Assembly (NCBI RefSeq): GCF_008271745.1
Contig: NZ_VKKZ01000020.1
Span: 496,001 to 560,000, forward strand
Direction of reading: 5' to 3'
Source: Rufibacter glacialis
GTDB taxonomy: Bacteria > Bacteroidota > Bacteroidia > Cytophagales > Hymenobacteraceae
DNA length: 64,000 nucleotides
Shown: positions 1 through 64,000 of the stretch, in pieces
How positions within the stretch are numbered: position 1 is the stretch's first letter
How the letters are laid out: the number at the start of each line of letters is the position of its first letter
Notes under the pieces: generated by a model
Database searches by the model: none
What the model saw: the letters and a program-made list of their open reading frames with translations, nothing else
What the model was told of the DNA's origin: nothing
Translations under genes and position numbers: made by a program

Positions 1-384
1 TTCCTGCAGTTCCTTCATAGCCTTGAGGCCCAGCGGAGTAGCGGCGTTGTCCAGGCCCAGCATGTTCGCGGAGAAGTTCATCAGGATAGAACCGAAAACG
101 GGGTGATTCTTGGGTACTTCCGGGAAAAGACGGTTGAAGAAAGGCCCCACGGCCTTCGCGAAAATAGCGATGATGCCGCCCCGTTCCCCTACTTTCATCA
201 GACCCAGCCACAGCGTCATGACCCCGGTTAACCCCAGGGAGATCTCAAAACCGGTTTTGGCGCTGTCAAAGGTGCTGGCAACTACTTTCTGGAAAACCTC
301 AACATCCTGGAAGACAATGAGCTTGAAGAGGGCAATGCAGAAGGCGATCAGGAAAAACGCCACCCACAGATAATTTAAAATCAT
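1..384 (-). CDS. Nucleoside-recognition (SpmA-like) membrane protein, C-terminus cut by window edge
   Basis: The first 128 residues of a membrane protein run off the left edge. The start ATG is the complement of 382-384. The N-terminus holds a hydrophobic helix (about residues 4-25), a second one near residues 45-65, and the stretch MNFSANMLGLDNAATPLG near the end of the visible part, which is typical of the nucleoside-recognition/Gate domain of SpmA- and SpmB-type proteins. In Bacillus these belong to spore maturation. In Bacteroidota the SpmA and SpmB halves are usually one fused or adjacent unit of unknown substrate, so a transport role is inference. The upstream junction is a low-complexity, TGA-rich spacer. 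The family call is good; the function is not established. Confidence 0.75.
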   Translation of the reverse strand, partial: MILNYLWVAFFLIAFCIALFKLIVFQDVEVFQKVVASTFDSAKTGFEISLGLTGVMTLWLGLMKVGERGGIIAIFAKAVGPFFNRLFPEVPKNHPVFGSILMNFSANMLGLDNAATPLGLKAMKELQE

Positions 385-526
385 GCGAGATGAATGAGTG
401 ATTGAGAGAAGTTGATTGACTGATTATTGGAGGGAAGAAATGGAGGTTTTGGCAAAAGTTGCCTAGGCCCGTTTCTTCTCCCTATTTCAGGCATAACCGA
501 CCGAAAGATACACAGCCGGAAAATAA

Positions 527-560
527 AAACCGCAGGTCTGTCTACCCAGTCCTGCGGTTT
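527..560 (-). terminator. Rho-independent terminator after dgcN-dgcA
   Basis: A perfect 10-bp inverted repeat, AAACCGCAGG (527-536) and CCTGCGGTTT (551-560), has a 14-nt loop. Read on the minus strand the right-hand arm is followed by a T-rich run (GGTTTTTAT), which fits termination of the minus-strand dgcN-dgcA transcript before the spmA-like gene. Confidence 0.65.
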
Positions 561-621
561 CATATTAGGATACATTTCTATCCTTTATTTTCAGCCCCGG
601 AGAGCCTTTGCTCGTGAAGTT

Positions 622-654
622 GTTTTAAGGCTTATTTTTAGAAAACAGGCTGAA
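622..654. repeat. Dispersed palindromic element, copy 1
   Basis: Representative of a family seen throughout the window. The idealised form is a left arm GTTTTGGGCC then TGTTTTC, a 2-4 nt centre, then GAAAACA and GGCCCAAAAC. Here the left part reads GTTTTAAGGCTTA, the centre TTTTTAGAAAA, and the right part CAGGCTGAA. The outer arms are degenerate and the core TTTT-AG-AAAAC is clear. It has no T-tract expected of an ordinary terminator. Confidence 0.5.
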
Positions 655-692
655 TCAGTCAAGAAAGAGGAGCAATTCCAATGAAGCTTCCG

Positions 693-724
693 TCACTCAC
701 TCACTCACTCACTCACTCACTCAC
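693..724. repeat. Tetranucleotide repeat (TCAC)x8 touching the dgcA stop codon
   Basis: Eight perfect TCAC units. On the minus strand this is (GTGA)x8, and its first G is the last base of the dgcA TAG stop codon, so every frame meets TGA or TAG at once. Slippage here would not change the protein, but it lies in the 3' untranslated region ahead of the hairpin at 527-560. Confidence 0.95.
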
Positions 725-1791
725 TAAATCCGCTCTACGCCTAGGCCGGGTTTGCCGTTGGGGCGCATGATGCCGTTCTCCAGCAGGAAGCCTCCGGAAA
801 CCACGTCCCGGGCCAGGTCAAGACTGCCGTCCAGGTCAATGTAGCGGGTGTTGGCGCAGGAGAAGGCCGCGTGTAATGCGGCACTGATGCTCACAATGCT
901 CTCGTCGTTGCAACCCCACATGAGGTCAATGCCGGCCTGTTGGGCAATAGTCGCGATCTGACGAGCCGCATACACGCCCCCACACTTCATGAGCTTGATG
1001 TTGTAAATACCACAAGCGCGGGGCTTACCGGCCAACTGGAACGCATCAGATGGAGTAAGCAACGACTCATCAGCGGCTACCAAGTCTTTAACCGAATCTG
1101 GCAGTTCACGTAAATCATCAATCATGGGAGCCGGCAGCGGCTGCTCAATCAGTTCTATGTCCAGCTTCTGGGCCTGGGAACAGAAATTGGCCAGGTCATA
1201 GGAGGTCCAACCCTGGTTGGCGTCAATCCGGATGGTGACGTGGTGGCCGTGGGCCTCGCGCAGTTTCACCAGGCGCTCCAGGTCCTGCTCCACCGTCTCC
1301 CCCACCTTCACCTTCAGGTGCGTGAAACCCCGGCCCACATATTCCTCGGCCTCCGCCAGGGTCTCGGCTACGGATTTGATCCCGATGGTGATGGAAGTGG
1401 GCAATGATTCCAGGCGTTGACCCAGGAAGGTGACTAACGGTACCTGCAGGAACTTGGCAAAAAGGTCATGCAGGGCGATGTCCAGGGCGGCGCGGGCGGC
1501 CGGGTTGCGGGGCAGGCGCTGCGGAAGCTCATCGCAGAGCCGCTGAAAACTGCGGAGGTCCTGCCCCAGAAGCCAATCCAGGTTTTCGGGCTGTAGCACG
1601 GCTAGGGTCTCCGCGAGTTTCTCGCCCACCACTTCGGTGCTGGGGTTGCCGGTGCCCAGCCCGGTCAAGCCATTTTCGGCCACCAGCTCCACCACCACAT
1701 TCTCTACTGCAGATACAGTCTTGAAGGCAATGGTGTAGGGCCGGGTTAATGCTAAATCAGCTTTCCAGACGTTGATGGCGGTGATTTTCAT
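724..1791 (-). CDS. dgcA: Enolase-superfamily epimerase/racemase (dipeptide epimerase, DgcA-like)
   Basis: This 355-residue protein has the complete muconate-lactonizing subgroup layout: a capping domain (about 1-130), then a barrel with the KxK pair (K160, K162), metal ligands D190 (RIDANQGW), E216 (ELIEQPL) and D241 (AADES), and the opposing base K266 (YNIKLMKCGG). These fit L-Ala-D/L-Glu epimerases (YcjG/YkfB). Paired with the upstream DUF1611 gene it also fits DgcA, described as an N-acetyl-D-glutamate racemase. Its ATG overlaps the upstream stop by four bases (ATGA), so the two are translationally coupled. Choosing between peptidoglycan-dipeptide recycling and D-glutamate breakdown needs experiment; the superfamily call is firm. 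Confidence 0.9.
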   Translation of the reverse strand: MKITAINVWKADLALTRPYTIAFKTVSAVENVVVELVAENGLTGLGTGNPSTEVVGEKLAETLAVLQPENLDWLLGQDLRSFQRLCDELPQRLPRNPAARAALDIALHDLFAKFLQVPLVTFLGQRLESLPTSITIGIKSVAETLAEAEEYVGRGFTHLKVKVGETVEQDLERLVKLREAHGHHVTIRIDANQGWTSYDLANFCSQAQKLDIELIEQPLPAPMIDDLRELPDSVKDLVAADESLLTPSDAFQLAGKPRACGIYNIKLMKCGGVYAARQIATIAQQAGIDLMWGCNDESIVSISAALHAAFSCANTRYIDLDGSLDLARDVVSGGFLLENGIMRPNGKPGLGVERI

Positions 1792-2861
1792 ACGGCCTCC
1801 GTCTCCTTCACCACTTCCTGCTTGATAAGGTCAATGATCTGGTCTACCCCGTCTTCCAAGGGAAGCACCACCGGCAAGTTCAACTCCTCCTGGTATTGCT
1901 TCTGGTAGGTCCGGGCCTCTTCCAGAGACAGACCGGCGGTGTTCAACGTCACCGCAATCACCTTGGAACCATACAACCTGATGAGTTCGATCTCAGTGGA
2001 GATGGGCGGGATTTTGAAACCCAGCTCCTCGTTGTCATCAAAGTAAATGCGAGCCGGGGCGTGTTGCAGTACCACGTATTTCATCTGGCCCGAAACCAGG
2101 TACTCAGAACCGCAGGGACCGCTGGGGTTGCGGAGCGCCGCCTGCCCTTCCACGAAGAAGACATCAGGTTTATGCTCGGCGTAGCTGGTCAGGATAGCGT
2201 GCTCCAGTTCCCCAGATACGAAATCATTGTAAGTGGAGTCCAGGATGAAGCCTTTGCCCCGGCCTTGCATCCAGCCGGTTTGGCCGGTGAAGATCATCTG
2301 GGCCTTGAGGCCCGCCGCCTCTGCTGCCTGGGTGAGGAGACGTGTGGTGGTGCGCTTGCCCATGCGCACGTCGGTGCCCAGTACGGCCACCCGTGGTGCT
2401 GGCACGTCTTTGATTTTACCGGTCCAGAAATGGAGTTCGCTTTTGGGCTTTGGTTTGCGCACGTCAATGAGTTGCACCCCGTGCTCCTGCGCCAGGGCGG
2501 CTAGGTCAGGCATGTCGCTCAGGTACTCGTGCAGGCCGCTCACAATGTTCATTCCTTCTTTGATGGCCTCGGCAATGGTTTGCTTCATGCTGGCCGGTAG
2601 TTTGCCACCCTTTGGGGCAATGCCTACCAGGCAGTAGTCTGCCTTTTGGGGGCTTTTTTGCAAAAACTGGCTTAAATCAGCGTACACCGGAATGTTCCGT
2701 TTTTTCCCGTCTACCACTTCGCCGGCGTCTTGCCCGGCTGAATTCTGGTCAATGACCCCTACAATCTGAAAACGCTCGGTGCCCCTGATGAGGCCGTGCG
2801 CGGTTTTGGCGGGGAATTGGTTTAGCAAACCATTGGTGAGGATAATGGCATTTCCGTCCAT
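1788..2861 (-). CDS. dgcN: DUF1611 P-loop protein (DgcN-like)
   Basis: The protein is 357 residues. The N-terminal half (about 1-150) is a Rossmann-like region. The C-terminal half begins with a P-loop, GTDVRMGKRTTT (162-173), and contains the QTGWMQGRG and EGQAALRNPSGPCGS stretches characteristic of the DUF1611 family. Family members called DgcN have been reported to acetylate D-glutamate for the partner racemase DgcA, and the immediately coupled dgcA here matches that arrangement. The next gene upstream on this strand encodes a zinc carboxypeptidase, so a role in handling D-amino acids or wall-derived peptides is plausible but inferred. The start ATG follows a 103-bp spacer holding a palindromic element. 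Confidence 0.85.
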   Translation of the reverse strand: MDGNAIILTNGLLNQFPAKTAHGLIRGTERFQIVGVIDQNSAGQDAGEVVDGKKRNIPVYADLSQFLQKSPQKADYCLVGIAPKGGKLPASMKQTIAEAIKEGMNIVSGLHEYLSDMPDLAALAQEHGVQLIDVRKPKPKSELHFWTGKIKDVPAPRVAVLGTDVRMGKRTTTRLLTQAAEAAGLKAQMIFTGQTGWMQGRGKGFILDSTYNDFVSGELEHAILTSYAEHKPDVFFVEGQAALRNPSGPCGSEYLVSGQMKYVVLQHAPARIYFDDNEELGFKIPPISTEIELIRLYGSKVIAVTLNTAGLSLEEARTYQKQYQEELNLPVVLPLEDGVDQIIDLIKQEVVKETEAV

Positions 2862-2920
2862 TGAGAAACTGAGGTTAAAAGAAGTGAATAATTTGTTAGT
2901 TAAGGTATTGGGTAAGATCA

Positions 2921-2954
2921 GGTTTTCAGGTTGTTTTCAGGAAAAAGGGTCCCC
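2921..2954. repeat. Dispersed palindromic element, copy 2
   Basis: The core is GTTTTCAGG/AAAAAGG with a left arm GGTTTTCAGG and a degenerate right arm GGGTCCCC. It sits between the stop of the M14 peptidase gene and the start of dgcN. Confidence 0.4.
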
Positions 2955-2964
2955 AATGGGAAGC

Positions 2965-4437
2965 CTACAGCACCAACCCATGGAAGAGCGGCGGCATGGG
3001 CTGGCTGAGGTCATAGACAAAGCCGTTCACGATGGCGTAGCGCACCTGCCCGTCTTTTTGCAGGGTGAAGTTGGCCGCTTTGTCCAGGCCCAGGGCATGG
3101 TTCACCCGCCCAGACACGGCCACCACGTTCAAGGGCAGCGCCGCTGGGTCATGGTTCCTGGGCAGCTGGGTCAATTTCACGGTGGTGTAACCGGAGGCCA
3201 ATAATTCCCGGGTACGCTCCGGGGTGAGGGCGGCTACGTCGGGCAGGGGTTGCTCATAGACTTTACCGGGCATCAGGGACAGTCCCTCGCCGTTTACTTC
3301 TTCATAGCCGTAGAAAACGCTCATGTCGCCAATTTCCTCCACCGAGCTGCGGTGGTAAAAGCCTTTCGGGTTGGCAGCCCGGGCTTCATTCCTTAGAATG
3401 CCCACGTCTAACAGCGTATCCCGGCCTTTGACCTGGTAGCGCACGTTGCGCAACACCACATCAAAGAGATTGCGCTCATTCACCGGAATCTTGAAGTACT
3501 CTTTGGTCTCGTAGTTCTGATAGCCCTGGTGGCCAATGAGGTGCACCGCAGACAAAATAGAGGCAAAATTCAACTGCCGGATGAACTGCTTCTCAGGGTC
3601 TCCGGGAAATCCGCCGGACTCAATCAGAATCAGGCTGGTCCCCCATTTCTGGATATTGTCGCCGAAGGCGCGGGGCTCGTGCTCGTCTGAGTACTTGGCC
3701 ACCTGCCCCGGTATGAATTGCTGGATGCTCTCATTCATGCCCACAATGGTACGCATGGCCCGTTCCCGCACCTCGTTCACGCTCTGGGCATAGTTATAGG
3801 CGGGGGCCAGGAAAGAGATGGTGGCCGGTTGGGGTGTACTGCCCACGGTATAGAGCCGGCTCTGGTCATGAAGGTTGAAGCCGAAGTCTGGGGAAATGCT
3901 GTCGCGGAGGCTTTTGAGGAGACGGGCCTCGGGGCTTTGCAGACGCACGGCATCCCGGTTGAGGTCAATTTCCAGGGCGTTGCGGCGGATGAACTTCTCG
4001 GCGCCGTCTGGGTTGAGCATGGGCACGAAATAGAGCGTGTTGTTTTCCAGGATTTCACGCCGCACCGGGTCTAGTTCATCAGAACCTTGCAGGAAGTTGA
4101 AGATATCCAGCAAGGCCATGGTGGCGGTAGGTTCATCGCCGTGCATCTGAGACCACAGCAGGATCTTGGTTTTCCCGGTACCGGCTTTGACCAGGTAGAT
4201 GTCCCGGTTCTCCACCGATTTACCTACTACCTGCACTTGGAACAGGGGGTTCTGCTTTAGTTTTTCCAACAGGGGCACCACCTGCCCGTGTTTGAACCGG
4301 CGGTGGGTGATGCTGGGCTCCCGATAGGTGTGGTGTTGTTCAAATATTTTCCGGGCCACCCGGGTCACCGGGCTGGTTTGGCAATCGGCACTCAAAACGG
4401 TCATGAAAGAAAAGATGAAAAGAAGGAGGATGCGCAT
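2965..4437 (-). CDS. M14-family zinc carboxypeptidase, exported
   Basis: The 490-residue protein starts at the complement of 4435-4437, where MRILLLFIFSFMTVLSADC gives a signal peptide; a longer frame adds 20 non-signal residues and is less likely. Zinc ligands of the M14 fold are visible: H99 and E102 in MHGDEPT, and H190 in FNLHDQ. The catalytic glutamate is E273 in LIESGGFPGD. The substrate-carboxylate Arg is probably within RDAVR after IDLN (160-165). The enzyme should trim C-terminal residues from peptides outside the cytoplasm or in the periplasm; the peptide type cannot be read. Gene order with dgcN-dgcA suggests a peptide/D-amino-acid scavenging link. The C-terminal half (about 290-490) has no motif I can name. 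Confidence 0.85.
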   Translation of the reverse strand: MRILLLFIFSFMTVLSADCQTSPVTRVARKIFEQHHTYREPSITHRRFKHGQVVPLLEKLKQNPLFQVQVVGKSVENRDIYLVKAGTGKTKILLWSQMHGDEPTATMALLDIFNFLQGSDELDPVRREILENNTLYFVPMLNPDGAEKFIRRNALEIDLNRDAVRLQSPEARLLKSLRDSISPDFGFNLHDQSRLYTVGSTPQPATISFLAPAYNYAQSVNEVRERAMRTIVGMNESIQQFIPGQVAKYSDEHEPRAFGDNIQKWGTSLILIESGGFPGDPEKQFIRQLNFASILSAVHLIGHQGYQNYETKEYFKIPVNERNLFDVVLRNVRYQVKGRDTLLDVGILRNEARAANPKGFYHRSSVEEIGDMSVFYGYEEVNGEGLSLMPGKVYEQPLPDVAALTPERTRELLASGYTTVKLTQLPRNHDPAALPLNVVAVSGRVNHALGLDKAANFTLQKDGQVRYAIVNGFVYDLSQPMPPLFHGLVL

Positions 4438-5153
4438 GGAACCACGTGGTTTAAGTGGTGCGCCCCGGCAGTGGCGGGAGGTCTGGTATCCGGCCAAGAG
4501 CCAAGGCGGTTCAGGCGGTCAATGTAAGGACGAATTCTGGGGAACGGAAAAAATTAGCCAAGAATTTCTGTCTCCTGCCCCTGCGTGAGGGTCCAACCTG
4601 TTTATCTCCCCTTTTTTGGAAAAGAAGCACAAAAGGGGAAAGCTTAACCCAGGAACTGGTGTTGACAAAGAATTAGGGTCAGAAACTAGCCGGGAAATAG
4701 AAAGAGAAAGGAAGGAAAAAATCAAAAAGCGGTTTCCTATCCCAAGGGTGAATAAGGCTTTTTCCGCCCTTCCGCACCAAGGAGATATCAAATCTATTTC
4801 CGGCTCATCTGGTTACCTTTTCGAAAATGCTTGGGCTACAACTACCCAGTACGGTTCAACTTGAACGAACAGCCTTGCCCCATGGACAGCGGATTTATTC
4901 GACTAAGAAACCCAAAACTGATCCTCAGCAATCTTCCATAGCAAGCGGAGGCCATGAAGAAGCTCGGACTATAATAAAAGTATTTATTTTCAGTTATAGC
5001 ATCCTAACATTCAGCCTTTTATCTCATTTCTCAAAAAGAACAACTAAAACCAAACGCCTCTCCAAATCCTGCCTTCTGGGGCCAATCACTCAAAAAGAAA
5101 ACTAGCCCGTTTTCCCTTTATTTTTCTGAAAAGGCCCTGAAAACTAAGTGGCC
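4438..5153. other. 716-bp intergenic region, no gene recognised
   Basis: This is the longest gene-free stretch in the window, between the starts of the M14 gene and the end of tsaD (both minus strand). It is more AT-rich than its neighbours. Short frames on both strands (for example 4519-4791 minus, 4827-5105 plus) have no signal peptide, motif or family resemblance. It contains a palindromic element at 5109-5144 and a weaker one around 4600-4637. It could hold promoters, a small RNA or gene remnants. I see no tRNA-like T-loop or cloverleaf. Confidence 0.6.
5109..5144. repeat. Dispersed palindromic element, copy 3
   Basis: Outer arms GTTTTC (5109-5114) and GAAAAC (5139-5144) are perfect inverses. 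The inner core is TTTTTCTGAAAAGG. It lies nine bases beyond the tsaD stop codon. Confidence 0.55.
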
Positions 5154-6158
5154 TTACACCTTCAGCCGCGGGTCTGGGCTGGCGTATTGGGTGGTGAAAT
5201 CACCGGCCAGGTATTGGTAATGGGCGGCCATGGCAATCATAGCGGCATTGTCGGTGCAGTACTCAAACCCGGGGATATAGACGTTCCAGCCCAGGCGCAG
5301 GGCATGCTCCTGCAGGGCGGCCCGCAGCCCCGTATTAGCTGACACGCCGCCGGCAATAGCGATTTCTTGGATGCCTTGTTCTTTGGCCGCCAATACCAGT
5401 TTCTTGAGCAAAGTCTGAATCAAGGCCTGCTGAATGCTGGCACAGATATCCGGTAGGTTCTCCTGCACAAAGTCGGGTTGGGCGGCGGTGTTCTTCTTCA
5501 CGAAATTCAGGATAGAGGTCTTGATCCCGCTGAAAGAGTAATCATAGCCATCCATGTTCACAATGGGGAACTGGAACCGGTTGGGGTCACCGGTAGAAGC
5601 CAGTTTATCCAGCAGAGGTCCGCCCGGGTACGGCAAACCCAGCAGCTTCGCTGATTTATCAAAGGCCTCGCCCACGGCGTCATCTGTGGTTTGGCCCAGC
5701 ACCTCCATGTCCAGGTGGCTGCGCACCAATACGATTTGGGTATGGCCGCCGCTCACGGTCAGGCACAGGAAAGGGAAATTGGGCCGGGGTTCCTCAATGA
5801 AATGGGCCAGGATATGCGCCTGCATGTGGTTCACCTCTATAAGCGGCAGGTTCAGGCCCAAGGCAAAGGATTTCGCGAAGGAACAGCCCACCAGCAAGGC
5901 GCCCAAAAGTCCGGGGCCGCGGGTAAAAGCCACCGCATCTAATTGGCTTTTTGCTATATTTGCTTTTTGCAGGGCCTGGGCCACCACGGGTATGATGTTT
6001 TGCTGGTGCGCCCGTGACGCTAACTCTGGCACCACGCCGCCGTATTGCTCATGGATTGCCTGCGTGGCTACAATGTTTGAGAGCACGCGGCCGTTTTGGA
6101 TAACAGAGGCCGAGGTTTCATCACAAGACGATTCTATTGCTAATAGTGTAGGGTTCAT
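5154..6158 (-). CDS. tsaD: tRNA N6-adenosine threonylcarbamoyltransferase
   Basis: TsaD transfers the threonylcarbamoyl group to A37 of ANN-decoding tRNAs together with TsaB and TsaE. The 334-residue protein starts MNPTLLAIESSCDETS, the classic N-terminus of the Kae1/Qri7/TsaD family. Metal ligands H111 and H115 are seen in VNHMQAH, and GGVSANTGLR and CTDNAAMIAM fit the ASKHA nucleotide fold. A frame eight residues longer exists, but the MNP start matches the family. This start lies only six bases from the start of tamB on the other strand, so each gene's promoter must lie inside the other gene. None of the usual partners is next to it. Confidence 0.97.
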   Translation of the reverse strand: MNPTLLAIESSCDETSASVIQNGRVLSNIVATQAIHEQYGGVVPELASRAHQQNIIPVVAQALQKANIAKSQLDAVAFTRGPGLLGALLVGCSFAKSFALGLNLPLIEVNHMQAHILAHFIEEPRPNFPFLCLTVSGGHTQIVLVRSHLDMEVLGQTTDDAVGEAFDKSAKLLGLPYPGGPLLDKLASTGDPNRFQFPIVNMDGYDYSFSGIKTSILNFVKKNTAAQPDFVQENLPDICASIQQALIQTLLKKLVLAAKEQGIQEIAIAGGVSANTGLRAALQEHALRLGWNVYIPGFEYCTDNAAMIAMAAHYQYLAGDFTTQYASPDPRLKV

Positions 6159-6164
6159 ATTCCG

Positions 6165-9100
6165 TTGGAGACGCAAGACCAAGAAGAAACGCTAGAAAAA
6201 AAGAAAAACTACCCGCAAGTTATAGCAAAAGCTCTGTTAAAAATAATTCTGGGCGTGCTTCTGGTGGTGGTAGTGGTGGTGGGCGCGCTCACCCTGGCTT
6301 TGCGTTTTCCGGCTGTCCAGACCAAAGTGGCCCAAAAAGCGGCCCGCCTTCTCTCCAACACCATCCACCACCAGGTCACCATTGACAGTGTAGATATCAA
6401 ATTCTTCAAGCGGGTGGTGCTCCACAACGTGCGGGTGCTGGACCGGCAGAAAAAGACGCTTTTTTACATCGGGCAGGCCGAAGCAGACATTAGTTTCTTC
6501 AGCCTTTTCAGAAAAGAGGAGACAGAGCTTACCTTGCCCGGCGGCTCCAAGCTGACCATTCCCCTGCCCAAGTTCCCGCCCAACAAGCTCCACATTGCCT
6601 CGCTCACGCTCACCCGGCCTGAGGCCAACCTGATTCAGTACAAAGGCTCCGACTCCTTGAACCTGAGTACTTTTATCGCCTCCTTATCCAATCTCATCAC
6701 CACTGACACCGCCCAGAGCCAGAATCCGTTTGAGTTCAAGATTGACGAGATCGTGCTCAAGAACGGGCACTTCAGTTACCACGACTACAACGAACCCACC
6801 ACTGCCCATGGCCTGGATTACCAGCACATGGACCTGCAGCGCATCAACGGCCGGTTCTCGGAGATCAACATCATAGGAGACACCATTCAGACGGTGATTA
6901 CCAGCCTCACCACCATTGACAAGAACTCCCAGACCTACCTCAAGGACCTAGACACCCGCATGACCTTCTCCCCCAAGTTCTGGGAGTGGGATGAGCTGAA
7001 CCTGCGGGTGAACAACAGCCACCTGGCCAAGTACGTGCGCTTTGACTATGAGCGGTTCATGAACTTCAAGGAGTTCAATGACAGCATGAACGTAACCGCC
7101 ACATTTGACAGCACTTATATCACCTCAGAGGATGTGGCTCTTTTTGCCACTGTTTTAAAAGACTGGGATGAAAAGGTGCTGATCTCCGGTAAGGTGAAGG
7201 GCAAGGTGAAGAACTTCAGGGCGCAGGACATTGACCTCCGGTACGGGCAATACACCCACATTACCGGGGACATCTCTGCCGATGGGCTGCCCAATTTCAA
7301 GAACACCTTTGCCGACCTGGTGCTGGGGCCCAGCACGATCAACGCCCGCGACCTGAAGCATTTCCTGCCGGCCAAAGCCTATGCCATGGCTGCCCGGGCC
7401 GGCACTGTGCACCTGGAGGGCGAGTTCACCGGCTTCTACAACGACTTTGTGGCGAACGGCTCCTTCAAAAGCGCCCTGGGGAACGTGGTCTCTGACATCA
7501 ACCTCAAGTTTGACAAGAACAACATTGACCGCTCCGCTTACCGGGGCTACCTTAAGACCTCGGGGTTTGACGTGGGAGGCCTCTTGGGAGACCGCAGCGT
7601 GATCAAACGGGTAGCCATGGACGGCCGCGTACAGGGCAGCGGTTTCAGCCTTGCCACGGCCCACCTGAACCTGGACGCCACCATCAACGCGATCAACCTC
7701 AAGAACTACAACTACCGCAACATTGTGGTCAACGCTGACCTGAGCCGCCAGAAGTTCAACGGGGATATCCGCATCAATGACCCCAACCTTAAAATGACGG
7801 CCAGCGGGCAGATCAACCTGCAGAACAACCGACAGGTGTTTGACCTCAGAACCAATATCTCCTCTGCCAGATTGCATGCCCTGGGGCTAACTGACCAACC
7901 CATAGTGCTCTCCACCCAGGCAGACGTGGACTTCACGGGCATTGAACTGGACAAGATTGTTGGGCTGGCCGAATTCAGAAAGACGACACTCTCCTACGCC
8001 GGCCGGCAGGTGAACATTGATTCACTCACCATTGAATCGCATTTCCATGACGGCATCAGGGAGCTGCACGTGGGGTCTGAGCTGCTGGCGCTCCAGGCCG
8101 GCGGAAACTTCCTGTACTCCACCTTCTTCCGGGACCTACAGACTTTGTATGAGGAATACCGCCTGAACCTGGAGAACAATCCCCTAAAGATCCAAAACTA
8201 CTACCGCCGCAAAGCCTCTGCCCCACCGGCCTCGTATGAGGTAGATCTGGACGTGCACCTGCGCCAGGTCAACCCACTGCTGCAGGCGTTCTTGCCTCAG
8301 GTTTCCATCTCTGACTTCTCCACCATGGAGGGCACGTTCCGGAACGGTCCTACTGCGGTTCTGACCCTGGTGGGCAAGATGGACACCATCCGGTACGGCA
8401 ACAATGAGTTTTACAAGAACCACCTGGAAGTTACCTCCTCTAAGCTGTGGAACACCCCAGACGTGCTGGCCAACGCCATCATTACCTCTGAGCGGCAAAA
8501 GCTGGGCAGTGCCGGTGACACGGAGAAACTGTACATAGAAGGTGTCTGGGACGAGCGCCTCATCCACTTTTCCAGCAACATTGCCCAGACCGGTACCACC
8601 AACCGCGCCAACATCAGCGGGAACATCGCATTTGAGCAGGACCAGATCCAGATTGTCTTCAACCGCTCTAACATCAACGTGCTGGACAAGGTCTGGACTA
8701 TTTCGCCTAACAATACCATTTCTGTTCAAGACGGGGCCCTGCAATTTGAGAACGTGACCTTCTCCAACGGGCCGCAGAGTGTGAGCATTTTTGGGGTTCT
8801 TTCCAAAAACCCGCAGGATGTGTTAAGCGTGAACCTTTCCAATTTCCGGCTGGAGAACCTGAACCCCATCTTGCCCGACGAGATTGACGGCCTGCTCAAT
8901 GGTGAACTTCAGGTGCGCGATCTTTACAGCGAGGTACACCTTTCGTCTCGCCTGGCCGTGGACACGTTCATGATTGGCGGGCAGCTGATTGGGAACGTGG
9001 CTGGCACTACCTCCTGGGACAGCCAGCAGGGCCGCATGAACGTTGATCTGGGCATTAGCCGGGATGCCAAAAAGGTGCTGTCGCTCACGGGAACGTATAA

Positions 9101-10826
9101 CCCCAAAGGCGGCGAGGACCAGGAACTTGATTTACTGGCTGTTTTAGACAATGCGCAGCTAAAACTGGTGGAACCGGTGCTCAAGACCATCATGTCTGAT
9201 CTGGGCGGCACCATGGATGGCCGGGTACGTATCTCCGGAAGGCTGTCGGGCCCTATTCTGAAAGGTTCTGTCATGGTCTCTGACGGCTCCTTTATCTTCA
9301 ATTACCTCAATACCCGGTACACGTTCTCTGATCGCGTCTTTTTCACCGAGAACGACATCTCTTTCCAGAACGTCCGCATCCGGGACATCTACAACAACAC
9401 GGCGGTCTTGAACGGGGGCATCTACCACAACGGGTTCCAGAACATGGTGCTGGACCTGCGGGCCCGGTTCAACAAGTTCATGGTGTTGAATACCACCCGC
9501 GCTGACAACCCGCTGTATTACGGTACCGCTTTCGCCACCGGCGAAGTCACGGCGCTGGGCGCCACGTCTAACCTGCAGGTCAACATCACCGCCCGAAGCG
9601 AGAACAACACCAATATCTCCATTCCGCTAGACAACACCTCTTCTCTGGAGCGGCAGAACTTCATTTCGTTCGTGAACAACAACCCCGCCAAGCAAGACAG
9701 CGCGGGGGCGGGTACTCCGGTAGTGCAAAAATCCGTGGACCTCAGCGGCATCCGGCTTAACTTCAACCTGGAGGTCAACGAGAACGCCTACATTGAGCTG
9801 ATCTTTGACCAGCGGTCCGGGGATATTATCCGGGGCCGGGGGCGCGGGAACATCCGCATGGAGATTGACACGCGGGGCGAGTTCGCCATGTACGGCAACT
9901 ATGAGATTGTGCAGGGTCGCTACAACTTTACCTTGCTGGGCGTGATCAACAAGGAATTCAACGTGCGGCCCGGGGGCACCGTCACCTTCAATGGCGATCC
10001 GCTGGACGGTCTGCTCAAGATCACCGCCACCTACACCCAACGGGTATCCCTGGCTCCCATCTTAGGTGACTTGAGCGAGCAGGACCAGCAGTCTGCCGCG
10101 GCCCGGTCCCGCTATCCGGTGACCGCTGTGATGGACCTGGACGGCCCGCTTACCACGCCCCAGATCCGTCTGAACCTGGAGTTCAATGACACCCCCAGCC
10201 TTTTGGAATCACAGGTAACCCGCTACCTGAACAACATCCGGAACGATGAGCAGGAACTGAACCGGCAGGTGTTCTCGCTCCTGGCCTTCAAGCGCTTGTC
10301 GGCGCAGGATGAATTCCAGGTAGGCCTGGGCGTTGGCGATCTGGGCAGCAGCGTGGGCGAACTTTTCTCTAACCAACTCAGCTACTGGCTCTCGCAGATA
10401 GATACCAATCTGGAAGTAGACATTGGAGTGAGCGGCTACGGGGACCAGGTGCTGGATGATGTGCAGTTGAAGCTGAGCTATACCTTCCTGGAAGGCCGCC
10501 TGAAAGTAACCCGCGAGGGGAGCGTAAACAATAACCGCCTGGGCAACAACCGTTCTACCGCCGCCGGTGACTGGTCAGTGGAGTATTATCTGAGCCAAAG
10601 CGGGCAATTACGCTTGCGGGCCACCTATGAAACCACGCCCCGCGACTTTGAAGCCACCGCTACCGCCAGCAGGCAAACCATCAGTATTCTGCACCAGGCC
10701 AACTTTGATAGCTTCGGGGAGCTGTTTAGAAGAAGGAACCTGAGTAAACGTGCCCAGCGCGCTGCCGAGCGGGAACGCATGATCAAACTCGAAGACGATA
10801 CACCTACGCCCCGGCAGAACTTTTAA
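6165..10826 (+). CDS. tamB: Translocation and assembly module TamB-like protein
   Basis: This 1,553-residue inner-membrane/periplasmic protein has a cytoplasmic lysine-rich start, one transmembrane helix (about 24-48, valine-rich) and then a very long beta-rich AsmA/DUF490-type body. The C-terminal region (about 1050-1500) matches the TamB domain, including FNLEVNENAYIELIFD and GNYEIVQGRYNFTLLG. Such proteins form a hydrophobic groove that bridges inner and outer membranes; roles in autotransporter/outer-membrane protein assembly and in lipid transport are known for the family. The start is TTG at 6165: an in-frame TAG at 6144-6146 leaves no ATG. Translation may therefore be deliberately weak. 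The protein ends in a basic region rich in Arg and Glu. Confidence 0.9.
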   Translation: METQDQEETLEKKKNYPQVIAKALLKIILGVLLVVVVVVGALTLALRFPAVQTKVAQKAARLLSNTIHHQVTIDSVDIKFFKRVVLHNVRVLDRQKKTLFYIGQAEADISFFSLFRKEETELTLPGGSKLTIPLPKFPPNKLHIASLTLTRPEANLIQYKGSDSLNLSTFIASLSNLITTDTAQSQNPFEFKIDEIVLKNGHFSYHDYNEPTTAHGLDYQHMDLQRINGRFSEINIIGDTIQTVITSLTTIDKNSQTYLKDLDTRMTFSPKFWEWDELNLRVNNSHLAKYVRFDYERFMNFKEFNDSMNVTATFDSTYITSEDVALFATVLKDWDEKVLISGKVKGKVKNFRAQDIDLRYGQYTHITGDISADGLPNFKNTFADLVLGPSTINARDLKHFLPAKAYAMAARAGTVHLEGEFTGFYNDFVANGSFKSALGNVVSDINLKFDKNNIDRSAYRGYLKTSGFDVGGLLGDRSVIKRVAMDGRVQGSGFSLATAHLNLDATINAINLKNYNYRNIVVNADLSRQKFNGDIRINDPNLKMTASGQINLQNNRQVFDLRTNISSARLHALGLTDQPIVLSTQADVDFTGIELDKIVGLAEFRKTTLSYAGRQVNIDSLTIESHFHDGIRELHVGSELLALQAGGNFLYSTFFRDLQTLYEEYRLNLENNPLKIQNYYRRKASAPPASYEVDLDVHLRQVNPLLQAFLPQVSISDFSTMEGTFRNGPTAVLTLVGKMDTIRYGNNEFYKNHLEVTSSKLWNTPDVLANAIITSERQKLGSAGDTEKLYIEGVWDERLIHFSSNIAQTGTTNRANISGNIAFEQDQIQIVFNRSNINVLDKVWTISPNNTISVQDGALQFENVTFSNGPQSVSIFGVLSKNPQDVLSVNLSNFRLENLNPILPDEIDGLLNGELQVRDLYSEVHLSSRLAVDTFMIGGQLIGNVAGTTSWDSQQGRMNVDLGISRDAKKVLSLTGTYNPKGGEDQELDLLAVLDNAQLKLVEPVLKTIMSDLGGTMDGRVRISGRLSGPILKGSVMVSDGSFIFNYLNTRYTFSDRVFFTENDISFQNVRIRDIYNNTAVLNGGIYHNGFQNMVLDLRARFNKFMVLNTTRADNPLYYGTAFATGEVTALGATSNLQVNITARSENNTNISIPLDNTSSLERQNFISFVNNNPAKQDSAGAGTPVVQKSVDLSGIRLNFNLEVNENAYIELIFDQRSGDIIRGRGRGNIRMEIDTRGEFAMYGNYEIVQGRYNFTLLGVINKEFNVRPGGTVTFNGDPLDGLLKITATYTQRVSLAPILGDLSEQDQQSAAARSRYPVTAVMDLDGPLTTPQIRLNLEFNDTPSLLESQVTRYLNNIRNDEQELNRQVFSLLAFKRLSAQDEFQVGLGVGDLGSSVGELFSNQLSYWLSQIDTNLEVDIGVSGYGDQVLDDVQLKLSYTFLEGRLKVTREGSVNNNRLGNNRSTAAGDWSVEYYLSQSGQLRLRATYETTPRDFEATATASRQTISILHQANFDSFGELFRRRNLSKRAQRAAERERMIKLEDDTPTPRQNF

Positions 10827-10830
10827 AACA

Positions 10831-10865
10831 GTTTACCGGGCCTTTTCAGGAAACCAGCTTAAAAC
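10831..10865. repeat. Dispersed palindromic element, copy 4
   Basis: GTTTACCGGGCC on the left, TTTTCAGGAAAC in the middle, CAGCTTAAAACG on the right. It starts five bases after the tamB stop codon. Confidence 0.5.
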
Positions 10866-10959
10866 GATTCGTCAAGGTTTTAGAATCCTACTTCCTTTTC
10901 ATTGACTGGCCGGCAGGAAATCCTTTCCTGTGCCTTTCCAATTTCCTTTCCTACCAAGC

Positions 10960-10999
10960 CTGTTTTCTTTCCTTTTTCAGAAATAAGGCAAGGAAACAG
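10960..10999. repeat. Dispersed palindromic element, copy 5
   Basis: CTGTTTTC (10960-10967) pairs imperfectly with GGAAACAG near 10992-10999. The centre is CTTTTTCAGAAATAAGG. Confidence 0.45.
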
Positions 11000-11170
11000 C
11001 GCATGGTTTGTGAACCAGGTTTGCTGCCAGACTTCTCCTATTCTTTTTTTCATAACCAGATGCGGTTCCATTCTCTTGCCTGAAGGAGTAACTTTCCTTC
11101 CGCCAAAAAGTAAGGTTTAACGGGCGCAGGAAGGCTATTTATCCTTTTCACTTCCTGGTTGGCCAGCTTC

Positions 11171-11209
11171 CTTTTTCCAGGGTCTTTTAGAGAAAACAGG
11201 CGAAAAACC
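11171..11209. repeat. Dispersed palindromic element, copy 6
   Basis: The core is TCTTTTAGAGAAAACAGGC followed by GAAAAACC. The left arm is the degenerate CTTTTTCCAGGG. Confidence 0.45.
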
Positions 11210-11241
11210 ACATCTGCTCCGTTCTTCTTCTAAATTATTAC

Positions 11242-11249
11242 TATTTTTG
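11242..11249 (+). promoter_or_regulatory. Bacteroidota -7 box before ftsX
   Basis: TATTTTTG fits the TAnnTTTG consensus of the Bacteroidota primary sigma factor. No good TTTG -33 box is visible at the usual distance. If used, the leader before the ATG at 11265 would be only about 8-10 bases. Confidence 0.45.
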
Positions 11250-11264
11250 CCGGCATACGTTCCT

Positions 11265-12164
11265 ATGGCTGCTAAACCCCTAAAACACACCCGCAAGAAA
11301 AAGCTTGGCAATTACCCGCACACCATGGTGATCTTCAGTATTACCCTGGCGCTGTTTGTGATTGGCTCTTTTGGGCTGCTGCTCATTCATGCCAGCAAGC
11401 TCTCTAACCTGGTGAAACAGAACATTGAGGTGCAGGTATACCTGGACCGCGAGATGTCGCCGCTGGAGATAGAGAAGCTGCGGAAGACCCTGGCCCGAAA
11501 GGAGTACATTGCCTATGAGGAGAGCAAGCCCCAGGTGATTTTCATGTCGAAGGAAGAGGGCGCCAAGGAATTCATTGACGAGAGCGGGGAAGACTTCCTG
11601 ACCTTTCTGGGCGAAAACCCCTTGCGTGATGCCTTTATCCTGCGCATCAACCCAGAATTCGCTACCTCAGACCAGCTCAAGAACATCAAGATTGATTTAC
11701 AGAACACCACCGGCATTCATGAGGTGGATTACGTGGAGAGCCTCATTGACTCCATCAACCACAACCTGCGCCGGGTGAGCATTGTGTTGCTGGCCTTTGC
11801 CGGTATTCTGGTGCTGGTGGTCATCATCCTGATCAACAACACCATCAAACTGGCTTTGTATTCCCAGCGGTTCCTGATCAGGAGCATGCAGCTGGTGGGC
11901 GCCACTTCTTTCTTCATTCAGCGGCCATTCCTGAACCGGGCTACCTTTCAAGGGCTGGTAAGCGGGGCCCTGGCCTCGCTCCTGCTGTTTGGCTTGCTCC
12001 AGTACGCTTACCATGAGATTGCCGAACTGTATCTGCTGCGCGATGAGTACCAGATGCTGATTCTGATGGCCTCGCTGCTTATTTTAGGCGGGGTACTGGG
12101 CTTTTTCTCTTCTTACCGGGCCGTAAAGAAATACCTTAGGGCTTCCCTAGACGATTTATACTAA
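11265..12164 (+). CDS. ftsX: Cell-division ABC transporter permease FtsX
   Basis: This 300-residue protein has the FtsX layout: a basic cytoplasmic tail, TM1 (about 20-42), a periplasmic domain (about 43-170, beginning VQVYLDREMSP), then three helices near 175-197, 225-247 and 265-287, and the short end SLDDLY. With FtsE it controls peptidoglycan hydrolases at the septum. The ATG at 11265 is chosen over a TTG six codons upstream because the family begins with a short basic stretch. It heads a run with DUF3098, uppP, truB and ribF. Its ATPase partner ftsE lies about 50 kb away near the end of the window. Confidence 0.93.
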   Translation: MAAKPLKHTRKKKLGNYPHTMVIFSITLALFVIGSFGLLLIHASKLSNLVKQNIEVQVYLDREMSPLEIEKLRKTLARKEYIAYEESKPQVIFMSKEEGAKEFIDESGEDFLTFLGENPLRDAFILRINPEFATSDQLKNIKIDLQNTTGIHEVDYVESLIDSINHNLRRVSIVLLAFAGILVLVVIILINNTIKLALYSQRFLIRSMQLVGATSFFIQRPFLNRATFQGLVSGALASLLLFGLLQYAYHEIAELYLLRDEYQMLILMASLLILGGVLGFFSSYRAVKKYLRASLDDLY

Positions 12165-12180
12165 GAACCTCTATCCTTTC

Positions 12181-12402
12181 ATGGAAAACAAGAACCCCTC
12201 TCCCTTCGCTTTTGGGAAACGCAACTACCAGATCATGCTCTTAGGCCTCCTGGTGATGGCCATTGGTTTCATTATCATGGCCCTGGATTCCCAGCCGTAC
12301 GGATATGGTTTCTTAGGGCTCACCTTAGGCCCCATTGTGTTGGTCATCGGTTTTATCATCCAATTTTTCGCCATTCTGGCCAAACCGAGAAAGAGTAACT
12401 AG
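12181..12402 (+). CDS. DUF3098 small membrane protein
   Basis: The 73-residue protein has two hydrophobic helices (about 17-35 and 43-65) joined by the short loop DSQPYGYGFLG. It matches the DUF3098 family found between ftsX and uppP in Bacteroidota. It begins 16 bases after ftsX, and uppP starts on the very next base after its TAG stop. The function is unknown; conserved placement suggests an envelope role linked to FtsX or to lipid-carrier recycling. Confidence 0.88.
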   Translation: MENKNPSPFAFGKRNYQIMLLGLLVMAIGFIIMALDSQPYGYGFLGLTLGPIVLVIGFIIQFFAILAKPRKSN

Positions 12403-13245
12403 ATGAGTATTTGGCAAGCCATCATCCTAGCCATAGTGGAAGGATTGACGGAATTTTTACCAGTATCCTCTACTGGTCACATGGTCATTGCGTCCAGTCT
12501 GATGGGCATTAGTGCGTTTGAGTTCACCAAGATGTTCACCATCTCCATCCAATTCGGGGCTATCCTGTCAGTGGTGGTGCTGTACTGGAAGCGCTTTTTC
12601 ACCTCCCTAGATTTTTACAAAAAGCTGATGACCGCGGTCATTCCAGCCCTGGCTATTGGATTTGCCTTGAAGGATCTGATCTTCAGCATGCTGGAACGGG
12701 TAGAGATTGTGGCCATTAGCCTGGTACTGGGCGGTGTGGTGCTCATTTTCATTGACCGCTGGTTCCATGACCGGGAGAACCCGGTGACCACCCCCAGCTA
12801 CAAGAATGCCTTTGTCATTGGCCTGTTCCAGTGTATTGCCATGATTCCGGGGGTTTCCCGCTCGGCTTCCTCCATTATTGGGGGACTTACGCAAGGCATG
12901 ACCCGGAAATCGGCTGCGGAGTTCTCTTTTTTCATGGCGGTGCCTACCATGTTAGCAGCCACCGTGTACAGCGTGATCAAAGACCTGCTGCACCTGGAGA
13001 TTTCAGACGTACTCACGTTCAACCTGCCCAAGATCCAGCATGGCTTTGATTCCATCACCCCCCAGGAATGGCAGGTGCTGCTGGTAGGCAACGTGGTGGC
13101 TTTTCTGGTAGCCATGGCCGCCATCAAGTTTTTTGTGGGCTTTTTAACCAAATACGGATTTAAGCTGTTTGGCTATTACCGCATTGTGGTAGGGCTGGTG
13201 ATTCTGTTATTGCTGGCCTTAGGAGTAGATTTACAAATAGTGTGA
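12403..13245 (+). CDS. uppP: Undecaprenyl-diphosphate phosphatase
   Basis: UppP (BacA) dephosphorylates undecaprenyl pyrophosphate so that the lipid carrier can be reused for peptidoglycan and O-antigen synthesis. The 280-residue multi-pass protein carries both family signatures: [15 protein letters not shown] near the N-terminus and [12 protein letters not shown] near residue 150. The start ATG directly abuts the preceding stop, and its own TGA overlaps the truB ATG by one base, so the block is a tight operon. Its product serves the glycan loci elsewhere in this window. Confidence 0.96.
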
Positions 13246-13955
13246 TGCAGGAAACTCCATATGACTTTGAGGCCGGGGCCATTCTCTTGCTAGACAAACC
13301 CCTTACCTGGACTTCCTTTGACGTGGTGAAGAAAACCAAGTTCGCCCTCCGCATCAAGAAGATCGGCCATGCCGGCACCTTGGATCCCCTGGCCACCGGC
13401 CTGCTGATCATGTGCACGGGCAAGTTCACCAAGCGCATTGAAGAGATTCAGGCGCAGGAGAAAGAATACACGGGTACCTTCGTTTTAGGGCACACCACTC
13501 CTTCCTTCGACCTGGAAACGGAAATAGATTCCACTGCTCCCATTGATTACCTCACCCCTGAGGCCATTCAGGAAGCGGCAGATTCTTTCTTAGGCGAGAT
13601 TGACCAAACCCCGCCCATCTATTCAGCGGTGAAGGTGAACGGGGAAAGGGCGTATACCCTGGCGCGCCGGGGAGACACCGCTGAGATCAAATCAAAGCGC
13701 ATCACCATCAAGCAATTTGAGCTAACCGCCATTGAAGGCAACCAGGTGCACTTTAAAGTAGTGTGCTCCAAAGGCACCTACATCCGCAGCCTGGCCCGCG
13801 ATCTGGGCGAGAAACTAGGGTGCGGGGCCTACCTTTCCAAATTGGTCCGCACCCGCATTGGGGAATACCGCCTGGAAGATGCTATGAGCCTGGACCAACT
13901 GCAAGAACTCCGCAAAAAACAACAGGCGCACTATGATCGTCATCCGGGAGCTTAG
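13245..13955 (+). CDS. truB: tRNA pseudouridine(55) synthase
   Basis: TruB makes pseudouridine 55 in the T-loop of tRNAs. The 236-residue protein carries the catalytic-Asp motif GHAGTLDPLATGLL (about 42-55) and KGTYIRSLARDLG further on. The ATG at 13245 overlaps the uppP stop; a GTG one codon earlier is less likely. The protein is short for the family and lacks a C-terminal PUA domain, ending in a basic HYDRHPGA tail, which is common in Bacteroidota. It overlaps ribF by 23 bases. Confidence 0.96.
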   Translation: MQETPYDFEAGAILLLDKPLTWTSFDVVKKTKFALRIKKIGHAGTLDPLATGLLIMCTGKFTKRIEEIQAQEKEYTGTFVLGHTTPSFDLETEIDSTAPIDYLTPEAIQEAADSFLGEIDQTPPIYSAVKVNGERAYTLARRGDTAEIKSKRITIKQFELTAIEGNQVHFKVVCSKGTYIRSLARDLGEKLGCGAYLSKLVRTRIGEYRLEDAMSLDQLQELRKKQQAHYDRHPGA

Positions 13956-14859
13956 CCAATTTCCTGCCCTATCGCAGGCGGTGGTCACCTCGGGTACGTT
14001 TGATGGCGTGCATGTGGGCCACCAGAAAATCCTTTCACGTCTCATAGAGGCTGCCCGCCAGGACCAGGGCCAAAGTGTGGTCATCACCTATTGGCCCCAT
14101 CCGCGCACCGTGCTACGGCCGGAAGATGATTCTTTACGTTTGCTGTCTACGGTGGAGGAACGTATAGAGGCGCTGCGGGCTTTTGGGGTAGATTACCTCT
14201 TGCTTCTGCCTTTCACCAAAGAATTCGCCCAGCTTTCCTCAGAGGAATACATCCAGCAGATCCTCATTAAGACCATCCGGACCAAGAAGCTGGTGATAGG
14301 CTATGACCACCGCTTCGGGAAGAACCGCGAAGGAGGCTTTGATTATCTCCAGCAGAATGCCTCCCGGTACGGGTTTGTGGTAGAGGAGATTCCCCGGCAG
14401 GATGTGGACGCCATAGGCGTAAGCTCCAGCAAGATCAGGACCGCCCTGGAGAAAGGCGATGTGGCTACCGCTGCCAAGTACCTGGGCCGCCCCTACGCCC
14501 TCACCGGCACGGTGGTAACCGGAAAGCAACTGGGCCGCACCATCGGGTTCCCTACGGCTAATCTGGAATTGCCTGAAAAACTGAAGCTGGTTCCTGCGCA
14601 GGGCGTGTACGCCGTACAGGTGCAAACTAGCTCTGGTACCTATAAGGGAATGCTGAACATCGGCACCCGCCCCACCGTGAACGGCACGTCCCAGACCATT
14701 GAAGTACACCTCTTTGATTTCAACGGTGACCTGTACGGTCAAGACTTAACCCTTTCCTTCGCTTCCTATTTGCGCCCCGAGCAGAAGTTCTCCGGCCTGG
14801 ACGCCCTTATTGCCCAATTACGTCTAGACAGGACCGCAGCCTTACAAGTGTTAGGATAA
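13933..14859 (+). CDS. ribF: Bifunctional riboflavin kinase/FAD synthetase
   Basis: RibF converts riboflavin to FMN and then to FAD. The 308-residue protein begins with the adenylyltransferase domain (VVTSGTFDGVHVGHQKIL, about 16-33) and ends with the riboflavin-kinase domain (GRTIGFPTANLELPE near 197-211, then GVYAVQV and LNIGTRPTVNGT). Its start lies inside the 3' end of truB, and the truB-ribF pairing is common in bacteria. A 96-bp gap without a clear terminator follows. Confidence 0.96.
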   Translation: MIVIRELSQFPALSQAVVTSGTFDGVHVGHQKILSRLIEAARQDQGQSVVITYWPHPRTVLRPEDDSLRLLSTVEERIEALRAFGVDYLLLLPFTKEFAQLSSEEYIQQILIKTIRTKKLVIGYDHRFGKNREGGFDYLQQNASRYGFVVEEIPRQDVDAIGVSSSKIRTALEKGDVATAAKYLGRPYALTGTVVTGKQLGRTIGFPTANLELPEKLKLVPAQGVYAVQVQTSSGTYKGMLNIGTRPTVNGTSQTIEVHLFDFNGDLYGQDLTLSFASYLRPEQKFSGLDALIAQLRLDRTAALQVLG

Positions 14860-14955
14860 ATCAGGTAAATCCGTAACTTCACCTCGGGCTTTCACGATAG
14901 AGACAGAGGGAAGCAAGCCCGGATTCTGGTAGATCATCTAACGCATTACTGCTGT

Positions 14956-15360
14956 ATGTTCAGAAGCATTCTCTCTGTGGTAGGCGGAGCCGCTATTGGG
15001 GTATTCACCATCAGTCTGGTGCAATACATGAGCCACCAGCTCTACCCCGTGCCCGCGCACCTAAACCCCAACCAAGGCCAGGCGGTGGCCTCCGCCCTGG
15101 AAAATGCCCCCACCGCTGCCCTGCTGCTCGTTCTCTTTGGTTTCGCCCTGGGTTCTTTCTTGGCCGGCATGGTGGCGGCCCGCTATGCCCATACCAGGAA
15201 GGTGCTGCATGCCTTGCTGGCCGGCCTTCTGCTCATGGTAGCCGGGATCGCGAACCTGCTGGCCCTTCCGCACCCCCTTTGGTTTGCCGTGGTTTCTCTG
15301 CTGCTGTACCTGCCCATGGCGTATTTCGGCGGCAACATGGCAGCGCGGCGCATGCCGTAG
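14956..15360 (+). CDS. Small four-helix membrane protein, unknown
   Basis: The 134-residue protein has four probable transmembrane helices: about 6-28, 52-73, 82-100 and 107-125. The N-terminus FRSILSVVGGAAIGVFTISLV and glycine-rich helices suggest a small integral membrane protein. The same general layout is common in Bacteroidota proteins annotated only as hypothetical. No catalytic motif is seen. It stands alone between ribF and the CoA-transferase genes. Confidence 0.7.
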   Translation: MFRSILSVVGGAAIGVFTISLVQYMSHQLYPVPAHLNPNQGQAVASALENAPTAALLLVLFGFALGSFLAGMVAARYAHTRKVLHALLAGLLLMVAGIANLLALPHPLWFAVVSLLLYLPMAYFGGNMAARRMP

Positions 15361-15369
15361 GCCCCAGTT

Positions 15370-15404
15370 GTTTTAGAGCTGTTTTTCAGAAAAGGCAGGG
15401 TAAA
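15370..15404. repeat. Dispersed palindromic element, copy 7
   Basis: GTTTTAGAGCTG on the left, core TTTTTCAGAAAAGG, right arm CAGGGTAAA. It begins ten bases after the stop of the small membrane protein gene. Confidence 0.5.
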
Positions 15405-15486
15405 GGGTCGTTTTTCCTCTTGAAGGCAGCTGTTTCCGTATTCTGTTTACATCCACGTGTTCTTCTACGTTATCCTTACTATACCT

Positions 15487-16197
15487 ATGATCAATAAAGT
15501 AGTACCAGATGCGGCCGCGGCCTGCCATGATATCCCAGACGGGGCCACGCTTATGCTGGGCGGCTTCGGCCTGTGCGGAATCCCCGAAAACGCGATCCAG
15601 GAAATCCTGCGCAAAGGCATCAAAGACCTTACCTGTATCTCTAACAATGCCGGGGTAGATGATTTCGGGATTGGGCTGATGCTGCAAAAACGGCAGGTGA
15701 AGAAAATGATCTCCAGCTACGTGGGCGAGAATGCCGAATTTGAGCGCCAGTTGCTCTCGGGGGAGCTGGAGGTGGAATTAATTCCACAGGGCACCTTGGC
15801 GGAGCGCATCAGAGCCGGTGGCGCCGGCATACCGGCCTTTTTCACGCCGGCCGGCTACGGCACCGAGGTAGGCGAAGGCAAAGAGAGCCGCGAGTTCCAC
15901 GGCAAGATGTATTTGATGGAAACCTGGCTCAAAGCTGATTTTGCCTTGGTAAAAGCCTGGAAAGGCGATACGGCCGGCAACCTCATCTACAAGGGAACCG
16001 CCCGCAACTTCAACCCCATGATGGCCACCGCCGGTAAGATCACCATTGCCGAGGTAGAGGAACTGGTGCCCGAAGGCGAACTGGACCCCAACCTGATCCA
16101 CACCCCCGGCATTTACGTACAGCGCATCTTCCAAGGTAAGGACTACGAGAAACGGATTGAGCAGCGGACTGTTCGGCAGGCGAAGCCTGTCTCTTGA
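15487..16197 (+). CDS. scoA: 3-oxoacid CoA-transferase subunit A
   Basis: Subunit A of succinyl-CoA:3-ketoacid CoA-transferase, which activates acetoacetate with succinyl-CoA in ketone-body or short-chain acid use. The 236-residue protein shows the family-I signature [13 protein letters not shown] and the later [22 protein letters not shown]. The ATG at 15487 (MINKVV) is preferred to an upstream ATG giving ten unconserved residues. The stop TGA is followed at once by a GATGTGGAGATTTGG-type low-complexity tract, and the partner subunit gene comes 587 bases later instead of adjoining. Confidence 0.94.
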
Positions 16198-16260
16198 TGT
16201 GGAGATTTGGAAATTAGGAGATGTGAGGATGTGTGGATGGGAGGATGTGGGGATTGTAAA
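16198..16260. repeat. Left inverted low-complexity edge of the four-helix unit
   Basis: A G/A/T tract with almost no C, built from variants of GGATGTG and GGAGATTTGG. It begins on the base after the scoA stop codon. Its reverse complement resembles the tract at 16678-16772. Confidence 0.8.
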
Positions 16261-16279
16261 AACAGGTTAAACGATCATC

Positions 16280-16636
16280 ATGGAGAAACAACAGCCGCAG
16301 AATCTCATTTTAGATCTTACCCTTGACTTTTCTGTATCGGTTATAGAGTATGCAGAACAGTTGGAGGCCCAGAGAAAATTTGTGGTGGCCAACCAGCTCC
16401 TGAAAAGCGGAACTTCTATTGGAGCCAATGTAAAGGAGGCGCAAAATGCCGAAAGCAAAGCAGATTTCATCCACAAGTTCAAAATAGCAGCCAAAGAAGT
16501 GGAAGAGACTGAGTACTGGTTAATGCTTTGTCACCGCGCACCAACCTATCCAAATCCAGACCATCTTCAAAAGGATCTCCATTCCATCAAAAAGATCATC
16601 TCCAAAATCATCATCAGCTCAAAAACAAAAAATTGA
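16280..16636 (+). CDS. Four-helix bundle protein (23S rRNA intervening-sequence family)
   Basis: The 118-residue, largely helical protein has the family core LLKSGTSIGANVKEAQ followed by KADFIHKFKIAAKEVEETEYWL. Homologues are encoded by intervening sequences in some 23S rRNA genes, and the fold is shared with Avd of diversity-generating retroelements. Function in Bacteroidota, where many scattered copies exist, is unknown. The gene is AT-richer than scoA and scoB, has the basic end IISSKTKN, and is enclosed by inverted low-complexity repeats that together with it fill the whole scoA-scoB gap. This placement suggests a mobile or site-seeking unit; that is inference. Confidence 0.9.
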   Translation: MEKQQPQNLILDLTLDFSVSVIEYAEQLEAQRKFVVANQLLKSGTSIGANVKEAQNAESKADFIHKFKIAAKEVEETEYWLMLCHRAPTYPNPDHLQKDLHSIKKIISKIIISSKTKN

Positions 16637-16677
16637 AAGCAGCAGAAAAAGGGCATTGAAAGAAGACAAAACTTAAT

Positions 16678-16772
16678 TTCCACATCCCCACATTTTCAAA
16701 TCTTCAAATCTCCAAATTCTCTCATCTTCAAATTTACACATCTTCAAATTTACACATCTTCCCATCTTCAAA
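16678..16772. repeat. Right inverted low-complexity edge of the four-helix unit
   Basis: A C/A/T tract with almost no G, made of roughly 10-base variants of TCTTCAAATT, with two near-identical TTCAAATTTACACATC units. It starts CCACATCCCCACATTTTC, which inversely matches the GATGTGGGGATTG end of the left edge. It stops about 12 bases before the scoB ATG. Confidence 0.8.
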
Positions 16773-16784
16773 TTGACGAATGAA

Positions 16785-17441
16785 ATGAGTCTAGATAAAC
16801 ACGGCATTGCCAAAAGAATAGCCCAGGAATTGGAAGAAGGCTTCTATGTGAACCTGGGCATCGGGATTCCTACTCTGGTGGCCAATTATATCCCGGAAGG
16901 AATGAACGTGGTCCTGCAGAGCGAGAACGGGCTGCTGGGCATGGGCCCCTTCCCTAGCGAGGACGAGGTAGACCCCGACCTCATCAACGCCGGCAAACAA
17001 ACGGTCACTACCCTGCCTGGGTCAGCCCTTTTCAGCTCAGCGGAGAGTTTTGCCATGATCCGGGGAGAACACGTGCACCTGACCATTTTGGGGGCCATGG
17101 AAGTCTCTGAGCGCGGTGACATTGCCAACTGGAAGATACCCGGCAAGATGGTGAAAGGCATGGGCGGCGCCATGGACCTGGTGGCCTCCGCCAAAAACAT
17201 CATCGTGGCCATGCAGCACACTTCCAAAGACGGCCAATCCAAGCTCTTGACCGACTGCTCCCTGCCCATCACGGGGCTGCGGTGCGTGAAGAAGATAGTG
17301 ACGGATCTGGCGGTGCTGGAAGTAACACCAGACGGCTTCAAATTGCTGGAGCGGGCTCCCGGCGTGACCGTGGAGCAGATCAAAGCCGCTACCCAAGGGA
17401 AACTTTTGGTGGAAGGCGAGATTCCTGAAATTAAAGTGTGA
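16785..17441 (+). CDS. scoB: 3-oxoacid CoA-transferase subunit B
   Basis: Subunit B carries the catalytic glutamate that forms the enzyme-CoA thioester, seen in [13 protein letters not shown]. The 218-residue product also shows [17 protein letters not shown] near the N-terminus and [19 protein letters not shown] in the middle. The ATG at 16785 is preferred over the TTG at 16773, which lies in the flanking repeat. Both subunits look intact, so the inserted unit did not break the enzyme, but it may uncouple co-translation of the two chains. Confidence 0.94.
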
Positions 17442-17494
17442 CGCTGCTTGTTACAAAAAAGGCGTATTAAGCCTCAAGCAAGGAAACAGGGGAA

Positions 17495-17532
17495 GGTTTT
17501 GGGTTCTTATTTAGCAAAACAGGCCCAAAACC
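17495..17532. repeat. Dispersed palindromic element, copy 8
   Basis: Perfect 9-bp outer arms GGTTTTGGG (17495-17503) and CCCAAAACC (17524-17532). The inner part is ATTTAGCAAAACAGG. This is one of the cleanest copies, between scoB and the GNAT-nitrilase promoter. Confidence 0.65.
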
Positions 17533-17558
17533 CGTATACCTGCCAACCGGCCCTTGGC

Positions 17559-17589
17559 TTGGCCGCCGATTAAAGCTTTTGTAACTTTG
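17559..17589 (+). promoter_or_regulatory. Bacteroidota promoter for the GNAT-nitrilase gene
   Basis: TTGG at 17559-17562, a 19-base spacer and TAACTTTG at 17582-17589 match the TTTG-N19-TAnnTTTG consensus. The inferred leader to the ATG at 17682 is about 85 bases. Confidence 0.6.
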
Positions 17590-17681
17590 AAGGAATGCCT
17601 TTCCGCTGCACCATAGTTGGGGATTGTCCCTTACCAGAGTGGCAAGGAACAAAAGGCGTTTTATAACTGATTTTACCAAAC

Positions 17682-19235
17682 ATGAGTGAAAATACCGAAC
17701 ACAAATTAATCCTCCGGCAGCTTACCACGTCTGATTACAAGGAAGTAAAACAAATTATGGAGCTGGTCTACACCAACATTGGCGGCTCCTGGACCCAGAA
17801 AGAATTCTCCTCCCTTCTCAAGCGCTTCCCTGAAGGCCAGCTTTGTATTGAAGACAAAGGCCGGGTAGTGGCCGCGGCGCTCAGCATCATTGTGCAGTAC
17901 TCAGAGCACGGCGACAAGCACACCTATGAGCAGATTGTGGGGGGCGGCAAGTTTGACACCCATGACCCAGACGGCGACACCCTGTATGGTGTAGACGTAT
18001 TTGTGCACCCCGAGTACCGTAACCTTCGGCTGGGCCGGCGTTTGTATGACGCCCGCAAGGAGCTGTGTGAGAACCTGAACCTGCGCGGGATCATCCTGGG
18101 CGGGCGAATTCCCGGGTACAAAGAGCACTCCGACAAGATGACGCCGGGCAAGTACATTGAGCAGGTCCGCAACAAGGAGATCTATGACCCTATTCTCACC
18201 TTCCAGCTTAGTAATGGCTTCCACGTCCGGAAAATCATCAGAGGGTACATGCCCCAGGACAAGGAATCTAAAGCCTATGCCTCGCTGCTGGAGTGGATCA
18301 ACGTCTACTATGAGGAAAAAGAAACCCTGGTGGGCGGCAAGAAACGCATTGTGCGGATTGGGGTAATCCAGTGGCAGATGCGCCAGATGACCTCCCTGGA
18401 GGATTTTGAGCAGCAGGTGGAGTTCTTCATTGACACCGTCAGCTCTTACAAAGCGGACCTGGTGTTGTTCCCGGAGTTCTTTAACGCTCCTCTTATGGCT
18501 CTTTCAGACGAGAGAACCCCATCGGCGGCCATCAGGAAACTGGCCGAGTATACGGATGGCATTAGGGAGCGCCTCATTCACCTGGCCCTCTCCTACAACA
18601 TCAACATCATCGCGGGCAGCATGCCCGAGTACATTGACAACAAGCTGCACAACGTAAGCTACCTCTGCCGCCGAGATGGTACCTATGACAAGCAGTACAA
18701 GCTGCACGTGACCCCAGATGAGTCGCATTACTGGGGGATGCGCGGCGGAAACAAACTTGCCGTTTTTGACACCGACTTCGGGAAAGTGGGAATCTTGATC
18801 TGCTATGACGTGGAATTCCCTGAACTGGCCCGGATGCTGTCTGACCAGGAAATGAAGATTCTCTTTGTGCCTTACCAGACCGATACCAAGAACGCGTACC
18901 TGCGGGTGCGGCATTGTGCGCAAGCCAGAGCCATTGAGAACGAGTGCTACGTTGCCATCACCGGCAGCGTGGGCAACCTACCCCGGGTGGAGAACATGGA
19001 CATCCAGTATTCGCAGTCGGCGGTTTTCTCGCCCTCAGACGTGGCCTTCCCGCATGATGCCATCATCGCAGAGGCCACGCCCAACACCGAGATGACCCTC
19101 ATTGCCGACCTGGACCTGGACTTGCTCAAGGACCTGAACACCACCGGCAGCGTCAGGAACCTGAGAGACCGCCGCAAGGACCTTTACAACCTTAGCTGGC
19201 TCCACCAGAAAGAAGATGATTTGACTGAGATTTAA
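17682..19235 (+). CDS. GNAT acetyltransferase-carbon-nitrogen hydrolase fusion
   Basis: One 517-residue protein joins two enzymes. Residues about 8-215 form a GNAT acyltransferase (VDVFVHPEYRNLRLGRRLYD is the acyl-CoA binding region). Residues about 224-505 form a nitrilase-superfamily amidohydrolase with the complete triad E265 (FPEFF), K340 (QYKLHV) and C374 (LICYDVEFPE). The fusion is known as a family in Bacteroidota and other phyla, but its substrate is not known to me. An N-acylated amine or omega-amide intermediate passed between domains is a reasonable guess. It has its own promoter and is followed by a perfect hairpin. Confidence 0.93.
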   Translation: MSENTEHKLILRQLTTSDYKEVKQIMELVYTNIGGSWTQKEFSSLLKRFPEGQLCIEDKGRVVAAALSIIVQYSEHGDKHTYEQIVGGGKFDTHDPDGDTLYGVDVFVHPEYRNLRLGRRLYDARKELCENLNLRGIILGGRIPGYKEHSDKMTPGKYIEQVRNKEIYDPILTFQLSNGFHVRKIIRGYMPQDKESKAYASLLEWINVYYEEKETLVGGKKRIVRIGVIQWQMRQMTSLEDFEQQVEFFIDTVSSYKADLVLFPEFFNAPLMALSDERTPSAAIRKLAEYTDGIRERLIHLALSYNINIIAGSMPEYIDNKLHNVSYLCRRDGTYDKQYKLHVTPDESHYWGMRGGNKLAVFDTDFGKVGILICYDVEFPELARMLSDQEMKILFVPYQTDTKNAYLRVRHCAQARAIENECYVAITGSVGNLPRVENMDIQYSQSAVFSPSDVAFPHDAIIAEATPNTEMTLIADLDLDLLKDLNTTGSVRNLRDRRKDLYNLSWLHQKEDDLTEI

Positions 19236-19246
19236 GTAAAAGTGAC

Positions 19247-19291
19247 CTAAAACAGAAAAGCCGGTAATGTTTACCGGCTTTTCTGTTTTAG
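19247..19291. terminator. Bidirectional terminator between GNAT-nitrilase and wzz-like genes
   Basis: Perfect 21-bp arms at 19247-19267 and 19271-19291 (ending GCCGGTAA and starting TTACCGGC) enclose a 3-base loop. The outer parts are A-rich on the left and T-rich on the right (CTTTTCTGTTTTAG), so the structure can end transcripts from both convergent genes. Confidence 0.92.
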
Positions 19292-19334
19292 TGCGTTGAA
19301 AGGGTGGCGCTTGCTGCTGCCTTTGTTTCTTTTG

Positions 19335-20240
19335 TTACGCCCCTCTAAGGAGTCTCTTGTTTTTCCTGCTTTCTGCCCAAAAGGCCGCTAAAACAGCCAG
19401 TACAAAGCCAGCGATGGCTCCTGACAAAAGGTGGATCTTCAACCTGGGTCCGCTGGGGTGCACCAAGGGCGCGAAACCCACCACCACCTGCACCGTTTCC
19501 AGTTCCTTCAATTCGGCCTCCATGGCGGCCTGGGTTTCAAATAGAGCAGCGCTTTGCTTGTACAGGTTGGTGGGATCTAAGGGCTCTCCGTAGACAAAAC
19601 CATTGGTGGGGCCTTTCAACGCCACGGCTACCTGCTTGATACTATCAATAGAGGCAATGTCTTGTTTGAGTTTAGCCACGGTGGCTTGTAACTGCTCTCT
19701 TTTGGTTTGGGTGCTTTTGGCGAAATAGGGGTTATTCTTAAAATACCCCAACAGTGCCCCCTGCAAGGGAGCAAAGAATTTGTTGTCATATAGTTCCACG
19801 TCTACCTTAAACGGGGAGCCTACCATGACACTGTCTTCGGGTGTCCGTACATGGTCAATGCTGATGTATTTGACAGACTTGATGTTGGTTGCTTCCTCTG
19901 GCGTGAGTTGGAGATCAGAAGCCACTACATTCCAATTGCCGTCGGCTACCAACAGGGAAAGGCGATGCACCTGATCAGCGAAAAACTCATTCCTCAGGGC
20001 CGAAGGAGCCAGGGTGAGCGAGGACATGTAGTAGGGCCGTTTGGATTGGTGCCACAGGTAACTCACCCCTATTCCCAGCAAAGTCACCAGCACCACCAGG
20101 GGCCACCGGCGAAGCAGCATATAAAAGGTGCCGGTGATCCCCGCCCATATACTTTTCAGGAGAGAACCCAGTTTCTGGAAAACTTCCCTTAAATCAATTT
20201 CATCGGTTTCTCTATGCACTCTGGGAACTGGTTTTTCCAT
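19335..20240 (-). CDS. Wzz-like polysaccharide chain-length/co-polymerase protein
   Basis: The 301-residue protein has two transmembrane helices (about 45-63 and 270-290) flanking a periplasmic, partly coiled-coil domain, with a cytoplasmic N-terminal tail. This is the Wzz/PCP layout; a helix-rich region (about 175-250, with KREQLQATVAKLKQDI) fits the coiled coil. Such proteins set O-antigen or capsule chain length together with Wzy. It has no attached kinase domain. It is transcribed opposite to the flippase/polymerase operon beside it, and the call rests on topology and context more than on a signature motif. Confidence 0.75.
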   Translation of the reverse strand: MEKPVPRVHRETDEIDLREVFQKLGSLLKSIWAGITGTFYMLLRRWPLVVLVTLLGIGVSYLWHQSKRPYYMSSLTLAPSALRNEFFADQVHRLSLLVADGNWNVVASDLQLTPEEATNIKSVKYISIDHVRTPEDSVMVGSPFKVDVELYDNKFFAPLQGALLGYFKNNPYFAKSTQTKREQLQATVAKLKQDIASIDSIKQVAVALKGPTNGFVYGEPLDPTNLYKQSAALFETQAAMEAELKELETVQVVVGFAPLVHPSGPRLKIHLLSGAIAGFVLAVLAAFWAESRKNKRLLRGA

Positions 20241-20325
20241 GGGACCGTCATTCGTCTACTCTCCTCAAAAATAGGAAAAGTTTACAGAATCCCGTTTAAA
20301 AGCTTGCCTGGGGCTATGGGCTTCT

Positions 20326-20358
20326 TTTGGCGCTTCCCTTTTTAATAAACTACCTTTG
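20326..20358 (+). promoter_or_regulatory. Probable promoter of the first polysaccharide operon
   Basis: TTTG (20326-20329), a 21-base spacer, and TACCTTTG (20351-20358). It lies about 160 bases before the flippase start, leaving a long leader. The region 20241-20515 otherwise shows no gene. Confidence 0.5.
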
Positions 20359-20515
20359 CAGATATGTGCCCCGGCTTAATTTTTATTTTTGGCACCCAGG
20401 AAGCACGTGTTCAATTAAAGGGAAGCGTAAGTAATGCTGAAATGGGATTGGCTTCGTTAATTTCCTAATCAGCAGTCCTACGCACCGGCATTTTTCCAGA
20501 CCAAAAAAGAATCCC

Positions 20516-21817
20516 TTGTTAAAAAACAAAAGAAACAGCAAAGATTTTATTGGTGGCCGGGTTTTGAAGAACCTAGCTTCCTTAGGGTCTTTGCAGCTCC
20601 TGAACTTCCTGATTCCACTGGTACTGTCGCCGTACCTGGTTCGCGTGATAGGGCTGGAGAACTTTGGAAGGGTGGCGGTAGCTCAGGCGCTGATCTCCTA
20701 CTTCAATATCCTCACGGACTATGGCTTCTACATCACGGCCACAAAGCACATCTCGCAGAACAGGGACAACAAGGCGGTGATTGAAACCCTATACAGCGAG
20801 GTGCTTACAACCAAATTGGTGCTGCTAGGCTTCAGTTTCCTGCTTCTGCTGGGATTAGTGCCCCTCTTAAGTCCTCCAGAAACTAATCCGCTGCTGTATC
20901 TGCTCTCTTTCACGCTGGTGCTGGGACAAGCGGCCTTTCCCATCTGGCTGTTCCATGGCTTGGAAGACATGAAGTACATCACTATCGTCAACACCCTTTC
21001 CAAAGTGGTTTCGGTAATTTTGATTGTGCTGTTCGTCACAAGCCCGGCAGATTATATTTATATTAACTTCTTCCTGGGTCTGGGTACCATGCTGGCAGCG
21101 GCCATCAGTTTGGTGTTCATCAAAAAGAAATATGGTCTGGGGTATAGGCCCGTCACGCTGCAGAGGGTGAAACACCATCTCCGGGAAGGGAAAGACATTT
21201 TCATTTCTAATTTCGCGGTGAACCTGTACTCCAATTCCAATATCCTGATTCTGGGGCTTTTTGCCTCTGTGGAGGTAGTTGGCTTTTACAGCGTGGCAGA
21301 AAAGATCATCAATGCGGTCAGGCAATTACTGGGGGTCTACTTTCAGGCCATTTACCCTTCTATGTGCAATCTGGTAGCCAAGACAAAACAAGAGATTCTA
21401 GACGTCACGTTGCGTTTACACGTTCCTTTTTCGTTAGCCATCTTATTCTTGTGCGGGGCTATTTACTTTTTCTCAGAGGAACTTACCCTCTATTTCTCTG
21501 GCACCTCGGCTCCTGAGATTATCTACCTGATCAAGGTATTGAGCTTTGTACCGTTTATTGTGGCGCTAAATATCCCGTCTAACCAGTTCCTGCTCATCTT
21601 TGGCTATACAGAGAGTTACCGGACCACTCTTTTGCTGGGGTCTTTGCTTAACTTGCTCCTGAACACGGTGTTAAGTTACTTTTACCTGGCCCAGGGTACC
21701 GCCGTGGCCGTCATGATCACCGAGGTTTTTATCACGGCTGGGTTGATAGCGGTTCTTGAATCCAAAAACCCTGTTTTTGGGCTATTATTTACAAAACGCC
21801 CCGTAAACCAAAGCTAA
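20516..21817 (+). CDS. wzx: Oligosaccharide flippase (Wzx-type)
   Basis: This 433-residue polytopic protein, with about 12 hydrophobic helices, resembles the MOP/MATE-superfamily flippases that move lipid-linked glycan units across the inner membrane. The N-terminus LASLGSLQLLNFLIPLVLSP and the PYLVRVIGLENFG motif are typical of RfbX/Wzx. The only good start is TTG at 20516; a later TTG at 20564 would also give a plausible protein. The gene leads a same-strand run of glycosyltransferases and polymerases. Its last 45 bases contain a palindromic element. Confidence 0.9.
   Translation: MLKNKRNSKDFIGGRVLKNLASLGSLQLLNFLIPLVLSPYLVRVIGLENFGRVAVAQALISYFNILTDYGFYITATKHISQNRDNKAVIETLYSEVLTTKLVLLGFSFLLLLGLVPLLSPPETNPLLYLLSFTLVLGQAAFPIWLFHGLEDMKYITIVNTLSKVVSVILIVLFVTSPADYIYINFFLGLGTMLAAAISLVFIKKKYGLGYRPVTLQRVKHHLREGKDIFISNFAVNLYSNSNILILGLFASVEVVGFYSVAEKIINAVRQLLGVYFQAIYPSMCNLVAKTKQEILDVTLRLHVPFSLAILFLCGAIYFFSEELTLYFSGTSAPEIIYLIKVLSFVPFIVALNIPSNQFLLIFGYTESYRTTLLLGSLLNLLLNTVLSYFYLAQGTAVAVMITEVFITAGLIAVLESKNPVFGLLFTKRPVNQS
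21773..21808. repeat. Dispersed palindromic element, copy 9, in the 3' end of wzx
   Basis: GTTTTTGGGC on the left and GCCCCGTAAAC on the right, centre TATTTACAAAAC. It lies within the last codons of the flippase gene. Confidence 0.5.
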
Positions 21818-21944
21818 TGACCGGGTGGTTTTAAGTCTACCTGGATTTTAAACTAAAAAAGAGGGCAAATACCAGTGTTGGGTAACCTCACTCCCACTTG
21901 TTCCTTTAAATGCGCAGGTTACTTCTATAATTTACAGTTGGCAA

Positions 21945-22814
21945 ATGCACCTTTCCACTTTAGAAAATACAGCGGGCGTAGTGGTCCTTTATAACCCCCA
22001 AGTGGATGTCCTGGCGAATATAGCCACCTATCTGCCTGACCTTGCTGTGCTCTACTGCCTTGACAATTCAGAGGAAAAAAACCACGGCCTGATCGAAAAG
22101 TTGATGGCCACCCCTAAGGTGCACTACCTGGATCTCCAGGGAAATAAGGGCTTGGCGGCAGCTTTGAACAAAGGCGCTGCCCTGGCCATAAAACAAGAAT
22201 TCCTATGGCTCCTGACCATGGACCAGGATAGTGCAGCCCAAACCGGAATGATCCCCCTCCTGCGCCAAGCCTTGGCACACACTCAGGAAGAGAAGGTGGC
22301 CATAGTAGCCCCATTCCAACAGGACAAAGACAACCAGGGCCAGACAAGGCAAGAGGGGATTCAGGAGGTGGAGGCCGTCATGACTTCAGGGAACCTGCTT
22401 AGCCTTTCGGCTTACTCTGCCGTTGGGCCCTTCAAGGACGAGTTCTTCATTGATTACCTGGACTACGAGTTTTGCCTGCGCCTGCGGCTACAAGGGTATA
22501 AGATATTGCAGAACCCGCAGGCGGTTTTATTTCATAGCGTAGGTGACATAACCCTGAACAGTTTTCTAGGGGTCCACATCACTGCCTCCAACCACTCGGC
22601 GCTGCGGAGATACTATATCACACGCAACCGGCTGCAGGTGATGGAAACCTATAAAAGGCATTTTCCAGGGTACTTTAAACAAGAGGTCTTAGATTTGCTG
22701 AAAGATGTGATAAGAATCACCTTTTTCGAAAAAGATAAATTGAAAAAACTGAGGTACATGGGCTACGGGATAAGGGATTTCCGAAACAGGAGGTTTGGTA
22801 AATTCCAGAAATAA
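21945..22814 (+). CDS. GT2 glycosyltransferase (rhamnosyltransferase-like)
   Basis: The 289-residue GT-A fold enzyme has NKGLAAALNKGA for donor binding, DQDS as the metal-binding DxD equivalent (about residue 93), and FIDYLDYEFCLRLRLQGY late in the domain. The sequence most resembles RfbF/WbbL-type rhamnosyltransferases, but donor and acceptor cannot be read. It starts 127 bases after wzx and probably belongs to the same operon. No membrane segment is present, so it acts at the cytoplasmic face. Confidence 0.85.
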   Translation: MHLSTLENTAGVVVLYNPQVDVLANIATYLPDLAVLYCLDNSEEKNHGLIEKLMATPKVHYLDLQGNKGLAAALNKGAALAIKQEFLWLLTMDQDSAAQTGMIPLLRQALAHTQEEKVAIVAPFQQDKDNQGQTRQEGIQEVEAVMTSGNLLSLSAYSAVGPFKDEFFIDYLDYEFCLRLRLQGYKILQNPQAVLFHSVGDITLNSFLGVHITASNHSALRRYYITRNRLQVMETYKRHFPGYFKQEVLDLLKDVIRITFFEKDKLKKLRYMGYGIRDFRNRRFGKFQK

Positions 22815-22870
22815 AGTTCTTCCCCCGCTTTCCCCTAGCCTATTTATTAGTCTTACCAGGACCTAACCCT

Positions 22871-23908
22871 ATGACCTTTGAACATGCACCTGCTCCCCGT
22901 TTTCCCTGGGTCAGCATTATCCTGCTCAATTACAATGGGTACCAAGACACCATAGAGTGCCTGGAAAGCCTGTTCAAGCTGGAGTACCCCTCTTTTTCCA
23001 TTGTGGTGGTGGACAATAACTCTCCTGACCAATCGCTTGACCATATAAACGCCTGGTTGCAAAAAAACAGCCTAGAAACGGATAGCCTACAAAGTAAGAT
23101 AAAAGCGGCTGGTGCCTTCTGGCAGCAGGTACCCTATGCGCCCGGCCAGTCCTGGCCTTCTTCAGAAACAAAAAAAGCATTGGTCACTACTGTACAGGCA
23201 GGACAGAATCTGGGCTTTGCGGGGGGCAACAATGTAGGCCTGCGCTTAGCCCAATCCCTTTTTGCACCAGACTTTGTTTGGTTTCTGAACAATGACACGG
23301 TGGTAGAATCCGATAGCCTAACCCAGCTGGTGCAGCAAGCCCAGCAGGACCAAAAGCAAGGCCTCCCCATTGGCATCTGGGGATCTAAACTCCTGTATTA
23401 CCACCAGCGCGACACCATTCAGGCGATTGGCGGGAAACTGAACCTGACCACTTTGACTACCACCCATCTGGCCGAAGGTCAGAAAGATTCTTTGACCTAC
23501 CAGGAACCCCATCCTTCCCTAGACTATGTGGTAGGTGCCTCTCTTTTTGTGAGCCGGGCCTTTATTGAAGCCGTGGGTCCTTTAAGTGAGGATTATTTTT
23601 TATATTTTGAGGAGTTGGATTGGGCCAAAAGGGGCCAAAAGGCCGGTTTTTCCCTGGGCTTTGTGCCGGCCAGTAAAGTGTACCACAAAGAAGGCCGTTC
23701 TATTGGCTCCCATTCAGCGGGAAAGAAAAAAAGTGACCTGGCAGATTACCATGGCATGCGCAGCAAGATCATCTTCTTCCGGAAATTCTACCCAGAAAGA
23801 GCCTGGCAATTGAACACGCTGGTCCTGGCTTCGGCTGTTCTGCGGGTGAGCAGGTTCCAGTTCAAAAGAGCCTGGCGGGTACTACAATTATTAGGAGGCG
23901 CGAAATGA
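22871..23908 (+). CDS. GT2 glycosyltransferase
   Basis: The 345-residue enzyme starts with WVSIILLNYNGYQDTIECLESL, then VVVDNNSPD, the donor motif GQNLGFAGGNNVGLRLA, and a DxD-like FLNNDTVV. The later YFLYFEELDWAKRGQKAG is the acceptor-site region of WbbL/GT2 enzymes. An insertion between the VVVDNN strand and the GFAGGNN motif (about residues 60-105) makes it longer than the minimal fold. Its stop overlaps the next start as ATGA. Confidence 0.88.
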   Translation: MTFEHAPAPRFPWVSIILLNYNGYQDTIECLESLFKLEYPSFSIVVVDNNSPDQSLDHINAWLQKNSLETDSLQSKIKAAGAFWQQVPYAPGQSWPSSETKKALVTTVQAGQNLGFAGGNNVGLRLAQSLFAPDFVWFLNNDTVVESDSLTQLVQQAQQDQKQGLPIGIWGSKLLYYHQRDTIQAIGGKLNLTTLTTTHLAEGQKDSLTYQEPHPSLDYVVGASLFVSRAFIEAVGPLSEDYFLYFEELDWAKRGQKAGFSLGFVPASKVYHKEGRSIGSHSAGKKKSDLADYHGMRSKIIFFRKFYPERAWQLNTLVLASAVLRVSRFQFKRAWRVLQLLGGAK

Positions 23909-25215
23909 ACACCACTTTTAGCTACCGCCTCTCCCTTTCCTATGTGTTCTTGGTGACGCTGATCCTCCTGCTCCTGTTCAACGGCTTTATCACAAATTTT
24001 CTCTCCTTTACTTCCTTTGGGTTGGGAACCCTGCTGGTAGACCTACTGATCATGCTTCAGATAGCTCACTTGGTTCTGACCTTAGTCTACCTTTATTTCA
24101 CCAACCAAAAGATAGACAAGGAGTGGTATCTCTTAGCCGGCATCTGGCTGGTCTTGTTGCTGCTCACCTTGGCCAAACTTCTTTTCATTGACGATAATGC
24201 TCTGCGTGACCGGGTTCTGGGGCTTCGGAACAACCTTATTTATTGCCTGCCGGTGGTGTATTTGCCGTTGTTTCTCCAAAAGGAGCACCTGATCAAAAAA
24301 AGCATAACTTTTCTGCTGACAGGCGGGGTGTTCCTGTGTCTGTTCGCCGTTTTCCAATTTGTTTTTTCCTCGCACCTCTCTTTAACCTGGCTGGTGTTGA
24401 GGGGCGAAGGAGCCTTCAGTTTCTATGACCAGGACATAACCCGCCCTACGGCTCTGATGGGCAATACCATCATCTTCGCCAGTTTCACGCTGCTGCTGTT
24501 TTCCCTGCTTTTTTCAAAATACATCACACAAAGAAAACGAATCTACCTGCTCATTCTGGCGATTGTTCTCACCGCCAACTATTTTACCTACACCCGGGCA
24601 ACGCTGGTGGGCTTCCTTCTGATCGGGATGGCTATTCTGGTTTTGCATACGGGCCGGTGGACGGTACACTACGCACTCAAGGTCATAGTGTCTCTTTCCA
24701 TCTTGCTGTCTTTGATCTTCGGGCTGGGGTACTATTTCCGGGACACCTTTTTGGTAAAACGGGTAACTGGCCGTGAGTTGAGCACCATTTCATCCAATGA
24801 AGGGCATTTCAGCATGATAGACGAGTCCATTCTGTATCTGAAGGAGCATTATCTGGCAGGGTCTGGCATTGGGTCACAGGGGCCAAGCGCCAATCCAGAC
24901 ACGGTCATCATCACAGATGGGTATTGGTTCCAGCTTTTCCTGGAGAATGGCCTCCCGCTGGGCCTGGTCTACCTGGCCTTCTACCTCTTCTGTCTCTTAT
25001 ATGCGCTACAGGCGTTCCTGAAAACCAAAAATCTGCTGTTGAAACAGCTTTGCTTGGCGTTTCTGGGCCTCAGCGTGTATTATTACGCCGCCTCCTTCAT
25101 CAACTCCGCTTTTATAGGAAGGGTGAATTTCATCTTGTACTGGGTCTTGTTCGGCCTTATTGTGGCGCAACGCCTGATCACGAAAAAAAGCCACCATGCC
25201 CTCCCTCGTCATTGA
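23905..25215 (+). CDS. O-antigen polymerase/ligase-like membrane protein
   Basis: The 436-residue protein has about 10-12 transmembrane helices and a large periplasmic loop (about 285-330, containing ITRPTAL earlier and HYLAGSGIGSQGPS). This topology fits Wzy polymerases and WaaL-type ligases. An AGGAGG at 23893-23898 sits six bases before the ATG, a strong ribosome site unusual for this phylum. The ATG overlaps the upstream stop. A second protein of the same class lies 2.3 kb downstream, so one of the two is probably the polymerase and the other the ligase; which is which is not decided by sequence. Confidence 0.82.
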   Translation: MNTTFSYRLSLSYVFLVTLILLLLFNGFITNFLSFTSFGLGTLLVDLLIMLQIAHLVLTLVYLYFTNQKIDKEWYLLAGIWLVLLLLTLAKLLFIDDNALRDRVLGLRNNLIYCLPVVYLPLFLQKEHLIKKSITFLLTGGVFLCLFAVFQFVFSSHLSLTWLVLRGEGAFSFYDQDITRPTALMGNTIIFASFTLLLFSLLFSKYITQRKRIYLLILAIVLTANYFTYTRATLVGFLLIGMAILVLHTGRWTVHYALKVIVSLSILLSLIFGLGYYFRDTFLVKRVTGRELSTISSNEGHFSMIDESILYLKEHYLAGSGIGSQGPSANPDTVIITDGYWFQLFLENGLPLGLVYLAFYLFCLLYALQAFLKTKNLLLKQLCLAFLGLSVYYYAASFINSAFIGRVNFILYWVLFGLIVAQRLITKKSHHALPRH

Positions 25216-26317
25216 TGCCAGAATGGTCCACTCATCGGGCATTGGCGTGTACCTCCGGCAGCTGATTCCCTTGGTTGCCGCCCATTTCCAAATTACTTTA
25301 TTAGGCAAGGTAGAGGAGTTTACCGAGCTACGGGAGCAGGCGGAATTTTCTGTTATCCCGGATGCCTCTCCTATTTATTCTTTGAAAGAGCAAAGGGCGC
25401 TTTTCTCCAAGGTTCCGGCCTGTGATATCTTCTGGTCGCCGCAATACAATGTCCCGTTATTCCCTATCCGGGCCAAGAGGCGGGTGGTCACCATCCATGA
25501 CGCCTACCACCTGGCCTTTTGGCACACCTTGACACTGGCCCAGAAAGTGTATGCCCCAGTGGTGATGCGGGCCGCCACAAAGCTGTCTGACCAAGTTGTA
25601 ACGGTCTCGAACTTCTCCCGCCAGGAGATCATCCACCACACCAAATGTTCTCCCGACAAGGTCAAGGTCATCTACAACGGTTTGGATCATACCCTGTTTA
25701 GGCCCTCCTTTTCAGAAAATGCCCGCGAAACCTTACAGCGGGCTATGCCCCATTTACCGGAAAAGTACCTGCTGTACGTGGGCAACGTGAAACCCCACAA
25801 GAACCTGATTACCTTGTTACGGGCTTACGCAAAGCTTTCGCCCGAGGTGCGGGAAACATATGGTCTGGTACTGGTTGGAAAAAAGGAAGGCTTTTTAACC
25901 CCAGACCAGGAGGTTTTCTCGTTTTTGGAGCAAGAGCCCGGACTGGCCCAGCGCGTCCATTTCACAGGGTATGTGCCAGATCCCCTTTTGCCGTTCCTCT
26001 ATAATTGCGCATCTTTGTCCGTTTTTCCGTCGCTGTATGAGGGTTTCGGGCTTCCCCCACTGGAATCAATGGCCTGTGGATGCCCGGTTCTGGCCTCCAA
26101 TGCCGCCAGTATACCGGAGGTTTGCGGGCAGGCCGCGATGTATTTCAATCCGTTGCACCCAGAAGAACTGACCAGTCAGATAGAGCTGGTTTTACGGGAG
26201 GAAAGGCTGCAACAGGAGCTTAGGCAGAAAGGGTTTGAGCAAAGCCAGAAATTCTCCTGGGAAAGTTCGGCCCACCAACATATACAACTGTTCCACACGC
26301 TGGCGGCTTTCGCGTAA
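25196..26317 (+). CDS. GT4-type glycosyltransferase
   Basis: This 373-residue GT-B enzyme starts [20 protein letters not shown], the hallmark of mannosyl/rhamnosyl GT4 enzymes. It shows [18 protein letters not shown] near the domain junction, and [22 protein letters not shown] as the nucleotide-sugar EX7E region. It overlaps the upstream membrane protein gene by 20 bases. One palindromic element lies in frame at 25696-25732, encoding part of [13 protein letters not shown] in the linker between the two Rossmann domains. Confidence 0.9.
25696..25732. repeat. Dispersed palindromic element, copy 10, inside a glycosyltransferase frame
   Basis: GTTTAGGCCC on the left, core CTTTTCAGAAAATG, right arm GCCCGCGAAACC. 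It keeps the reading frame and encodes a probable surface linker. Confidence 0.5.
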
Positions 26318-26390
26318 GAAAAAGGGGTTTCTTTAAAAGGACCATGAAACGCGGGAAGGCCATTAGTTTATACCAATCATCAGAACTTTA

Positions 26391-27506
26391 GTGAAAGTAG
26401 CCATAGTACATGAGTGGTTCGTGGATTATTCCGGGTCAGAAAAGGTGGTGGAGCAGCTCCTGCAGGTGTTCCCAGACGCAGATCTTTTCTCCGTGATTGA
26501 ATTCATGCCCGAGCACCTGAAGAAACACATCCAGCACAAACCCGTCACCACTACCTTTATCCAAGACCTTCCCTTTGCCCGGAAGCATTACCGGAATTAC
26601 CTGTTCCTGATGCCGCTGGCCATTGAGCAACTGGATGTGACAGGGTATGATGTGGTGCTTTCCAGCAGCCACGCGGTGGCCAAGGGTGTTCTCACCCATG
26701 CCAACCAGCTGCATGTCTGCTATTGCCATTCGCCGGCCCGCTATGCCTGGGACCTCTACCACCAGTACCTGCGGGAAACCGGGTTAAATAAGGGCCTCAA
26801 AGGGTTCCTGGCAAAATTGGTATTGCACCGTTTCCGGCGCTGGGACATGTTTACCGCCTGCCGGGTAGATTACTTCCTGGCCAATTCAACGTACATCGCG
26901 CGTCGCATCAGGAAAAATTATGGCCGGGAAGCTACCGTGGTCTATCCGCCGGTAGACGTGGAGAACTTCACGCTGGCGCCCGCCCGGGAAAACTTCTACT
27001 TCACGGCCTCTCGGTTAGTGCCTTACAAACGTATTGACCTCATGGTGGAAGCGTTCAATGAGATGCCCGACAAACAGCTGCTGGTGATTGGCGAGGGGCC
27101 GGATTTTGAGAAGGTGAAAGCCATGGCCAAGTCTAATGTGACCTTGCTAGGGTATCAGCCATTTGAGGTGCTCAAAGACCACCTGCAGCGGGCCAAGGCC
27201 TTTGTGTTTGCGGCGGAGGAAGATTTTGGGATCACCCCGGTGGAAGCCATGGCGTGCGGCACACCCGTAATCGCTTTTGGCAAAGGCGGAGCCTTGGAAA
27301 CCGTAACCCCGGAAACCGGTATTTTCTTTTATGAACAGGAAAAAGAGGCCCTGAAAGAAGCCGTGCTGCAGTTTGAGTTGGAAGGTTCCCGATTTGATCC
27401 GCAGGTAATCAGAAAAACCGCCCAAAAATTCAATCAACAAAGGTTCAGGGAAGAAATCAGGCAGTTTGTACAGGAGAAATACCATGAACTCAGGCAACGT
27501 TTCTAA
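26391..27506 (+). CDS. GT4-type glycosyltransferase (mannosyltransferase-like)
   Basis: The 371-residue GT-B enzyme begins MKVAIVHEWFVDYSGSEKV from a GTG start. CYCHSPARYAWDLYHQY and the VYPPVDVENF strand are typical of the WbaZ/WbdB-like mannosyltransferases. The C-terminal domain has SRLVPYKRIDLMVEAF and EDFGITPVEAMACGTPVIAF with the EX7E motif. It starts 73 bases after the previous gene and overlaps the next one by 23 bases. The sugar donor is an inference from family resemblance. Confidence 0.9.
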   Translation: MKVAIVHEWFVDYSGSEKVVEQLLQVFPDADLFSVIEFMPEHLKKHIQHKPVTTTFIQDLPFARKHYRNYLFLMPLAIEQLDVTGYDVVLSSSHAVAKGVLTHANQLHVCYCHSPARYAWDLYHQYLRETGLNKGLKGFLAKLVLHRFRRWDMFTACRVDYFLANSTYIARRIRKNYGREATVVYPPVDVENFTLAPARENFYFTASRLVPYKRIDLMVEAFNEMPDKQLLVIGEGPDFEKVKAMAKSNVTLLGYQPFEVLKDHLQRAKAFVFAAEEDFGITPVEAMACGTPVIAFGKGGALETVTPETGIFFYEQEKEALKEAVLQFELEGSRFDPQVIRKTAQKFNQQRFREEIRQFVQEKYHELRQRF

Positions 27507-28761
27507 CACCGGGAACAACTTCGGGGAAAAGGCCTTTGTTTACTTGGTTTACTTGTATGCCGTAGCCCTGCCCTTGCGGTTTAACCTGAAAACCGTGCTT
27601 CTGTTCCTCTTCCTGGGCCTGCTGGCCTGGCAGGTCAGCAGAACGAAATTCCTGGATTTGTCTCTGTGGAGAAGTAATGCTTTCAAGGCCCTTGCTGGAT
27701 ACCTGGGGGTTTGCTTGCTTTCAGTTTTATATACCTCCGATCCCATTGAAACATTTGAGTTCATTTTAAGGCAGAGCACCCTCCTCCTGCTGCCTATAAT
27801 TTTCTACCGAAAACTCACCTGGCCCCAGGTGCACCGGGCCCTGCTGCTTTTCTGCTTAAGCTGCTTTGCCTTGTCTGTTTATGCGCTTCTCTACACCATT
27901 AACCGGTATCAAACAGATATTCCAGCCCAGTTCCATTCGTTGGTTTCCTTGGACTGGACCTACTTTTCCTATTTCCTGCCGCAATACATCAAGTTCCACG
28001 CGCCTTACTACAGCCTCTATATTGGTACCTGCCTGATTATCCTGTCCTATTTCCTGTACACCTGCAGGGGAAAGGAAAACAAGCTACTTTTAGCAGGATA
28101 CGCGCTGCTCTGGCTCTTTTTCTTCGCTTTTCAGGCGCTTCTTTCCTCAAGAATGTCATTGGTGGCTACCGTGGCAGTGCTTTCCCTGGTAGCCGTTTAC
28201 CTGGCCTTCAAGGCTAAAAAGTACCTGCTGCTGCTGGCGGTGGTGGTGACAACGGTTGGAAGCAGCGCCCTGCTCCTGGAAAAGGTGCCTTACCTGCGGG
28301 CCAAGTTTAAGGAAAGTGCGGGCGTCTCCCAGCGGGAAATCATGTGGAAGTCGGCGGCAGACCTGATAAAGAAGAACCCTATATTAGGCTTCAGCCCCGG
28401 TGACACCGAAGATGCCCTGGTGCAACGCTATGCTGCCTATGGCTTCCAGGAGGGAGTAACCGGCCGGTTTGATGCCCATAACCAGTACCTCATGCACGGC
28501 GTTTCCCTGGGGCTGGTGGGAGTATTGGCCCTTTTGCTGGTGTTGTTCTTTTTCCTGCGGGAAGCGGTGCGCCGCAATAATTTCATCCTTTTCACCTTTG
28601 TGACGGTTTTTGCCCTTTGCTGCCTGACGGAATCCTTGCTCCAGCGCCGGGACGGGACCCTACTCTTTTCTTTTATCACCGCCCTGCTTTTTTTTAGCCC
28701 CAAGGAAAACCTACTGGTTCACCAGCCCAGGAGCCCAAAAGAGGAAACCTTGCTCCATTAA
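27484..28761 (+). CDS. O-antigen ligase-family membrane protein
   Basis: The 425-residue polytopic protein has about 10-12 helices and a periplasmic loop carrying SQREIMWKSAADLIKKNPILGFSPGD followed by the conserved HNQYL motif (DAHNQYLMHG) of the Wzy_C/WaaL family. The ATG at 27484 is preferred over a TTG six codons upstream. As the last gene of this locus it is the better of the two candidates for the ligase, because of the HNQYL motif, though polymerases can carry it too. Confidence 0.85.
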   Translation: MNSGNVSNTGNNFGEKAFVYLVYLYAVALPLRFNLKTVLLFLFLGLLAWQVSRTKFLDLSLWRSNAFKALAGYLGVCLLSVLYTSDPIETFEFILRQSTLLLLPIIFYRKLTWPQVHRALLLFCLSCFALSVYALLYTINRYQTDIPAQFHSLVSLDWTYFSYFLPQYIKFHAPYYSLYIGTCLIILSYFLYTCRGKENKLLLAGYALLWLFFFAFQALLSSRMSLVATVAVLSLVAVYLAFKAKKYLLLLAVVVTTVGSSALLLEKVPYLRAKFKESAGVSQREIMWKSAADLIKKNPILGFSPGDTEDALVQRYAAYGFQEGVTGRFDAHNQYLMHGVSLGLVGVLALLLVLFFFLREAVRRNNFILFTFVTVFALCCLTESLLQRRDGTLLFSFITALLFFSPKENLLVHQPRSPKEETLLH

Positions 28762-28767
28762 TCAGCC

Positions 28768-28806
28768 CCGTTTAGTCTTTCTTTTCCTAAAACAGGGCCT
28801 AAAAGG
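28768..28806. repeat. Dispersed palindromic element, copy 11
   Basis: CCGTTTAG on the left, core TTTTCCTAAAACAGGG, right arm CCTAAAAGG. It begins six bases after the ligase-like stop codon, in a 245-bp spacer with no other clear element. Confidence 0.5.
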
Positions 28807-29006
28807 AAATAGTCCACCTAGCTAAAATTCCCCTGTCAATTAACCCAGCACTTTTTGAAGGTGGGTTTCTGAAGGTGCTCAGGTTCCTCTCTGGTTTCCG
28901 GGGTATTTTTGTTTAAACAGGGTCAACCCCTTGGTGGAACCTTGTGTACCCATCTGGTCAGTTTCTTTTCTGAAATTGCTATCTTCGCAGCATTAGCAAC
29001 TTCCGC

Positions 29007-30389
29007 ATGAGCAAAGACAAACCATCCATCCCCAAGGGCACCCGTGATTTCGGGCCGGCCACGGTGGTGAAAAGAAATTATATTTTCTCCGTTATCAAGC
29101 GCACCTTTGAGAAATTCGGGTTTCTGCCCCTGGAGACCCCGGCCATGGAAAACCTGTCGGTGTTGACCGGCAAGTACGGCGACGAGGGCGACCAGCTTAT
29201 TTTCAAGGTCCTGAACTCCGGTGACTTCCTGAGCAAGATCTCAGGCGAGGACCTGGAGGCCGGCTACAAGCCGCTTACCCGCAAGATCTCAGAGAAAGCC
29301 CTGCGCTATGACCTTACCGTGCCGTTTGCGCGCTACGTGGTCATGAACCGCAATGAGATCACCTTTCCGTTCAAGCGCTACCAGATTCAGCCGGTATGGC
29401 GCGCTGACCGTCCGCAGCGGGGCCGGTACCGCGAGTTCTACCAATGCGACGCCGACGTGGTGGGCACCAACTCCCTTCTCTGCGAAGCCGAGATCATTCT
29501 GATGATAGACGAGGTGCTGAGCACCCTGGGCTTGGATGATTTCACTATCAAATTCAACCACCGGGGCCTGCTGGCCGGCATTGCCGAAGCCATTGGCGCC
29601 AAAGGCCGCGAGGCGGACCTGTGCGTGGCCATAGACAAACTGGATAAAATAGGCAAAGAGGCCGTGAATGAGGAGCTTCGGCAGAAAGGGATTGAAGAAG
29701 ATTCCCTGACCAAACTCCGGCCAATCCTGGGGCTTACCGGCGAAATCGCTGATTTACTGCCCCAGTTAGACACCTTGCTCCAAAACTCAGCAGAAGGGCA
29801 GCGTGGCATGCAGGACATCAGAGCCATGTTGTCTTACCTGGAGAGCTTCACCGTGCACAAAGCGCAAGTGCAACTGGACGTGACTTTGGCCAGAGGCCTC
29901 TCCTACTACACCGGCTGCATTTTTGAGGTGAAGGTAAACAATGCCCAGATGGGCAGCATCAGCGGCGGTGGCCGGTATGACAACCTCACCGGCATGTTCG
30001 GGTTACCGGGCGTGTCTGGCGTAGGCTTCTCTTTTGGCGTGGACCGGATCTTTGACGTGCTGGAGGAACTGAACCTGTTCCCCGAGGATAGCCAGACCAT
30101 TACCCAGGTACTCATCTCCAATTTTGACGAGGCTTCCATGCTGTACTCCCTTCCGGTGCTGCAGGCGCTGCGGCAAGCCGGTATAGCGGTGGAACTGTAC
30201 CCAGAGGCCGCCAAGCTGAAAAAGCAGATGGCCTACGCCGATCAGAAGAGCATCCCATATGTATTGCTGGTGGGCTCAGAGGAAATGGAAAGCGGACTGC
30301 TGAACCTGCGCAACATGCGCACCGGAGTGCAAGACCGCCTGACCGTGCCCCAGATCCTGGAACGCTTACAACCAAACGGTTCGCACTGA
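29007..30389 (+). CDS. hisS: Histidyl-tRNA synthetase
   Basis: A class II synthetase of 460 residues. Motif regions are clear: ALRYDLTVPFARYVVMNR, YQIQPVWRADRPQRGRYREFYQCDADVVG (motif 2), and the histidine-specific LARGLSYYTGCIFEV. An anticodon-binding domain occupies about 365-455. The start MSKDKPSIPKGTRDFGP agrees with the family. The last base of its TGA is the first base of the hutH ATG, which joins a tRNA-charging gene to a histidine-degrading gene. Confidence 0.98.
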   Translation: MSKDKPSIPKGTRDFGPATVVKRNYIFSVIKRTFEKFGFLPLETPAMENLSVLTGKYGDEGDQLIFKVLNSGDFLSKISGEDLEAGYKPLTRKISEKALRYDLTVPFARYVVMNRNEITFPFKRYQIQPVWRADRPQRGRYREFYQCDADVVGTNSLLCEAEIILMIDEVLSTLGLDDFTIKFNHRGLLAGIAEAIGAKGREADLCVAIDKLDKIGKEAVNEELRQKGIEEDSLTKLRPILGLTGEIADLLPQLDTLLQNSAEGQRGMQDIRAMLSYLESFTVHKAQVQLDVTLARGLSYYTGCIFEVKVNNAQMGSISGGGRYDNLTGMFGLPGVSGVGFSFGVDRIFDVLEELNLFPEDSQTITQVLISNFDEASMLYSLPVLQALRQAGIAVELYPEAAKLKKQMAYADQKSIPYVLLVGSEEMESGLLNLRNMRTGVQDRLTVPQILERLQPNGSH

Positions 30390-31894
30390 TGGCCGGGCAG
30401 CACCTTATCTCCCTGGCCCCGCTCTCCTTGCAGGAGATCCGGCACGTGTTGAAAAGCAACGCCAGCCTGGCCCTCTCTGAGGAAGTGGAGCAGCGGATTC
30501 TGCGCAGCCATGCCTACCTGCACCAACACCTGAAAACTGCTTCGGGGCCCGTTTACGGAATCAACACCGGATTCGGGGCCTTGTGCAATACCACCATCTC
30601 CCCGGAGAACCTGGAAACGCTGCAACGGAACCTGGTCATGTCGCACGCCTGCGGCACCGGAGATGAGGTGCCGGCCGAGGTGGTGAAACTCATGCTGTTC
30701 CTCAAAGTGCAGTCGTTGGGGTACGGGTACAGCGGGGTGCAATTACCCACGGTGCATCGCCTGCTTTCCTTCTTTAACCGCGATGTGTACCCGGTGGTCT
30801 ACCAACAGGGCTCGCTGGGGGCCAGCGGCGATTTAGCCCCATTGGCGCACCTCTGCCTCCCCTTGATTGGGTTGGGCGAGGTCCGGTTTCAGGAATTCAA
30901 GCTGAAAGGCCACGAGGTGCTGGACATCTTCAGTTGGGAACCGATAAAGCTACAGGCCAAGGAAGGCCTGGCCCTTCTGAACGGCACCCAGTTGATGGCA
31001 GCCTATGGCGCGCTGGTTTGTCTGCGGGCCCGGCAGATCGCGGCGGCCGCCGATGTGGTAGCCGCCCTTTCTTTAGAGGCCTTTGACGGGCTCAGTGCCC
31101 CGTTTTCGCCGCAGCTCCACCAGATAAGGCCGCATGCGGGGCAGGTCCAAACTGCCGCCCGCATCTTGCAGTTGCTGGCCCACAGTGAACTACAGCAAAA
31201 GCCGAAGTCCCAGGTGCAGGACCCCTATTCTTTCCGTTGCGTGCCCCAGGTGCACGGCGCCAGCCTGGATGCGCTGGATTACGCTGAAAAAGTCTTTACC
31301 ACGGAGATTAACGCCGTCACCGATAACCCCAACATCTTCCCGGACGAGGAACTGATCCTGTCGGGAGGCAACTTCCACGGGCAGCCTTTGGCCTTGGCCC
31401 TGGATTTCCTGAGCATCGGCCTGGCCGAATGGGGCAGCATCTCAGAAAGGCGCACGTTCCAGCTTATCTCTGGGCAACGGGGTTTGCCGCAGTTCCTGAT
31501 TCAGGAACCGGGGCTGAATTCTGGTTTCATGATTCCGCAATACACGGCCGCCTCAATCGTTAGCCAGAATAAGCAACTGTGTACCCCCGCCAGCGTAGAC
31601 TCCATTGTCTCGTCCAACGGCCAGGAAGACCATGTGAGCATGGGCGCCAACGCCGCCGTGAAAGCCTACCGGGTGGTGCAGAACGTGGAGCGCATTCTGG
31701 CAATTGAATTGATGGCGGCGGTGCAGGCCCTGGAGTTCAGGCGGCCGTTGCGCACTTCCCCCGCGCTGGAGAAGGTCATTGCCGCGTACCGGGCCCAAGT
31801 GGCCCCGCTGGAACAGGACCGGGTGCTTCAGCCAGATATAGAGAAAAGTACCAGGTTTGTTCAGGAGTTTCCCTTTGAGGAGTTGATGACGTGA
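30389..31894 (+). CDS. hutH: Histidine ammonia-lyase
   Basis: HutH removes ammonia from histidine to give urocanate. The 501-residue protein has the Ala-Ser-Gly triplet (145-147, in GSLGASGDLAPLAH) that cyclises into the MIO prosthetic group, and Y56 in YGINTGFG. QKPKSQVQDPYSFRCVPQVHG and SSNGQEDHVSMG further support a lyase of the HAL branch rather than phenylalanine or tyrosine lyase, although related ammonia-lyases share these. No other hut gene is nearby. Both ends overlap neighbouring genes (ATG over the hisS stop; stop within the next GTGA). Confidence 0.92.
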   Translation: MAGQHLISLAPLSLQEIRHVLKSNASLALSEEVEQRILRSHAYLHQHLKTASGPVYGINTGFGALCNTTISPENLETLQRNLVMSHACGTGDEVPAEVVKLMLFLKVQSLGYGYSGVQLPTVHRLLSFFNRDVYPVVYQQGSLGASGDLAPLAHLCLPLIGLGEVRFQEFKLKGHEVLDIFSWEPIKLQAKEGLALLNGTQLMAAYGALVCLRARQIAAAADVVAALSLEAFDGLSAPFSPQLHQIRPHAGQVQTAARILQLLAHSELQQKPKSQVQDPYSFRCVPQVHGASLDALDYAEKVFTTEINAVTDNPNIFPDEELILSGGNFHGQPLALALDFLSIGLAEWGSISERRTFQLISGQRGLPQFLIQEPGLNSGFMIPQYTAASIVSQNKQLCTPASVDSIVSSNGQEDHVSMGANAAVKAYRVVQNVERILAIELMAAVQALEFRRPLRTSPALEKVIAAYRAQVAPLEQDRVLQPDIEKSTRFVQEFPFEELMT

Positions 31895-33537
31895 GAAAAC
31901 GGTTTGCCCTTCTGCTGTTTTGGTTAGTCTGTAGCCTGGGCGCCTGGGCGCAGCCTTCCTTTCTGGCCTATAATGAGCAGAACCAACCGGTCACTACCTT
32001 CTGTGTGGGCGAACGCATCAGGTTCAAAGACAACACCCCGCGCAGCGCAGACCCCAACTTCACCGAGTTCTACGATTTCAACGGGAAAGACAACCAGGAG
32101 AAGTTTGAGGGCACGAGCCATATTTTCACCGTACCCGGCGAAGTGGTGGTTGTACAGCTGGCCTACGGGTTTGACCAGCGCCCCATTACGTTTACGGTAA
32201 AGGCTCAAGCGCCTGCCACCCCACCCCAGATCCAGAGGCTTTCCTTTATTCCCAACAGCGTGCAGATCCAGGTGAATTCCACGGCAGTCAATGACCTGAT
32301 CCTGGAACGGGCGGCTTCTCCGGGGGGAGCATTCTCCCCCATTGATACCATCAAGAATGTGCCGGTTGGCTCTAGTCTGCAAACGTTAAAGACTACCATT
32401 ACCACGGGCTGCTTCCGGTTACGGGTCACCAACAGTTGCACCAATGCTACCATTGTCTCTTCTCCCGTTTGCGCCCAAGATCTGCAGGTGACGGCCGGGG
32501 ATAGGCGCAACCAACTTTCCTGGACCCCGAACGGAAGCCCTGGCCCCATCACCGGTTACCAACTGCTGCGGGGCGGAGAACCGTTCCAAACATTACCCGC
32601 CTCCCAAACCTCCTTCACGGATGCCCAGGTGGCTTGCGGCCGAAAATACAGCTACCAACTCGTCGCGCTGCTGCCCAACGGCGGGCAAACTGCCTCTTTA
32701 CCCTTGGAGGTGGAGACCAAAGGGACCACTCCGCCCGCCGCCCCTTTGTTACTGGTGAGTTTTGACCTGCAGAACAAAGTGAAGCTTGACAACGTGGTAC
32801 CGGCCCAGGAGACCTTTCTGAAGCAAACGGTTTTCAGAAGCCAGAATGGCGGCGCTTTCAGCCCTATTTTAGAAAATCAGCCCAAAACCACGGTGGACGC
32901 CAGCCTTTCCTCCCTGCCCGTTTCGCTGTGTTACCAGGTGGCCTACACCGATTCCTGTAGGTTGGTTTCTCCCAGAAGTGCCTCAGCCTGCCCCGCCCTG
33001 TTGACCGCCACCCTGCAGCCCAACGGGGGCGTGGAACTCACTTGGAAACCGTATGAAGGATTCCCCACCGGGGTTGGCAGCCAGCGGCTGGAACTGCTGG
33101 ACGAGCAAGGCACCGTTTACTGGAGCCTTCCCGTGACCGGACATACCTACCTGGATGCCCAGCCGCAGGAGAAATACCAGCGCCTGACGTACCGGTTGGT
33201 TTCTACCGCCCAGAATGCCCCTTACGAAAGCTTCTCCAACACCGCCACCGTAGACCAGGGCTTCCAATTCCGTTTCCCTACGGCTTTTACGCCCAACCAA
33301 GACGGTCTGAACGATGTCTTCCGGCCGGTGGGCGCTCCCTTTGCCTCCCGCTTCACCCTGCAGGTATTGAATCGTTGGGGCCAGATCCTGTTTGAGAGCA
33401 AAGACCCTAAAGCAGGCTGGGACGGCACCCACGGCGGAAAACCCGCTCCTCCGGAAACGTACCTGTACCGCATGGAAGCCGTGGATGTGAACGGCCAGAA
33501 GATCACCCAGAAAGGCACCGTCACTTTGATCAGGTAG
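31891..33537 (+). CDS. Secreted protein with gliding-motility/T9SS C-terminal domain
   Basis: The 548-residue protein starts at a GTG overlapping the hutH stop and has a signal peptide ending near AWA-Q (residue 21). A PKD-like N-terminal region (about 25-105) is followed by two or three fibronectin-III-like repeats (for example 190-280 and 370-455). The C-terminal domain (about 458-548) contains FPTAFTPNQDGLNDVFRPV and NRWGQILFES, the CHU_C/type-B sorting domain used by the type IX secretion system. It should be exported across the outer membrane and held at the surface. The cargo role (adhesion, glycan binding) is unknown. A palindromic element lies in frame at 32852-32889. Confidence 0.9.
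   Translation: MRKRFALLLFWLVCSLGAWAQPSFLAYNEQNQPVTTFCVGERIRFKDNTPRSADPNFTEFYDFNGKDNQEKFEGTSHIFTVPGEVVVVQLAYGFDQRPITFTVKAQAPATPPQIQRLSFIPNSVQIQVNSTAVNDLILERAASPGGAFSPIDTIKNVPVGSSLQTLKTTITTGCFRLRVTNSCTNATIVSSPVCAQDLQVTAGDRRNQLSWTPNGSPGPITGYQLLRGGEPFQTLPASQTSFTDAQVACGRKYSYQLVALLPNGGQTASLPLEVETKGTTPPAAPLLLVSFDLQNKVKLDNVVPAQETFLKQTVFRSQNGGAFSPILENQPKTTVDASLSSLPVSLCYQVAYTDSCRLVSPRSASACPALLTATLQPNGGVELTWKPYEGFPTGVGSQRLELLDEQGTVYWSLPVTGHTYLDAQPQEKYQRLTYRLVSTAQNAPYESFSNTATVDQGFQFRFPTAFTPNQDGLNDVFRPVGAPFASRFTLQVLNRWGQILFESKDPKAGWDGTHGGKPAPPETYLYRMEAVDVNGQKITQKGTVTLIR
32852..32889. repeat. Dispersed palindromic element, copy 12, inside the T9SS protein frame
   Basis: GCGCTTTCAGCCC on the left, core TATTTTAGAAAATCA, right arm GCCCAAAACC. 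It is in frame and encodes GAFSPILENQPKT. Confidence 0.5.
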
Positions 33538-33575
33538 GTTTTGTGGGTGTTTTATGAAAAGCGACCCATAAATGT
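33538..33575. repeat. Dispersed palindromic element, copy 13
   Basis: GGTTTTGTGGGT on the left, core GTTTTATGAAAAGC, right arm GACCCATAAA. It starts on the base after the stop codon of the T9SS protein gene. The remaining spacer to 33821 has a short GCCTCC/GGAGGC hairpin and nothing else I can name. Confidence 0.5.
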
Positions 33576-33821
33576 TGTGTTTTCTCCATTCCCTATTTCT
33601 TCTGTCTAACTAGTTATTGGCCTCCTTGGCATCTGGAGGCAAAAAGCCCTGCAAGGATCCTATTTCACCTACTTGCCTGAGAATCTTCCCCTTAAAAAAG
33701 TACTTTACCCAGAGTGCATAAGTAGAAGTGCGAAATCATTTGCCTATTTTCGCGCGGGCTTTTTAAACAAGGAAGGCCTCCTAACCAAACGGGGACCTCC
33801 CGTTGCTTCCTTTTCTACTCC

Positions 33822-34865
33822 ATGCAGGCTCCCTCCCCGCGACTGGAATTCCTTGATTTTCTTCGGTTTTTAGCGGCCTTCGCCGTCATGCTCCAACATA
33901 CTTTGGAGAGCAAGTCCCTGGCCTTCGCGGCATTCTGCACTGACTACTTCCAATTTGGGGTGTTTGGGGTCACGCTGTTCTTCCTGACGAGTGGCTTCAT
34001 CATCCCCGTCTCCATAGAGAAGGCCCCGTCTTTGAAAGCCTTTTGGATCAATCGGGTGTACCGGTTATTCCCTTTGTATTACACCAGTATTCTGGTTTCA
34101 CTGGTGCTGATCTACCTGGGGTGGATAGAAGGAAGCGTACCTTCGGTGGCTAGCCTGGCCGCTAATGCTGTCATGTTGGCTAAATTCCTGGGGCAGCCTT
34201 TGGTGCTGGGCCTCTATTGGACCCTGAACCTGGAAATGGTTTTCTACCTGCTGGTAACCGGGTTGTTTCTGGTGGGCCTGCTAAGAAAGAGTACGCTGCT
34301 TGCGGCGCTGGCCTTGGTCGCCGCTTTGCTGGTGGGCGTGGTAGGGACGCAGGTGCTGCACCTGTTTGAATCCGGCTGGGGATTGTGTTTCCAGTTGGCG
34401 ACCATGTTTGTGGGTACCGTCTATTACCGCCACATGAAGGGTCAGGTTACCGGTAGAACCTGGAGCTTGGTGGTACTGGGCGCGTTGCTGGTTCTCTTTG
34501 CTATCACCTATTTCAACCTCTACGGAAAGGATGTCCCAGACGCTCTGGGCACCAGAAGTTTCTGGCCCGTGACCAATGCTTTCCTGCTCGCTTACCTTCT
34601 GTTTACCGGCTGTTTTCTGCTACGGCGGCTCTCTTACCCCAAACCCTTCCTGTTCCTGGGCCTGATCAGTTACTCCTTGTATCTAGTGCAGGCCACGGTG
34701 CTGGCCTTGGTGCTTCCGCAGATAGAGAATGTGTACCTTTCCACGGTGGTGGGCCTGGGAGCCACTATTCTGGTCTCCTATTTCACCTACACCTTCATTG
34801 AGAAGCCTTTTGTGCAGATTGGGAGAAAACGGGCCAGAAACGCCCCCGTGTCAGTACCCCGGTAG
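33822..34865 (+). CDS. AT3-family membrane acyltransferase
   Basis: The 347-residue protein has about ten transmembrane helices and begins RLEFLDFLRFLAAFAVMLQHTLE, the AT3 (OafA/YrhL) signature with its essential Arg and His. Family members O-acetylate cell-surface sugars or peptidoglycan. FWINRVYRLFPLYYTS carries the conserved RxxR-like region. No SGNH domain is fused, so an acetyl acceptor protein or direct transfer is possible. It lies between two glycan regions, consistent with decoration of surface polysaccharide. Confidence 0.9.
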   Translation: MQAPSPRLEFLDFLRFLAAFAVMLQHTLESKSLAFAAFCTDYFQFGVFGVTLFFLTSGFIIPVSIEKAPSLKAFWINRVYRLFPLYYTSILVSLVLIYLGWIEGSVPSVASLAANAVMLAKFLGQPLVLGLYWTLNLEMVFYLLVTGLFLVGLLRKSTLLAALALVAALLVGVVGTQVLHLFESGWGLCFQLATMFVGTVYYRHMKGQVTGRTWSLVVLGALLVLFAITYFNLYGKDVPDALGTRSFWPVTNAFLLAYLLFTGCFLLRRLSYPKPFLFLGLISYSLYLVQATVLALVLPQIENVYLSTVVGLGATILVSYFTYTFIEKPFVQIGRKRARNAPVSVPR

Positions 34866-34923
34866 TGATAGGGATCCTGAACCATCTGCCTTCCGCATCC
34901 TCCACTTCTTTAGGAGAAGGGTA

Positions 34924-34963
34924 CCGTTTAGACGCTGTTTTGTCTAAACCACCCTTAAAACGG
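34924..34963. repeat. Dispersed palindromic element, copy 14
   Basis: CCGTTTAGACG on the left, core TGTTTTGTCTAAACC, right arm TTAAAACGG. The outer arms pair well. Confidence 0.5.
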
Positions 34964-34999
34964 CCCTCTTCTGGCTTTCGCTCCTTCACCTAAAAACCT

Positions 35000-35007
35000 T
35001 ACTTTTG
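35000..35007 (+). promoter_or_regulatory. Bacteroidota -7 box before ybaB
   Basis: TACTTTTG, preceded about 20 bases earlier by TTTC (34976-34979). The inferred leader to the ybaB ATG at 35086 is about 70 bases. Confidence 0.5.
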
Positions 35008-35085
35008 GGCCCAGGATCAAGGGCGGGTATCTTCTGCCCTTGATTCGCCGTTATGTTTGAGAAAACTTACTAAAAGAAGAAGACT

Positions 35086-35421
35086 ATGTTTGACATGTTC
35101 GGGATGATGAATAAAGTGAAGGAGATGCAGGCCAAGATGAAAGAGGCCCAGGAGAATCTCCGGCACATCCAGGTATCGGCGGAAGCCGGCGGAGGCATGG
35201 TGAAAGCCACCGCCAGTGGTGACCGCCGCCTGCTCAAGGTGGAATTTGACGAGACCCTCATGAACCCCCAGGACAAAGAGATGCTGGCCGACCTGATCGT
35301 GGCCGCCGTGAACAAAGCCATGGACGAGGCCGGCGAACGCGGCAAGGAAGAAATCAAGAAACAAACCGAAGGCATGCTCCCCAACATTCCTGGCTTAGAC
35401 CTGAGCAACTTTGGCTTATAA
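35086..35421 (+). CDS. ybaB: YbaB/EbfC nucleoid-associated protein
   Basis: The 111-residue DNA-binding protein forms tweezers-like dimers. The N-terminal helix has MFGMMNKVKEMQAKMKEAQENL and the core GGGMVKATASGDRRLLKVEFDETL fits the family well. It usually sits beside dnaX and recR, but here the downstream neighbour is a glycosyltransferase, whose probable start overlaps the ybaB 3' end by 11 bases. Confidence 0.96.
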   Translation: MFDMFGMMNKVKEMQAKMKEAQENLRHIQVSAEAGGGMVKATASGDRRLLKVEFDETLMNPQDKEMLADLIVAAVNKAMDEAGERGKEEIKKQTEGMLPNIPGLDLSNFGL

Positions 35422-36469
35422 TTCCCCTACGGTGGCGGTGGCGGTGGTGATCCTGAACTGGAACGGCCGCCGCTGGCTGGAGCAGTTTTTGCCCTCCGTT
35501 CTCCAAAACAGCCCTGAAGCGGAAGTAGTGGTAGCCGACAACGCCTCCTCTGATGACTCGGTGGCGTTTCTGCGGGAGCATTTCCCGCAGGTACGGCTTC
35601 TTCCCCTGGCAGAGAATTACGGCTTTTGCGAAGGCTACAACCAGGCCTTGCGGCAGGTGGAGGCCACCTATTATGTGCTGCTCAACTCAGACGTAGAGGT
35701 CACTCCCGGCTGGCTTTCCCCGCTGGTAGACCTGCTGGAACAGAATCCCCAGATTGCCGCCTGTCAGCCCAAGATCAAAAGCTTCCACCACCGCACCCAC
35801 TTTGAATACGCAGGTGCGGCCGGCGGCTTTTTAGATGCCTACGGGTTCCCTTTCTGCCGCGGCCGCCTTTTTGACACCCTGGAAGAAGACCGCGGCCAGT
35901 ATGATGACGTGCGCCCGGTTTTCTGGGCCACGGGTGCCTGCCTGTTCATCCGAGCCCAGGCGTTCTGGGAAGCGGGCGGGCTGGAGCCGAAGTTTTTTGC
36001 GCACATGGAGGAGATAGATCTTTGCTGGCGGCTGCAGAACCTGGGGTACCAGATCTATTACCAGGGCCACAGCACCGTGTACCACGTGGGCGGGGGCACT
36101 TTGCCCAAGGCCAATCCGCAGAAAACGTACCTGAACTTCAGGAATGGGGCGGCCCTGCTCTACCGGAACCTGGCCGAGGAAGAAGTAAACAAGGTCCTGA
36201 ACGCCCGGCTGGTGCTGGACGGCGTGGCTGCGGCCCAGTATTTCCTGAAAGGCGAGTGGAAGGAAGTGAAAGCCATTTACCGGGCGCACCGGCATTTCTT
36301 TGCCGATAAACCTTTCTGGCAGCAGAAAAGGAAGGAAGGTCCTGTCAAAAAAAGGACGAGCCAGCTCACCGGCTGGAGCCCGCAGAGCGTGGTGTGGCAA
36401 TACTTTGTGAAGGGGAAGAAAGAATTCTCTGCCTTAGATGTCCCAGACGGTACTGCGCTCCCGGCGTAG
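35411..36469 (+). CDS. GT2 glycosyltransferase
   Basis: The 352-residue enzyme opens with VVILNWNGRRWLEQFLPSVL and VVVADNASSDDS, with GFCEGYNQALRQV and LNSDVEV (the DxD site), and FFAHMEEIDLCWRLQNLGY later. It most resembles WbbL-type enzymes. The start is uncertain: TTG at 35411 overlaps ybaB, while GTG at 35432 would lose seven residues without touching the fold. The 3' end overlaps the convergent pspC gene by 36 bases. Confidence 0.88.
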   Translation: MAYNSPTVAVAVVILNWNGRRWLEQFLPSVLQNSPEAEVVVADNASSDDSVAFLREHFPQVRLLPLAENYGFCEGYNQALRQVEATYYVLLNSDVEVTPGWLSPLVDLLEQNPQIAACQPKIKSFHHRTHFEYAGAAGGFLDAYGFPFCRGRLFDTLEEDRGQYDDVRPVFWATGACLFIRAQAFWEAGGLEPKFFAHMEEIDLCWRLQNLGYQIYYQGHSTVYHVGGGTLPKANPQKTYLNFRNGAALLYRNLAEEEVNKVLNARLVLDGVAAAQYFLKGEWKEVKAIYRAHRHFFADKPFWQQKRKEGPVKKRTSQLTGWSPQSVVWQYFVKGKKEFSALDVPDGTALPA

Positions 36470-36652
36470 GTGCTTGCGTACGTTGAGCCAGAAAGCCAGC
36501 ACCAGGTACACCAACAGCGGCGACCCGAACGTTAGGAAAGAGAGGTAGATAAAATAGAGACGGATGCTGCTGGTAGCGAACCCTAACTTTTCCCCTACCT
36601 TGGTACATACCCCAAAGGCCTGGGTTTCCAGGAAATGCTGTATATTCTTCAT
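36434..36652 (-). CDS. PspC-domain membrane protein
   Basis: The 72-residue protein shows the PspC pattern: VCTKVGEKLGFATSSIRLYFIYLSFLTFG followed by a hydrophobic helix and a basic end. Proteins of this family sit in the inner membrane and, in enterobacteria, regulate the phage-shock response; short stand-alone forms are common in Bacteroidota without known role. Its 3' end runs 36 bases into the opposite-strand glycosyltransferase gene, so the two transcripts overlap tail to tail. Confidence 0.85.
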   Translation of the reverse strand: MKNIQHFLETQAFGVCTKVGEKLGFATSSIRLYFIYLSFLTFGSPLLVYLVLAFWLNVRKHLRRERSTVWDI

Positions 36653-36775
36653 GGTTTGAAAAGTTAAACCTCTAAGATAAATAAAATTACAAATTCTACC
36701 GTAACTTTCCCATTAGTTAAGATTAGCCACTTGCGTCTAGTAACGTTTCTATACGTTTCTTGTTGTTTTTAAGAT

Positions 36776-38566
36776 ATGCCTTCAGTACTCTTTCGTCCCT
36801 TTTCTGCGTTCGGTTTCGTTTTATTCGCCTTGTTCCTTTCAGGCTGCACCCTTTCCAGAATGGCGAAGAAGGCTGAGAAGGGGCAGGTGATTACGGCCCA
36901 ACCCCAGGTGCTGATGGTGCGGGGGGATAAGGTTCCGGTAGAGGTGCAGGCGCAACTCCCTAAAAACCTGCTGCGCAATGACTACCGGTACGGCATCAGG
37001 GTGTATTACAAAGGCACCAAAGGCATAGAGGAACACGTAGGGTCGCTGGGGTTTGATTTCGGGAACTACAACTTTGTGGAAGGCAAGCCAACCATGATGA
37101 GCGCTTTCGCCTTCCCGTATTCCCCTTCCAAAAGCACCGGGCAACTCCTGGCGCAGGGCGTGGTCACAGACCCCAAGGGCCGCAAGAAATATACGAAGGC
37201 CAAAGTGCTGGCCCAGGGCATCATCACCACGCCCCACCTGATCCAAACGGTGCATGCGCCGGCCTACGCCCCGGAGACCTTCCAGAAAGAGAATCCGGGA
37301 CCTCTAAAATTCCCTATCTTCTTTGACCAGGGGCTGGCCACGCTGCGGCAGGGCTACGGCACCAACCTCCAACTGTTAGAAGAGTTCATCAAGTCCAATC
37401 AGAAAACCCGCAAGATAGACATCCTGGCCATGCATTCCCCGGACCAGGAAGAAACCACCACCCGCAACCTGGCCGCCAGAAGAGGGGTGGCGGTGGAGCG
37501 GTTCATCAAACAGAAAATAGAGACCGAGGCCTATAACAATACCGTCTCAGCCATTGATTTCAAGGTACGCACCCTGCAGAAGAACTGGGACGCGTTTCTG
37601 GGCAGGGTACAGAACTCAGCTATGCCCGAAGAGCAGATCCAGCAGATCCTGGGCATTGTGAACGGTCCCGGTTCCTTCACCGAGAAAGAGGAGAAACTGC
37701 AGGCTCTTCCCTCCTATGACTACCTGGAGATGTACGTGTACCCCGTGCTGCGCTTCGCGGAGGTGACCGTGGATTACCAGGCCAACCCGCGCCGGGATTA
37801 CGAGGTGTACCTGCTGGCCAAGAAAATAGTAGAGAACCGGGCCAACGCCGACGTGCTCACCGCCGAGGAAATGCGCTACGCCGCCACCCTTACCCCTTTG
37901 CTAGCCGAGAAGAAGCGGATCTATGAATCTGCCGTGGAAACGTACATGAACTGGCAGTCGCTGAATAACCTGGGCATGGTTTTCTTTGAGCAGGCCCAGA
38001 AAGAGATCAGACCCAAGGTAAAAAAAAACCTGCTGGAAAGCGCCATCCTGAACCTCAGGTACGCCGCCCACCGCAAGCCCGAGGCCCAGCAATTCTACAA
38101 TCTGGCCGTGGCCTACCACCAGCACGGCGACCCACTGGAGGCCCTGCAGAGCTATGACTACGCCATTCGGCTGGGCGGTCCCCTACCGGTATTGCAACAG
38201 GTCTTCACCGACAAAGCAGCCCTTGAATTGAGCATTGGCCAGTATGATGATGCGGTGCGCAGCCTTTCGTACGCCGGCAGCGGATATGCCGCCCAATTCA
38301 ACATGACGCTGTTATACTTCCTCAAAGAGAACTATGAGGGCGCCGCGGAACTGGGGCAGAAACTTCTGGATAGTTACCCCAAAGACCCTACCGCCCATTA
38401 CCTCATGGCCGTGATAGGGGCCCGCAGCCAGAAGGAAGACCTCATGGCCCAGCACCTTCGGCAGGCCGTGAAAGCCAAACCCACCCTGGCGGAGAAAGCC
38501 ATTGACGACCTGGAGTTCAAGCAGTACCACAAATCGGCGGCCTTTGCCGCGGCCCTCAAACCATAA
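36776..38566 (+). CDS. TPR-containing lipoprotein
   Basis: The 596-residue protein starts with a lipoprotein signal peptide ending LFLSGC (C24). Residues about 30-180 are a beta-rich region of unknown type. About 180-330 include FPIFFDQGLATLRQGYGTNLQLLEEFI and TRNLAARRGVAVERFI, resembling the OmpA-like/peptidoglycan-binding layout but without a clear Asp/Arg pair that I can confirm. Residues about 400-570 are helical tetratricopeptide repeats (NLGMVFFEQAQ; YNLAVAYHQHGDPLEALQSYDYAI). An envelope scaffold or assembly role is likely, but no specific pathway is shown. It stands alone. Confidence 0.78.
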   Translation: MPSVLFRPFSAFGFVLFALFLSGCTLSRMAKKAEKGQVITAQPQVLMVRGDKVPVEVQAQLPKNLLRNDYRYGIRVYYKGTKGIEEHVGSLGFDFGNYNFVEGKPTMMSAFAFPYSPSKSTGQLLAQGVVTDPKGRKKYTKAKVLAQGIITTPHLIQTVHAPAYAPETFQKENPGPLKFPIFFDQGLATLRQGYGTNLQLLEEFIKSNQKTRKIDILAMHSPDQEETTTRNLAARRGVAVERFIKQKIETEAYNNTVSAIDFKVRTLQKNWDAFLGRVQNSAMPEEQIQQILGIVNGPGSFTEKEEKLQALPSYDYLEMYVYPVLRFAEVTVDYQANPRRDYEVYLLAKKIVENRANADVLTAEEMRYAATLTPLLAEKKRIYESAVETYMNWQSLNNLGMVFFEQAQKEIRPKVKKNLLESAILNLRYAAHRKPEAQQFYNLAVAYHQHGDPLEALQSYDYAIRLGGPLPVLQQVFTDKAALELSIGQYDDAVRSLSYAGSGYAAQFNMTLLYFLKENYEGAAELGQKLLDSYPKDPTAHYLMAVIGARSQKEDLMAQHLRQAVKAKPTLAEKAIDDLEFKQYHKSAAFAAALKP

Positions 38567-38585
38567 GGTTGGTACCCGCCCCTGC

Positions 38586-38622
38586 GGTTTAGGTCTCCTT
38601 TTAGGAAAAAGGCCCCTAAAAC
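38586..38622. repeat. Dispersed palindromic element, copy 15
   Basis: GGTTTAGG (38586-38593) against CCCTAAAAC (38614-38622), with core TTTTAGGAAAAAGG. Twenty bases after the TPR lipoprotein stop. Confidence 0.5.
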
Positions 38623-38719
38623 AGATGCCACCAATCGTTCCCTTTAAGGCAGATGCGTTTTTTTTATTGTGCGGCATGTCTTAATTTTACCCTTTAGATA
38701 GACGTTGAAAAATCTTACT

Positions 38720-39703
38720 ATGCGAACCATACAATTCAGAGAGGCATTGCGTGAGGCAATGAGCGAAGAAATGCGCCGCGACCCGAAGGTGTTCCTGATG
38801 GGCGAGGAAGTTGCCGAGTACAACGGTGCTTACAAAGTGAGCCAGGGCATGCTGGACGAGTTTGGTCCGGAGCGCGTGATTGACACTCCTATTGCTGAAC
38901 TAGGCTTTGCCGGTATTGGGGTAGGCGCGGCCATGAACGGTCTTCGGCCCATCATTGAGTTCATGACCTTCAATTTCTCTTTGGTGGCCATTGACCAGAT
39001 CATCAACTCTGCCGCCAAAGTGATGTCTATGTCTGGCGGACAGTATTCTGCGCCTATGGTGTTCAGAGGCCCTACCGGGAACGCCGGTATGCTTTCCAGC
39101 CAGCACTCCCAGAACTTTGAGAACTGGTACGCCAACACCCCCGGCCTGAAAGTAGTGGTTCCTTCTAACCCCTATGACGCCAAAGGCCTGTTGAAGTCGG
39201 CCATCAGAGACAATGACCCGGTGATCTTCATGGAGTCTGAGCTCATGTACGGTGACAAAGGCGAAGTGCCAGAAGAAGAATACCTCATCCCTATCGGCGT
39301 AGCCGATACCAAGCGCCAAGGCAAAGACGTGACCATCGTGTCCTTCGGGAAAATGGTGAAGCTGGCTCTGCAGGCCGCCGAGGAATTAGCCAAAGACGGC
39401 GTAGAAGCAGAGGTGATTGACCTGCGCTCTGTGCGGCCAATTGACTACAAAGCCATTGTGGAGTCTGTGAAACGCACCAACCGCCTGGTAGTGGTGGAAG
39501 AAGCCTGGCCACTGGCCTCTATCTCTTCTGAGATCGCCTTCCATGTGCAGCACAACGCTTTTGATTACCTGGATGCCCCGGTGAAGCGGGTGACCTGCCG
39601 CGACGTTCCGTTGCCGTATGCCCCTACCTTGATTGAGGCGTCCCTGCCTAACGTGAAGCGTGTGATCCAGGCTGTAAAAGACGTAACTTACGCCAAAGCG
39701 TAG
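38720..39703 (+). CDS. pdhB: Pyruvate dehydrogenase E1 component, beta subunit
   Basis: PdhB is one half of the thiamine-diphosphate enzyme that decarboxylates pyruvate. The 327-residue product has the family N-terminus [32 protein letters not shown], and the C-terminal transketolase domain with [12 protein letters not shown] and [10 protein letters not shown]. The ATG at 38720 is preferred over a TTG five codons earlier. The alpha subunit and E2/E3 genes are not within the window, so this is a split arrangement. A strong hairpin follows. Confidence 0.93.
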
Positions 39704-39721
39704 TCTTTCAATAATAACCTG

Positions 39722-39756
39722 CAAGAGCCGACCTTTATAGCAATGGTCGGCTCTTG
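39722..39756 (+). terminator. Terminator after pdhB
   Basis: Perfect 12-bp arms CAAGAGCCGACC (39722-39733) and GGTCGGCTCTTG (39745-39756) with an 11-base loop, followed by TCTTTC. Confidence 0.85.
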
Positions 39757-39768
39757 TCTTTCAAGCCA

Positions 39769-39806
39769 TTTTTGGCCTGGTTTCCCTAAAAGCCCCTTTA
39801 AACAGG
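39769..39806. repeat. Dispersed palindromic element, copy 16, abutting a start codon
   Basis: TTTTTGGCCTGGTTT on the left, core CCCTAAAAGCCCC, right arm TTTAAACAGG. It ends on the base before the ATG of the next lipoprotein gene, so it occupies the ribosome-binding region. Confidence 0.5.
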
Positions 39807-40226
39807 ATGATCCAGAAAAACCTTAAGACGGTGCTGGCGGCGGCGGTTCTTTTCCTGGCCACCACGGCAGCCTGTACTGAAACCTCTGAACTGGAGGAAG
39901 TGGTGCTGCCGGTTCCCGTGGAAGAAACCGTGGATTTCCCCCGGGTGCCCTTGACGCGTGACACCACCATCACCCTCAAAGTGCTGTACCGGCCAGAGAA
40001 CGGGTGCGGGCGGTTCTCCCGGGCCGACTCGGTGGTCACCCCCCAGAGAATGGATTTGACCATATTCGCCGCCTACCCGCTAGAGAGCCAGCAAGCCATC
40101 TGCGCGGACATCTCAAAGCAGGTGGCATTTACCTTCCGGTATAAGACCACTACCCCGGGCCGGCATTATTTCCGGTTCTGGCAAGCCGACAACAAGTACC
40201 TGGTAGATTCCATAGAGGTGAAATAA
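39807..40226 (+). CDS. Small lipoprotein, unknown
   Basis: The 139-residue protein has a signal peptide ending LATTAAC-T, with Cys23 as the probable lipidated residue. The mature part is mostly beta-rich with two further cysteines (NGCGRF and QAICAD) that could pair. It has no recognised domain; the pattern ITLKVLYRPENGCGRFSRADSV hints at a small immunoglobulin-like fold. A palindromic element occupies the place of its ribosome-binding site, and a perfect hairpin follows. Confidence 0.65.
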   Translation: MIQKNLKTVLAAAVLFLATTAACTETSELEEVVLPVPVEETVDFPRVPLTRDTTITLKVLYRPENGCGRFSRADSVVTPQRMDLTIFAAYPLESQQAICADISKQVAFTFRYKTTTPGRHYFRFWQADNKYLVDSIEVK

Positions 40227-40247
40227 ACCTTTGAAAAGCTTTCAAAG

Positions 40248-40302
40248 CCGTGGCCCCGTTTACGCCTTGTTTCTAAGGAATAAGGCGTAAACGGGGCCAC
40301 GG
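40248..40302. terminator. Bidirectional terminator with a perfect 21-bp stem
   Basis: Arms 40248-40268 (beginning CCGTGGCCCCG) and 40282-40302 (ending CGGGGCCACGG) are exact inverses around a 13-base centre. A shorter hairpin, CTTTGAAA/TTTCAAAG, sits just to the left (40229-40247). It lies between two convergent genes. No long U-tract adjoins, so it may act partly as an RNA stabiliser. Confidence 0.8.
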
Positions 40303-40322
40303 GCGTTTTAGGTAAAGGATGG

Positions 40323-41039
40323 TTAGGCCAAGGTCAGCCGCGCGATGTAGTGGTCGTCCTCTTCCTGAAGGAGGAGTTCAGCGTTGAAGCCGGCTTCCTG
40401 GGCGTACTCCTGCAGCAGGTCAAAATTGATGAAAAGCCAAGGGAAAGGCTCACTCCGCTCCTGCCCAAATTCCATGAGGTAGGTGAGTTCGCCGTAATAG
40501 GCCCCGTTCAAATCCAGCAGCACAGAGCCGTCTTCCTCTTCATACAGGTACAGGATGTCAGAGGATTCCAGCAGGATCTGCCCGCCAGGCGCCAACCATT
40601 TTTTGCAGGTAGCCAGGAAATCCGGCAGCCCTTCCAAAGTGCCGGCCAAGCCAATGCCGTTCATGAGCAGCAGCAAGGTGTCATGCGGTGCAGGCGGCAA
40701 CGTGAAGAAATCACCGGGCAGCACGTTTTTAACACCCCGGGCTTTCTGCACCTGGGTGGCGCGCTCAGAGATTTCCAGGGCCGTCACCTCCACTCCGCGG
40801 GCCTGCAGGGCCAGCGCATGTGAACCGGCTCCTGCCCCTACGTCCAGCACCCGGCCCGTGGCCAGGTTCAGGGCCAACTGCTCCCGTTCCGGCATCTCGG
40901 CAAATTCCCGGAAAAGGTAAGCCGCGGGCAATTCATCGGCTTCCATCTGGTCTGAATAGACGGTGATGGAGGCTTTTTTATTTCCTTCCCAATAGGCCTT
41001 GATGGCGGCACCCATGGGATCTGGTTTTTCTGATAACAT
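40323..41039 (-). CDS. Class I SAM-dependent methyltransferase
   Basis: The 238-residue protein has motif I VLDVGAGAGSHALALQARG (about 68-86), then VTALEISERA as the acidic strand and LLLLMNGIGLAG as motif IV. A beta insertion near 160-190 (LLDLNGAYYGELTYLMEFG) probably shapes the substrate site. The ATG at 41039 (MLSEKPDP) is preferred to a TTG seven codons upstream. The substrate is unknown; it resembles small-molecule methyltransferases of the Methyltransf_25/11 type. Confidence 0.85.
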   Translation of the reverse strand: MLSEKPDPMGAAIKAYWEGNKKASITVYSDQMEADELPAAYLFREFAEMPEREQLALNLATGRVLDVGAGAGSHALALQARGVEVTALEISERATQVQKARGVKNVLPGDFFTLPPAPHDTLLLLMNGIGLAGTLEGLPDFLATCKKWLAPGGQILLESSDILYLYEEEDGSVLLDLNGAYYGELTYLMEFGQERSEPFPWLFINFDLLQEYAQEAGFNAELLLQEEDDHYIARLTLA

Positions 41040-41124
41040 GCAACAGTAGGTAAAACCCAAAATTACGAATTCCCCGGCGGCTTCCCTTGCGTTTTCTACA
41101 TCCGCATGGCGCCCGCACTTATCA

Positions 41125-41166
41125 ACCGGCCTTTTCTCCCTTATTTTCTTAAAATCGCCGGTAAAC
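41125..41166. repeat. Dispersed palindromic element, copy 17
   Basis: ACCGGC (41125-41130) against GCCGGT (41157-41162), core TTATTTTCTTAAAATC. The inner stems are shifted relative to other copies. Confidence 0.45.
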
Positions 41167-41379
41167 GTTTAGGAAAGTCATGTGGTTGAGAATCCCTGCC
41201 AGAACCAAGTTGTTCTCTGTTTCTTTCCAGTGATTGCTCTGATTGGCTTAGGCGGTGGTACTTTCGGCAGGCTTCTTTACCGGGGTCATCTTCCCTTCAG
41301 GCAAGGGTTTTTCGGTCCGAAAGACCTAAATGTATGGGCAGAGATTTCCCTTACTGGGGTGAATAAGGCCTTTCTTCTT

Positions 41380-41409
41380 TTTGTGGTCTGGCGGCAACCT
41401 TTATCTTTG
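41380..41409 (+). promoter_or_regulatory. Bacteroidota promoter of the sensor-kinase operon
   Basis: TTTG (41380-41383), an 18-base spacer, and TATCTTTG (41402-41409). This is one of the best consensus matches in the window. The leader to the kinase ATG at 41453 would be about 35 bases. Confidence 0.65.
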
Positions 41410-41452
41410 GAACATTCATTGACCACCCTTCCCCCGTTAAGGGCTTTGCCTT

Positions 41453-42964
41453 ATGAAGTTAATTACCACCTTTTACACCGCCGTCGGGTTGATTCTGGCC
41501 ATGTTCTGTATTGTGACGGCAGGGTACCTGTGGCAAACCAAGAAGGTCAGGAAAAGCATTGATGACGTTCTCTACACCGCCAACCTCATACGGGAAGGGG
41601 AACAGGCGCAAAAGCTGATGCTGGACATGGAGACCGGGTTCAGGGGGTACCTGCTCACCGGCAACAAAGAATTTCTCATCCCCTATTACAAAGGCAAATC
41701 TCAATTCACCTTCAGTCTTGCCTTGCTTGATTCCCTCACCAAAAACCATCCGCGGCAGAACAGGCAAATCCAACTTGTCCGGAAAGATGCGGAGAATTGG
41801 ATAAACTCCTTTGCCACTCCGCTGCTGGAAAGCAGGGCCAAAACCCACCTGAGTCCTAAGCATCGGCAGCAATACGATTCCCTGTTCCAGGCCACCGCTC
41901 AACAGGGCACCGGAAAGAAGATCATGGACCAGGCCCGCACCCGGTTTGAAGCCATGGAAAAGCACGAGGAGCAGGTGAAACTGAACCGTTTAGGAGACCT
42001 GAATTTCTCCCTCACCAGAACAAACGAGATCGCCATTGGCCTCACCCTGATTTCTATCCTGGCTGGGGGTATCACGGCCTATCTGTTTGGCAAAACCGTC
42101 AGAAAACGGTTCCGGAAGATGAACCACCTGGCCTACCGCATTGCCCAGGGAGACTACAATGTGTCTTTGGAAGACAAGCACCAGGACGAGATCAGCAGCC
42201 TGACCCACTCCCTCAACGTGATGGCCCGGAAACTGCGCACCAGCTTTAACCACCTCACCAAAATGAACAAGGAGCTGGACCAGTTTGCCTATGTGGTATC
42301 GCATGACCTGAAGGCCCCCCTGCGGGCGATCAACAACCTGGCAGAATGGATAGCGGAAGACCTGAAGACCGATGACCCGGACATCCTCAACAACCTCACC
42401 ATTCTCCGGGGCCGGGTGCTACGCATGGAGAACCTGATCAACGGCATCCTGGACTATTCACGGGTGGGCCGCCAGGCCTTGCCCCCCAGCACGTTCTCCA
42501 CCCAGGACCTGCTCAAGGAAACCCTGGAGAACCTGGCCCCGGCGGCCTCCTTCCAGGTGAAGGTACCGGCTCCCCTGCCTACCATTTGCGGAGAGCGGAC
42601 GCTTTTTTACCAGGTTCTTTCCAATCTGCTCAGCAACGCCTTCAAGTACCACCACACCCAGGAAGGCGTAATAGTGGTAAGTGCCAGGGAATTGCCGGAC
42701 TTTTACCAATTTGAGGTGCGGGATGATGGCCCGGGCATCGCCAAAGAATACCATTCCAAGGTATTCGGGATTTTCCAGACCATGCACGCCCGTGACGTAA
42801 AAGAAAGCACCGGCATAGGCTTGTCTATTGTGAAGAAGATCATAGAGGAAAAAGGCGGCCAAATCTGGATTGAATCTGAGAAAGGCCAGGGCACCGCCTT
42901 CTTTTTCACCTGGCCCAAACAACCTGAAACCAGCCCCACCTCTTCTTTTGTTGCCCATGAATAG
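41453..42964 (+). CDS. CHASE3-HAMP sensor histidine kinase
   Basis: The 503-residue kinase has TM1 (about 8-26), a CHASE3 sensor (about 40-185, with QKLMLDMETGFRGYLLTG), TM2 (about 192-212), HAMP (to about 265), a dimerisation helix with phospho-accepting H284 (YVVSHDLKAPLRAI), and a GHKL ATPase (LLSNAFKYH, DDGPGIAKEYH, STGIGLSIVKKI). The type resembles the phytochrome-like kinases that pair with Rcp1 receivers. It heads an island of five signalling genes and overlaps the next kinase by eight bases. The ligand of the sensor is unknown. Confidence 0.93.
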   Translation: MKLITTFYTAVGLILAMFCIVTAGYLWQTKKVRKSIDDVLYTANLIREGEQAQKLMLDMETGFRGYLLTGNKEFLIPYYKGKSQFTFSLALLDSLTKNHPRQNRQIQLVRKDAENWINSFATPLLESRAKTHLSPKHRQQYDSLFQATAQQGTGKKIMDQARTRFEAMEKHEEQVKLNRLGDLNFSLTRTNEIAIGLTLISILAGGITAYLFGKTVRKRFRKMNHLAYRIAQGDYNVSLEDKHQDEISSLTHSLNVMARKLRTSFNHLTKMNKELDQFAYVVSHDLKAPLRAINNLAEWIAEDLKTDDPDILNNLTILRGRVLRMENLINGILDYSRVGRQALPPSTFSTQDLLKETLENLAPAASFQVKVPAPLPTICGERTLFYQVLSNLLSNAFKYHHTQEGVIVVSARELPDFYQFEVRDDGPGIAKEYHSKVFGIFQTMHARDVKESTGIGLSIVKKIIEEKGGQIWIESEKGQGTAFFFTWPKQPETSPTSSFVAHE

Positions 42965-43679
42965 CCAAGACCCTTCCTGCCAGCAGCAGCTGGAGGCCCT
43001 CAAAGAAGAATACGAGGAATTCGCCTACATTGTCTCCCATGACCTGAAGGCTCCCTTGCGGGCCATCCACAACCTGTCTGCCTGGATCAGGGAAGACCTG
43101 GGCGAAGGCCTGGACCCCGACATCCAGAACAATATCCACCTGCTTCAGCACCGCACCGAGCGCCTGGAGCGCATGATCAACGGCCTGCTCCTGTTTTCCC
43201 GGGTGCCGCGCTATGACCTGGAGGTGCGGGAAGTGAACGTAGAAAACCTGGTAACTCAATGGGTTGCCGACCAAGGTCCTGATGTTCCCGCCAAGGTGCA
43301 CACGGCCCACTTGCCTACTTTCACCACTTATGCCAGAAAGCTGGAGACCGTGCTGCACCATTTGCTGCAGAATGCCCTGAAGTTCAACACCCAGGACACC
43401 CCTGAGGTATGGGTGGAGGCGGCCGAGCAGGAAAGCCAGTACGTGTTTACCGTGAAAGACAACGGGATAGGCATACCACCCGATTCCCACAGCAAAGTCT
43501 TCAAAATCTTTTACTCTGTGCAACCCAAAGAGCAGCAGGAGAACCTGGGGGTGGGTCTTTCCATTTCCCGCAAGATCATCCAGTTTGTGGGAGGCTCCAT
43601 CTCACTGGAGTCGGAGGCCGGTCAGGGCGCTACCTTTACCTTCACCTGGCCCAAAACAGTTAAGGAGCCTGCCCTCTAA
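42957..43679 (+). CDS. Short sensor-less histidine kinase
   Basis: The 241-residue protein contains only a HisKA helix with H28 (YIVSHDLKAPLRAIHNLSAW) and a GHKL ATPase (LLQNALKFN, KDNGIGIPPDSHSKVF, LGVGLSISRKII). The N-terminus has no membrane helix or sensor domain, so it is cytosolic or works with its neighbour. Its motif block is nearly identical to that of the preceding kinase, suggesting tandem duplication followed by loss of the CHASE3 half. The ATG is inside the 3' end of the previous gene. Confidence 0.9.
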   Translation: MNSQDPSCQQQLEALKEEYEEFAYIVSHDLKAPLRAIHNLSAWIREDLGEGLDPDIQNNIHLLQHRTERLERMINGLLLFSRVPRYDLEVREVNVENLVTQWVADQGPDVPAKVHTAHLPTFTTYARKLETVLHHLLQNALKFNTQDTPEVWVEAAEQESQYVFTVKDNGIGIPPDSHSKVFKIFYSVQPKEQQENLGVGLSISRKIIQFVGGSISLESEAGQGATFTFTWPKTVKEPAL

Positions 43680-43760
43680 TTTATACCAAAAAGGCGCTGG
43701 CAGGTGAAGGTTCTGGCCAGTGCCCGCTTAAACAAGGAATTACCTTTTTATCCGTTACCA

Positions 43761-44180
43761 ATGAACATGGAAGAGAAAGAAGTGAACATCCTCCTGGTGG
43801 AGGACGATGAAGTAGATATCATGAATGTGCAGCGGGCCTTCAAAAAAAACAACATCACCAACCCGCTGCACATAGCCCGTAACGGGTTAGAGGCGCTGGA
43901 AATCCTGAGGTCAAAGGTCATTCCCATGCAGCCCATCATCATCCTGGACATCAACATGCCCAAAATGAATGGCATAGAGTTTCTGCAGGAGCTTCGGAAA
44001 GACCCGGCGCTGAACCGCATCAGCGTGTTTGTGATGACTACCTCCAATGAAGACAGCGACAAGATAAATGCGTATAACCTGAACGTGGCCGGGTACATCT
44101 TGAAACCCCTTTCGTTTGAGAAGTTCCTGACCTCAGTGGCTACCTTGAACCGGTACTGGAAATTATGCGAAAGGCCTTGA
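43761..44180 (+). CDS. Stand-alone Rcp1-like response regulator
   Basis: The 139-residue receiver has the acidic pair in LLVEDDEVD (D15/D16), the phospho-acceptor D63 (ILDINMPKMNG), MTTSN at the switch position and the conserved Lys in YILKPLSFEKF. No output domain follows. These short receivers act as phosphate shuttles. The ATG at 43761 is chosen; the longer frame begins in the spacer. It follows the two kinases, which are its likely donors. Confidence 0.92.
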   Translation: MNMEEKEVNILLVEDDEVDIMNVQRAFKKNNITNPLHIARNGLEALEILRSKVIPMQPIIILDINMPKMNGIEFLQELRKDPALNRISVFVMTTSNEDSDKINAYNLNVAGYILKPLSFEKFLTSVATLNRYWKLCERP

Positions 44181-44239
44181 GAGAACCATTTAAACCGTAC
44201 TTTTAGAAATCCAGGCATTAACCCCATTCTAGACCATTT

Positions 44240-44668
44240 GTGAAAAGCAAACAAGCCCATATTCTGCTGGTTGAGGACAATCCATTGGATGTAGCCACCA
44301 CCAAGCGTGCCTTCCTGGCGCAGGGGGTAGAAAATCCTATTCACGTGGCTCAAAACGGGAAAATAGCCTTAGATATGCTGTTGGGCAGAGGCAGGCCTGC
44401 CCTTTGGCCCATTCCGCAGATTATTCTGCTGAGCCTGGACCTTCCCGGCACGGGAGGGCTGGAATTCCTGAAAGAACTCAGGAACTCGCCCCAATTGAAG
44501 GCCTGCATGGTGTTTGTGATGACGAGCCAGGGTTCAGAGAGCGACATGACTGAAGCCTATGAGCTCAACGTGGCCGGCTACATCGTGAAGCCCATCCAGT
44601 ACAGCTCGTTCCTGGAAACCATTGCCACCCTGCATTCTTTCTGGAACCTCATTGAACTTCCCAACTAA
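44240..44668 (+). CDS. Stand-alone receiver lacking the phospho-acceptor aspartate
   Basis: The 142-residue receiver starts at GTG and is a homologue of the preceding regulator (LLVEDNPLD, MTSQGSES, YIVKPIQY). At the phosphorylation site it reads ILLSLDLPGTGG: the residue at the canonical position is S65 and an Asp stands two residues later, at D67. The codons (AGC CTG GAC) leave no doubt about the frame. It may be an unphosphorylated or differently regulated receiver that competes with or senses its neighbour. A simple swap within the loop, with D67 phosphorylated, is the alternative. Confidence 0.9.
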   Translation: MKSKQAHILLVEDNPLDVATTKRAFLAQGVENPIHVAQNGKIALDMLLGRGRPALWPIPQIILLSLDLPGTGGLEFLKELRNSPQLKACMVFVMTSQGSESDMTEAYELNVAGYIVKPIQYSSFLETIATLHSFWNLIELPN

Positions 44669-44679
44669 TCCAAACCCCC

Positions 44680-47013
44680 ATGGAGCCTGCGGTAAAACTT
44701 CTGATTGTAGATGACGATGAAGTAGACCGGTTGATTATAAAACGGTCGCTCCGCACTGCCCAGGTGGAGGCGCTTCTCACCAACACCGCCCTGGGGTCTG
44801 AAGCCCTGGAAGCCCTGGCTAGGGAAACCTTTGACTTCATCTTCATTGATTTCATGCTCCCGGACATGAACGGGCTGGAACTGCTCCAGAAAATTCGGGA
44901 GCGGGGCATCACTACCCCCGTGCAGATTGTGACCTCGCAGGGAGACGAGCGCATTGCGGTAGAAGCCATGAAAACCGGGGCCTCCGACTATCTGCCCAAG
45001 ACCCTGCTCACCCCGGAAGGTATCTCGCAGAGCATCCGGTCGGCCATCAGGTTGCACCGGATAGAGCAGGAACGCCTGAAAACGCAGGAACAGCTCACCC
45101 GCACCCAGAATCAGCTGGAAACCGTGATCAACGGCGCCCCTATTATCCTTTGGGCCACCGACCAGGAAGGCATTATCACCATGTCCCGCGGCAAAGGCCT
45201 GGCGCTCATTGGCAAGAAAGACTCAGAATCAGTGGGCGAGTCTGTGTATGAGATTTACCAGCACCTTCCCTCCTTCACCGCCTGTATCCGGCGCACCCTT
45301 TCCGGGCAACAATCCAAATGCACGGTCAAGGTGCGGGGCGTGTGGTTTGACTGCCTTTTCCTGCCCCTCCTGGGTTCTCAAGGGCAAGTGGCCGGCGTGA
45401 TTGGGGTTAGCTATGACATCACAGAGCGCGTTCAGTTTGAGGAAGAGCTGAAGAAAGCCAAAGACGAGGCCTTGAGCATGGCCCAGGTCAAAGAGCAGTT
45501 CCTGGCCAACATGAGCCACGAGATAAGAACCCCCATGAACGGGATTTTGGGTTTAAGCGAGGTTTTAGCCAAAACGGCCCTAACCCAGAGCCAGAAAGAA
45601 TACCTCCAGGGCATCCATACCTCGGCCAACAACCTGATGGTCATCATCAACGACCTCCTGGATTTCTCTAAAATAGAGGCGGGCAAAATCACCTTTGAGG
45701 TCATCCCCTTTGAACTGAAGAAGCTCATCAAACAACTACTTGATATTCTTGAGATTAGGGCTAATGACCAGAAGAATTCCCTCAAGCTTCTGTTTGACGT
45801 TGACATTCCGCCCTTGGTGGAAGGCGATCCGTTCCGGTTAAGCCAGATCCTCAACAACCTGCTGGGCAACGCCATCAAGTTCACCAAGAATGGCATCATT
45901 CGCCTGCACGTGGAGATCCTAGCCGAGGACGAAGACCAGCTTTTGGTGGAGTTCACGGTCAAAGACAACGGCATAGGCATACCCGAGGAAAAACTGGTCA
46001 CCATCTTTGAGAAGTTCACCCAGGGCAGCAGTGATACCACCCGTAAGTTTGGGGGCACCGGATTGGGCCTTTCCATTGCCAAAGAACTGGTAGAGGCCCA
46101 GGGCGGCACCCTGAGCGTTCAAAGTGAGGTAGGCAAAGGAAGCAGTTTCCAGTTTGTGCTGCCTTTCAAGAAAATAGCTTTAAAACCGGCCCCCTCCTCT
46201 GCTTCTTCTCACCTTAGCCCGCAGAACCGGGAAGTGCTGCGCCACACCAGAATCCTGCTGGCCGAAGACAATTCGGTGAACCAGCTGCTGGTCAAAAAAG
46301 TGCTGCAGGATTACGGGGTGCAGGTAACCGTGGCCAACAACGGCCTGGAAGCCCTGGAACATCTTCGGCAGCACGCCTTTGACCTGATCCTGATGGACAT
46401 GCAGATGCCGGAAATGGACGGGTATGAAACCATGCAGCACATCAGGCAACATTCCTCTGAGGTCCAGGATATTCCCATCATTGCCTTGACGGCGCACGCC
46501 TCCGGCTCTGAGACCAAGAAATGCCTGGCCGCAGGCGCCAATGCCTTCGTCTCTAAACCGTTCAAGGAGGAAGACCTGTTGCGGGAGATTACGACCTTAC
46601 TGCCTCCTAAAGGTTTAGAGGCGGCTCAACTGGAGGCTGCAAATTCCACAGGTTGGGTGCAGGTAGACCTGACCTATCTGGAGAATTTCGCCAACGGCAA
46701 CGTGGAGTTCATGCGCGACATTCTGCAATTATTCATTGACCAGACCCCGGGGCTGGTGCAGGAACTGGCCCGGGCGGTGTCGCTTTCCAACTGGGCTGAA
46801 ACCCGGACCCTGGCCCACAAGATAAAGCCGTCCATCGCGTTGGTGGGCATTCAGGAGCTAGAGGAGTTGAATACCACCATTGAACAGTCTGCCCTTAACC
46901 GGACCAACATGGAGAACCTACCTATGCTGGTGCAACAGATGGTGACCTTGGTCACGCAATCCATTCAGCAACTACAGGCTGAACTGGAGAACCTCAGAAT
47001 GGCCCGCAAATAG
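44680..47013 (+). CDS. Hybrid histidine kinase: receiver-PAS-HisKA-ATPase-receiver-HPt
   Basis: The 777-residue protein has five signalling parts in order: receiver 1 (about 5-125, D57), a PAS domain (about 140-255), HisKA with H280 (ANMSHEIRTPMNG), GHKL ATPase (about 380-497; NAIKFTKNG, GTGLGLSIAKEL), receiver 2 (about 523-640, D573 in LMDMQMPEMDG) and a C-terminal HPt domain with H713 (LAHKIKPSIALVG). No membrane segment is present. Its modules can form an internal phosphorelay and pass phosphate on to the single receivers upstream. It begins only 11 bases after them. Confidence 0.93.
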   Translation: MEPAVKLLIVDDDEVDRLIIKRSLRTAQVEALLTNTALGSEALEALARETFDFIFIDFMLPDMNGLELLQKIRERGITTPVQIVTSQGDERIAVEAMKTGASDYLPKTLLTPEGISQSIRSAIRLHRIEQERLKTQEQLTRTQNQLETVINGAPIILWATDQEGIITMSRGKGLALIGKKDSESVGESVYEIYQHLPSFTACIRRTLSGQQSKCTVKVRGVWFDCLFLPLLGSQGQVAGVIGVSYDITERVQFEEELKKAKDEALSMAQVKEQFLANMSHEIRTPMNGILGLSEVLAKTALTQSQKEYLQGIHTSANNLMVIINDLLDFSKIEAGKITFEVIPFELKKLIKQLLDILEIRANDQKNSLKLLFDVDIPPLVEGDPFRLSQILNNLLGNAIKFTKNGIIRLHVEILAEDEDQLLVEFTVKDNGIGIPEEKLVTIFEKFTQGSSDTTRKFGGTGLGLSIAKELVEAQGGTLSVQSEVGKGSSFQFVLPFKKIALKPAPSSASSHLSPQNREVLRHTRILLAEDNSVNQLLVKKVLQDYGVQVTVANNGLEALEHLRQHAFDLILMDMQMPEMDGYETMQHIRQHSSEVQDIPIIALTAHASGSETKKCLAAGANAFVSKPFKEEDLLREITTLLPPKGLEAAQLEAANSTGWVQVDLTYLENFANGNVEFMRDILQLFIDQTPGLVQELARAVSLSNWAETRTLAHKIKPSIALVGIQELEELNTTIEQSALNRTNMENLPMLVQQMVTLVTQSIQQLQAELENLRMARK

Positions 47014-47078
47014 GGTTTCCTTTTTGTTAGCTTTTTCGCCAAAACACCACGTATTCCATCACCTTTTCCTCTTTTGCC

Positions 47079-47600
47079 ATGAATGCACCCCTTGCCTCTT
47101 CTTTTGATCGGCTGGAACAGCAACGGACCTATTTCAGTGCTTGGGTAGCCAACGCGCCGGCGGCCGCCCAATACCGGCAGCCCGGCTCCAACCAATGGTC
47201 GGCGGCACAGGTGTTGTTCCACCTCGCCCTGGTAGACCAGCAGGTGGTCACCGCTCTGGAAAAGAGGATAGCCAGCGGCAAACCCCTTAGGCCACTGAGA
47301 TTCAAAGCCAAAGTGCGGGCCTTCCTGCTCAAGTGGGCGCTGCGCCTGCCTATTAAATTCAAAGCCCCGCCAGCGGTACGGGAGGTACCTGATACCGTTA
47401 ACGTTTCTGAGGTAGTGCAAGAGTGGCAAACCACCCGCTCCAGGTTACAGGCGCTGCTAGAGGCCTATCCTGCCCAGGAACTGGACAAGGAAGCTTTTTT
47501 CCACCCCAGGGCTGGCATGCTGTCGTTGCCCCAGACGCTGCAGTTCCTGGAAGATCATACCGAGCACCACCGCCGGCAGATGCAGCGCCTTCTTCCCTAA
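47079..47600 (+). CDS. DinB-family protein
   Basis: The 173-residue protein fits the DinB/YfiT four-helix fold, with likely metal ligands at the histidine of LFHLALVD (about residue 48) and the pair in EDHTEHHRRQ near the C-terminus. Family members include thiol transferases and damage-induced proteins, mostly of unknown function. The gene stands between the hybrid kinase and guanine deaminase, with no shared theme visible. Confidence 0.8.
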   Translation: MNAPLASSFDRLEQQRTYFSAWVANAPAAAQYRQPGSNQWSAAQVLFHLALVDQQVVTALEKRIASGKPLRPLRFKAKVRAFLLKWALRLPIKFKAPPAVREVPDTVNVSEVVQEWQTTRSRLQALLEAYPAQELDKEAFFHPRAGMLSLPQTLQFLEDHTEHHRRQMQRLLP

Positions 47601-47605
47601 ATTCA

Positions 47606-47613
47606 TATCTTTG
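47606..47613 (+). promoter_or_regulatory. Bacteroidota -7 box before guaD
   Basis: TATCTTTG six bases after the DinB-family stop codon; no convincing -33 box. The ATG at 47668 would follow a leader of about 47 bases. Confidence 0.45.
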
Positions 47614-47667
47614 CGGCCCTTTTGCCGTACCACGGCAGACATACGTTTAACCCTAATCTTTGAAACC

Positions 47668-48150
47668 ATGGCAGAAACCTCTTCCAAAGAATACTTCATG
47701 CGGGAAGCCATCAAGCTTTCCATTGAGAAAATGAGAGAAGGCAAAGGCGGCCCATTTGGGGCAGTGGTGGTGAAAGACGGCCAGATCATTGCCCGGGGCT
47801 TCAACAACGTGACGTCCAGCAATGACCCCACGGCGCACGCCGAGGTAGACGCCATCAGGAAAGCCTGCCAGGCGCTGGGCACCTTCCAGCTCACCGGCTG
47901 CGAGCTCTACACCAGCTGTGAACCTTGCCCCATGTGCCTGGGCGCCATCTACTGGGCTCGTCCGGACAAGGTGTATTATGGCAATACCAAAGCAGACGCG
48001 GCCGCCATTGGGTTTGATGATGCCTTTATCTACGAAGAACTAGACCTGCCCCTCCATTCCCGGTCACTGCCCATGGAGCAATTCCTGCGCGAGGAAGCCC
48101 TGGAAGGTTTCAAAGAATGGGAAAAGCACGAAGGCAAAACCGAGTATTAG
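47668..48150 (+). CDS. guaD: Guanine deaminase
   Basis: A 160-residue cytidine-deaminase-fold enzyme. The zinc site is complete: H57 and E59 (THAEVDAI, written here as AHAEV), and C87/C90 in SCEPCPMCLGAIYWARP. The stretches NNVTSSNDPTAHAE and GFDDAFIYEEL closely match the Bacillus-type GuaD rather than TadA, so conversion of guanine to xanthine is the likely reaction. The ATG at 47668 is preferred to a longer frame starting in the promoter region. Its TAG stop is followed immediately by TGATTAGTTGTTGG, the left edge of a low-complexity unit. Confidence 0.93.
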   Translation: MAETSSKEYFMREAIKLSIEKMREGKGGPFGAVVVKDGQIIARGFNNVTSSNDPTAHAEVDAIRKACQALGTFQLTGCELYTSCEPCPMCLGAIYWARPDKVYYGNTKADAAAIGFDDAFIYEELDLPLHSRSLPMEQFLREEALEGFKEWEKHEGKTEY

Positions 48151-48153
48151 TGA

Positions 48154-48171
48154 TTAGTTGTTGGTGATTAG
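48154..48171. repeat. Left copy of an 18-bp inverted repeat around the lipoprotein gene
   Basis: TTAGTTGTTGGTGATTAG, an exact inverse of 49372-49389. It begins four bases after the guaD stop, in a tract of related TGATTAGTTG units. Confidence 0.9.
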
Positions 48172-48215
48172 TTGCTGGCGAATTTTGGAGGTAGGCCTTA
48201 TGGACCGGGCTAGCA

Positions 48216-48234
48216 GGAACTGGCGCCGGTTTCC
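48216..48234. repeat. Short near-palindrome, possible REP-like element
   Basis: GGAACTGGCGCCGGTTTCC is a near-perfect palindrome within a stretch resembling GC-rich intergenic repeats I associate with Bacteroidota genomes. Only one copy is seen in this window, so family membership is a guess. Confidence 0.3.
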
Positions 48235-48329
48235 AACTCGTGCCTCTGGATAACGGGGAGTCTCCAAGCTAACCGCAGCGTATCGAAAACGGGTTAAGTG
48301 GATCAAAGCATTCTTCACTAACCAGTTCT

Positions 48330-48367
48330 GGTTTATGGCCCCCTTTTCCCAAACCAGGCTGAAAACC
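48330..48367. repeat. Dispersed palindromic element, copy 18
   Basis: GGTTT (48330-48334) against AAACC (48363-48367), inner part TGGCCCCCTTTTCCC then AAACCAGGCTGA. Confidence 0.45.
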
Positions 48368-48442
48368 AAATTATCGGGTTCTTTCTTGGCCCAGGGAGAA
48401 CCTGGTTCCGTAGTTAATTGGTACCTACTCAGCCTATACTAT

Positions 48443-49201
48443 ATGGAAAAGAACCTTAGGTCCCTGCTCTTACTTTTGGCCTTGCCGTTGCTCACCAGGT
48501 GCGGCGGAAACAATACAGACTCTAATGTTCAGGCGCCCGGCGCGGAAAAGACCGCTAAAACAAAGGTTTTGGAGGCGGGCGCCGATGTGCTGCAAAAGAA
48601 GACGCCCCTTTCTAAGGTAGATGCCTACCTCAATGGGTTCCATTTCTACAACGGCAACCTGCAGGGCCAGATGGAGGCCCACCACTACGTGACCCAGCTG
48701 AACGAAGACCTGCACCAAGCCGTGATGTATGACGGAAACGGACCCAATGCCAAACTCATGGGTGTGGAGTACATCATCTCAGAGCGCCTGTTCAAAAAAT
48801 TACCCATGGAAGAGCGTGCCCTGTGGCACAGCCACCACCACGAGGTAAAATCAGGCACGCTCATAGCCCCGGGCATCCCAGACGTGGCCGAACACGAGCT
48901 CATGGAGAAATTGGTCAGCACCTACGGCAAGATCATCCACACCTGGCACACCGACCGCGACCTGGAACTCCCCTACGGCAGCCCCATGCTCATGATGGGC
49001 TTCACCAAAGACGGGCAGCTAAAGCAGGAGCTGGTGACAGACCGTGATAAGAGATTCAAGGTTTCCAGCGCTGAGAAACGCACCCAGCGCGAAGACATTC
49101 CTATGCCCCAGGTAATAGAAGGCGCCAACGCCTGGGAGAAAGGCAACGTACGGCAACTACAGTTCACGAACCAATACACCGCCCCAGAGCATCAGCACTA
49201 G
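48443..49201 (+). CDS. Oil-body-associated-protein family lipoprotein (DUF1264)
   Basis: The 252-residue protein matches the OBAP/DUF1264 family, known from plant oil bodies and many bacteria, with no established activity. The core includes HHYVTQLNEDLHQAVMYD, MGVEYIISERLFKKLP and ALWHSHHHEVKSGTLIAPGIPD, whose clustered histidines may bind metal. The ATG at 48443 gives a hydrophobic leader ending PLLTRCGG; the cysteine is probably lipidated, although Arg just before it is unusual for a lipobox. The gene lies inside a segment bounded by an 18-bp inverted repeat. Confidence 0.87.
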   Translation: MEKNLRSLLLLLALPLLTRCGGNNTDSNVQAPGAEKTAKTKVLEAGADVLQKKTPLSKVDAYLNGFHFYNGNLQGQMEAHHYVTQLNEDLHQAVMYDGNGPNAKLMGVEYIISERLFKKLPMEERALWHSHHHEVKSGTLIAPGIPDVAEHELMEKLVSTYGKIIHTWHTDRDLELPYGSPMLMMGFTKDGQLKQELVTDRDKRFKVSSAEKRTQREDIPMPQVIEGANAWEKGNVRQLQFTNQYTAPEHQH

Positions 49202-49210
49202 ACCTTTGGG

Positions 49211-49236
49211 TAATTAAGAATTGGGAATTAGGAATC
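49211..49236. repeat. AATTAAGAATT-type repeat tract
   Basis: TAATTAAGAATTGGGAATTAGG-like tract ten bases after the lipoprotein stop. It has the same composition as tracts at 57178, 57253, 58292 and 62631. Confidence 0.7.
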
Positions 49237-49316
49237 CTTTTCCTAGGTAAGATACCTTCCTGCTCAATTGAATGTCTCACCTTTTGCCTCTACTTTTCAC
49301 AAAATTGACCTAAAAC

Positions 49317-49349
49317 AAAAGACCCGCACCTTTCTGGTGCGGGTCTTTT
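49317..49349. terminator. Bidirectional terminator between the lipoprotein gene and ffh
   Basis: AAAAGACCCGCACC (49317-49330) and GGTGCGGGTCTTTT (49336-49349), 14-bp perfect stem, 5-base loop, flanked by A- and T-runs. It is preceded by TTGACCTAAAACA, which recalls TGACCTAAAACA before the hairpin at 19247. Confidence 0.93.
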
Positions 49350-49371
49350 TATAATTTCTGTCGTCAGTTTT

Positions 49372-49389
49372 CTAATCACCAACAACTAA
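49372..49389. repeat. Right copy of the 18-bp inverted repeat
   Basis: CTAATCACCAACAACTAA, exact inverse of 48154-48171. The tract continues as ACACTTGTCACTAAAT up to the complement of the ffh stop codon at 49406. Confidence 0.9.
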
Positions 49390-49405
49390 ACACTTGTCAC
49401 TAAAT

Positions 49406-50743
49406 CTACCGGCGTCCCATCATGCTGCCTAGCTTGGCCAGACCGCCTTTGGTGCCGGCCATCTTGTTCATGCTCTTCATCATCTTGCGCATGTCGTTGA
49501 ACTGCTTCATGAGGTTGTTCACCTGCTGGATCGTGGTTCCAGAGCCCTTCGCGATCCGGTTCCGGCGGCTGCCGCTGATCATGTCTGGGTTCTGGCGCTC
49601 TTCCTTGGTCATAGACTTGATGATGGCCTCAATAGGAGCAAACGCACTTTCGTCAATGTCCACGTCTTTCAGCATCTTGCTCACGCCCGGAATCATGCCT
49701 ACCAGGTCTTTGATATCACCCATGCGCTTGATCTGCTCCAACTGAGACAAAAAGTCATCAAAGTTGAACTGGTTCTTGCGGATGTTCTTGTTGATCCGTT
49801 TGGCTTCGTCCTCATCAAAGGTCTGTTGCGCACGCTCTACCAAAGAGATCACGTCACCCATACCTAAGATACGCTGGGCCATCCGGTCTGGGTAGAACAG
49901 GTCAAGGGCTTCCATCTTTTCCCCGGTAGAGATGAACTTGATGGGCTTCTCCACCACGGCTCTGATGGAAAGGGCAGCTCCACCACGTGAGTCACCATCC
50001 AGCTTGGTCAATACCACGCCATCAAAGTTGATACGCTCGTTGAAGGTTTTGGCGGTATTCACGGCATCCTGACCGGTCATTGAGTCTACCACAAACAAGG
50101 TCTCCGTAGGCTTGATGGCCTCCTTGATGTCATAGATCTCTTGCATCATGGCCTCATCTACGGCCAGACGGCCGGCGGTGTCAATGATGACTACTTTCTT
50201 ACCGGTGCGTTTGGCGTGCTCCACGGCGTTACGGGCAATAGATACCGGATCTTTTGACTCACGCTCCGCGAAGAACTCCACACCCACCTGCTCGGCCAGC
50301 ACATTGAGCTGGTCAATAGCTGCCGGACGGTACACGTCGCAGGCTGCCACCAGCACGCCTTTGCCCTGTTTTTTCAACATGTTGGCCAGCTTACCGGTGA
50401 AGGTGGTTTTACCAGACCCTTGCAAACCGGCAATCAGCACAATGGCCGGAGAGCCGTTGAGGCTGATATCTTTCTTCTCGCCCCCCATCAACTCAGTGAG
50501 TTCCTCGTGCACGATCTTGACCATCAACTGCCCCGGAGACACGGCAATGAGAACGTCGCGGCCCATGGCCTCGTCCTTGATCTTGTCGGTCACGGTTTTG
50601 GCCACCTTGTAGTTCACGTCAGCGTCTACCAAGGCGCGGCGCACTTCTTTGATGGTCTGGGCAACGTTGATCTCGGTAATGCTGCCTTGGCCCTTGAGGG
50701 TTTTAAAGGCGCGGTCCAGCTTGGTACTTAAATTCTCAAACAT
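49406..50743 (-). CDS. ffh: Signal recognition particle protein Ffh
   Basis: Ffh binds signal peptides of nascent membrane proteins and docks them at FtsY. The 445-residue protein has the N domain (1-90), the GTPase G domain with P-loop GLQGSGKTT (106-114), DTAGR and TKLDGDSRGGAALS, and the methionine-rich M domain (about 300-445; GSRRNRIAKGSGTTIQQV, MRKMMKSMNKMAG). Length and start are standard. It faces away from the next glycosyltransferase gene; the divergent spacer 50744-50962 holds one palindromic element. Confidence 0.98.
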   Translation of the reverse strand: MFENLSTKLDRAFKTLKGQGSITEINVAQTIKEVRRALVDADVNYKVAKTVTDKIKDEAMGRDVLIAVSPGQLMVKIVHEELTELMGGEKKDISLNGSPAIVLIAGLQGSGKTTFTGKLANMLKKQGKGVLVAACDVYRPAAIDQLNVLAEQVGVEFFAERESKDPVSIARNAVEHAKRTGKKVVIIDTAGRLAVDEAMMQEIYDIKEAIKPTETLFVVDSMTGQDAVNTAKTFNERINFDGVVLTKLDGDSRGGAALSIRAVVEKPIKFISTGEKMEALDLFYPDRMAQRILGMGDVISLVERAQQTFDEDEAKRINKNIRKNQFNFDDFLSQLEQIKRMGDIKDLVGMIPGVSKMLKDVDIDESAFAPIEAIIKSMTKEERQNPDMISGSRRNRIAKGSGTTIQQVNNLMKQFNDMRKMMKSMNKMAGTKGGLAKLGSMMGRR

Positions 50744-50880
50744 GTGTGGTATATGACTGAGTTAATTAATTTTTTCAGGGAATGACAAAGACAAAAATAG
50801 GGAGAATTTGCGGAAGTTCACCATCTTTTACCGTGTGGTGCGTATATTCGGACGTCACTGTGCAGGTGGCGCCGCAACCC

Positions 50881-50918
50881 GTTTTTGTTCTGTTTTCCCT
50901 AAAACAATGTAAAAATGG
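50881..50918. repeat. Dispersed palindromic element, copy 19
   Basis: GTTTTTGTTC on the left, core TGTTTTCCCTAAAACA, right arm ATGTAAAAATGG. Located between divergent ffh and the glycosyltransferase gene. Confidence 0.5.
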
Positions 50919-50962
50919 TTTCCGTTCGCTCCTGTGTATCTATTACCTGAAGAAAAAAGCTA

Positions 50963-52282
50963 TTGAAACCGTCTGGCGAACCCACTCCCCACCATGCTTT
51001 ATTGATCACCTACTACTGGCCCCCATCGGGCGGAGCCGGTGTGCAGCGCTGCCTCAAGTTTGTGAAGCACCTGCCTGAATTCGGGGTGAAACCTACCGTG
51101 ATCACGGTAGATGAGAAGCAGGCCTCTTACCCGGTGCTGGACACCTCGCTCCAGAAAGAGGTACCCGCTGACGTACCCGTGATCAGGACCGGTACCCGGG
51201 AGCCGTTTGAATTCTACAAGAAACTGACGGGCAAGAAAGATATCCCCTTTGGGGGATTCGCCAATTCCGGCCAGGAAACCTGGACCCAGAAGCTGTTCAA
51301 GTTCCTGCGCGGCAACCTGTTCATCCCAGACCCGCGCGTGGGCTGGAACCGGTACGCGGTAGACGCGGCCCAGAAAATCATCAAAAGTCAGTCCATCAAA
51401 GCCGTCATCACCTCCAGCCCGCCGCACTCTACCCAACTGGTAGGCCTGACCCTGAAAAAGAAATTCGGCCTGCGCTGGATTGCCGATCTGCGCGACCCCT
51501 GGACCGATATTTACTACTACGCTGACCTGAATCATACGGCCTTGGCCCAGAAACTGGACGCCAAATACGAGCGCGAAGTCCTGGAAAAAGCAGATGCGGT
51601 GGTGGTGGTCTCAGAAGACATGAAGCGTCTGTTCCTGAACAAGTCTACCACCTTAGACCCTAAGAAGATCCACGTAATCCCCAACGGGTATGACGAGGCT
51701 GATTTCGGGCATCCTTCCAATCCCTCTTCTGAGGAGTTCGTGATCACCTATACCGGCACCATCACCGAAGCCTATAACGTGATCGGCTTCTTTCAGGCTC
51801 TCTGTGAGACCATGACCCGCAACCCGCTCATGCGGTACCGGCTCCGGTTCGTGGGCAAGGTGTCAGCGGAGATCAGAAGGCAGATAGAAGAAGCCGGCCT
51901 GCCGCTGATTACCGAGTACATTGATTACGTTCCCCATGAGGAATCCATCAAATACCTGATGTCCAGCACGGTGCTGTTCATGGCCATTCCAGACGTGGAG
52001 AACAACTTCGGGATTTTGACCGGCAAGCTGTTTGAGTACCTGGCCGCCAACAAGCCCATTATCTGCATTGGTCCCTTGCACGGCGACGCCGACAAAGTGC
52101 TGGACGAGTGCGGTGCCGGGCGGGTGTTCCATTATTCGGGCTATGAACTCATCCTGGATTACTTAATGCAGCTGAGCAAAAATTGGCAGATCAATCCTAA
52201 CCTGGACTTGCCCATCATCAATTATACCCAGTATTCGCGCCGTTCGCTTTCAGAGAAAATGGCGAAACTGATCAACGGCTAA
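50963..52282 (+). CDS. GT4-type glycosyltransferase
   Basis: The 439-residue GT-B enzyme starts at TTG with ALLITYYWPPSGGAGVQRCLKFVKHL, a donor-domain-first layout seen in Bacteroidota GT4 enzymes. It continues with VITSSPPHSTQLVGLTLKK, WIADLRDPW, KADAVVVVSEDMKRL and HVIPNGYDEADF. The C-terminal nucleotide-binding part has GKLFEYLAANKPIICIGP in place of the usual EGFGLP motif, so donor handling may differ. It is the first of a group of envelope-glycan genes and is followed by a strong hairpin. Confidence 0.87.
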   Translation: MKPSGEPTPHHALLITYYWPPSGGAGVQRCLKFVKHLPEFGVKPTVITVDEKQASYPVLDTSLQKEVPADVPVIRTGTREPFEFYKKLTGKKDIPFGGFANSGQETWTQKLFKFLRGNLFIPDPRVGWNRYAVDAAQKIIKSQSIKAVITSSPPHSTQLVGLTLKKKFGLRWIADLRDPWTDIYYYADLNHTALAQKLDAKYEREVLEKADAVVVVSEDMKRLFLNKSTTLDPKKIHVIPNGYDEADFGHPSNPSSEEFVITYTGTITEAYNVIGFFQALCETMTRNPLMRYRLRFVGKVSAEIRRQIEEAGLPLITEYIDYVPHEESIKYLMSSTVLFMAIPDVENNFGILTGKLFEYLAANKPIICIGPLHGDADKVLDECGAGRVFHYSGYELILDYLMQLSKNWQINPNLDLPIINYTQYSRRSLSEKMAKLING

Positions 52283-52283
52283 T

Positions 52284-52327
52284 CAGCCCCGCTTTGGGGC
52301 TGATTTCATAAAATCGGCCCCAAAGCG
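52284..52327 (+). terminator. Terminator/attenuator after the glycosyltransferase
   Basis: CGCTTTGGGGC (52290-52300) and GCCCCAAAGCG (52317-52327) form a perfect 11-bp stem; inside it GATTT/AAATC pairs again. A competing hairpin CAGCCCC/GGGGCTG (52284-52302) uses the left arm. The outer/inner plan is the same as that of the dispersed palindrome family, of which this is the most regular member. Confidence 0.75.
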
Positions 52328-52362
52328 CATACCAGAACCAGAAAAAGGAGCGTTCCCTTCCC

Positions 52363-53688
52363 GTGACCAGCATCTTTGACTACGTCCTTTTTCATTTCCA
52401 GCGCCTCTACCACCTGCCTTCCCCCTTGGAGTTAGGCTACGGGCCAGACAGCCCCGGCAGGGTCCAGATCAGGGCTACCACCAGCACCTTCTTTGAGCGC
52501 CAACAGCCTAAACCAGTGCAAACCGTCTGGAAAGACTGGCAAGGCGCCCAAATCCCCCTCTTTTTTGACGAAGCCACTGACGCCCCCTGGTTTACCCAGA
52601 ACGGGCAGGGCCAGGTAGAGGTCCAGTATGACTTGATAGCCTCGGCCTTTTACCTGCTGAGTGGCTGGCAAGAGTTCTACGGACAGGAACGGGACCAATT
52701 TGGACGCTTTCCGTACCGCGCTTCACAGCAGGCCCGCCACCGGTTCATCACCAAACCCTTGGTCAATTATTACCTGCAGATCCTGCGCGAGGCGGTGGAA
52801 CTGGCCTATGGCCAGGAGGTGCAGCCCCGGCTCTGGCAGGGAAAACCGTTCGCCACCTGCCTTACCCATGACGTGGACTATTGCCAAAGCGCTTGGAAAG
52901 TGGCCGGCATTCCAGCCTTGAAGAAAGGGAACCTCTCGCTTTTCCTGCAACTTGCCCTGCAGAAAGCCAAGGGGAAAGATGCCTGGTTCAACCTGCCCCA
53001 GGTGGCCCAGGAACTGCAGCGCCTGCCGGCGGAAGCTACTTTTTTCTTTTTGCCGGAGTCGGCTCCTTTTGAAGGCCACCCCAACGCCGATTATGAGGTA
53101 ACCTCGCCCCCGCTTCAGCAGCAAATAAAGGAACTGACGGCGGCCGGGCACGAGATTGGCCTCCATGGTAGTCACGGCACGGGCAGCAACCGGCGGCAGT
53201 TACAAACCGAGTTGGGCAAACTTCCTACACCTGTCAAAGGAAACCGGTTTCACTACCTGCGGTTTGACCCTCAAAAGTCCCCCGCGCTGCTGGAGGAACT
53301 GGGACTTGCCTATGACAGCAGCCTGGGCTTTCCCGAGCATTTCGGTTTCCGGAACAGTTACTGCCACCCGTTCAGGTTATTCCACTTCAAGGAACGGCGC
53401 ATGACCTCCGTGTGGGAACTGCCCCTGAACCTGATGGACATCACCCTGCACCACCCCAACTACCTTCAGTTGACTCCTGCTGAGGTGATGCCAGTCCTCA
53501 CGCCTATGCTGGAGGAAATCATGCGGTTCCATGGGGTGTTCACCCTGCTGTGGCACAATGAGAACTTCAGCCCCTACGGCCTGGAAGGCGGGCTCCAGAT
53601 GTTCCGGGACATCACCGCATTTGTGCAATCGAAGGGCACCGCCTTTCTTTCTATGCATGCGGCGGTTGCGGGCACGGAGAAGAATTAA
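52363..53688 (+). CDS. Polysaccharide-deacetylase-family protein
   Basis: The 441-residue protein starts at GTG and has an N-terminal region (about 1-165) without known motif, then a NodB-homology-like domain. LTHDVDYC carries the His-Asp-Asp metal/catalytic site and GHEIGLHGSHGT the second histidines. Late motifs include LRFDPQKSPALLEELGLAYDSSLGF. It lacks a signal peptide, so it may act on a cytoplasmic precursor glycan, as in other Bacteroidota O-unit loci where such genes are annotated only by family. It sits before a flippase gene. Confidence 0.85.
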   Translation: MTSIFDYVLFHFQRLYHLPSPLELGYGPDSPGRVQIRATTSTFFERQQPKPVQTVWKDWQGAQIPLFFDEATDAPWFTQNGQGQVEVQYDLIASAFYLLSGWQEFYGQERDQFGRFPYRASQQARHRFITKPLVNYYLQILREAVELAYGQEVQPRLWQGKPFATCLTHDVDYCQSAWKVAGIPALKKGNLSLFLQLALQKAKGKDAWFNLPQVAQELQRLPAEATFFFLPESAPFEGHPNADYEVTSPPLQQQIKELTAAGHEIGLHGSHGTGSNRRQLQTELGKLPTPVKGNRFHYLRFDPQKSPALLEELGLAYDSSLGFPEHFGFRNSYCHPFRLFHFKERRMTSVWELPLNLMDITLHHPNYLQLTPAEVMPVLTPMLEEIMRFHGVFTLLWHNENFSPYGLEGGLQMFRDITAFVQSKGTAFLSMHAAVAGTEKN

Positions 53689-53742
53689 TCCGTCGGCGAA
53701 GCCAATTTTCCAGCGCATAGCGGAAGCCACCGCAGAAGCTGC

Positions 53743-53750
53743 TATTTTTG
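53743..53750 (+). promoter_or_regulatory. Possible -7 box before the second flippase
   Basis: TATTTTTG matches the box; no -33 element is visible. A palindromic element and the ATG (53817) follow. Confidence 0.35.
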
Positions 53751-53765
53751 CCTTTCGGGCGAAGG

Positions 53766-53804
53766 CCGTTTTGCACCCGTTTCCGGGAAAACAGCCCTTA
53801 AGCG
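53766..53804. repeat. Dispersed palindromic element, copy 20
   Basis: CCGTTTTGCACCC on the left, core GTTTCCGGGAAAACAGCCC, right arm TTAAGCGC. It ends 12 bases before a start codon. Confidence 0.5.
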
Positions 53805-53816
53805 CCTGCGCACTCC

Positions 53817-55304
53817 ATGGATGTTATCCGTAAGCAGGGTTTCTTAAATACCATTATCTCCTACGCCGGCATGGTCATTGGGTACGTGAACCTGGTGCTG
53901 CTGTTCCCGGTGCTCATCCCAGATGCCGACGAGCTGGGTCTGACTCGTTTTCTGGTGTCGGTGGCGGCCATCTATTCGCAGTTTGCGGCGCTGGGCTTCA
54001 CCAACATCAGTGCCAAGTACTTCCCCTATTTTAGAGACCGCGACAAGAAGCACCACGGGTTCCTGTTTTTGATGCTGGCTATCCCGCTGTTGGGTTTTGC
54101 GGTGGTGACGGGGCTGTTCGTGCTCCTGAAACCGGCGGTGGTGGACTACTTCGGAAAAAACTCGCCGCTGGCCGTAGAGTATTACTATTACATTATCCCG
54201 CTCAGTTTCTTCACGCTTCTGTTCATTTTGCTGGACGCCTATCTCAGGTCGTTGTACAAGACGGTGGTGCAGTCGTTCCTGAAGGATTTCCTGGAGCGTA
54301 TTCTCATGCTGGCGGCGGTGCTTTGCTATGCCTGGGGTTGGGTGGATTTCCAGTGGTTTCTGGTGATCTTCATTGGCGCCAACTCGGCCATTTCCCTCAT
54401 CAGTATTGTGTACCTCTTGTGGCTGCGGCAGTTCTTTGTGACGCCCGGCCGGGGCATGTTCCAGGTGGTGCGCATGAAGGAGGTGGTGCAGTACGGGCTC
54501 TATTCCTTCATGGGCAATGTGTCCTCGTCCATCATCAGTTTCATTGACCAGGCCATGATTGCCCATTACCTTGGGCTAGATGGCGTGGCCTATTACACGA
54601 CCGGGTATTTCATCACCTCGGCCATCATGGTGCCTTCCCGGGGCCTGAACAAGATCGCCTCGCCGCAGGTGGCGGATTTCTTCAAGTCCGGGAACATGGC
54701 CGGCCTGGCGAAGCTCTACAAGAACATGACCCGGGTCAACATGGTGGTGGGCTTTCTGCTGTTCCTGGGCATCTGGTGCAACGTGGACAATATCTTCGCG
54801 CTCATGCCCAAGGACTTCAGCCAGGGACGCTACGTGATTCTGTTCATGGGCCTTTCGCGCCTGTTTGACCTGGCCACGGGCATCAACGGCATGATTTTGC
54901 TCACCTCTAACAAGTACCGCTATGACCTGTATTTCAACCTGCTCATGATGGCCCTGGTGGTGTACACCAATTACCTCCTGATCCCGCCCTACGGCATCAG
55001 CGGAGCGGCCTTCGCCTCCATGGTGGTCTTCATCATCTACAACTTCTTTAGGGTGATGGTGGTGGCCAAATTCTTCAAGATGCAGCCTTTCGGGTGGGAC
55101 TCCCTGTTGATTGTGTTGATTTCAGGCCTTGCGTTTGGCGCCTCCTGGCTTTTGCCCCAACTGCCTTACTTGCTGCTGGATATTGCGGTGCGGTCAATCT
55201 TGATCACGGTAGTGTACGGCGGGTTGATAGTGGCCTTAAAGGTGTCGCCGGAGGTGAACAACGGGATCAGGAAAACGCTTTTACGCTTTGGTTTCGCAAA
55301 ATAA
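53817..55304 (+). CDS. Second oligosaccharide flippase/polysaccharide exporter
   Basis: The 495-residue protein has about 12-14 hydrophobic helices and the MOP-superfamily features of Wzx/MurJ-like flippases (PFLN-type start replaced here by GFLNTIISYAGMVIGYVNLVLLFP). A long cytoplasmic loop with YFRDRDKKHHGF follows the second helix pair. It is clearly distinct from the first flippase gene in the window, so two lipid-linked glycans are probably exported. The start is the ATG at 53817. Confidence 0.88.
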   Translation: MDVIRKQGFLNTIISYAGMVIGYVNLVLLFPVLIPDADELGLTRFLVSVAAIYSQFAALGFTNISAKYFPYFRDRDKKHHGFLFLMLAIPLLGFAVVTGLFVLLKPAVVDYFGKNSPLAVEYYYYIIPLSFFTLLFILLDAYLRSLYKTVVQSFLKDFLERILMLAAVLCYAWGWVDFQWFLVIFIGANSAISLISIVYLLWLRQFFVTPGRGMFQVVRMKEVVQYGLYSFMGNVSSSIISFIDQAMIAHYLGLDGVAYYTTGYFITSAIMVPSRGLNKIASPQVADFFKSGNMAGLAKLYKNMTRVNMVVGFLLFLGIWCNVDNIFALMPKDFSQGRYVILFMGLSRLFDLATGINGMILLTSNKYRYDLYFNLLMMALVVYTNYLLIPPYGISGAAFASMVVFIIYNFFRVMVVAKFFKMQPFGWDSLLIVLISGLAFGASWLLPQLPYLLLDIAVRSILITVVYGGLIVALKVSPEVNNGIRKTLLRFGFAK

Positions 55305-55383
55305 GCCTGAAAACAGGGCCGCAGTGGAAAGGCATTGTTTTGCAGTAGAAACTATGCAGAGTCTATAGCCGAAGGAGCGTTTC

Positions 55384-56460
55384 TCAGCTATTTTTCTGTA
55401 ACCATTGCAAAAGGGCTAGTAGTTCCTGTTCCCTGCGTTGCTCTGGGTAATGGGTTGCTACCTGGCGCCGGGCCTTTTGGCTTAGAGTCTGCACCTCTTC
55501 TGTTTCCAGGGCTTTTTTTAGAAGTTGCTCCAAAACCTCCGCCTTTCTCACGGGCAGCACAAAACCGCTACCGTTGATTAAATCGGGCATAGCCCCTACC
55601 TGGCTCACTACCGGAACGCACCCGCACAGCATACTCTCACTCAAGGCATTCGGGAAACCCTCCGACATAGAAAGCTGCAGGTAATAGGTGTGGGCGCTGT
55701 AGACGGCATTAAGATCTGCCAGGGGTATTTTGGGCAGCAAGCGTACGTTGGCTGGTTGCCCTGGAAAAGTAAATCCCGCGGGCGCGCCTACAATGGTGAA
55801 GGTTGCCTGGGGCATCCCTGGCGCCACTTCCAGAATCAGGTCTACTCCTTTGAGCCGCTGGGTAAAGCGCATGTCCAGGCCGGCGCAGACGGTAAGGAAG
55901 GTGTTAGGCTCACGGACTATGGCAGGGTCTGGCTGCCAAAACTGGGCGTCATAGCCATTGTACACTACCGTATGAGGCGTCTTGAGATCAGGGCAATGAA
56001 ACCGGAAGCCCTGGTGTGGGTAATCGTTTGGTTGATAGGTATAATCCTGCCAGACCAGCTTCTCGTGCACCGGGGCAATGTGGGCCGCCAACTGGTATGA
56101 CCAACGGGCAAAGCGCCCTAACAGCGGGTTGGCGAAACAGCCATAGCCTATGCTAGGGAAAGAAACGCAGTCGGTGCCGCCGGCTACAATCAGGCAGGGT
56201 TTTGCCGCTATTTTCCCGAAAAGGGCTGGGAAAAAGGAATGGTACCCAGCAAACATGCAGACCAGAACCTCGGCTTGCCAAATGTGCCGAAGCAGGAAAA
56301 ATATCTGGCCCAGCCACACCAACGGCGTCTGCCACTTTTCGGTGGGTAGAAAGCCGCGGTGCCGTACCTCATATTCCCGTTCTATCAGCCGCAGGTCTTT
56401 CACTACAAAGGAAGACTGGGCGGGATAGAAATAAAGTAGGACAGGTTTACGGGCCGGCAT
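55384..56460 (-). CDS. GT4-type glycosyltransferase
   Basis: The 358-residue GT-B enzyme has a donor-binding region LSMSEGFPNALSESMLCGCVPVV with the EX7E motif, and an acceptor-domain start KPVLLYFYPAQSSFVVKDLRLIE. The motif IAAKPCLIVAGGTDCVSFPS is a conserved internal part of this Bacteroidota subfamily. It is the last gene of a minus-strand set: aminotransferase, dehydrogenase, methyltransferase, this enzyme. A palindromic element lies in frame at 56208-56246. Confidence 0.85.
   Translation of the reverse strand: MPARKPVLLYFYPAQSSFVVKDLRLIEREYEVRHRGFLPTEKWQTPLVWLGQIFFLLRHIWQAEVLVCMFAGYHSFFPALFGKIAAKPCLIVAGGTDCVSFPSIGYGCFANPLLGRFARWSYQLAAHIAPVHEKLVWQDYTYQPNDYPHQGFRFHCPDLKTPHTVVYNGYDAQFWQPDPAIVREPNTFLTVCAGLDMRFTQRLKGVDLILEVAPGMPQATFTIVGAPAGFTFPGQPANVRLLPKIPLADLNAVYSAHTYYLQLSMSEGFPNALSESMLCGCVPVVSQVGAMPDLINGSGFVLPVRKAEVLEQLLKKALETEEVQTLSQKARRQVATHYPEQRREQELLALLQWLQKNS
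56208..56246. repeat. Dispersed palindromic element, copy 21, inside a glycosyltransferase frame
   Basis: GGTTTTGCCGC on the left, core TATTTTCCCGAAAAGGGC, right arm TGGGAAAAAGG. On the minus strand it encodes part of FFPALFGKIAAKP. Confidence 0.45.
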
Positions 56461-56483
56461 GGGTCAAAGGACAGGTAAATCGG

Positions 56484-57170
56484 CTACAGCCACTTAGAAG
56501 ACAAATCCTGTAGCTTCAGGTCTACTTTGGATTTGGGTTGCACGTTTTTGGGCACCAGGCGCTGCTTGAGCAGAATCCACTGGTAATCTTCTACCTGCGA
56601 GAAGAGCGAGTAGCTTTCCAGCTTGTGCAGGTACAGGCCGGCCGCGTAGGTGTTGCGCAGCAGTTCATCGGTGTGAATGGGCTGGTCTATCACCTGCAAC
56701 AGCTCCGGCTGGTGTTCGCGCACCCAGGTAAGGTACAGCGGATGGGGGATGTTAATGGCAATGACCGAGTTCTCGTGCAAGTGCTGGGCCAACACCTGGA
56801 ACAGATGCGGGTGCTGCTCCAGCGGAATATGCTCTATCACATCCGGCAAGACCACAAAGTCAAATTTCTCCGGGCGCTGGAAATCCGTCATGTCCGAGAC
56901 CATGAACTCCAGGTGGTTGAACTGAAGGTTGAACTTGCGGGCCATCTCAATGCTTTTGGGACTGATGTCCACGGCCAGCACTTTCCCCTGCGGGGTAGCC
57001 TTGGCAATGAGGTGCGTCACAGTTCCTATACCGCAGCCCACCTCCAGCACTTTGGAATTGGCTTTGAGGCCGGCCTCCTTCAGGTTCTTCAAAATGGTCC
57101 GGTGCCGGATATGGATTCCTTTCTGGAACTGTTGCTCGGTGTATTCGTCGTAGAAGTCTGAAACAGCCAT
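56484..57170 (-). CDS. Class I SAM-dependent methyltransferase
   Basis: The 228-residue protein has motif I VLEVGCGIGTVTHLIA (about 41-56), then LAVDISPKSIEMA and FVVLPDVIEHIPLEQHP, close to UbiG/Methyltransf_11 enzymes. In glycan loci such proteins often methylate a terminal sugar or a nucleotide-linked intermediate. Its upstream junction (57171-57253) consists of AATTAAGAATT-type repeats, which may separate it from the dehydrogenase gene. Confidence 0.85.
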   Translation of the reverse strand: MAVSDFYDEYTEQQFQKGIHIRHRTILKNLKEAGLKANSKVLEVGCGIGTVTHLIAKATPQGKVLAVDISPKSIEMARKFNLQFNHLEFMVSDMTDFQRPEKFDFVVLPDVIEHIPLEQHPHLFQVLAQHLHENSVIAINIPHPLYLTWVREHQPELLQVIDQPIHTDELLRNTYAAGLYLHKLESYSLFSQVEDYQWILLKQRLVPKNVQPKSKVDLKLQDLSSKWL

Positions 57171-57177
57171 TTCTGTT

Positions 57178-57213
57178 AATTAAGGATTAAGAATCTGGAA
57201 TTAGGAATTAGCA
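57178..57213. repeat. AATTAAGAATT tract, start-codon side of the methyltransferase junction
   Basis: Irregular units AATTAAGGATTAAG and GGAATTAGGAATTAG just upstream of the methyltransferase ATG. It can pair with the inverse tract at 57253-57270, giving a roughly 90-base hairpin that fills this gene junction. Confidence 0.75.
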
Positions 57214-57252
57214 AATAAGTAGAAAAGAATGACTTGAAAAATAGCCATCCTT

Positions 57253-57270
57253 CTTAATTCTTAATTCTAG
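57253..57270. repeat. Inverse AATTAAGAATT tract forming the Gfo/Idh gene end
   Basis: CTTAATTCTTAATTCTAG. On the minus strand its units encode the last residues (R-I-K-N) and stop TAA of the dehydrogenase gene. Confidence 0.85.
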
Positions 57271-58285
57271 CTTGTTCCCGAAGGGAATAAATGCGTTCAA
57301 TGATCTCTACCACTTTGAGGCCTTCTAAGGCGTTGGTAGTGGCGAAGGTCTTGCCTTTGATGGTGTCAATCACGTTCTCAAAGATGAAGTGGTGGTTGGC
57401 GGCGCTGCCTTTGTAGTGGCCGTAATCATTGGCGGGACTGCTGGGCGCCAGTTCTGGCATCTCGTAATCCTGCACATGGCAATACTCTACTTCGTTCATA
57501 TATTGGCCCCCTACCTTGATGCTGCCTTTCTCGCCAATGATGGTGATGCTGCTTTCCAGGTTGGTGTCCCACACGGCAGTGGAATAGTTGAGGGTCCCGG
57601 CCCCGCCGTTCATGAAATCAAAATGGATGAGGCCGCTGTCTTCAAATTGGGTGAGGTGCTGGTGATTGAAATCCATGAACCGCCCATGAATGTTCTTGAT
57701 ATCCCCAAATAACCAATACATGATGTCAATGAAATGGCTGAACTGGGTGAAAAGGGTACCCCCGTCCAGGGCTTGGTCCCCTTTCCAGGTACCGGCTTTG
57801 TAGTAGCGGTCGTCGCGGTTCCAGTAGCAGTTGATCTGCACCAGGAAGATCTCGCCAAGGCGCTTTTCTGAGACCATTTCCTTGAGCCACAGAGACGGCG
57901 GGCTGTACCGGTTCTGCATCACGCAGAACACCAGTTTTGACGTCTGCAGTGATTTGTAGATGATGCGCTCACAGTCGGCTTTGCTCAGGGCCATCGGTTT
58001 CTCGCAGACCACGTGGCTTCCGCTCTCCAGGGCCAGCATGGCCTGTTCGGCGTGAAAGCCGTTGGGAGTGCAAATGCAAACCACATCGGCCTTGGGGCCG
58101 GAAGCCAGATAAGCCTCCATACTGGGGAAAAACGGAACCCCAAACGCCTCCACTTCCGCCTGCCGGGCAGGATCTGTGTCTACCATGGCCACTAACTGCC
58201 CTTCTGGGTGCCGTTCTACCATGGTGGCGTGGCGTTTTCCAATGTGGCCCGCGCCTATTACTGCAAACGTTATCTTCTCTGACAT
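57254..58285 (-). CDS. Gfo/Idh/MocA-family NAD(P)-dependent sugar dehydrogenase
   Basis: The 343-residue protein has the Rossmann start FAVIGAGHIGKRHA, the signature VVCEKPMALSKADCE (K at the catalytic site), and the GFO_IDH_MocA C-terminal fold with YYKAGTWKGDQALDGGTLFTQFSHFIDI. It resembles WbpB-like enzymes that oxidise the C3 hydroxyl of UDP-N-acetylglucosaminuronate. Coupled with the DegT enzyme upstream, it fits synthesis of a 3-amino sugar. The C-terminus EQARIKN ends inside a repeat tract, so the last residues may be a by-product of repeat insertion. Confidence 0.9.
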   Translation of the reverse strand: MSEKITFAVIGAGHIGKRHATMVERHPEGQLVAMVDTDPARQAEVEAFGVPFFPSMEAYLASGPKADVVCICTPNGFHAEQAMLALESGSHVVCEKPMALSKADCERIIYKSLQTSKLVFCVMQNRYSPPSLWLKEMVSEKRLGEIFLVQINCYWNRDDRYYKAGTWKGDQALDGGTLFTQFSHFIDIMYWLFGDIKNIHGRFMDFNHQHLTQFEDSGLIHFDFMNGGAGTLNYSTAVWDTNLESSITIIGEKGSIKVGGQYMNEVEYCHVQDYEMPELAPSSPANDYGHYKGSAANHHFIFENVIDTIKGKTFATTNALEGLKVVEIIERIYSLREQARIKN

Positions 58286-58291
58286 TTTTGT

Positions 58292-58318
58292 AATTGAGAA
58301 TTAAGAATTAGGAATTCT
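58292..58318. repeat. AATTAAGAATT tract upstream of the dehydrogenase
   Basis: AATTGAGAATTAAGAATTAGG then AATTC, seven bases before the dehydrogenase ATG on the minus strand. No inverse partner is seen in this spacer (58286-58382). Confidence 0.7.
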
Positions 58319-58382
58319 CTGATTCTAACTCATCCTCCTTTTATCTCTTGTTGGTGATTTTACTTTCAGGTTACCTTGCTTT

Positions 58383-59513
58383 CTATCCTTTGAAAAAGGC
58401 GACCACGGCTTCGGCAATAAAGGCTTGCTGCTCCTCGGTTAGTTCAGTGTGCATGGGCAGGGAAATCACGGTGTGGCACAAGCCTTCCGAAATGGGGAAG
58501 TCACCCGCTTTGTAGCCCAGGTACGCGTAGGCCTCATGCAGGTGCAGCGGTACCGGGTAATACACCATGCTGGGAATCCCCTTCTCCTGCAGATAGGCTT
58601 TCAAGGCGTCGCGCTGTTCTGCCGGCACCTGAAGGGTGTACTGGTGGAATACGTGGCTGCTGTAGGGGGCCAGGGCCGGAATCCTGATGTGGGGCACTTC
58701 CGCGAAATAAGCGTCATAAACGCCCGCGGCTTTCTGGCGCCGGAAGATAAAGTCGTCCAGATGGGTAAGTTTCACATCCAGCAAAGCTGCCTGAAGTGTG
58801 TCTAGCCTGGAATTCACGCCTACGCGGGAATAGTGGTATTTCTTATGCTGCCCGTGGTTAGCGATCTGCTGCAAGGTAGCGGCCAGGTCAATATCCTGGG
58901 TAAAGATGGCGCCGCCGTCGCCCATGCAGCCTAAATTCTTGGACGGAAAGAACGAGGTGGTGCCAATGTGCCCAATGGTACCGGCCAAAGAGGTGGCGCC
59001 TTGCGCATCTACGTATTGGGCCCCAATGGCCTGGGCGTTGTCTTCAATTACGAACATCTCCTGGGCAATGGCCAAGTCCATGATTTCCTCCATAGGGGCG
59101 CACTGCCCAAACAAATGCACGGGCATGATGGCCACGGTTTTCTCGGTCACGGCCAATCTGGCTTTGGCGGGATCCAGGCAGAAGGTATCAGGCAACACAT
59201 CCACAAACACCGGCTTCAATCCCAGCAAGGCAATCACCTCGGCGGTAGCCACGTAGTTGAAGGCCGGCACGATCACTTCGCCCCCGGCGGGCAGGTCCAG
59301 GGCCATCAAAGCGATCTGCAAAGCATCAGTGCCGTTGGCGCAGGGAATCACGTGGGGTACCTGCAAGTAGTGCGCTAAATTCTGGGCGAAGGTTTTGACC
59401 TGGGGACCGTTGATGAAAGCGGTGCTCTCCACCACCGCCTGCATGGCGGCATCAATCTGCGGTTTAAGGCGCTGGTACTGACCTTTCAGGTCAACCATCT
59501 GGAGCTGGTTCAT
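58383..59513 (-). CDS. DegT/DnrJ/EryC1/StrS-family sugar aminotransferase
   Basis: A PLP enzyme of 376 residues that transfers an amino group to a keto-sugar nucleotide. PLP-binding Lys is K192 (SFFPSKNLGCMGDGG), with GTDALQIALMAL and the IEDNAQAIGA aspartate (about 158) of the same family. Homologues include WbpE, which works after WbpB. The gene opens the minus-strand set with the dehydrogenase and methyltransferase, and a -7 box (59531-59538) lies just upstream of its ATG. Confidence 0.93.
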   Translation of the reverse strand: MNQLQMVDLKGQYQRLKPQIDAAMQAVVESTAFINGPQVKTFAQNLAHYLQVPHVIPCANGTDALQIALMALDLPAGGEVIVPAFNYVATAEVIALLGLKPVFVDVLPDTFCLDPAKARLAVTEKTVAIMPVHLFGQCAPMEEIMDLAIAQEMFVIEDNAQAIGAQYVDAQGATSLAGTIGHIGTTSFFPSKNLGCMGDGGAIFTQDIDLAATLQQIANHGQHKKYHYSRVGVNSRLDTLQAALLDVKLTHLDDFIFRRQKAAGVYDAYFAEVPHIRIPALAPYSSHVFHQYTLQVPAEQRDALKAYLQEKGIPSMVYYPVPLHLHEAYAYLGYKAGDFPISEGLCHTVISLPMHTELTEEQQAFIAEAVVAFFKG

Positions 59514-59530
59514 GGGTTCAGTTGAAAAGA

Positions 59531-59538
59531 CAAATATA
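59531..59538 (-). promoter_or_regulatory. Bacteroidota -7 box for the aminotransferase operon
   Basis: CAAATATA on the plus strand reads TATATTTG on the minus strand, a full match to TAnnTTTG. The leader to the ATG at 59513 is about 10-17 bases. The -33 site is not obvious. Confidence 0.55.
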
Positions 59539-59760
59539 GGCAGTTGAATTGGTTTACCGGCGAAGGTAGCGGCAGTTATTGCGCCTGGGAAAAGAGCCCG
59601 GTGCTGTAACGGGAATCTAAAAAAAACCCAATGATAAACCGTCCTAAACCGGCCTCATATTCGTTTTGTAACATTTTAAAGAACCATTCGTTCAAGAAGT
59701 CTGAAAACTGCGTATTTATACACGTTGAGTGCGTATTTTTTTTAACCCAACCTACAAACT

Positions 59761-60618
59761 ATGAAAATGCCAAATTTCCTTCAGAAACACACGTTTGTGT
59801 ATGCGGCTACTTTTTCACTGGCCTTTGTGCAGCTGGCCTGCAGTAAAACAGAGAAAACCGACACCAAAACCACCACTACTACCACTACCACCACCAAAGA
59901 CCAGGCCTATGATGACTACAAGAACTATGTCACCACCCTGGAGTCTGATGTGGAACGGGGTTGGGATTCCACTGCTACGGATGCGGACCAACGCATGACC
60001 CAATGGAAAAACGACTATGAAACCCGCCGGAATGCCCTGTCACAGTACGAGGCTGATTTTGACGATAACCAGCGCAAGGAATATGCGGAACTTGAGACCC
60101 GCTACAACACCGCCTGGGCTACCCGTGAGCAACAGTACAACACTTGGCGTCAGACTCACCAGGGAGCGGGCATGGCAGCCGGAGACTCTACCAAACGAGC
60201 CTCCTTCTCATTAGACGGGAACAAAATCCCTACCTACACCGCCACTGACATCAGAAGAGCCTATGAAGACTTTGTGGCCCACGTGGAAACAAACAAATCT
60301 GGGTTCAGCAACAGTGACTGGCGGCTCGTAGAGAAATACTGGAACCAACTGGATGACCGCAAAAATGCCATCCAGAGCCAGTTAACTGACAAAGACAAGT
60401 GGGAGATCGCGAAAGCGAAAACCAAATACGTGACCATGAAAAACGCTAACAAAGCGGGCAACACCGCCTCTAAAATTGGTTCAGACGTGAAAGAGGTAGG
60501 CAAAGACGTGTCTAACAGCAAAGTAGGCGAAGCCACCAAAGACGCTGGGAAAGCTGTTGGAAACACTGCCAAGAAAGCCGGCCAAAAGGTAGGCGAGGTA
60601 GTGAAAGACGATAACTAG
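59761..60618 (+). CDS. Low-complexity lipoprotein with Thr tract and basic helical tail
   Basis: The 285-residue protein has a signal peptide ending VQLAC-S (C27). After that comes KTEKTDTK and nine consecutive threonines, written in the DNA as an alternation of ACC and ACT codons. The middle (about 45-190) is a charged coiled-coil-like region with repeated tryptophans spaced to suggest helical repeats. The tail (about 215-285) has repeats such as KEVGKDVSNSKVGEATKDAGKAVG, like LEA/apolipoprotein-type helices. I recognise no family. It is probably a stress- or envelope-associated lipoprotein. The ATG at 59761 and one two codons later are both possible. Confidence 0.75.
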   Translation: MKMPNFLQKHTFVYAATFSLAFVQLACSKTEKTDTKTTTTTTTTTKDQAYDDYKNYVTTLESDVERGWDSTATDADQRMTQWKNDYETRRNALSQYEADFDDNQRKEYAELETRYNTAWATREQQYNTWRQTHQGAGMAAGDSTKRASFSLDGNKIPTYTATDIRRAYEDFVAHVETNKSGFSNSDWRLVEKYWNQLDDRKNAIQSQLTDKDKWEIAKAKTKYVTMKNANKAGNTASKIGSDVKEVGKDVSNSKVGEATKDAGKAVGNTAKKAGQKVGEVVKDDN

Positions 60619-60645
60619 TCCCTCTTTTGTCTTCCCCTTCAAAGT

Positions 60646-60672
60646 AAAAGCCCCTCCTGGTGAGGGGCTTTT
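60646..60672. terminator. Bidirectional terminator after the Thr-tract lipoprotein
   Basis: AAAAGCCCCTC (60646-60656) and GAGGGGCTTTT (60662-60672), a perfect 11-bp stem with a 5-base loop, between convergent genes. The T-run CTTTTCTGTG follows on the plus strand. Confidence 0.92.
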
Positions 60673-60683
60673 CTGTGTCTGAA

Positions 60684-60719
60684 GGTTTTTGGGCAATTTT
60701 CAGAAAAGAAGCCCCAAAC
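60684..60719. repeat. Dispersed palindromic element, copy 22
   Basis: GTTTTTGGGC (60685-60694) against GCCCCAAAC (60711-60719), core AATTTTCAGAAAAGAA. It ends four bases before the glycosyltransferase stop codon. Confidence 0.6.
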
Positions 60720-60722
60720 AAA

Positions 60723-61613
60723 TCAGCGACGCAGGTACTGGGCCAGGAGCAAAAGACGATAAAGGTCAAAAAACCAAAGGTTTGGGTATTGAGAGGTAAG
60801 GTTCCGCTGGAGGATCGGGAAGAGCCATTGCTTGCTCTTCACCAGCCATCTGGATAACCCTTTTCTTTCCAAGGCATGGTAAGCCTGGAACAACCTGGAA
60901 TTCTCCCCTACCTGAAACCGTTGGTGTAGCACCACCAGGTTCTGCAGTGCTTGCTGCGTTTTCAGTAGGTAAACCTCATTGGGCTCCACCCCCAGATGCC
61001 ATACCGGGTTTTCCAGGTGTTTTACAGGAATATGCTGGTTTTGAAGGCGCCAGGCGAAAAGAGTGTCTTCGTACCCATACCCGGTGATCTCCAGCTTAGG
61101 AAAATGCTCCAGGAAAAGGGCCCGGGGCACCAGAAGATTGCTGGCGAACACCCGCTCATACGGAAACTTCTGCCGCACGGCGGCAGGCGCTTCTTCCCGG
61201 GCTTTGCCGTACACCCAGCGCAAAGAAGTTCCGGCGGAAGGCCTTTCCTCAGCATAACTTACCCCTCCTACCACCACGGCCTCGGCCGGTTGTTCAAGGT
61301 ACCTGCGCAGGAAATCTGGGTGTACGGGCAGCACATCGCTGTCCAGGAAAAGAAGGTGCGGGTAGGTAGCGGCCTGGGCCAGCAGATGCCTGATCTGGGA
61401 CCGGCCTACGTTTTGGGACAGTTCCTGGTATATCACCCCGGAAAGGCCAATGAGGTGACGGTTCTGGTCTTTGGTGGCCTGGGCAGACCCATCGTCAAAT
61501 ACCAGAATTTCAACGGGGCCAGGCAGAGAGGTGGCTTCCTGGCGCAAAGCCTGCACCAAAGCCCCCACGGGCTGGTTATAAACGGGGATTAAGATGGATA
61601 GCTCAAATGCCAT
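60723..61613 (-). CDS. GT2 glycosyltransferase
   Basis: The 296-residue enzyme starts [20 protein letters not shown], with VEILVFDDGS, LLFLDSDVLPVHPDFL (DxD) and ITGYGYEDTLFAWRLQNQ at the acceptor site. This fits the chondroitin-polymerase-like branch of GT2. Its ATG lies 11 bases inside the 3' end of ftsE on the same strand, so the two genes are coupled. The sugar is not known. Confidence 0.88.
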   Translation of the reverse strand: MAFELSILIPVYNQPVGALVQALRQEATSLPGPVEILVFDDGSAQATKDQNRHLIGLSGVIYQELSQNVGRSQIRHLLAQAATYPHLLFLDSDVLPVHPDFLRRYLEQPAEAVVVGGVSYAEERPSAGTSLRWVYGKAREEAPAAVRQKFPYERVFASNLLVPRALFLEHFPKLEITGYGYEDTLFAWRLQNQHIPVKHLENPVWHLGVEPNEVYLLKTQQALQNLVVLHQRFQVGENSRLFQAYHALERKGLSRWLVKSKQWLFPILQRNLTSQYPNLWFFDLYRLLLLAQYLRR

Positions 61614-62313
61614 CTATGAGCGTGAACTCTTCGCGGGCAGAATCCAGTACCCTACCCCGCTCGCACTTGAGGATGCGGCGTGGGTAACGTTTCAAAATGT
61701 GGTGGTTGTGGGTAGCCATAAGCACGGCCGTTCCGCTGTTGTTGATCTCCTGGAACAGGTCCATGATGCCATGGGTCACATCAGGGTCCAGGTTACCGGT
61801 GGGTTCATCTGCGAACAGGATCAAGGGCTCATTGAGGAGAGCCCGGGCAATCACCACGCGCTGCTGCTCCCCCCCTGAAAGCTGGTGCGGCATTTTGTTC
61901 GCCACGGAATCAAGGCCCACGCGCATCAACACCTCAGAGATCCGGTTCTTGATCCGGGACTTGTCGTTCCAGCCGGTGGCTTTCAAAACGAACCGGAGGT
62001 TATCGGCTACGCTGCGGTCAAACAGCAACTGGAAGTCCTGGAAGACAATGCCAATCTTGCGGCGCAGGAAAGGCACCTGGTTCCAGGTAAGGGACTGGAT
62101 GCTGAACCCCGCCACCTGGGCCGTGCCTACTTTCAGGGGTAGGTCGCCGTAGAGGGTTTTCAGGAGAGAGCTTTTTCCGCTCCCCGTGCGCCCTACCAGG
62201 TACACGAATTCGTCTTTTTCAATAGAGAAACTGACCTCGCTCAAGATGGTGTTCACATCCTGGAAGATGGAAACCTTGTGCAGCAGGACCACTGGGTTAG
62301 ACGAAAATTCCAT
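61603..62313 (-). CDS. ftsE: Cell-division ABC transporter ATPase FtsE
   Basis: FtsE is the ATPase that drives FtsX-dependent activation of septal hydrolases. The 236-residue protein has Walker [10 protein letters not shown] (41-49), Q-loop FQDFQLLF (91-98), signature LSGGEQ (145-150), Walker [11 protein letters not shown] (164-173) and an H-loop ATHNHH. The N-terminus ([12 protein letters not shown]) and length match FtsE rather than a LolD-type lipoprotein exporter, but those are close relatives. It is followed by an overlapping glycosyltransferase instead of ftsX, which lies near 11.3 kb. Confidence 0.88.
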
Positions 62314-62418
62314 AGAGAGTAATTGTAGACACCGGCCTCAGGAAACCGGTACCAAGGTTAAGCCAATAGTAAAAGATAAAAGCGCAAAAAATGACCCCGG
62401 GAAGACCAGCCGACGTGG

Positions 62419-62622
62419 TTAGATCTCCAGTTTCTGGAGTTTCCCAAAGTCAAGGCCGGCAATGACCGCGGCCAGGGCCTCTTCTTTGTTTTCCAGGCCG
62501 TAGCGGTCCAGGTTCTTCAAAGGACGATCGGCCCGGAAATAGGCAATCAGCACGAAGTTCTCATCGCGCAGCTGAATATAATCCGGAATCTTGGCCTTGC
62601 CTTTTACTTTTATAATGTACAC
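62419..62622 (-). CDS. Small conserved-looking protein, unknown
   Basis: The 67-residue protein starts at a GTG (complement of 62620-62622) and reads as one beta-rich unit: YIIKVKGKAKIPDYIQLRD, then ENFVLIAYFRADRPLKNLDR, then a helical end EEALAAVIAGLDFGKLQKLEI. The even, domain-like composition and codon use typical of real genes here support expression. No family is recognised. It lies directly downstream of the fructose-6-phosphate aldolase gene and is separated from it only by a repeat-filled junction. Confidence 0.65.
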   Translation of the reverse strand: MYIIKVKGKAKIPDYIQLRDENFVLIAYFRADRPLKNLDRYGLENKEEALAAVIAGLDFGKLQKLEI

Positions 62623-62630
62623 CTTCTTTC

Positions 62631-62710
62631 AATTAGGAATTAGGAATTAAGAATTAGGAATGGTTTGCGCCATTTTTAATTCTTAATTCCTAATTCTAAA
62701 TTCTTAATTA
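62631..62710. repeat. AATTAAGAATT hairpin unit between fsa and the small gene
   Basis: Perfect inverted arms GGAATTAAGAATTA (62643-62656) and TAATTCTTAATTCC (62677-62690), with further units AATTAGG outside and ATGG/CCAT inside. It occupies nearly the whole 90-base gap; its outer edge adjoins the fsa stop codon. Confidence 0.9.
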
Positions 62711-62712
62711 AG

Positions 62713-63369
62713 TTACGCGTTCGCTTTCTTGTGGTCTGCCAGGAATTTGGCCAGGCCGCTGTCGGTGAGGGGGTGGTTCAAAAGACCGGTAATCACGTTC
62801 AACGGACACGTCACCACATCGGCACCAATCTCGGCGCATTTCACCAGGTGCATCACGTGTCTCACGGAGGCGGCTAACACCTCTGTCGCGAAACCGTAGT
62901 TCTGGTAGATGTTCACGATCTGGTCAATCAGGTCCAGGCCATCGGTCCCGATATCATCTAAACGGCCCACAAACGGGGAAACGTACGTAGCTCCGGCTTT
63001 GGCGGCCAGCAAAGCCTGCCCTGCAGAGAAAATCAGCGTGCAGTTGGTCTTGATGCCTTTGTCTGTGAAATATTTGATGGCTTTTACGCCGTCCTTCGTC
63101 ATAGGAACCTTTACCACAATGTTGGGGTGCAGCTGGGCCAGCTCCTCTCCTTCTTTCACCATGGTCTCAAAATCAGTAGCAATCACCTCCGCGCTGATGT
63201 CTCCGTCCACGATCTCACAGATGGCTTTGTAGTGCTTCATGACGTTGTCATAGCCTACTATGCCTTCTTTGGCCATAAGAGAGGGGTTGGTAGTCACACC
63301 ATCCAGAATGCCTAAATCATGGGCTTCCCGAATTTCGTTAAGGTTGGCGGTATCAATGAAAAATTTCAT
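62713..63369 (-). CDS. fsa: Fructose-6-phosphate aldolase (transaldolase family)
   Basis: A class I aldolase of 218 residues with the MipB/TalC motif set: [24 protein letters not shown], the Schiff-base K87 in [12 protein letters not shown], and [26 protein letters not shown]. Length matches the short form, which either cleaves fructose 6-phosphate to dihydroxyacetone and glyceraldehyde 3-phosphate or acts as a transaldolase. The sequence does not decide between these. A -7 box (63391-63398) stands upstream. Confidence 0.9.
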
Positions 63370-63390
63370 AGCTCAATTGGGTTTGAAACA

Positions 63391-63398
63391 CAAATCTA
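63391..63398 (-). promoter_or_regulatory. Bacteroidota -7 box for fsa
   Basis: CAAATCTA on the plus strand reads TAGATTTG on the minus strand. It lies 22 bases before the fsa ATG. The spacer 63399-63628 shows no other gene. Confidence 0.5.
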
Positions 63399-63628
63399 GT
63401 TCAATCTGCCTTAAAACCGAACCCGGGGAGGAAGTATTTTCAATGCCCTCTGGCACCTTAAAAGAAGCCTTCAAAGTGGAAAGCAGACTCTGAATGGTGG
63501 CAATGGTCCTGGTTACCCAAAGTAACGGACAACCGGTTGGGAACCGATCTTAAAGGCAACCTAGAATGAAACCTCTAGTTCACCAAGAAGGGGCTTCAGG
63601 GCAAATTAAAAGTAAAAGGTAAAATTGG

Positions 63629-64000
63629 CTACGGCTGGGCTTCTTTTAATTGCAGAAAGAAGGTGGTTCCTATGCCTTCCTGGCTTTCCAGCCAAATTTT
63701 GCCTTTATGTAAGTCCACGATCTGCTTCACAATGAATAGACCTAATCCCGTGGTGTTTTCTCCCTCAGTACCTTGGCGGTTTGCTTTGGTGAACTTATCA
63801 AAGATACTTCCTTGCAATTCTTCGGGGATGCCAATGCCGTTGTCACGCACTTGCAGTAGTACTTTCTTGTTTTCCTTTTTTAAGGAAATGGTTACTTGTC
63901 CACCCGGTTTGGTAAATTTCACCGCATTGGAGATTAGGTTCTCCAGGGCCCTGGTGAACTTTTCCCTATTGATAAGCAAGAAGAGAGGAGTCTCTGAAGG
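63629..64000 (-). CDS. Histidine kinase ATPase domain, N-terminus beyond the window edge
   Basis: The visible 123 residues are the C-terminal GHKL ATPase domain: LENLISNAVKFTKPGG (N-box), VRDNGIGIPEELQGSIFDKF (G1-box) and TTGLGLFIVKQIVDLHKGKIW (G2-box), then SQEGIGTTFFLQLKEAQP. The frame stays open through the right edge of the window, with FLLINREKFTRAL continuing upstream, so the apparent start at 63979 is an internal TTG. Sensor and HisKA domains are outside the window. Confidence 0.9.
   Translation of the reverse strand, partial: PSETPLFLLINREKFTRALENLISNAVKFTKPGGQVTISLKKENKKVLLQVRDNGIGIPEELQGSIFDKFTKANRQGTEGENTTGLGLFIVKQIVDLHKGKIWLESQEGIGTTFFLQLKEAQP

Follow-up and report, generated by a model that had tools for sequence, protein, structure and literature searches.

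In other bacteria, most of the copies that we compared look alike: the repeats are peculiar to each lineage, but the two repeat arms around the gene match. This suggests an element that spreads and settles in operons, much as other inserts do in rRNA genes. We read the feature between scoA and scoB of Rufibacter glacialis as akin to the 23S rRNA intervening sequence (IVS) but placed between cistrons: an S23/Avd-like gene between inverted arrays, with arms matched by template switching, a loop-out in the mRNA and occasional moves. We give this reading a probability of about one-half.

The unit between scoA and scoB

The window, that is, the whole stretch of 64,000 nucleotides that we analyzed, contains the following features.

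15487..16197, + strand: scoA, 3-oxoacid CoA-transferase subunit A, the upstream gene (open reading frame; TIGR02429, 277.7 bits)
16196..16255, + strand: left arm, a degenerate octamer array (no C in 16198-16260)
16280..16636, + strand: four-helix gene (S23 / 23S rRNA IVS protein family), 118 aa (PF05635, TIGR02436, AlphaFold2 model, Foldseek)
16675..16773, + strand: right arm, a degenerate octamer array complementary to the left arm (no G in 16678-16772)
16785..17441, + strand: scoB, 3-oxoacid CoA-transferase subunit B, the downstream gene (ATG at 16785; TIGR02428, 325.5 bits)
62631..62709, no strand assigned: gene-free related hairpin between a transaldolase-like gene and a small gene, made of a period-7 array at 62631-62661 and its inverse array at 62672-62709

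The sequence-only reading had described 587 bp between the two sco genes, and this spacing was recovered exactly (scoA ends at 16197 and the ATG of scoB is at 16785), as were the C-poor left edge (16198-16260, no C in 63 bases), the G-poor right edge (16678-16772, no G in 95 bases) and the intact four-helix open reading frame (16280-16636, 118 aa). The unit is also more AT-rich, a trait that had been claimed for the gene between the edges (G+C content of 0.399 versus 0.568 in scoA, 0.563 in scoB and 0.534 in the window). The edges had been called low in complexity, which is right as to their base bias, but they are more exactly arrays of degenerate 8-mers, both with a period of 8. The left edge does lie at the scoA stop; however, its array starts at 16196, within the stop codon and not on the base after it. 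The unit extends from the upstream stop codon to shortly before the downstream start.

The inverse match that had been noticed between the two edges withstood shuffling: the left arm aligned to the reverse-complemented right arm with a local score of 19.0, whereas shuffled sequences averaged 8.6 (P value = 0.0005; the highest of 2,000 shuffles scored 20.0). Controls of the same geometry at 399 other places in the window scored at most 15.0. A repeat search set the arms at 16196-16255 and 16707-16766, with a length of 60 nt and a complementarity of 73%. Elsewhere in the window, a perfect TCAC tetranucleotide array of 8.2 copies occupies positions 693-725.

The protein belongs to the S23 family, with scores above the curated cutoffs of both profiles (PF05635, 73.2 bits against a cutoff of 33.8; TIGR02436, 87.9 bits against 24). 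An AlphaFold2 model of the monomer, built from 27 aligned window and locus proteins, predicted four helices with a mean pLDDT of 93.2, and in a Foldseek search it matched the S23-family structures 2RLD and 2GSC (2rld_B, E value = 6.1e-07, TM-score = 0.84); the modeled fold is the four-helix bundle of solved S23 proteins. Avd of the diversity-generating retroelements (DGRs) (4DWL, 8UB7/8UB8) may have the same fold: the TM-score to 4dwl_E was 0.74, but the E value was only 0.18 and the identity 16%. A likeness of PF05635 to Avd is also noted in passages of a DGR survey (PMC10053308). Within the 27-protein alignment, S46, N50, E53 and E76 do not vary, and Q39, I47, D62 and L81 are nearly invariant.

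In this gene, synonymous sites approach saturation (pS of 0.46 to 0.94 across 37 pairs), and dN/dS lies between 0.03 and 0.12 in the 23 of 37 pairs where it was computable, the remaining pairs being saturated. Judged by their divergence, orthologues of the window gene are under strong purifying selection. PF05635 matches were present in 90 of the 118 Bacteroidota genomes sampled (87 above the cutoff), with at most 16 copies per genome. A tree of 132 proteins had strong support on 48 of its 129 inner branches, and most of its forks are poorly resolved.

Paired arms and operon junctions across copies

All four PF05635 matches in the window's genome lie between inverted arrays, with arm scores of 19 to 31. 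Their motifs, read by eye, differ from copy to copy: GAATTAG-like at the putative sucA|sucB junction, GAGTCCT-like at the putative tldD|tldE junction, the octamers of the window at scoA|scoB, and a GAATGATT/GAGAGAGT-like motif at the fourth. We compared each copy's own arms with arms exchanged among copies, using 72 of the 73 copies from this genome and its relatives, one copy at a contig end having been dropped. Own arms had a mean score of 20.5 and permuted arms one of 9.0 (maximum of 10,000 permutations, 10.65). The own pair exceeded the 95th percentile of exchanged arms in 65/72 copies, the other 7 falling below it, and in 34/72 it exceeded the highest of 72 control pairs taken from farther out. 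The own right arm was the top-ranked partner in just 34/72 copies, because related copies have motifs in common.

We also scanned named genomes. The best 80 loci were kept, and five were dropped for short flanks; the remaining 75 had an own-arm mean of 16.0 (permutation maximum, 10.27), with 50 above the 95th percentile of exchanged arms and 25 not. Three of these loci (L129, L142 and L198) duplicate loci of the first set and were included in the 75-locus test but removed from later counts, and three copies of the gene (L013, L034 and L058) have a stop inside the profile match yet were retained in the arm comparison. By their record titles, the loci above the 95th percentile include Omnitrophica, Desulfosarcina, Desulfobacteraceae, KSB1, Gracilibacteria, Chlorobiota, Ignavibacteriales and one alphaproteobacterium, although many named loci are metagenome bins whose taxon labels may be wrong. 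The loci titled SAR324 and Patescibacteria were not above it, and those of Methanophagales and Gloeocapsopsis had flanks too short for arm scoring.

Across the 168 copies examined, 124 arms had a match score of at least 14, and a clear period was seen in 100 of them (period 7 in 82, period 8 in 17 and period 12 in 1), against 2/124 control segments. The unit is compact, about 0.45 to 0.6 kb, with the gene flanked on both sides by arrays of 7- or 8-base repeats that are inverted relative to each other. G outnumbered C in the left arm in 100/114 arms (reversed in 7 and neutral in 7), a count drawn from the first set and the named loci, without the extra thiolase-junction set. Fixed terminal repeats do not describe these ends: motifs differ between copies, and exchanged arms score near background. 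At L134, L155 and L175, the flanks hold repeats in both directions around the gene and resemble nested hairpins, not one arm pair. An S23-family protein of Xanthomonas is reported as a homopentamer in passages of PMC4990558; each arm here has 4.0 repeats at the median, most of them 7 bases long, a number that neither supports nor excludes a scheme in which five subunits read five repeats.

The gene usually points the same way as its surroundings: both neighbors were co-oriented with it in 130 of the 147 copies for which both were called, out of the 168 examined. Junctions recurred, namely, thiolase/acyl-CoA dehydrogenase (22 in the cluster), fadB/fadA (20), scoA/scoB (10, with L055 and L087 grouped separately), sdhA/sdhB (10), tldD/tldE (7) and mraY/murD (6); names other than scoA and scoB are our reading of the sequences and not profile matches. 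Neighbors were called by the length of their open reading frames, some of them wrongly. L055 and L081 looked miscalled at scoAB, and L055 was relabeled by hand before the comparison of proteins with arms.

At the thiolase/acyl-CoA dehydrogenase junction, a small gene that we take to encode a GIY-YIG nuclease-like protein replaces the four-helix gene in the window's genome (L116) and in G012 (L115), G007 (L119) and G013 (L222), and this junction seems to take other cargo as well. Heptamer-like arrays adjoin the GIY-YIG-like gene at L119 and L222. Two genomes of Flavobacterium columnare carry a four-helix gene between guanylate kinase and nicotinate-nucleotide adenylyltransferase, tabulated within phage regions; the table passages of that source do not mention arms (PMC5524665).

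Exchange, movement and gene-free hairpins

Next, we looked at the scoA/scoB junction in 16 congeners. It is filled in 10 (gaps of 448 to 587 bp) and empty in 6 (gaps of 21, 23, 27, 33, 88 and 154 bp), which supports the single unit of gene and edges that the sequence-only reading had supposed. That reading had also expected empty sites with exact ends. Empty junctions exist, but no exact insertion end was established, and no target duplication was established when filled and empty junctions of different species were set side by side by eye. In G013, the sequence in the gap of 33 bp resembles the terminal part of a right arm of type A and may therefore reflect a loss.

Two arm types occupy the filled junctions, type A (GATTTGGA-like) in six genomes and type B (AATGTGCT-like) in four. 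In a 31-protein tree, the 11 scoAB proteins of both types, from the ten congeners and from G021, which belongs to another genus, group in a single clade (100/100) that splits into A (97/95) and B (99/94). An independent origin of the two types at this junction is not favored, given the single clade. Simple vertical inheritance does not fit either: a three-gene host tree with 16 tips (4 of 13 inner branches strongly supported, with one gene nearly missing in G009 and G013) requires 8 changes to account for the states A, B and empty, and the sister congeners G015 and G004 have different arm types. These observations indicate that scoAB units were exchanged or replaced. Moreover, the four-helix gene that lies ahead of a scoB-like gene in G019 is very different (L087, 21% identity to that of the window), and the junction was therefore probably entered at least twice.

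Two further observations bear on this junction. Beside all six type A units and in the empty G005, the C terminus of ScoA reads RTVRQA or is a longer tail of this sort; it reads RTVRQN in the empty G012 and RTTR or RTVR beside the four type B units. Moreover, an array in the window's genome (L258, G000:C19:485394-485479) mixes type A and type B octamers, which suggests that the two types of scoAB arm are members of the same octamer family.

We then asked how arms compare between copies at different junctions in different genomes. Arm similarity averaged 0.362 for pairs with protein identity of at least 65% (21 pairs, drawn from 23 copies and hence not independent, with L150/L151 left out) and 0.160 for pairs below 40% (2,977 pairs), and it was 0.147 between copies within one genome (58 pairs). 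Among the 21 close pairs, 8 come from one five-locus group (L134, L144, L146, L155 and L175), and 7 were at background arm similarity (at most 0.25). Examples include fadB/fadA of Kaistella with putative purC/purF of Chryseobacterium and sdhA/sdhB of Mucilaginibacter with fadB/fadA of Pedobacter. The proteins of L150 and L151 are 86% identical, with an arm similarity of 0.57. Related proteins at different junctions thus tend to share arm motifs, and the gene and its arms seem to travel together.

In the clearest pair, L189 and L193, DNA homology ends near the outer ends of the arms (-58 to 418 and -55 to 415); in the other unit pairs shown, it extends beyond the arm ends or stops short of them. 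Few moves between junctions were seen, and the unit holds no transposase.

Arrays of this kind also exist without the gene. In 460 kb of the window's genome (5.32 Mb in all), there were four gene units and five gene-free inverted array pairs. The same 460 kb held 46 period-7/8 arrays, with 9 inverted neighboring pairs and 1 direct pair, the scoAB unit being counted twice among the 9 and the closest hairpin merged. The hairpin at the transaldolase junction has two readable complementary arms in 16/16 congeners, falling into about five sequence classes by eye, and its own arms scored 19.8 versus 12.8 for exchanged arms (n = 16; none of 20,000 permutations as high; own arm the best partner in 8/16).

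G012, in which no PF05635 gene was detected, carries the transaldolase hairpin and both repeat patterns (GAATTAG and TGAGTYY), which indicates that present-day hairpins do not need the gene. TGAGTYY occurs in 16/16 congeners, G012 included, where a reversed control is uninformative because the pattern reads alike backwards. The GAATTAG array search found no match in 3/16 genomes; its control was clean for G000 and G012 (0 or 1 matches) but not for G014, G015 and G008. Longer perfect GAATTAG arrays in the window's genome lie at C1:418728, C10:630895, C10:700432, C10:864932, C19:220744 and C19:699342.

The mobile unit with inverted edges proposed by the sequence-only reading is therefore retained in part. 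Filled and empty junctions and the matched arms of most copies agree with it, but the edges are not fixed repeats and similar arms exist gene free. The pattern named in advance as counting against that reading, with the unit in place in all relatives and other copies of the gene lacking edges, was not seen.

How the arms stay matched, and what the unit may be

Own arms matched better than exchanged arms also among copies at one junction. The means were 24.4 versus 16.1 at scoAB (n = 11, P value = 0.00015; own arm the best partner in 3/11), 16.8 versus 10.0 at thiolase/acyl-CoA dehydrogenase (n = 33, none of 20,000 permutations as high; 9/33) and 18.2 versus 16.0 at tldD/tldE (n = 7, P value = 0.035; 2/7). 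At scoAB, the own-arm advantage was not significant within type A alone (P value = 0.09) or type B alone (P value = 0.50). In the 11 scoAB units, 73 to 100% of locally aligned arm positions pair, local alignment being a measure that favors high values. With synonymous sites near saturation, arms free of constraint would be expected to match no longer, but these arms still pair.

To see at which level the match is kept, we counted the mismatches. There was no excess of G·U over A·C: 145 versus 141 in 130 units (fraction of 0.51, CI of 0.44 to 0.57; the measure is uncalibrated on known RNA stems), 128 versus 139 on the 114 arms and 11 versus 24 in the transaldolase hairpins. Selection on RNA should favor G·U, and a process acting on DNA is strand symmetric; the missing excess points to template switching at the DNA level. 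Such switching is a known mutational process that homogenizes the two arms of inverted repeats, and passages of PMC8604942 and PMC8794818 describe it for yeast genes and rRNA hairpins with short spacers, whereas the arms here are about 0.4 kb apart around a gene. In the predicted RNA fold of the window unit, the arms pair in both the minimum free energy and centroid structures. The energy of the whole region was not better than that of shuffles (z = 0.38; 11 of 20 shuffles folded as well).

Among known systems, the 23S rRNA IVS is close in anatomy. That of Coxiella burnetii, according to passages of PMC4990558, was 444 nt long as first described, contains an S23 open reading frame, has a 28-bp terminal stem and is excised by RNase III. 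Like it, the unit is a small element of sporadic distribution with a four-helix S23 open reading frame and complementary ends able to form a stem, which the window unit has. Unlike it, the window unit lies between scoA and scoB and not within a 23S rRNA gene, copies in general stand at junctions of protein genes in operons, and the ends are arrays of 7- or 8-mers with lineage-specific motifs. In addition, the same passages describe the Coxiella open reading frame as in reductive evolution, in contrast to the purifying selection seen here.

Two repeat systems share other traits. Intergenic TAACTGA heptamers occur in Beggiatoaceae, Cyanobacteria and some Bacteroidetes; as described in passages of PMC4679880, they are tandem and intergenic as here, and in the main genome mostly just before start codons. 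They differ in having one fixed motif and in being direct repeats, of which that genome has only one inverted instance. The terms four helix and intervening sequence are absent from the main text of that paper. The BrickBuilt minisatellite MITE of Porphyromonas gingivalis, as described in PMC4596501, resembles the unit in its tandem repeats, small inverted ends, strictly intergenic position and occurrence in Bacteroidota, but its 23-nt repeat unit forms the body of the element and not two arms flanking a gene.

In the reading that we prefer, DNA polymerase switching templates would copy one arm onto the other and so keep them complementary, and slippage would spread new motifs through the repeats, so that both arms may drift together. 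In the polycistronic mRNA, pairing of the arms would leave the gene in a loop that reaches from the upstream stop to near the downstream start, with the operon still working, and RNase III may cut the arm stem as it does in rRNA. From time to time the unit would move, arms included, to another operon junction. The loop-out between cistrons is proposed because the anatomy is IVS-like and the arms pair in the predicted fold; this step is weakened by the missing G·U excess, which speaks against selection on an RNA stem.

The same arms could be a processing or stabilizing hairpin in the operon mRNA. Selection for the RNA stem, helped by ordinary compensatory mutation, would then keep them complementary, and the four-helix gene would be a host regulator of that mRNA. 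The co-orientation of 130/147 copies, the pairing in both predicted folds, the span from the upstream stop to near the downstream start, the low dN/dS and the excess of G over C in 100/114 left arms would all agree with this. The mismatch counts do not (145 versus 141, and 11 versus 24 in the transaldolase hairpins), and relatives at one junction differ in whole motifs while both of their arms match. As the sole cause of the complementarity, RNA-stem selection is not favored, given the absent G·U excess, and we consider this account of the unit improbable. The arrays might instead belong to a genome-wide family of short intergenic repeats, comparable to the cyanobacterial heptamers and at times paired in inverted orientation, among which the four-helix gene merely lodges. 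The 46 arrays and 9 inverted pairs in 460 kb, the array pairs lacking the gene and the presence of TGAGTYY in all 16 congeners, including G012, fit this idea, but arm motifs follow the protein lineage more than the genome (0.362 versus 0.147) and all four units of the window's genome stand between matched arms; we regard it as rather unlikely.

A DNA transposon or MITE of the classical type, bounded by terminal inverted repeats and mobilized by a transposase acting in trans, would likewise have inverted ends, filled and empty sites and related arms at different junctions. The copies have no conserved end sequence and hence no terminal repeats in that sense, the unit neither encodes a transposase nor has an established target duplication, and gene orientation is nonrandom; we think an element of this type very improbable.

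A wider form of our preferred reading would place the unit in a widespread mobile class. Its ends would be recognized by their shape and their 7- or 8-base periodicity, the Avd-like protein would accept any inverted pair of arrays, the arms would renew each other by copying, and the IVSs of 23S rRNA would be the branch that landed in rRNA. We hold this extension to be doubtful; if true, the gene-free hairpins would be nonautonomous members of the class. In the open-access literature (titles and the starts of abstracts, among the matches listed, a scope apart from subscription journals and preprints), we found no paper that describes four-helix genes together with inverted arrays between the genes of operons. 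The comparison gives PF05635 a common anatomy, recurrent addresses in operons (putative fadB/fadA and sdhA/sdhB, and scoA/scoB) and a testable link to the rRNA IVS and the Avd fold, and the arms offer a natural system for following the concerted evolution of two arrays on either side of a gene.
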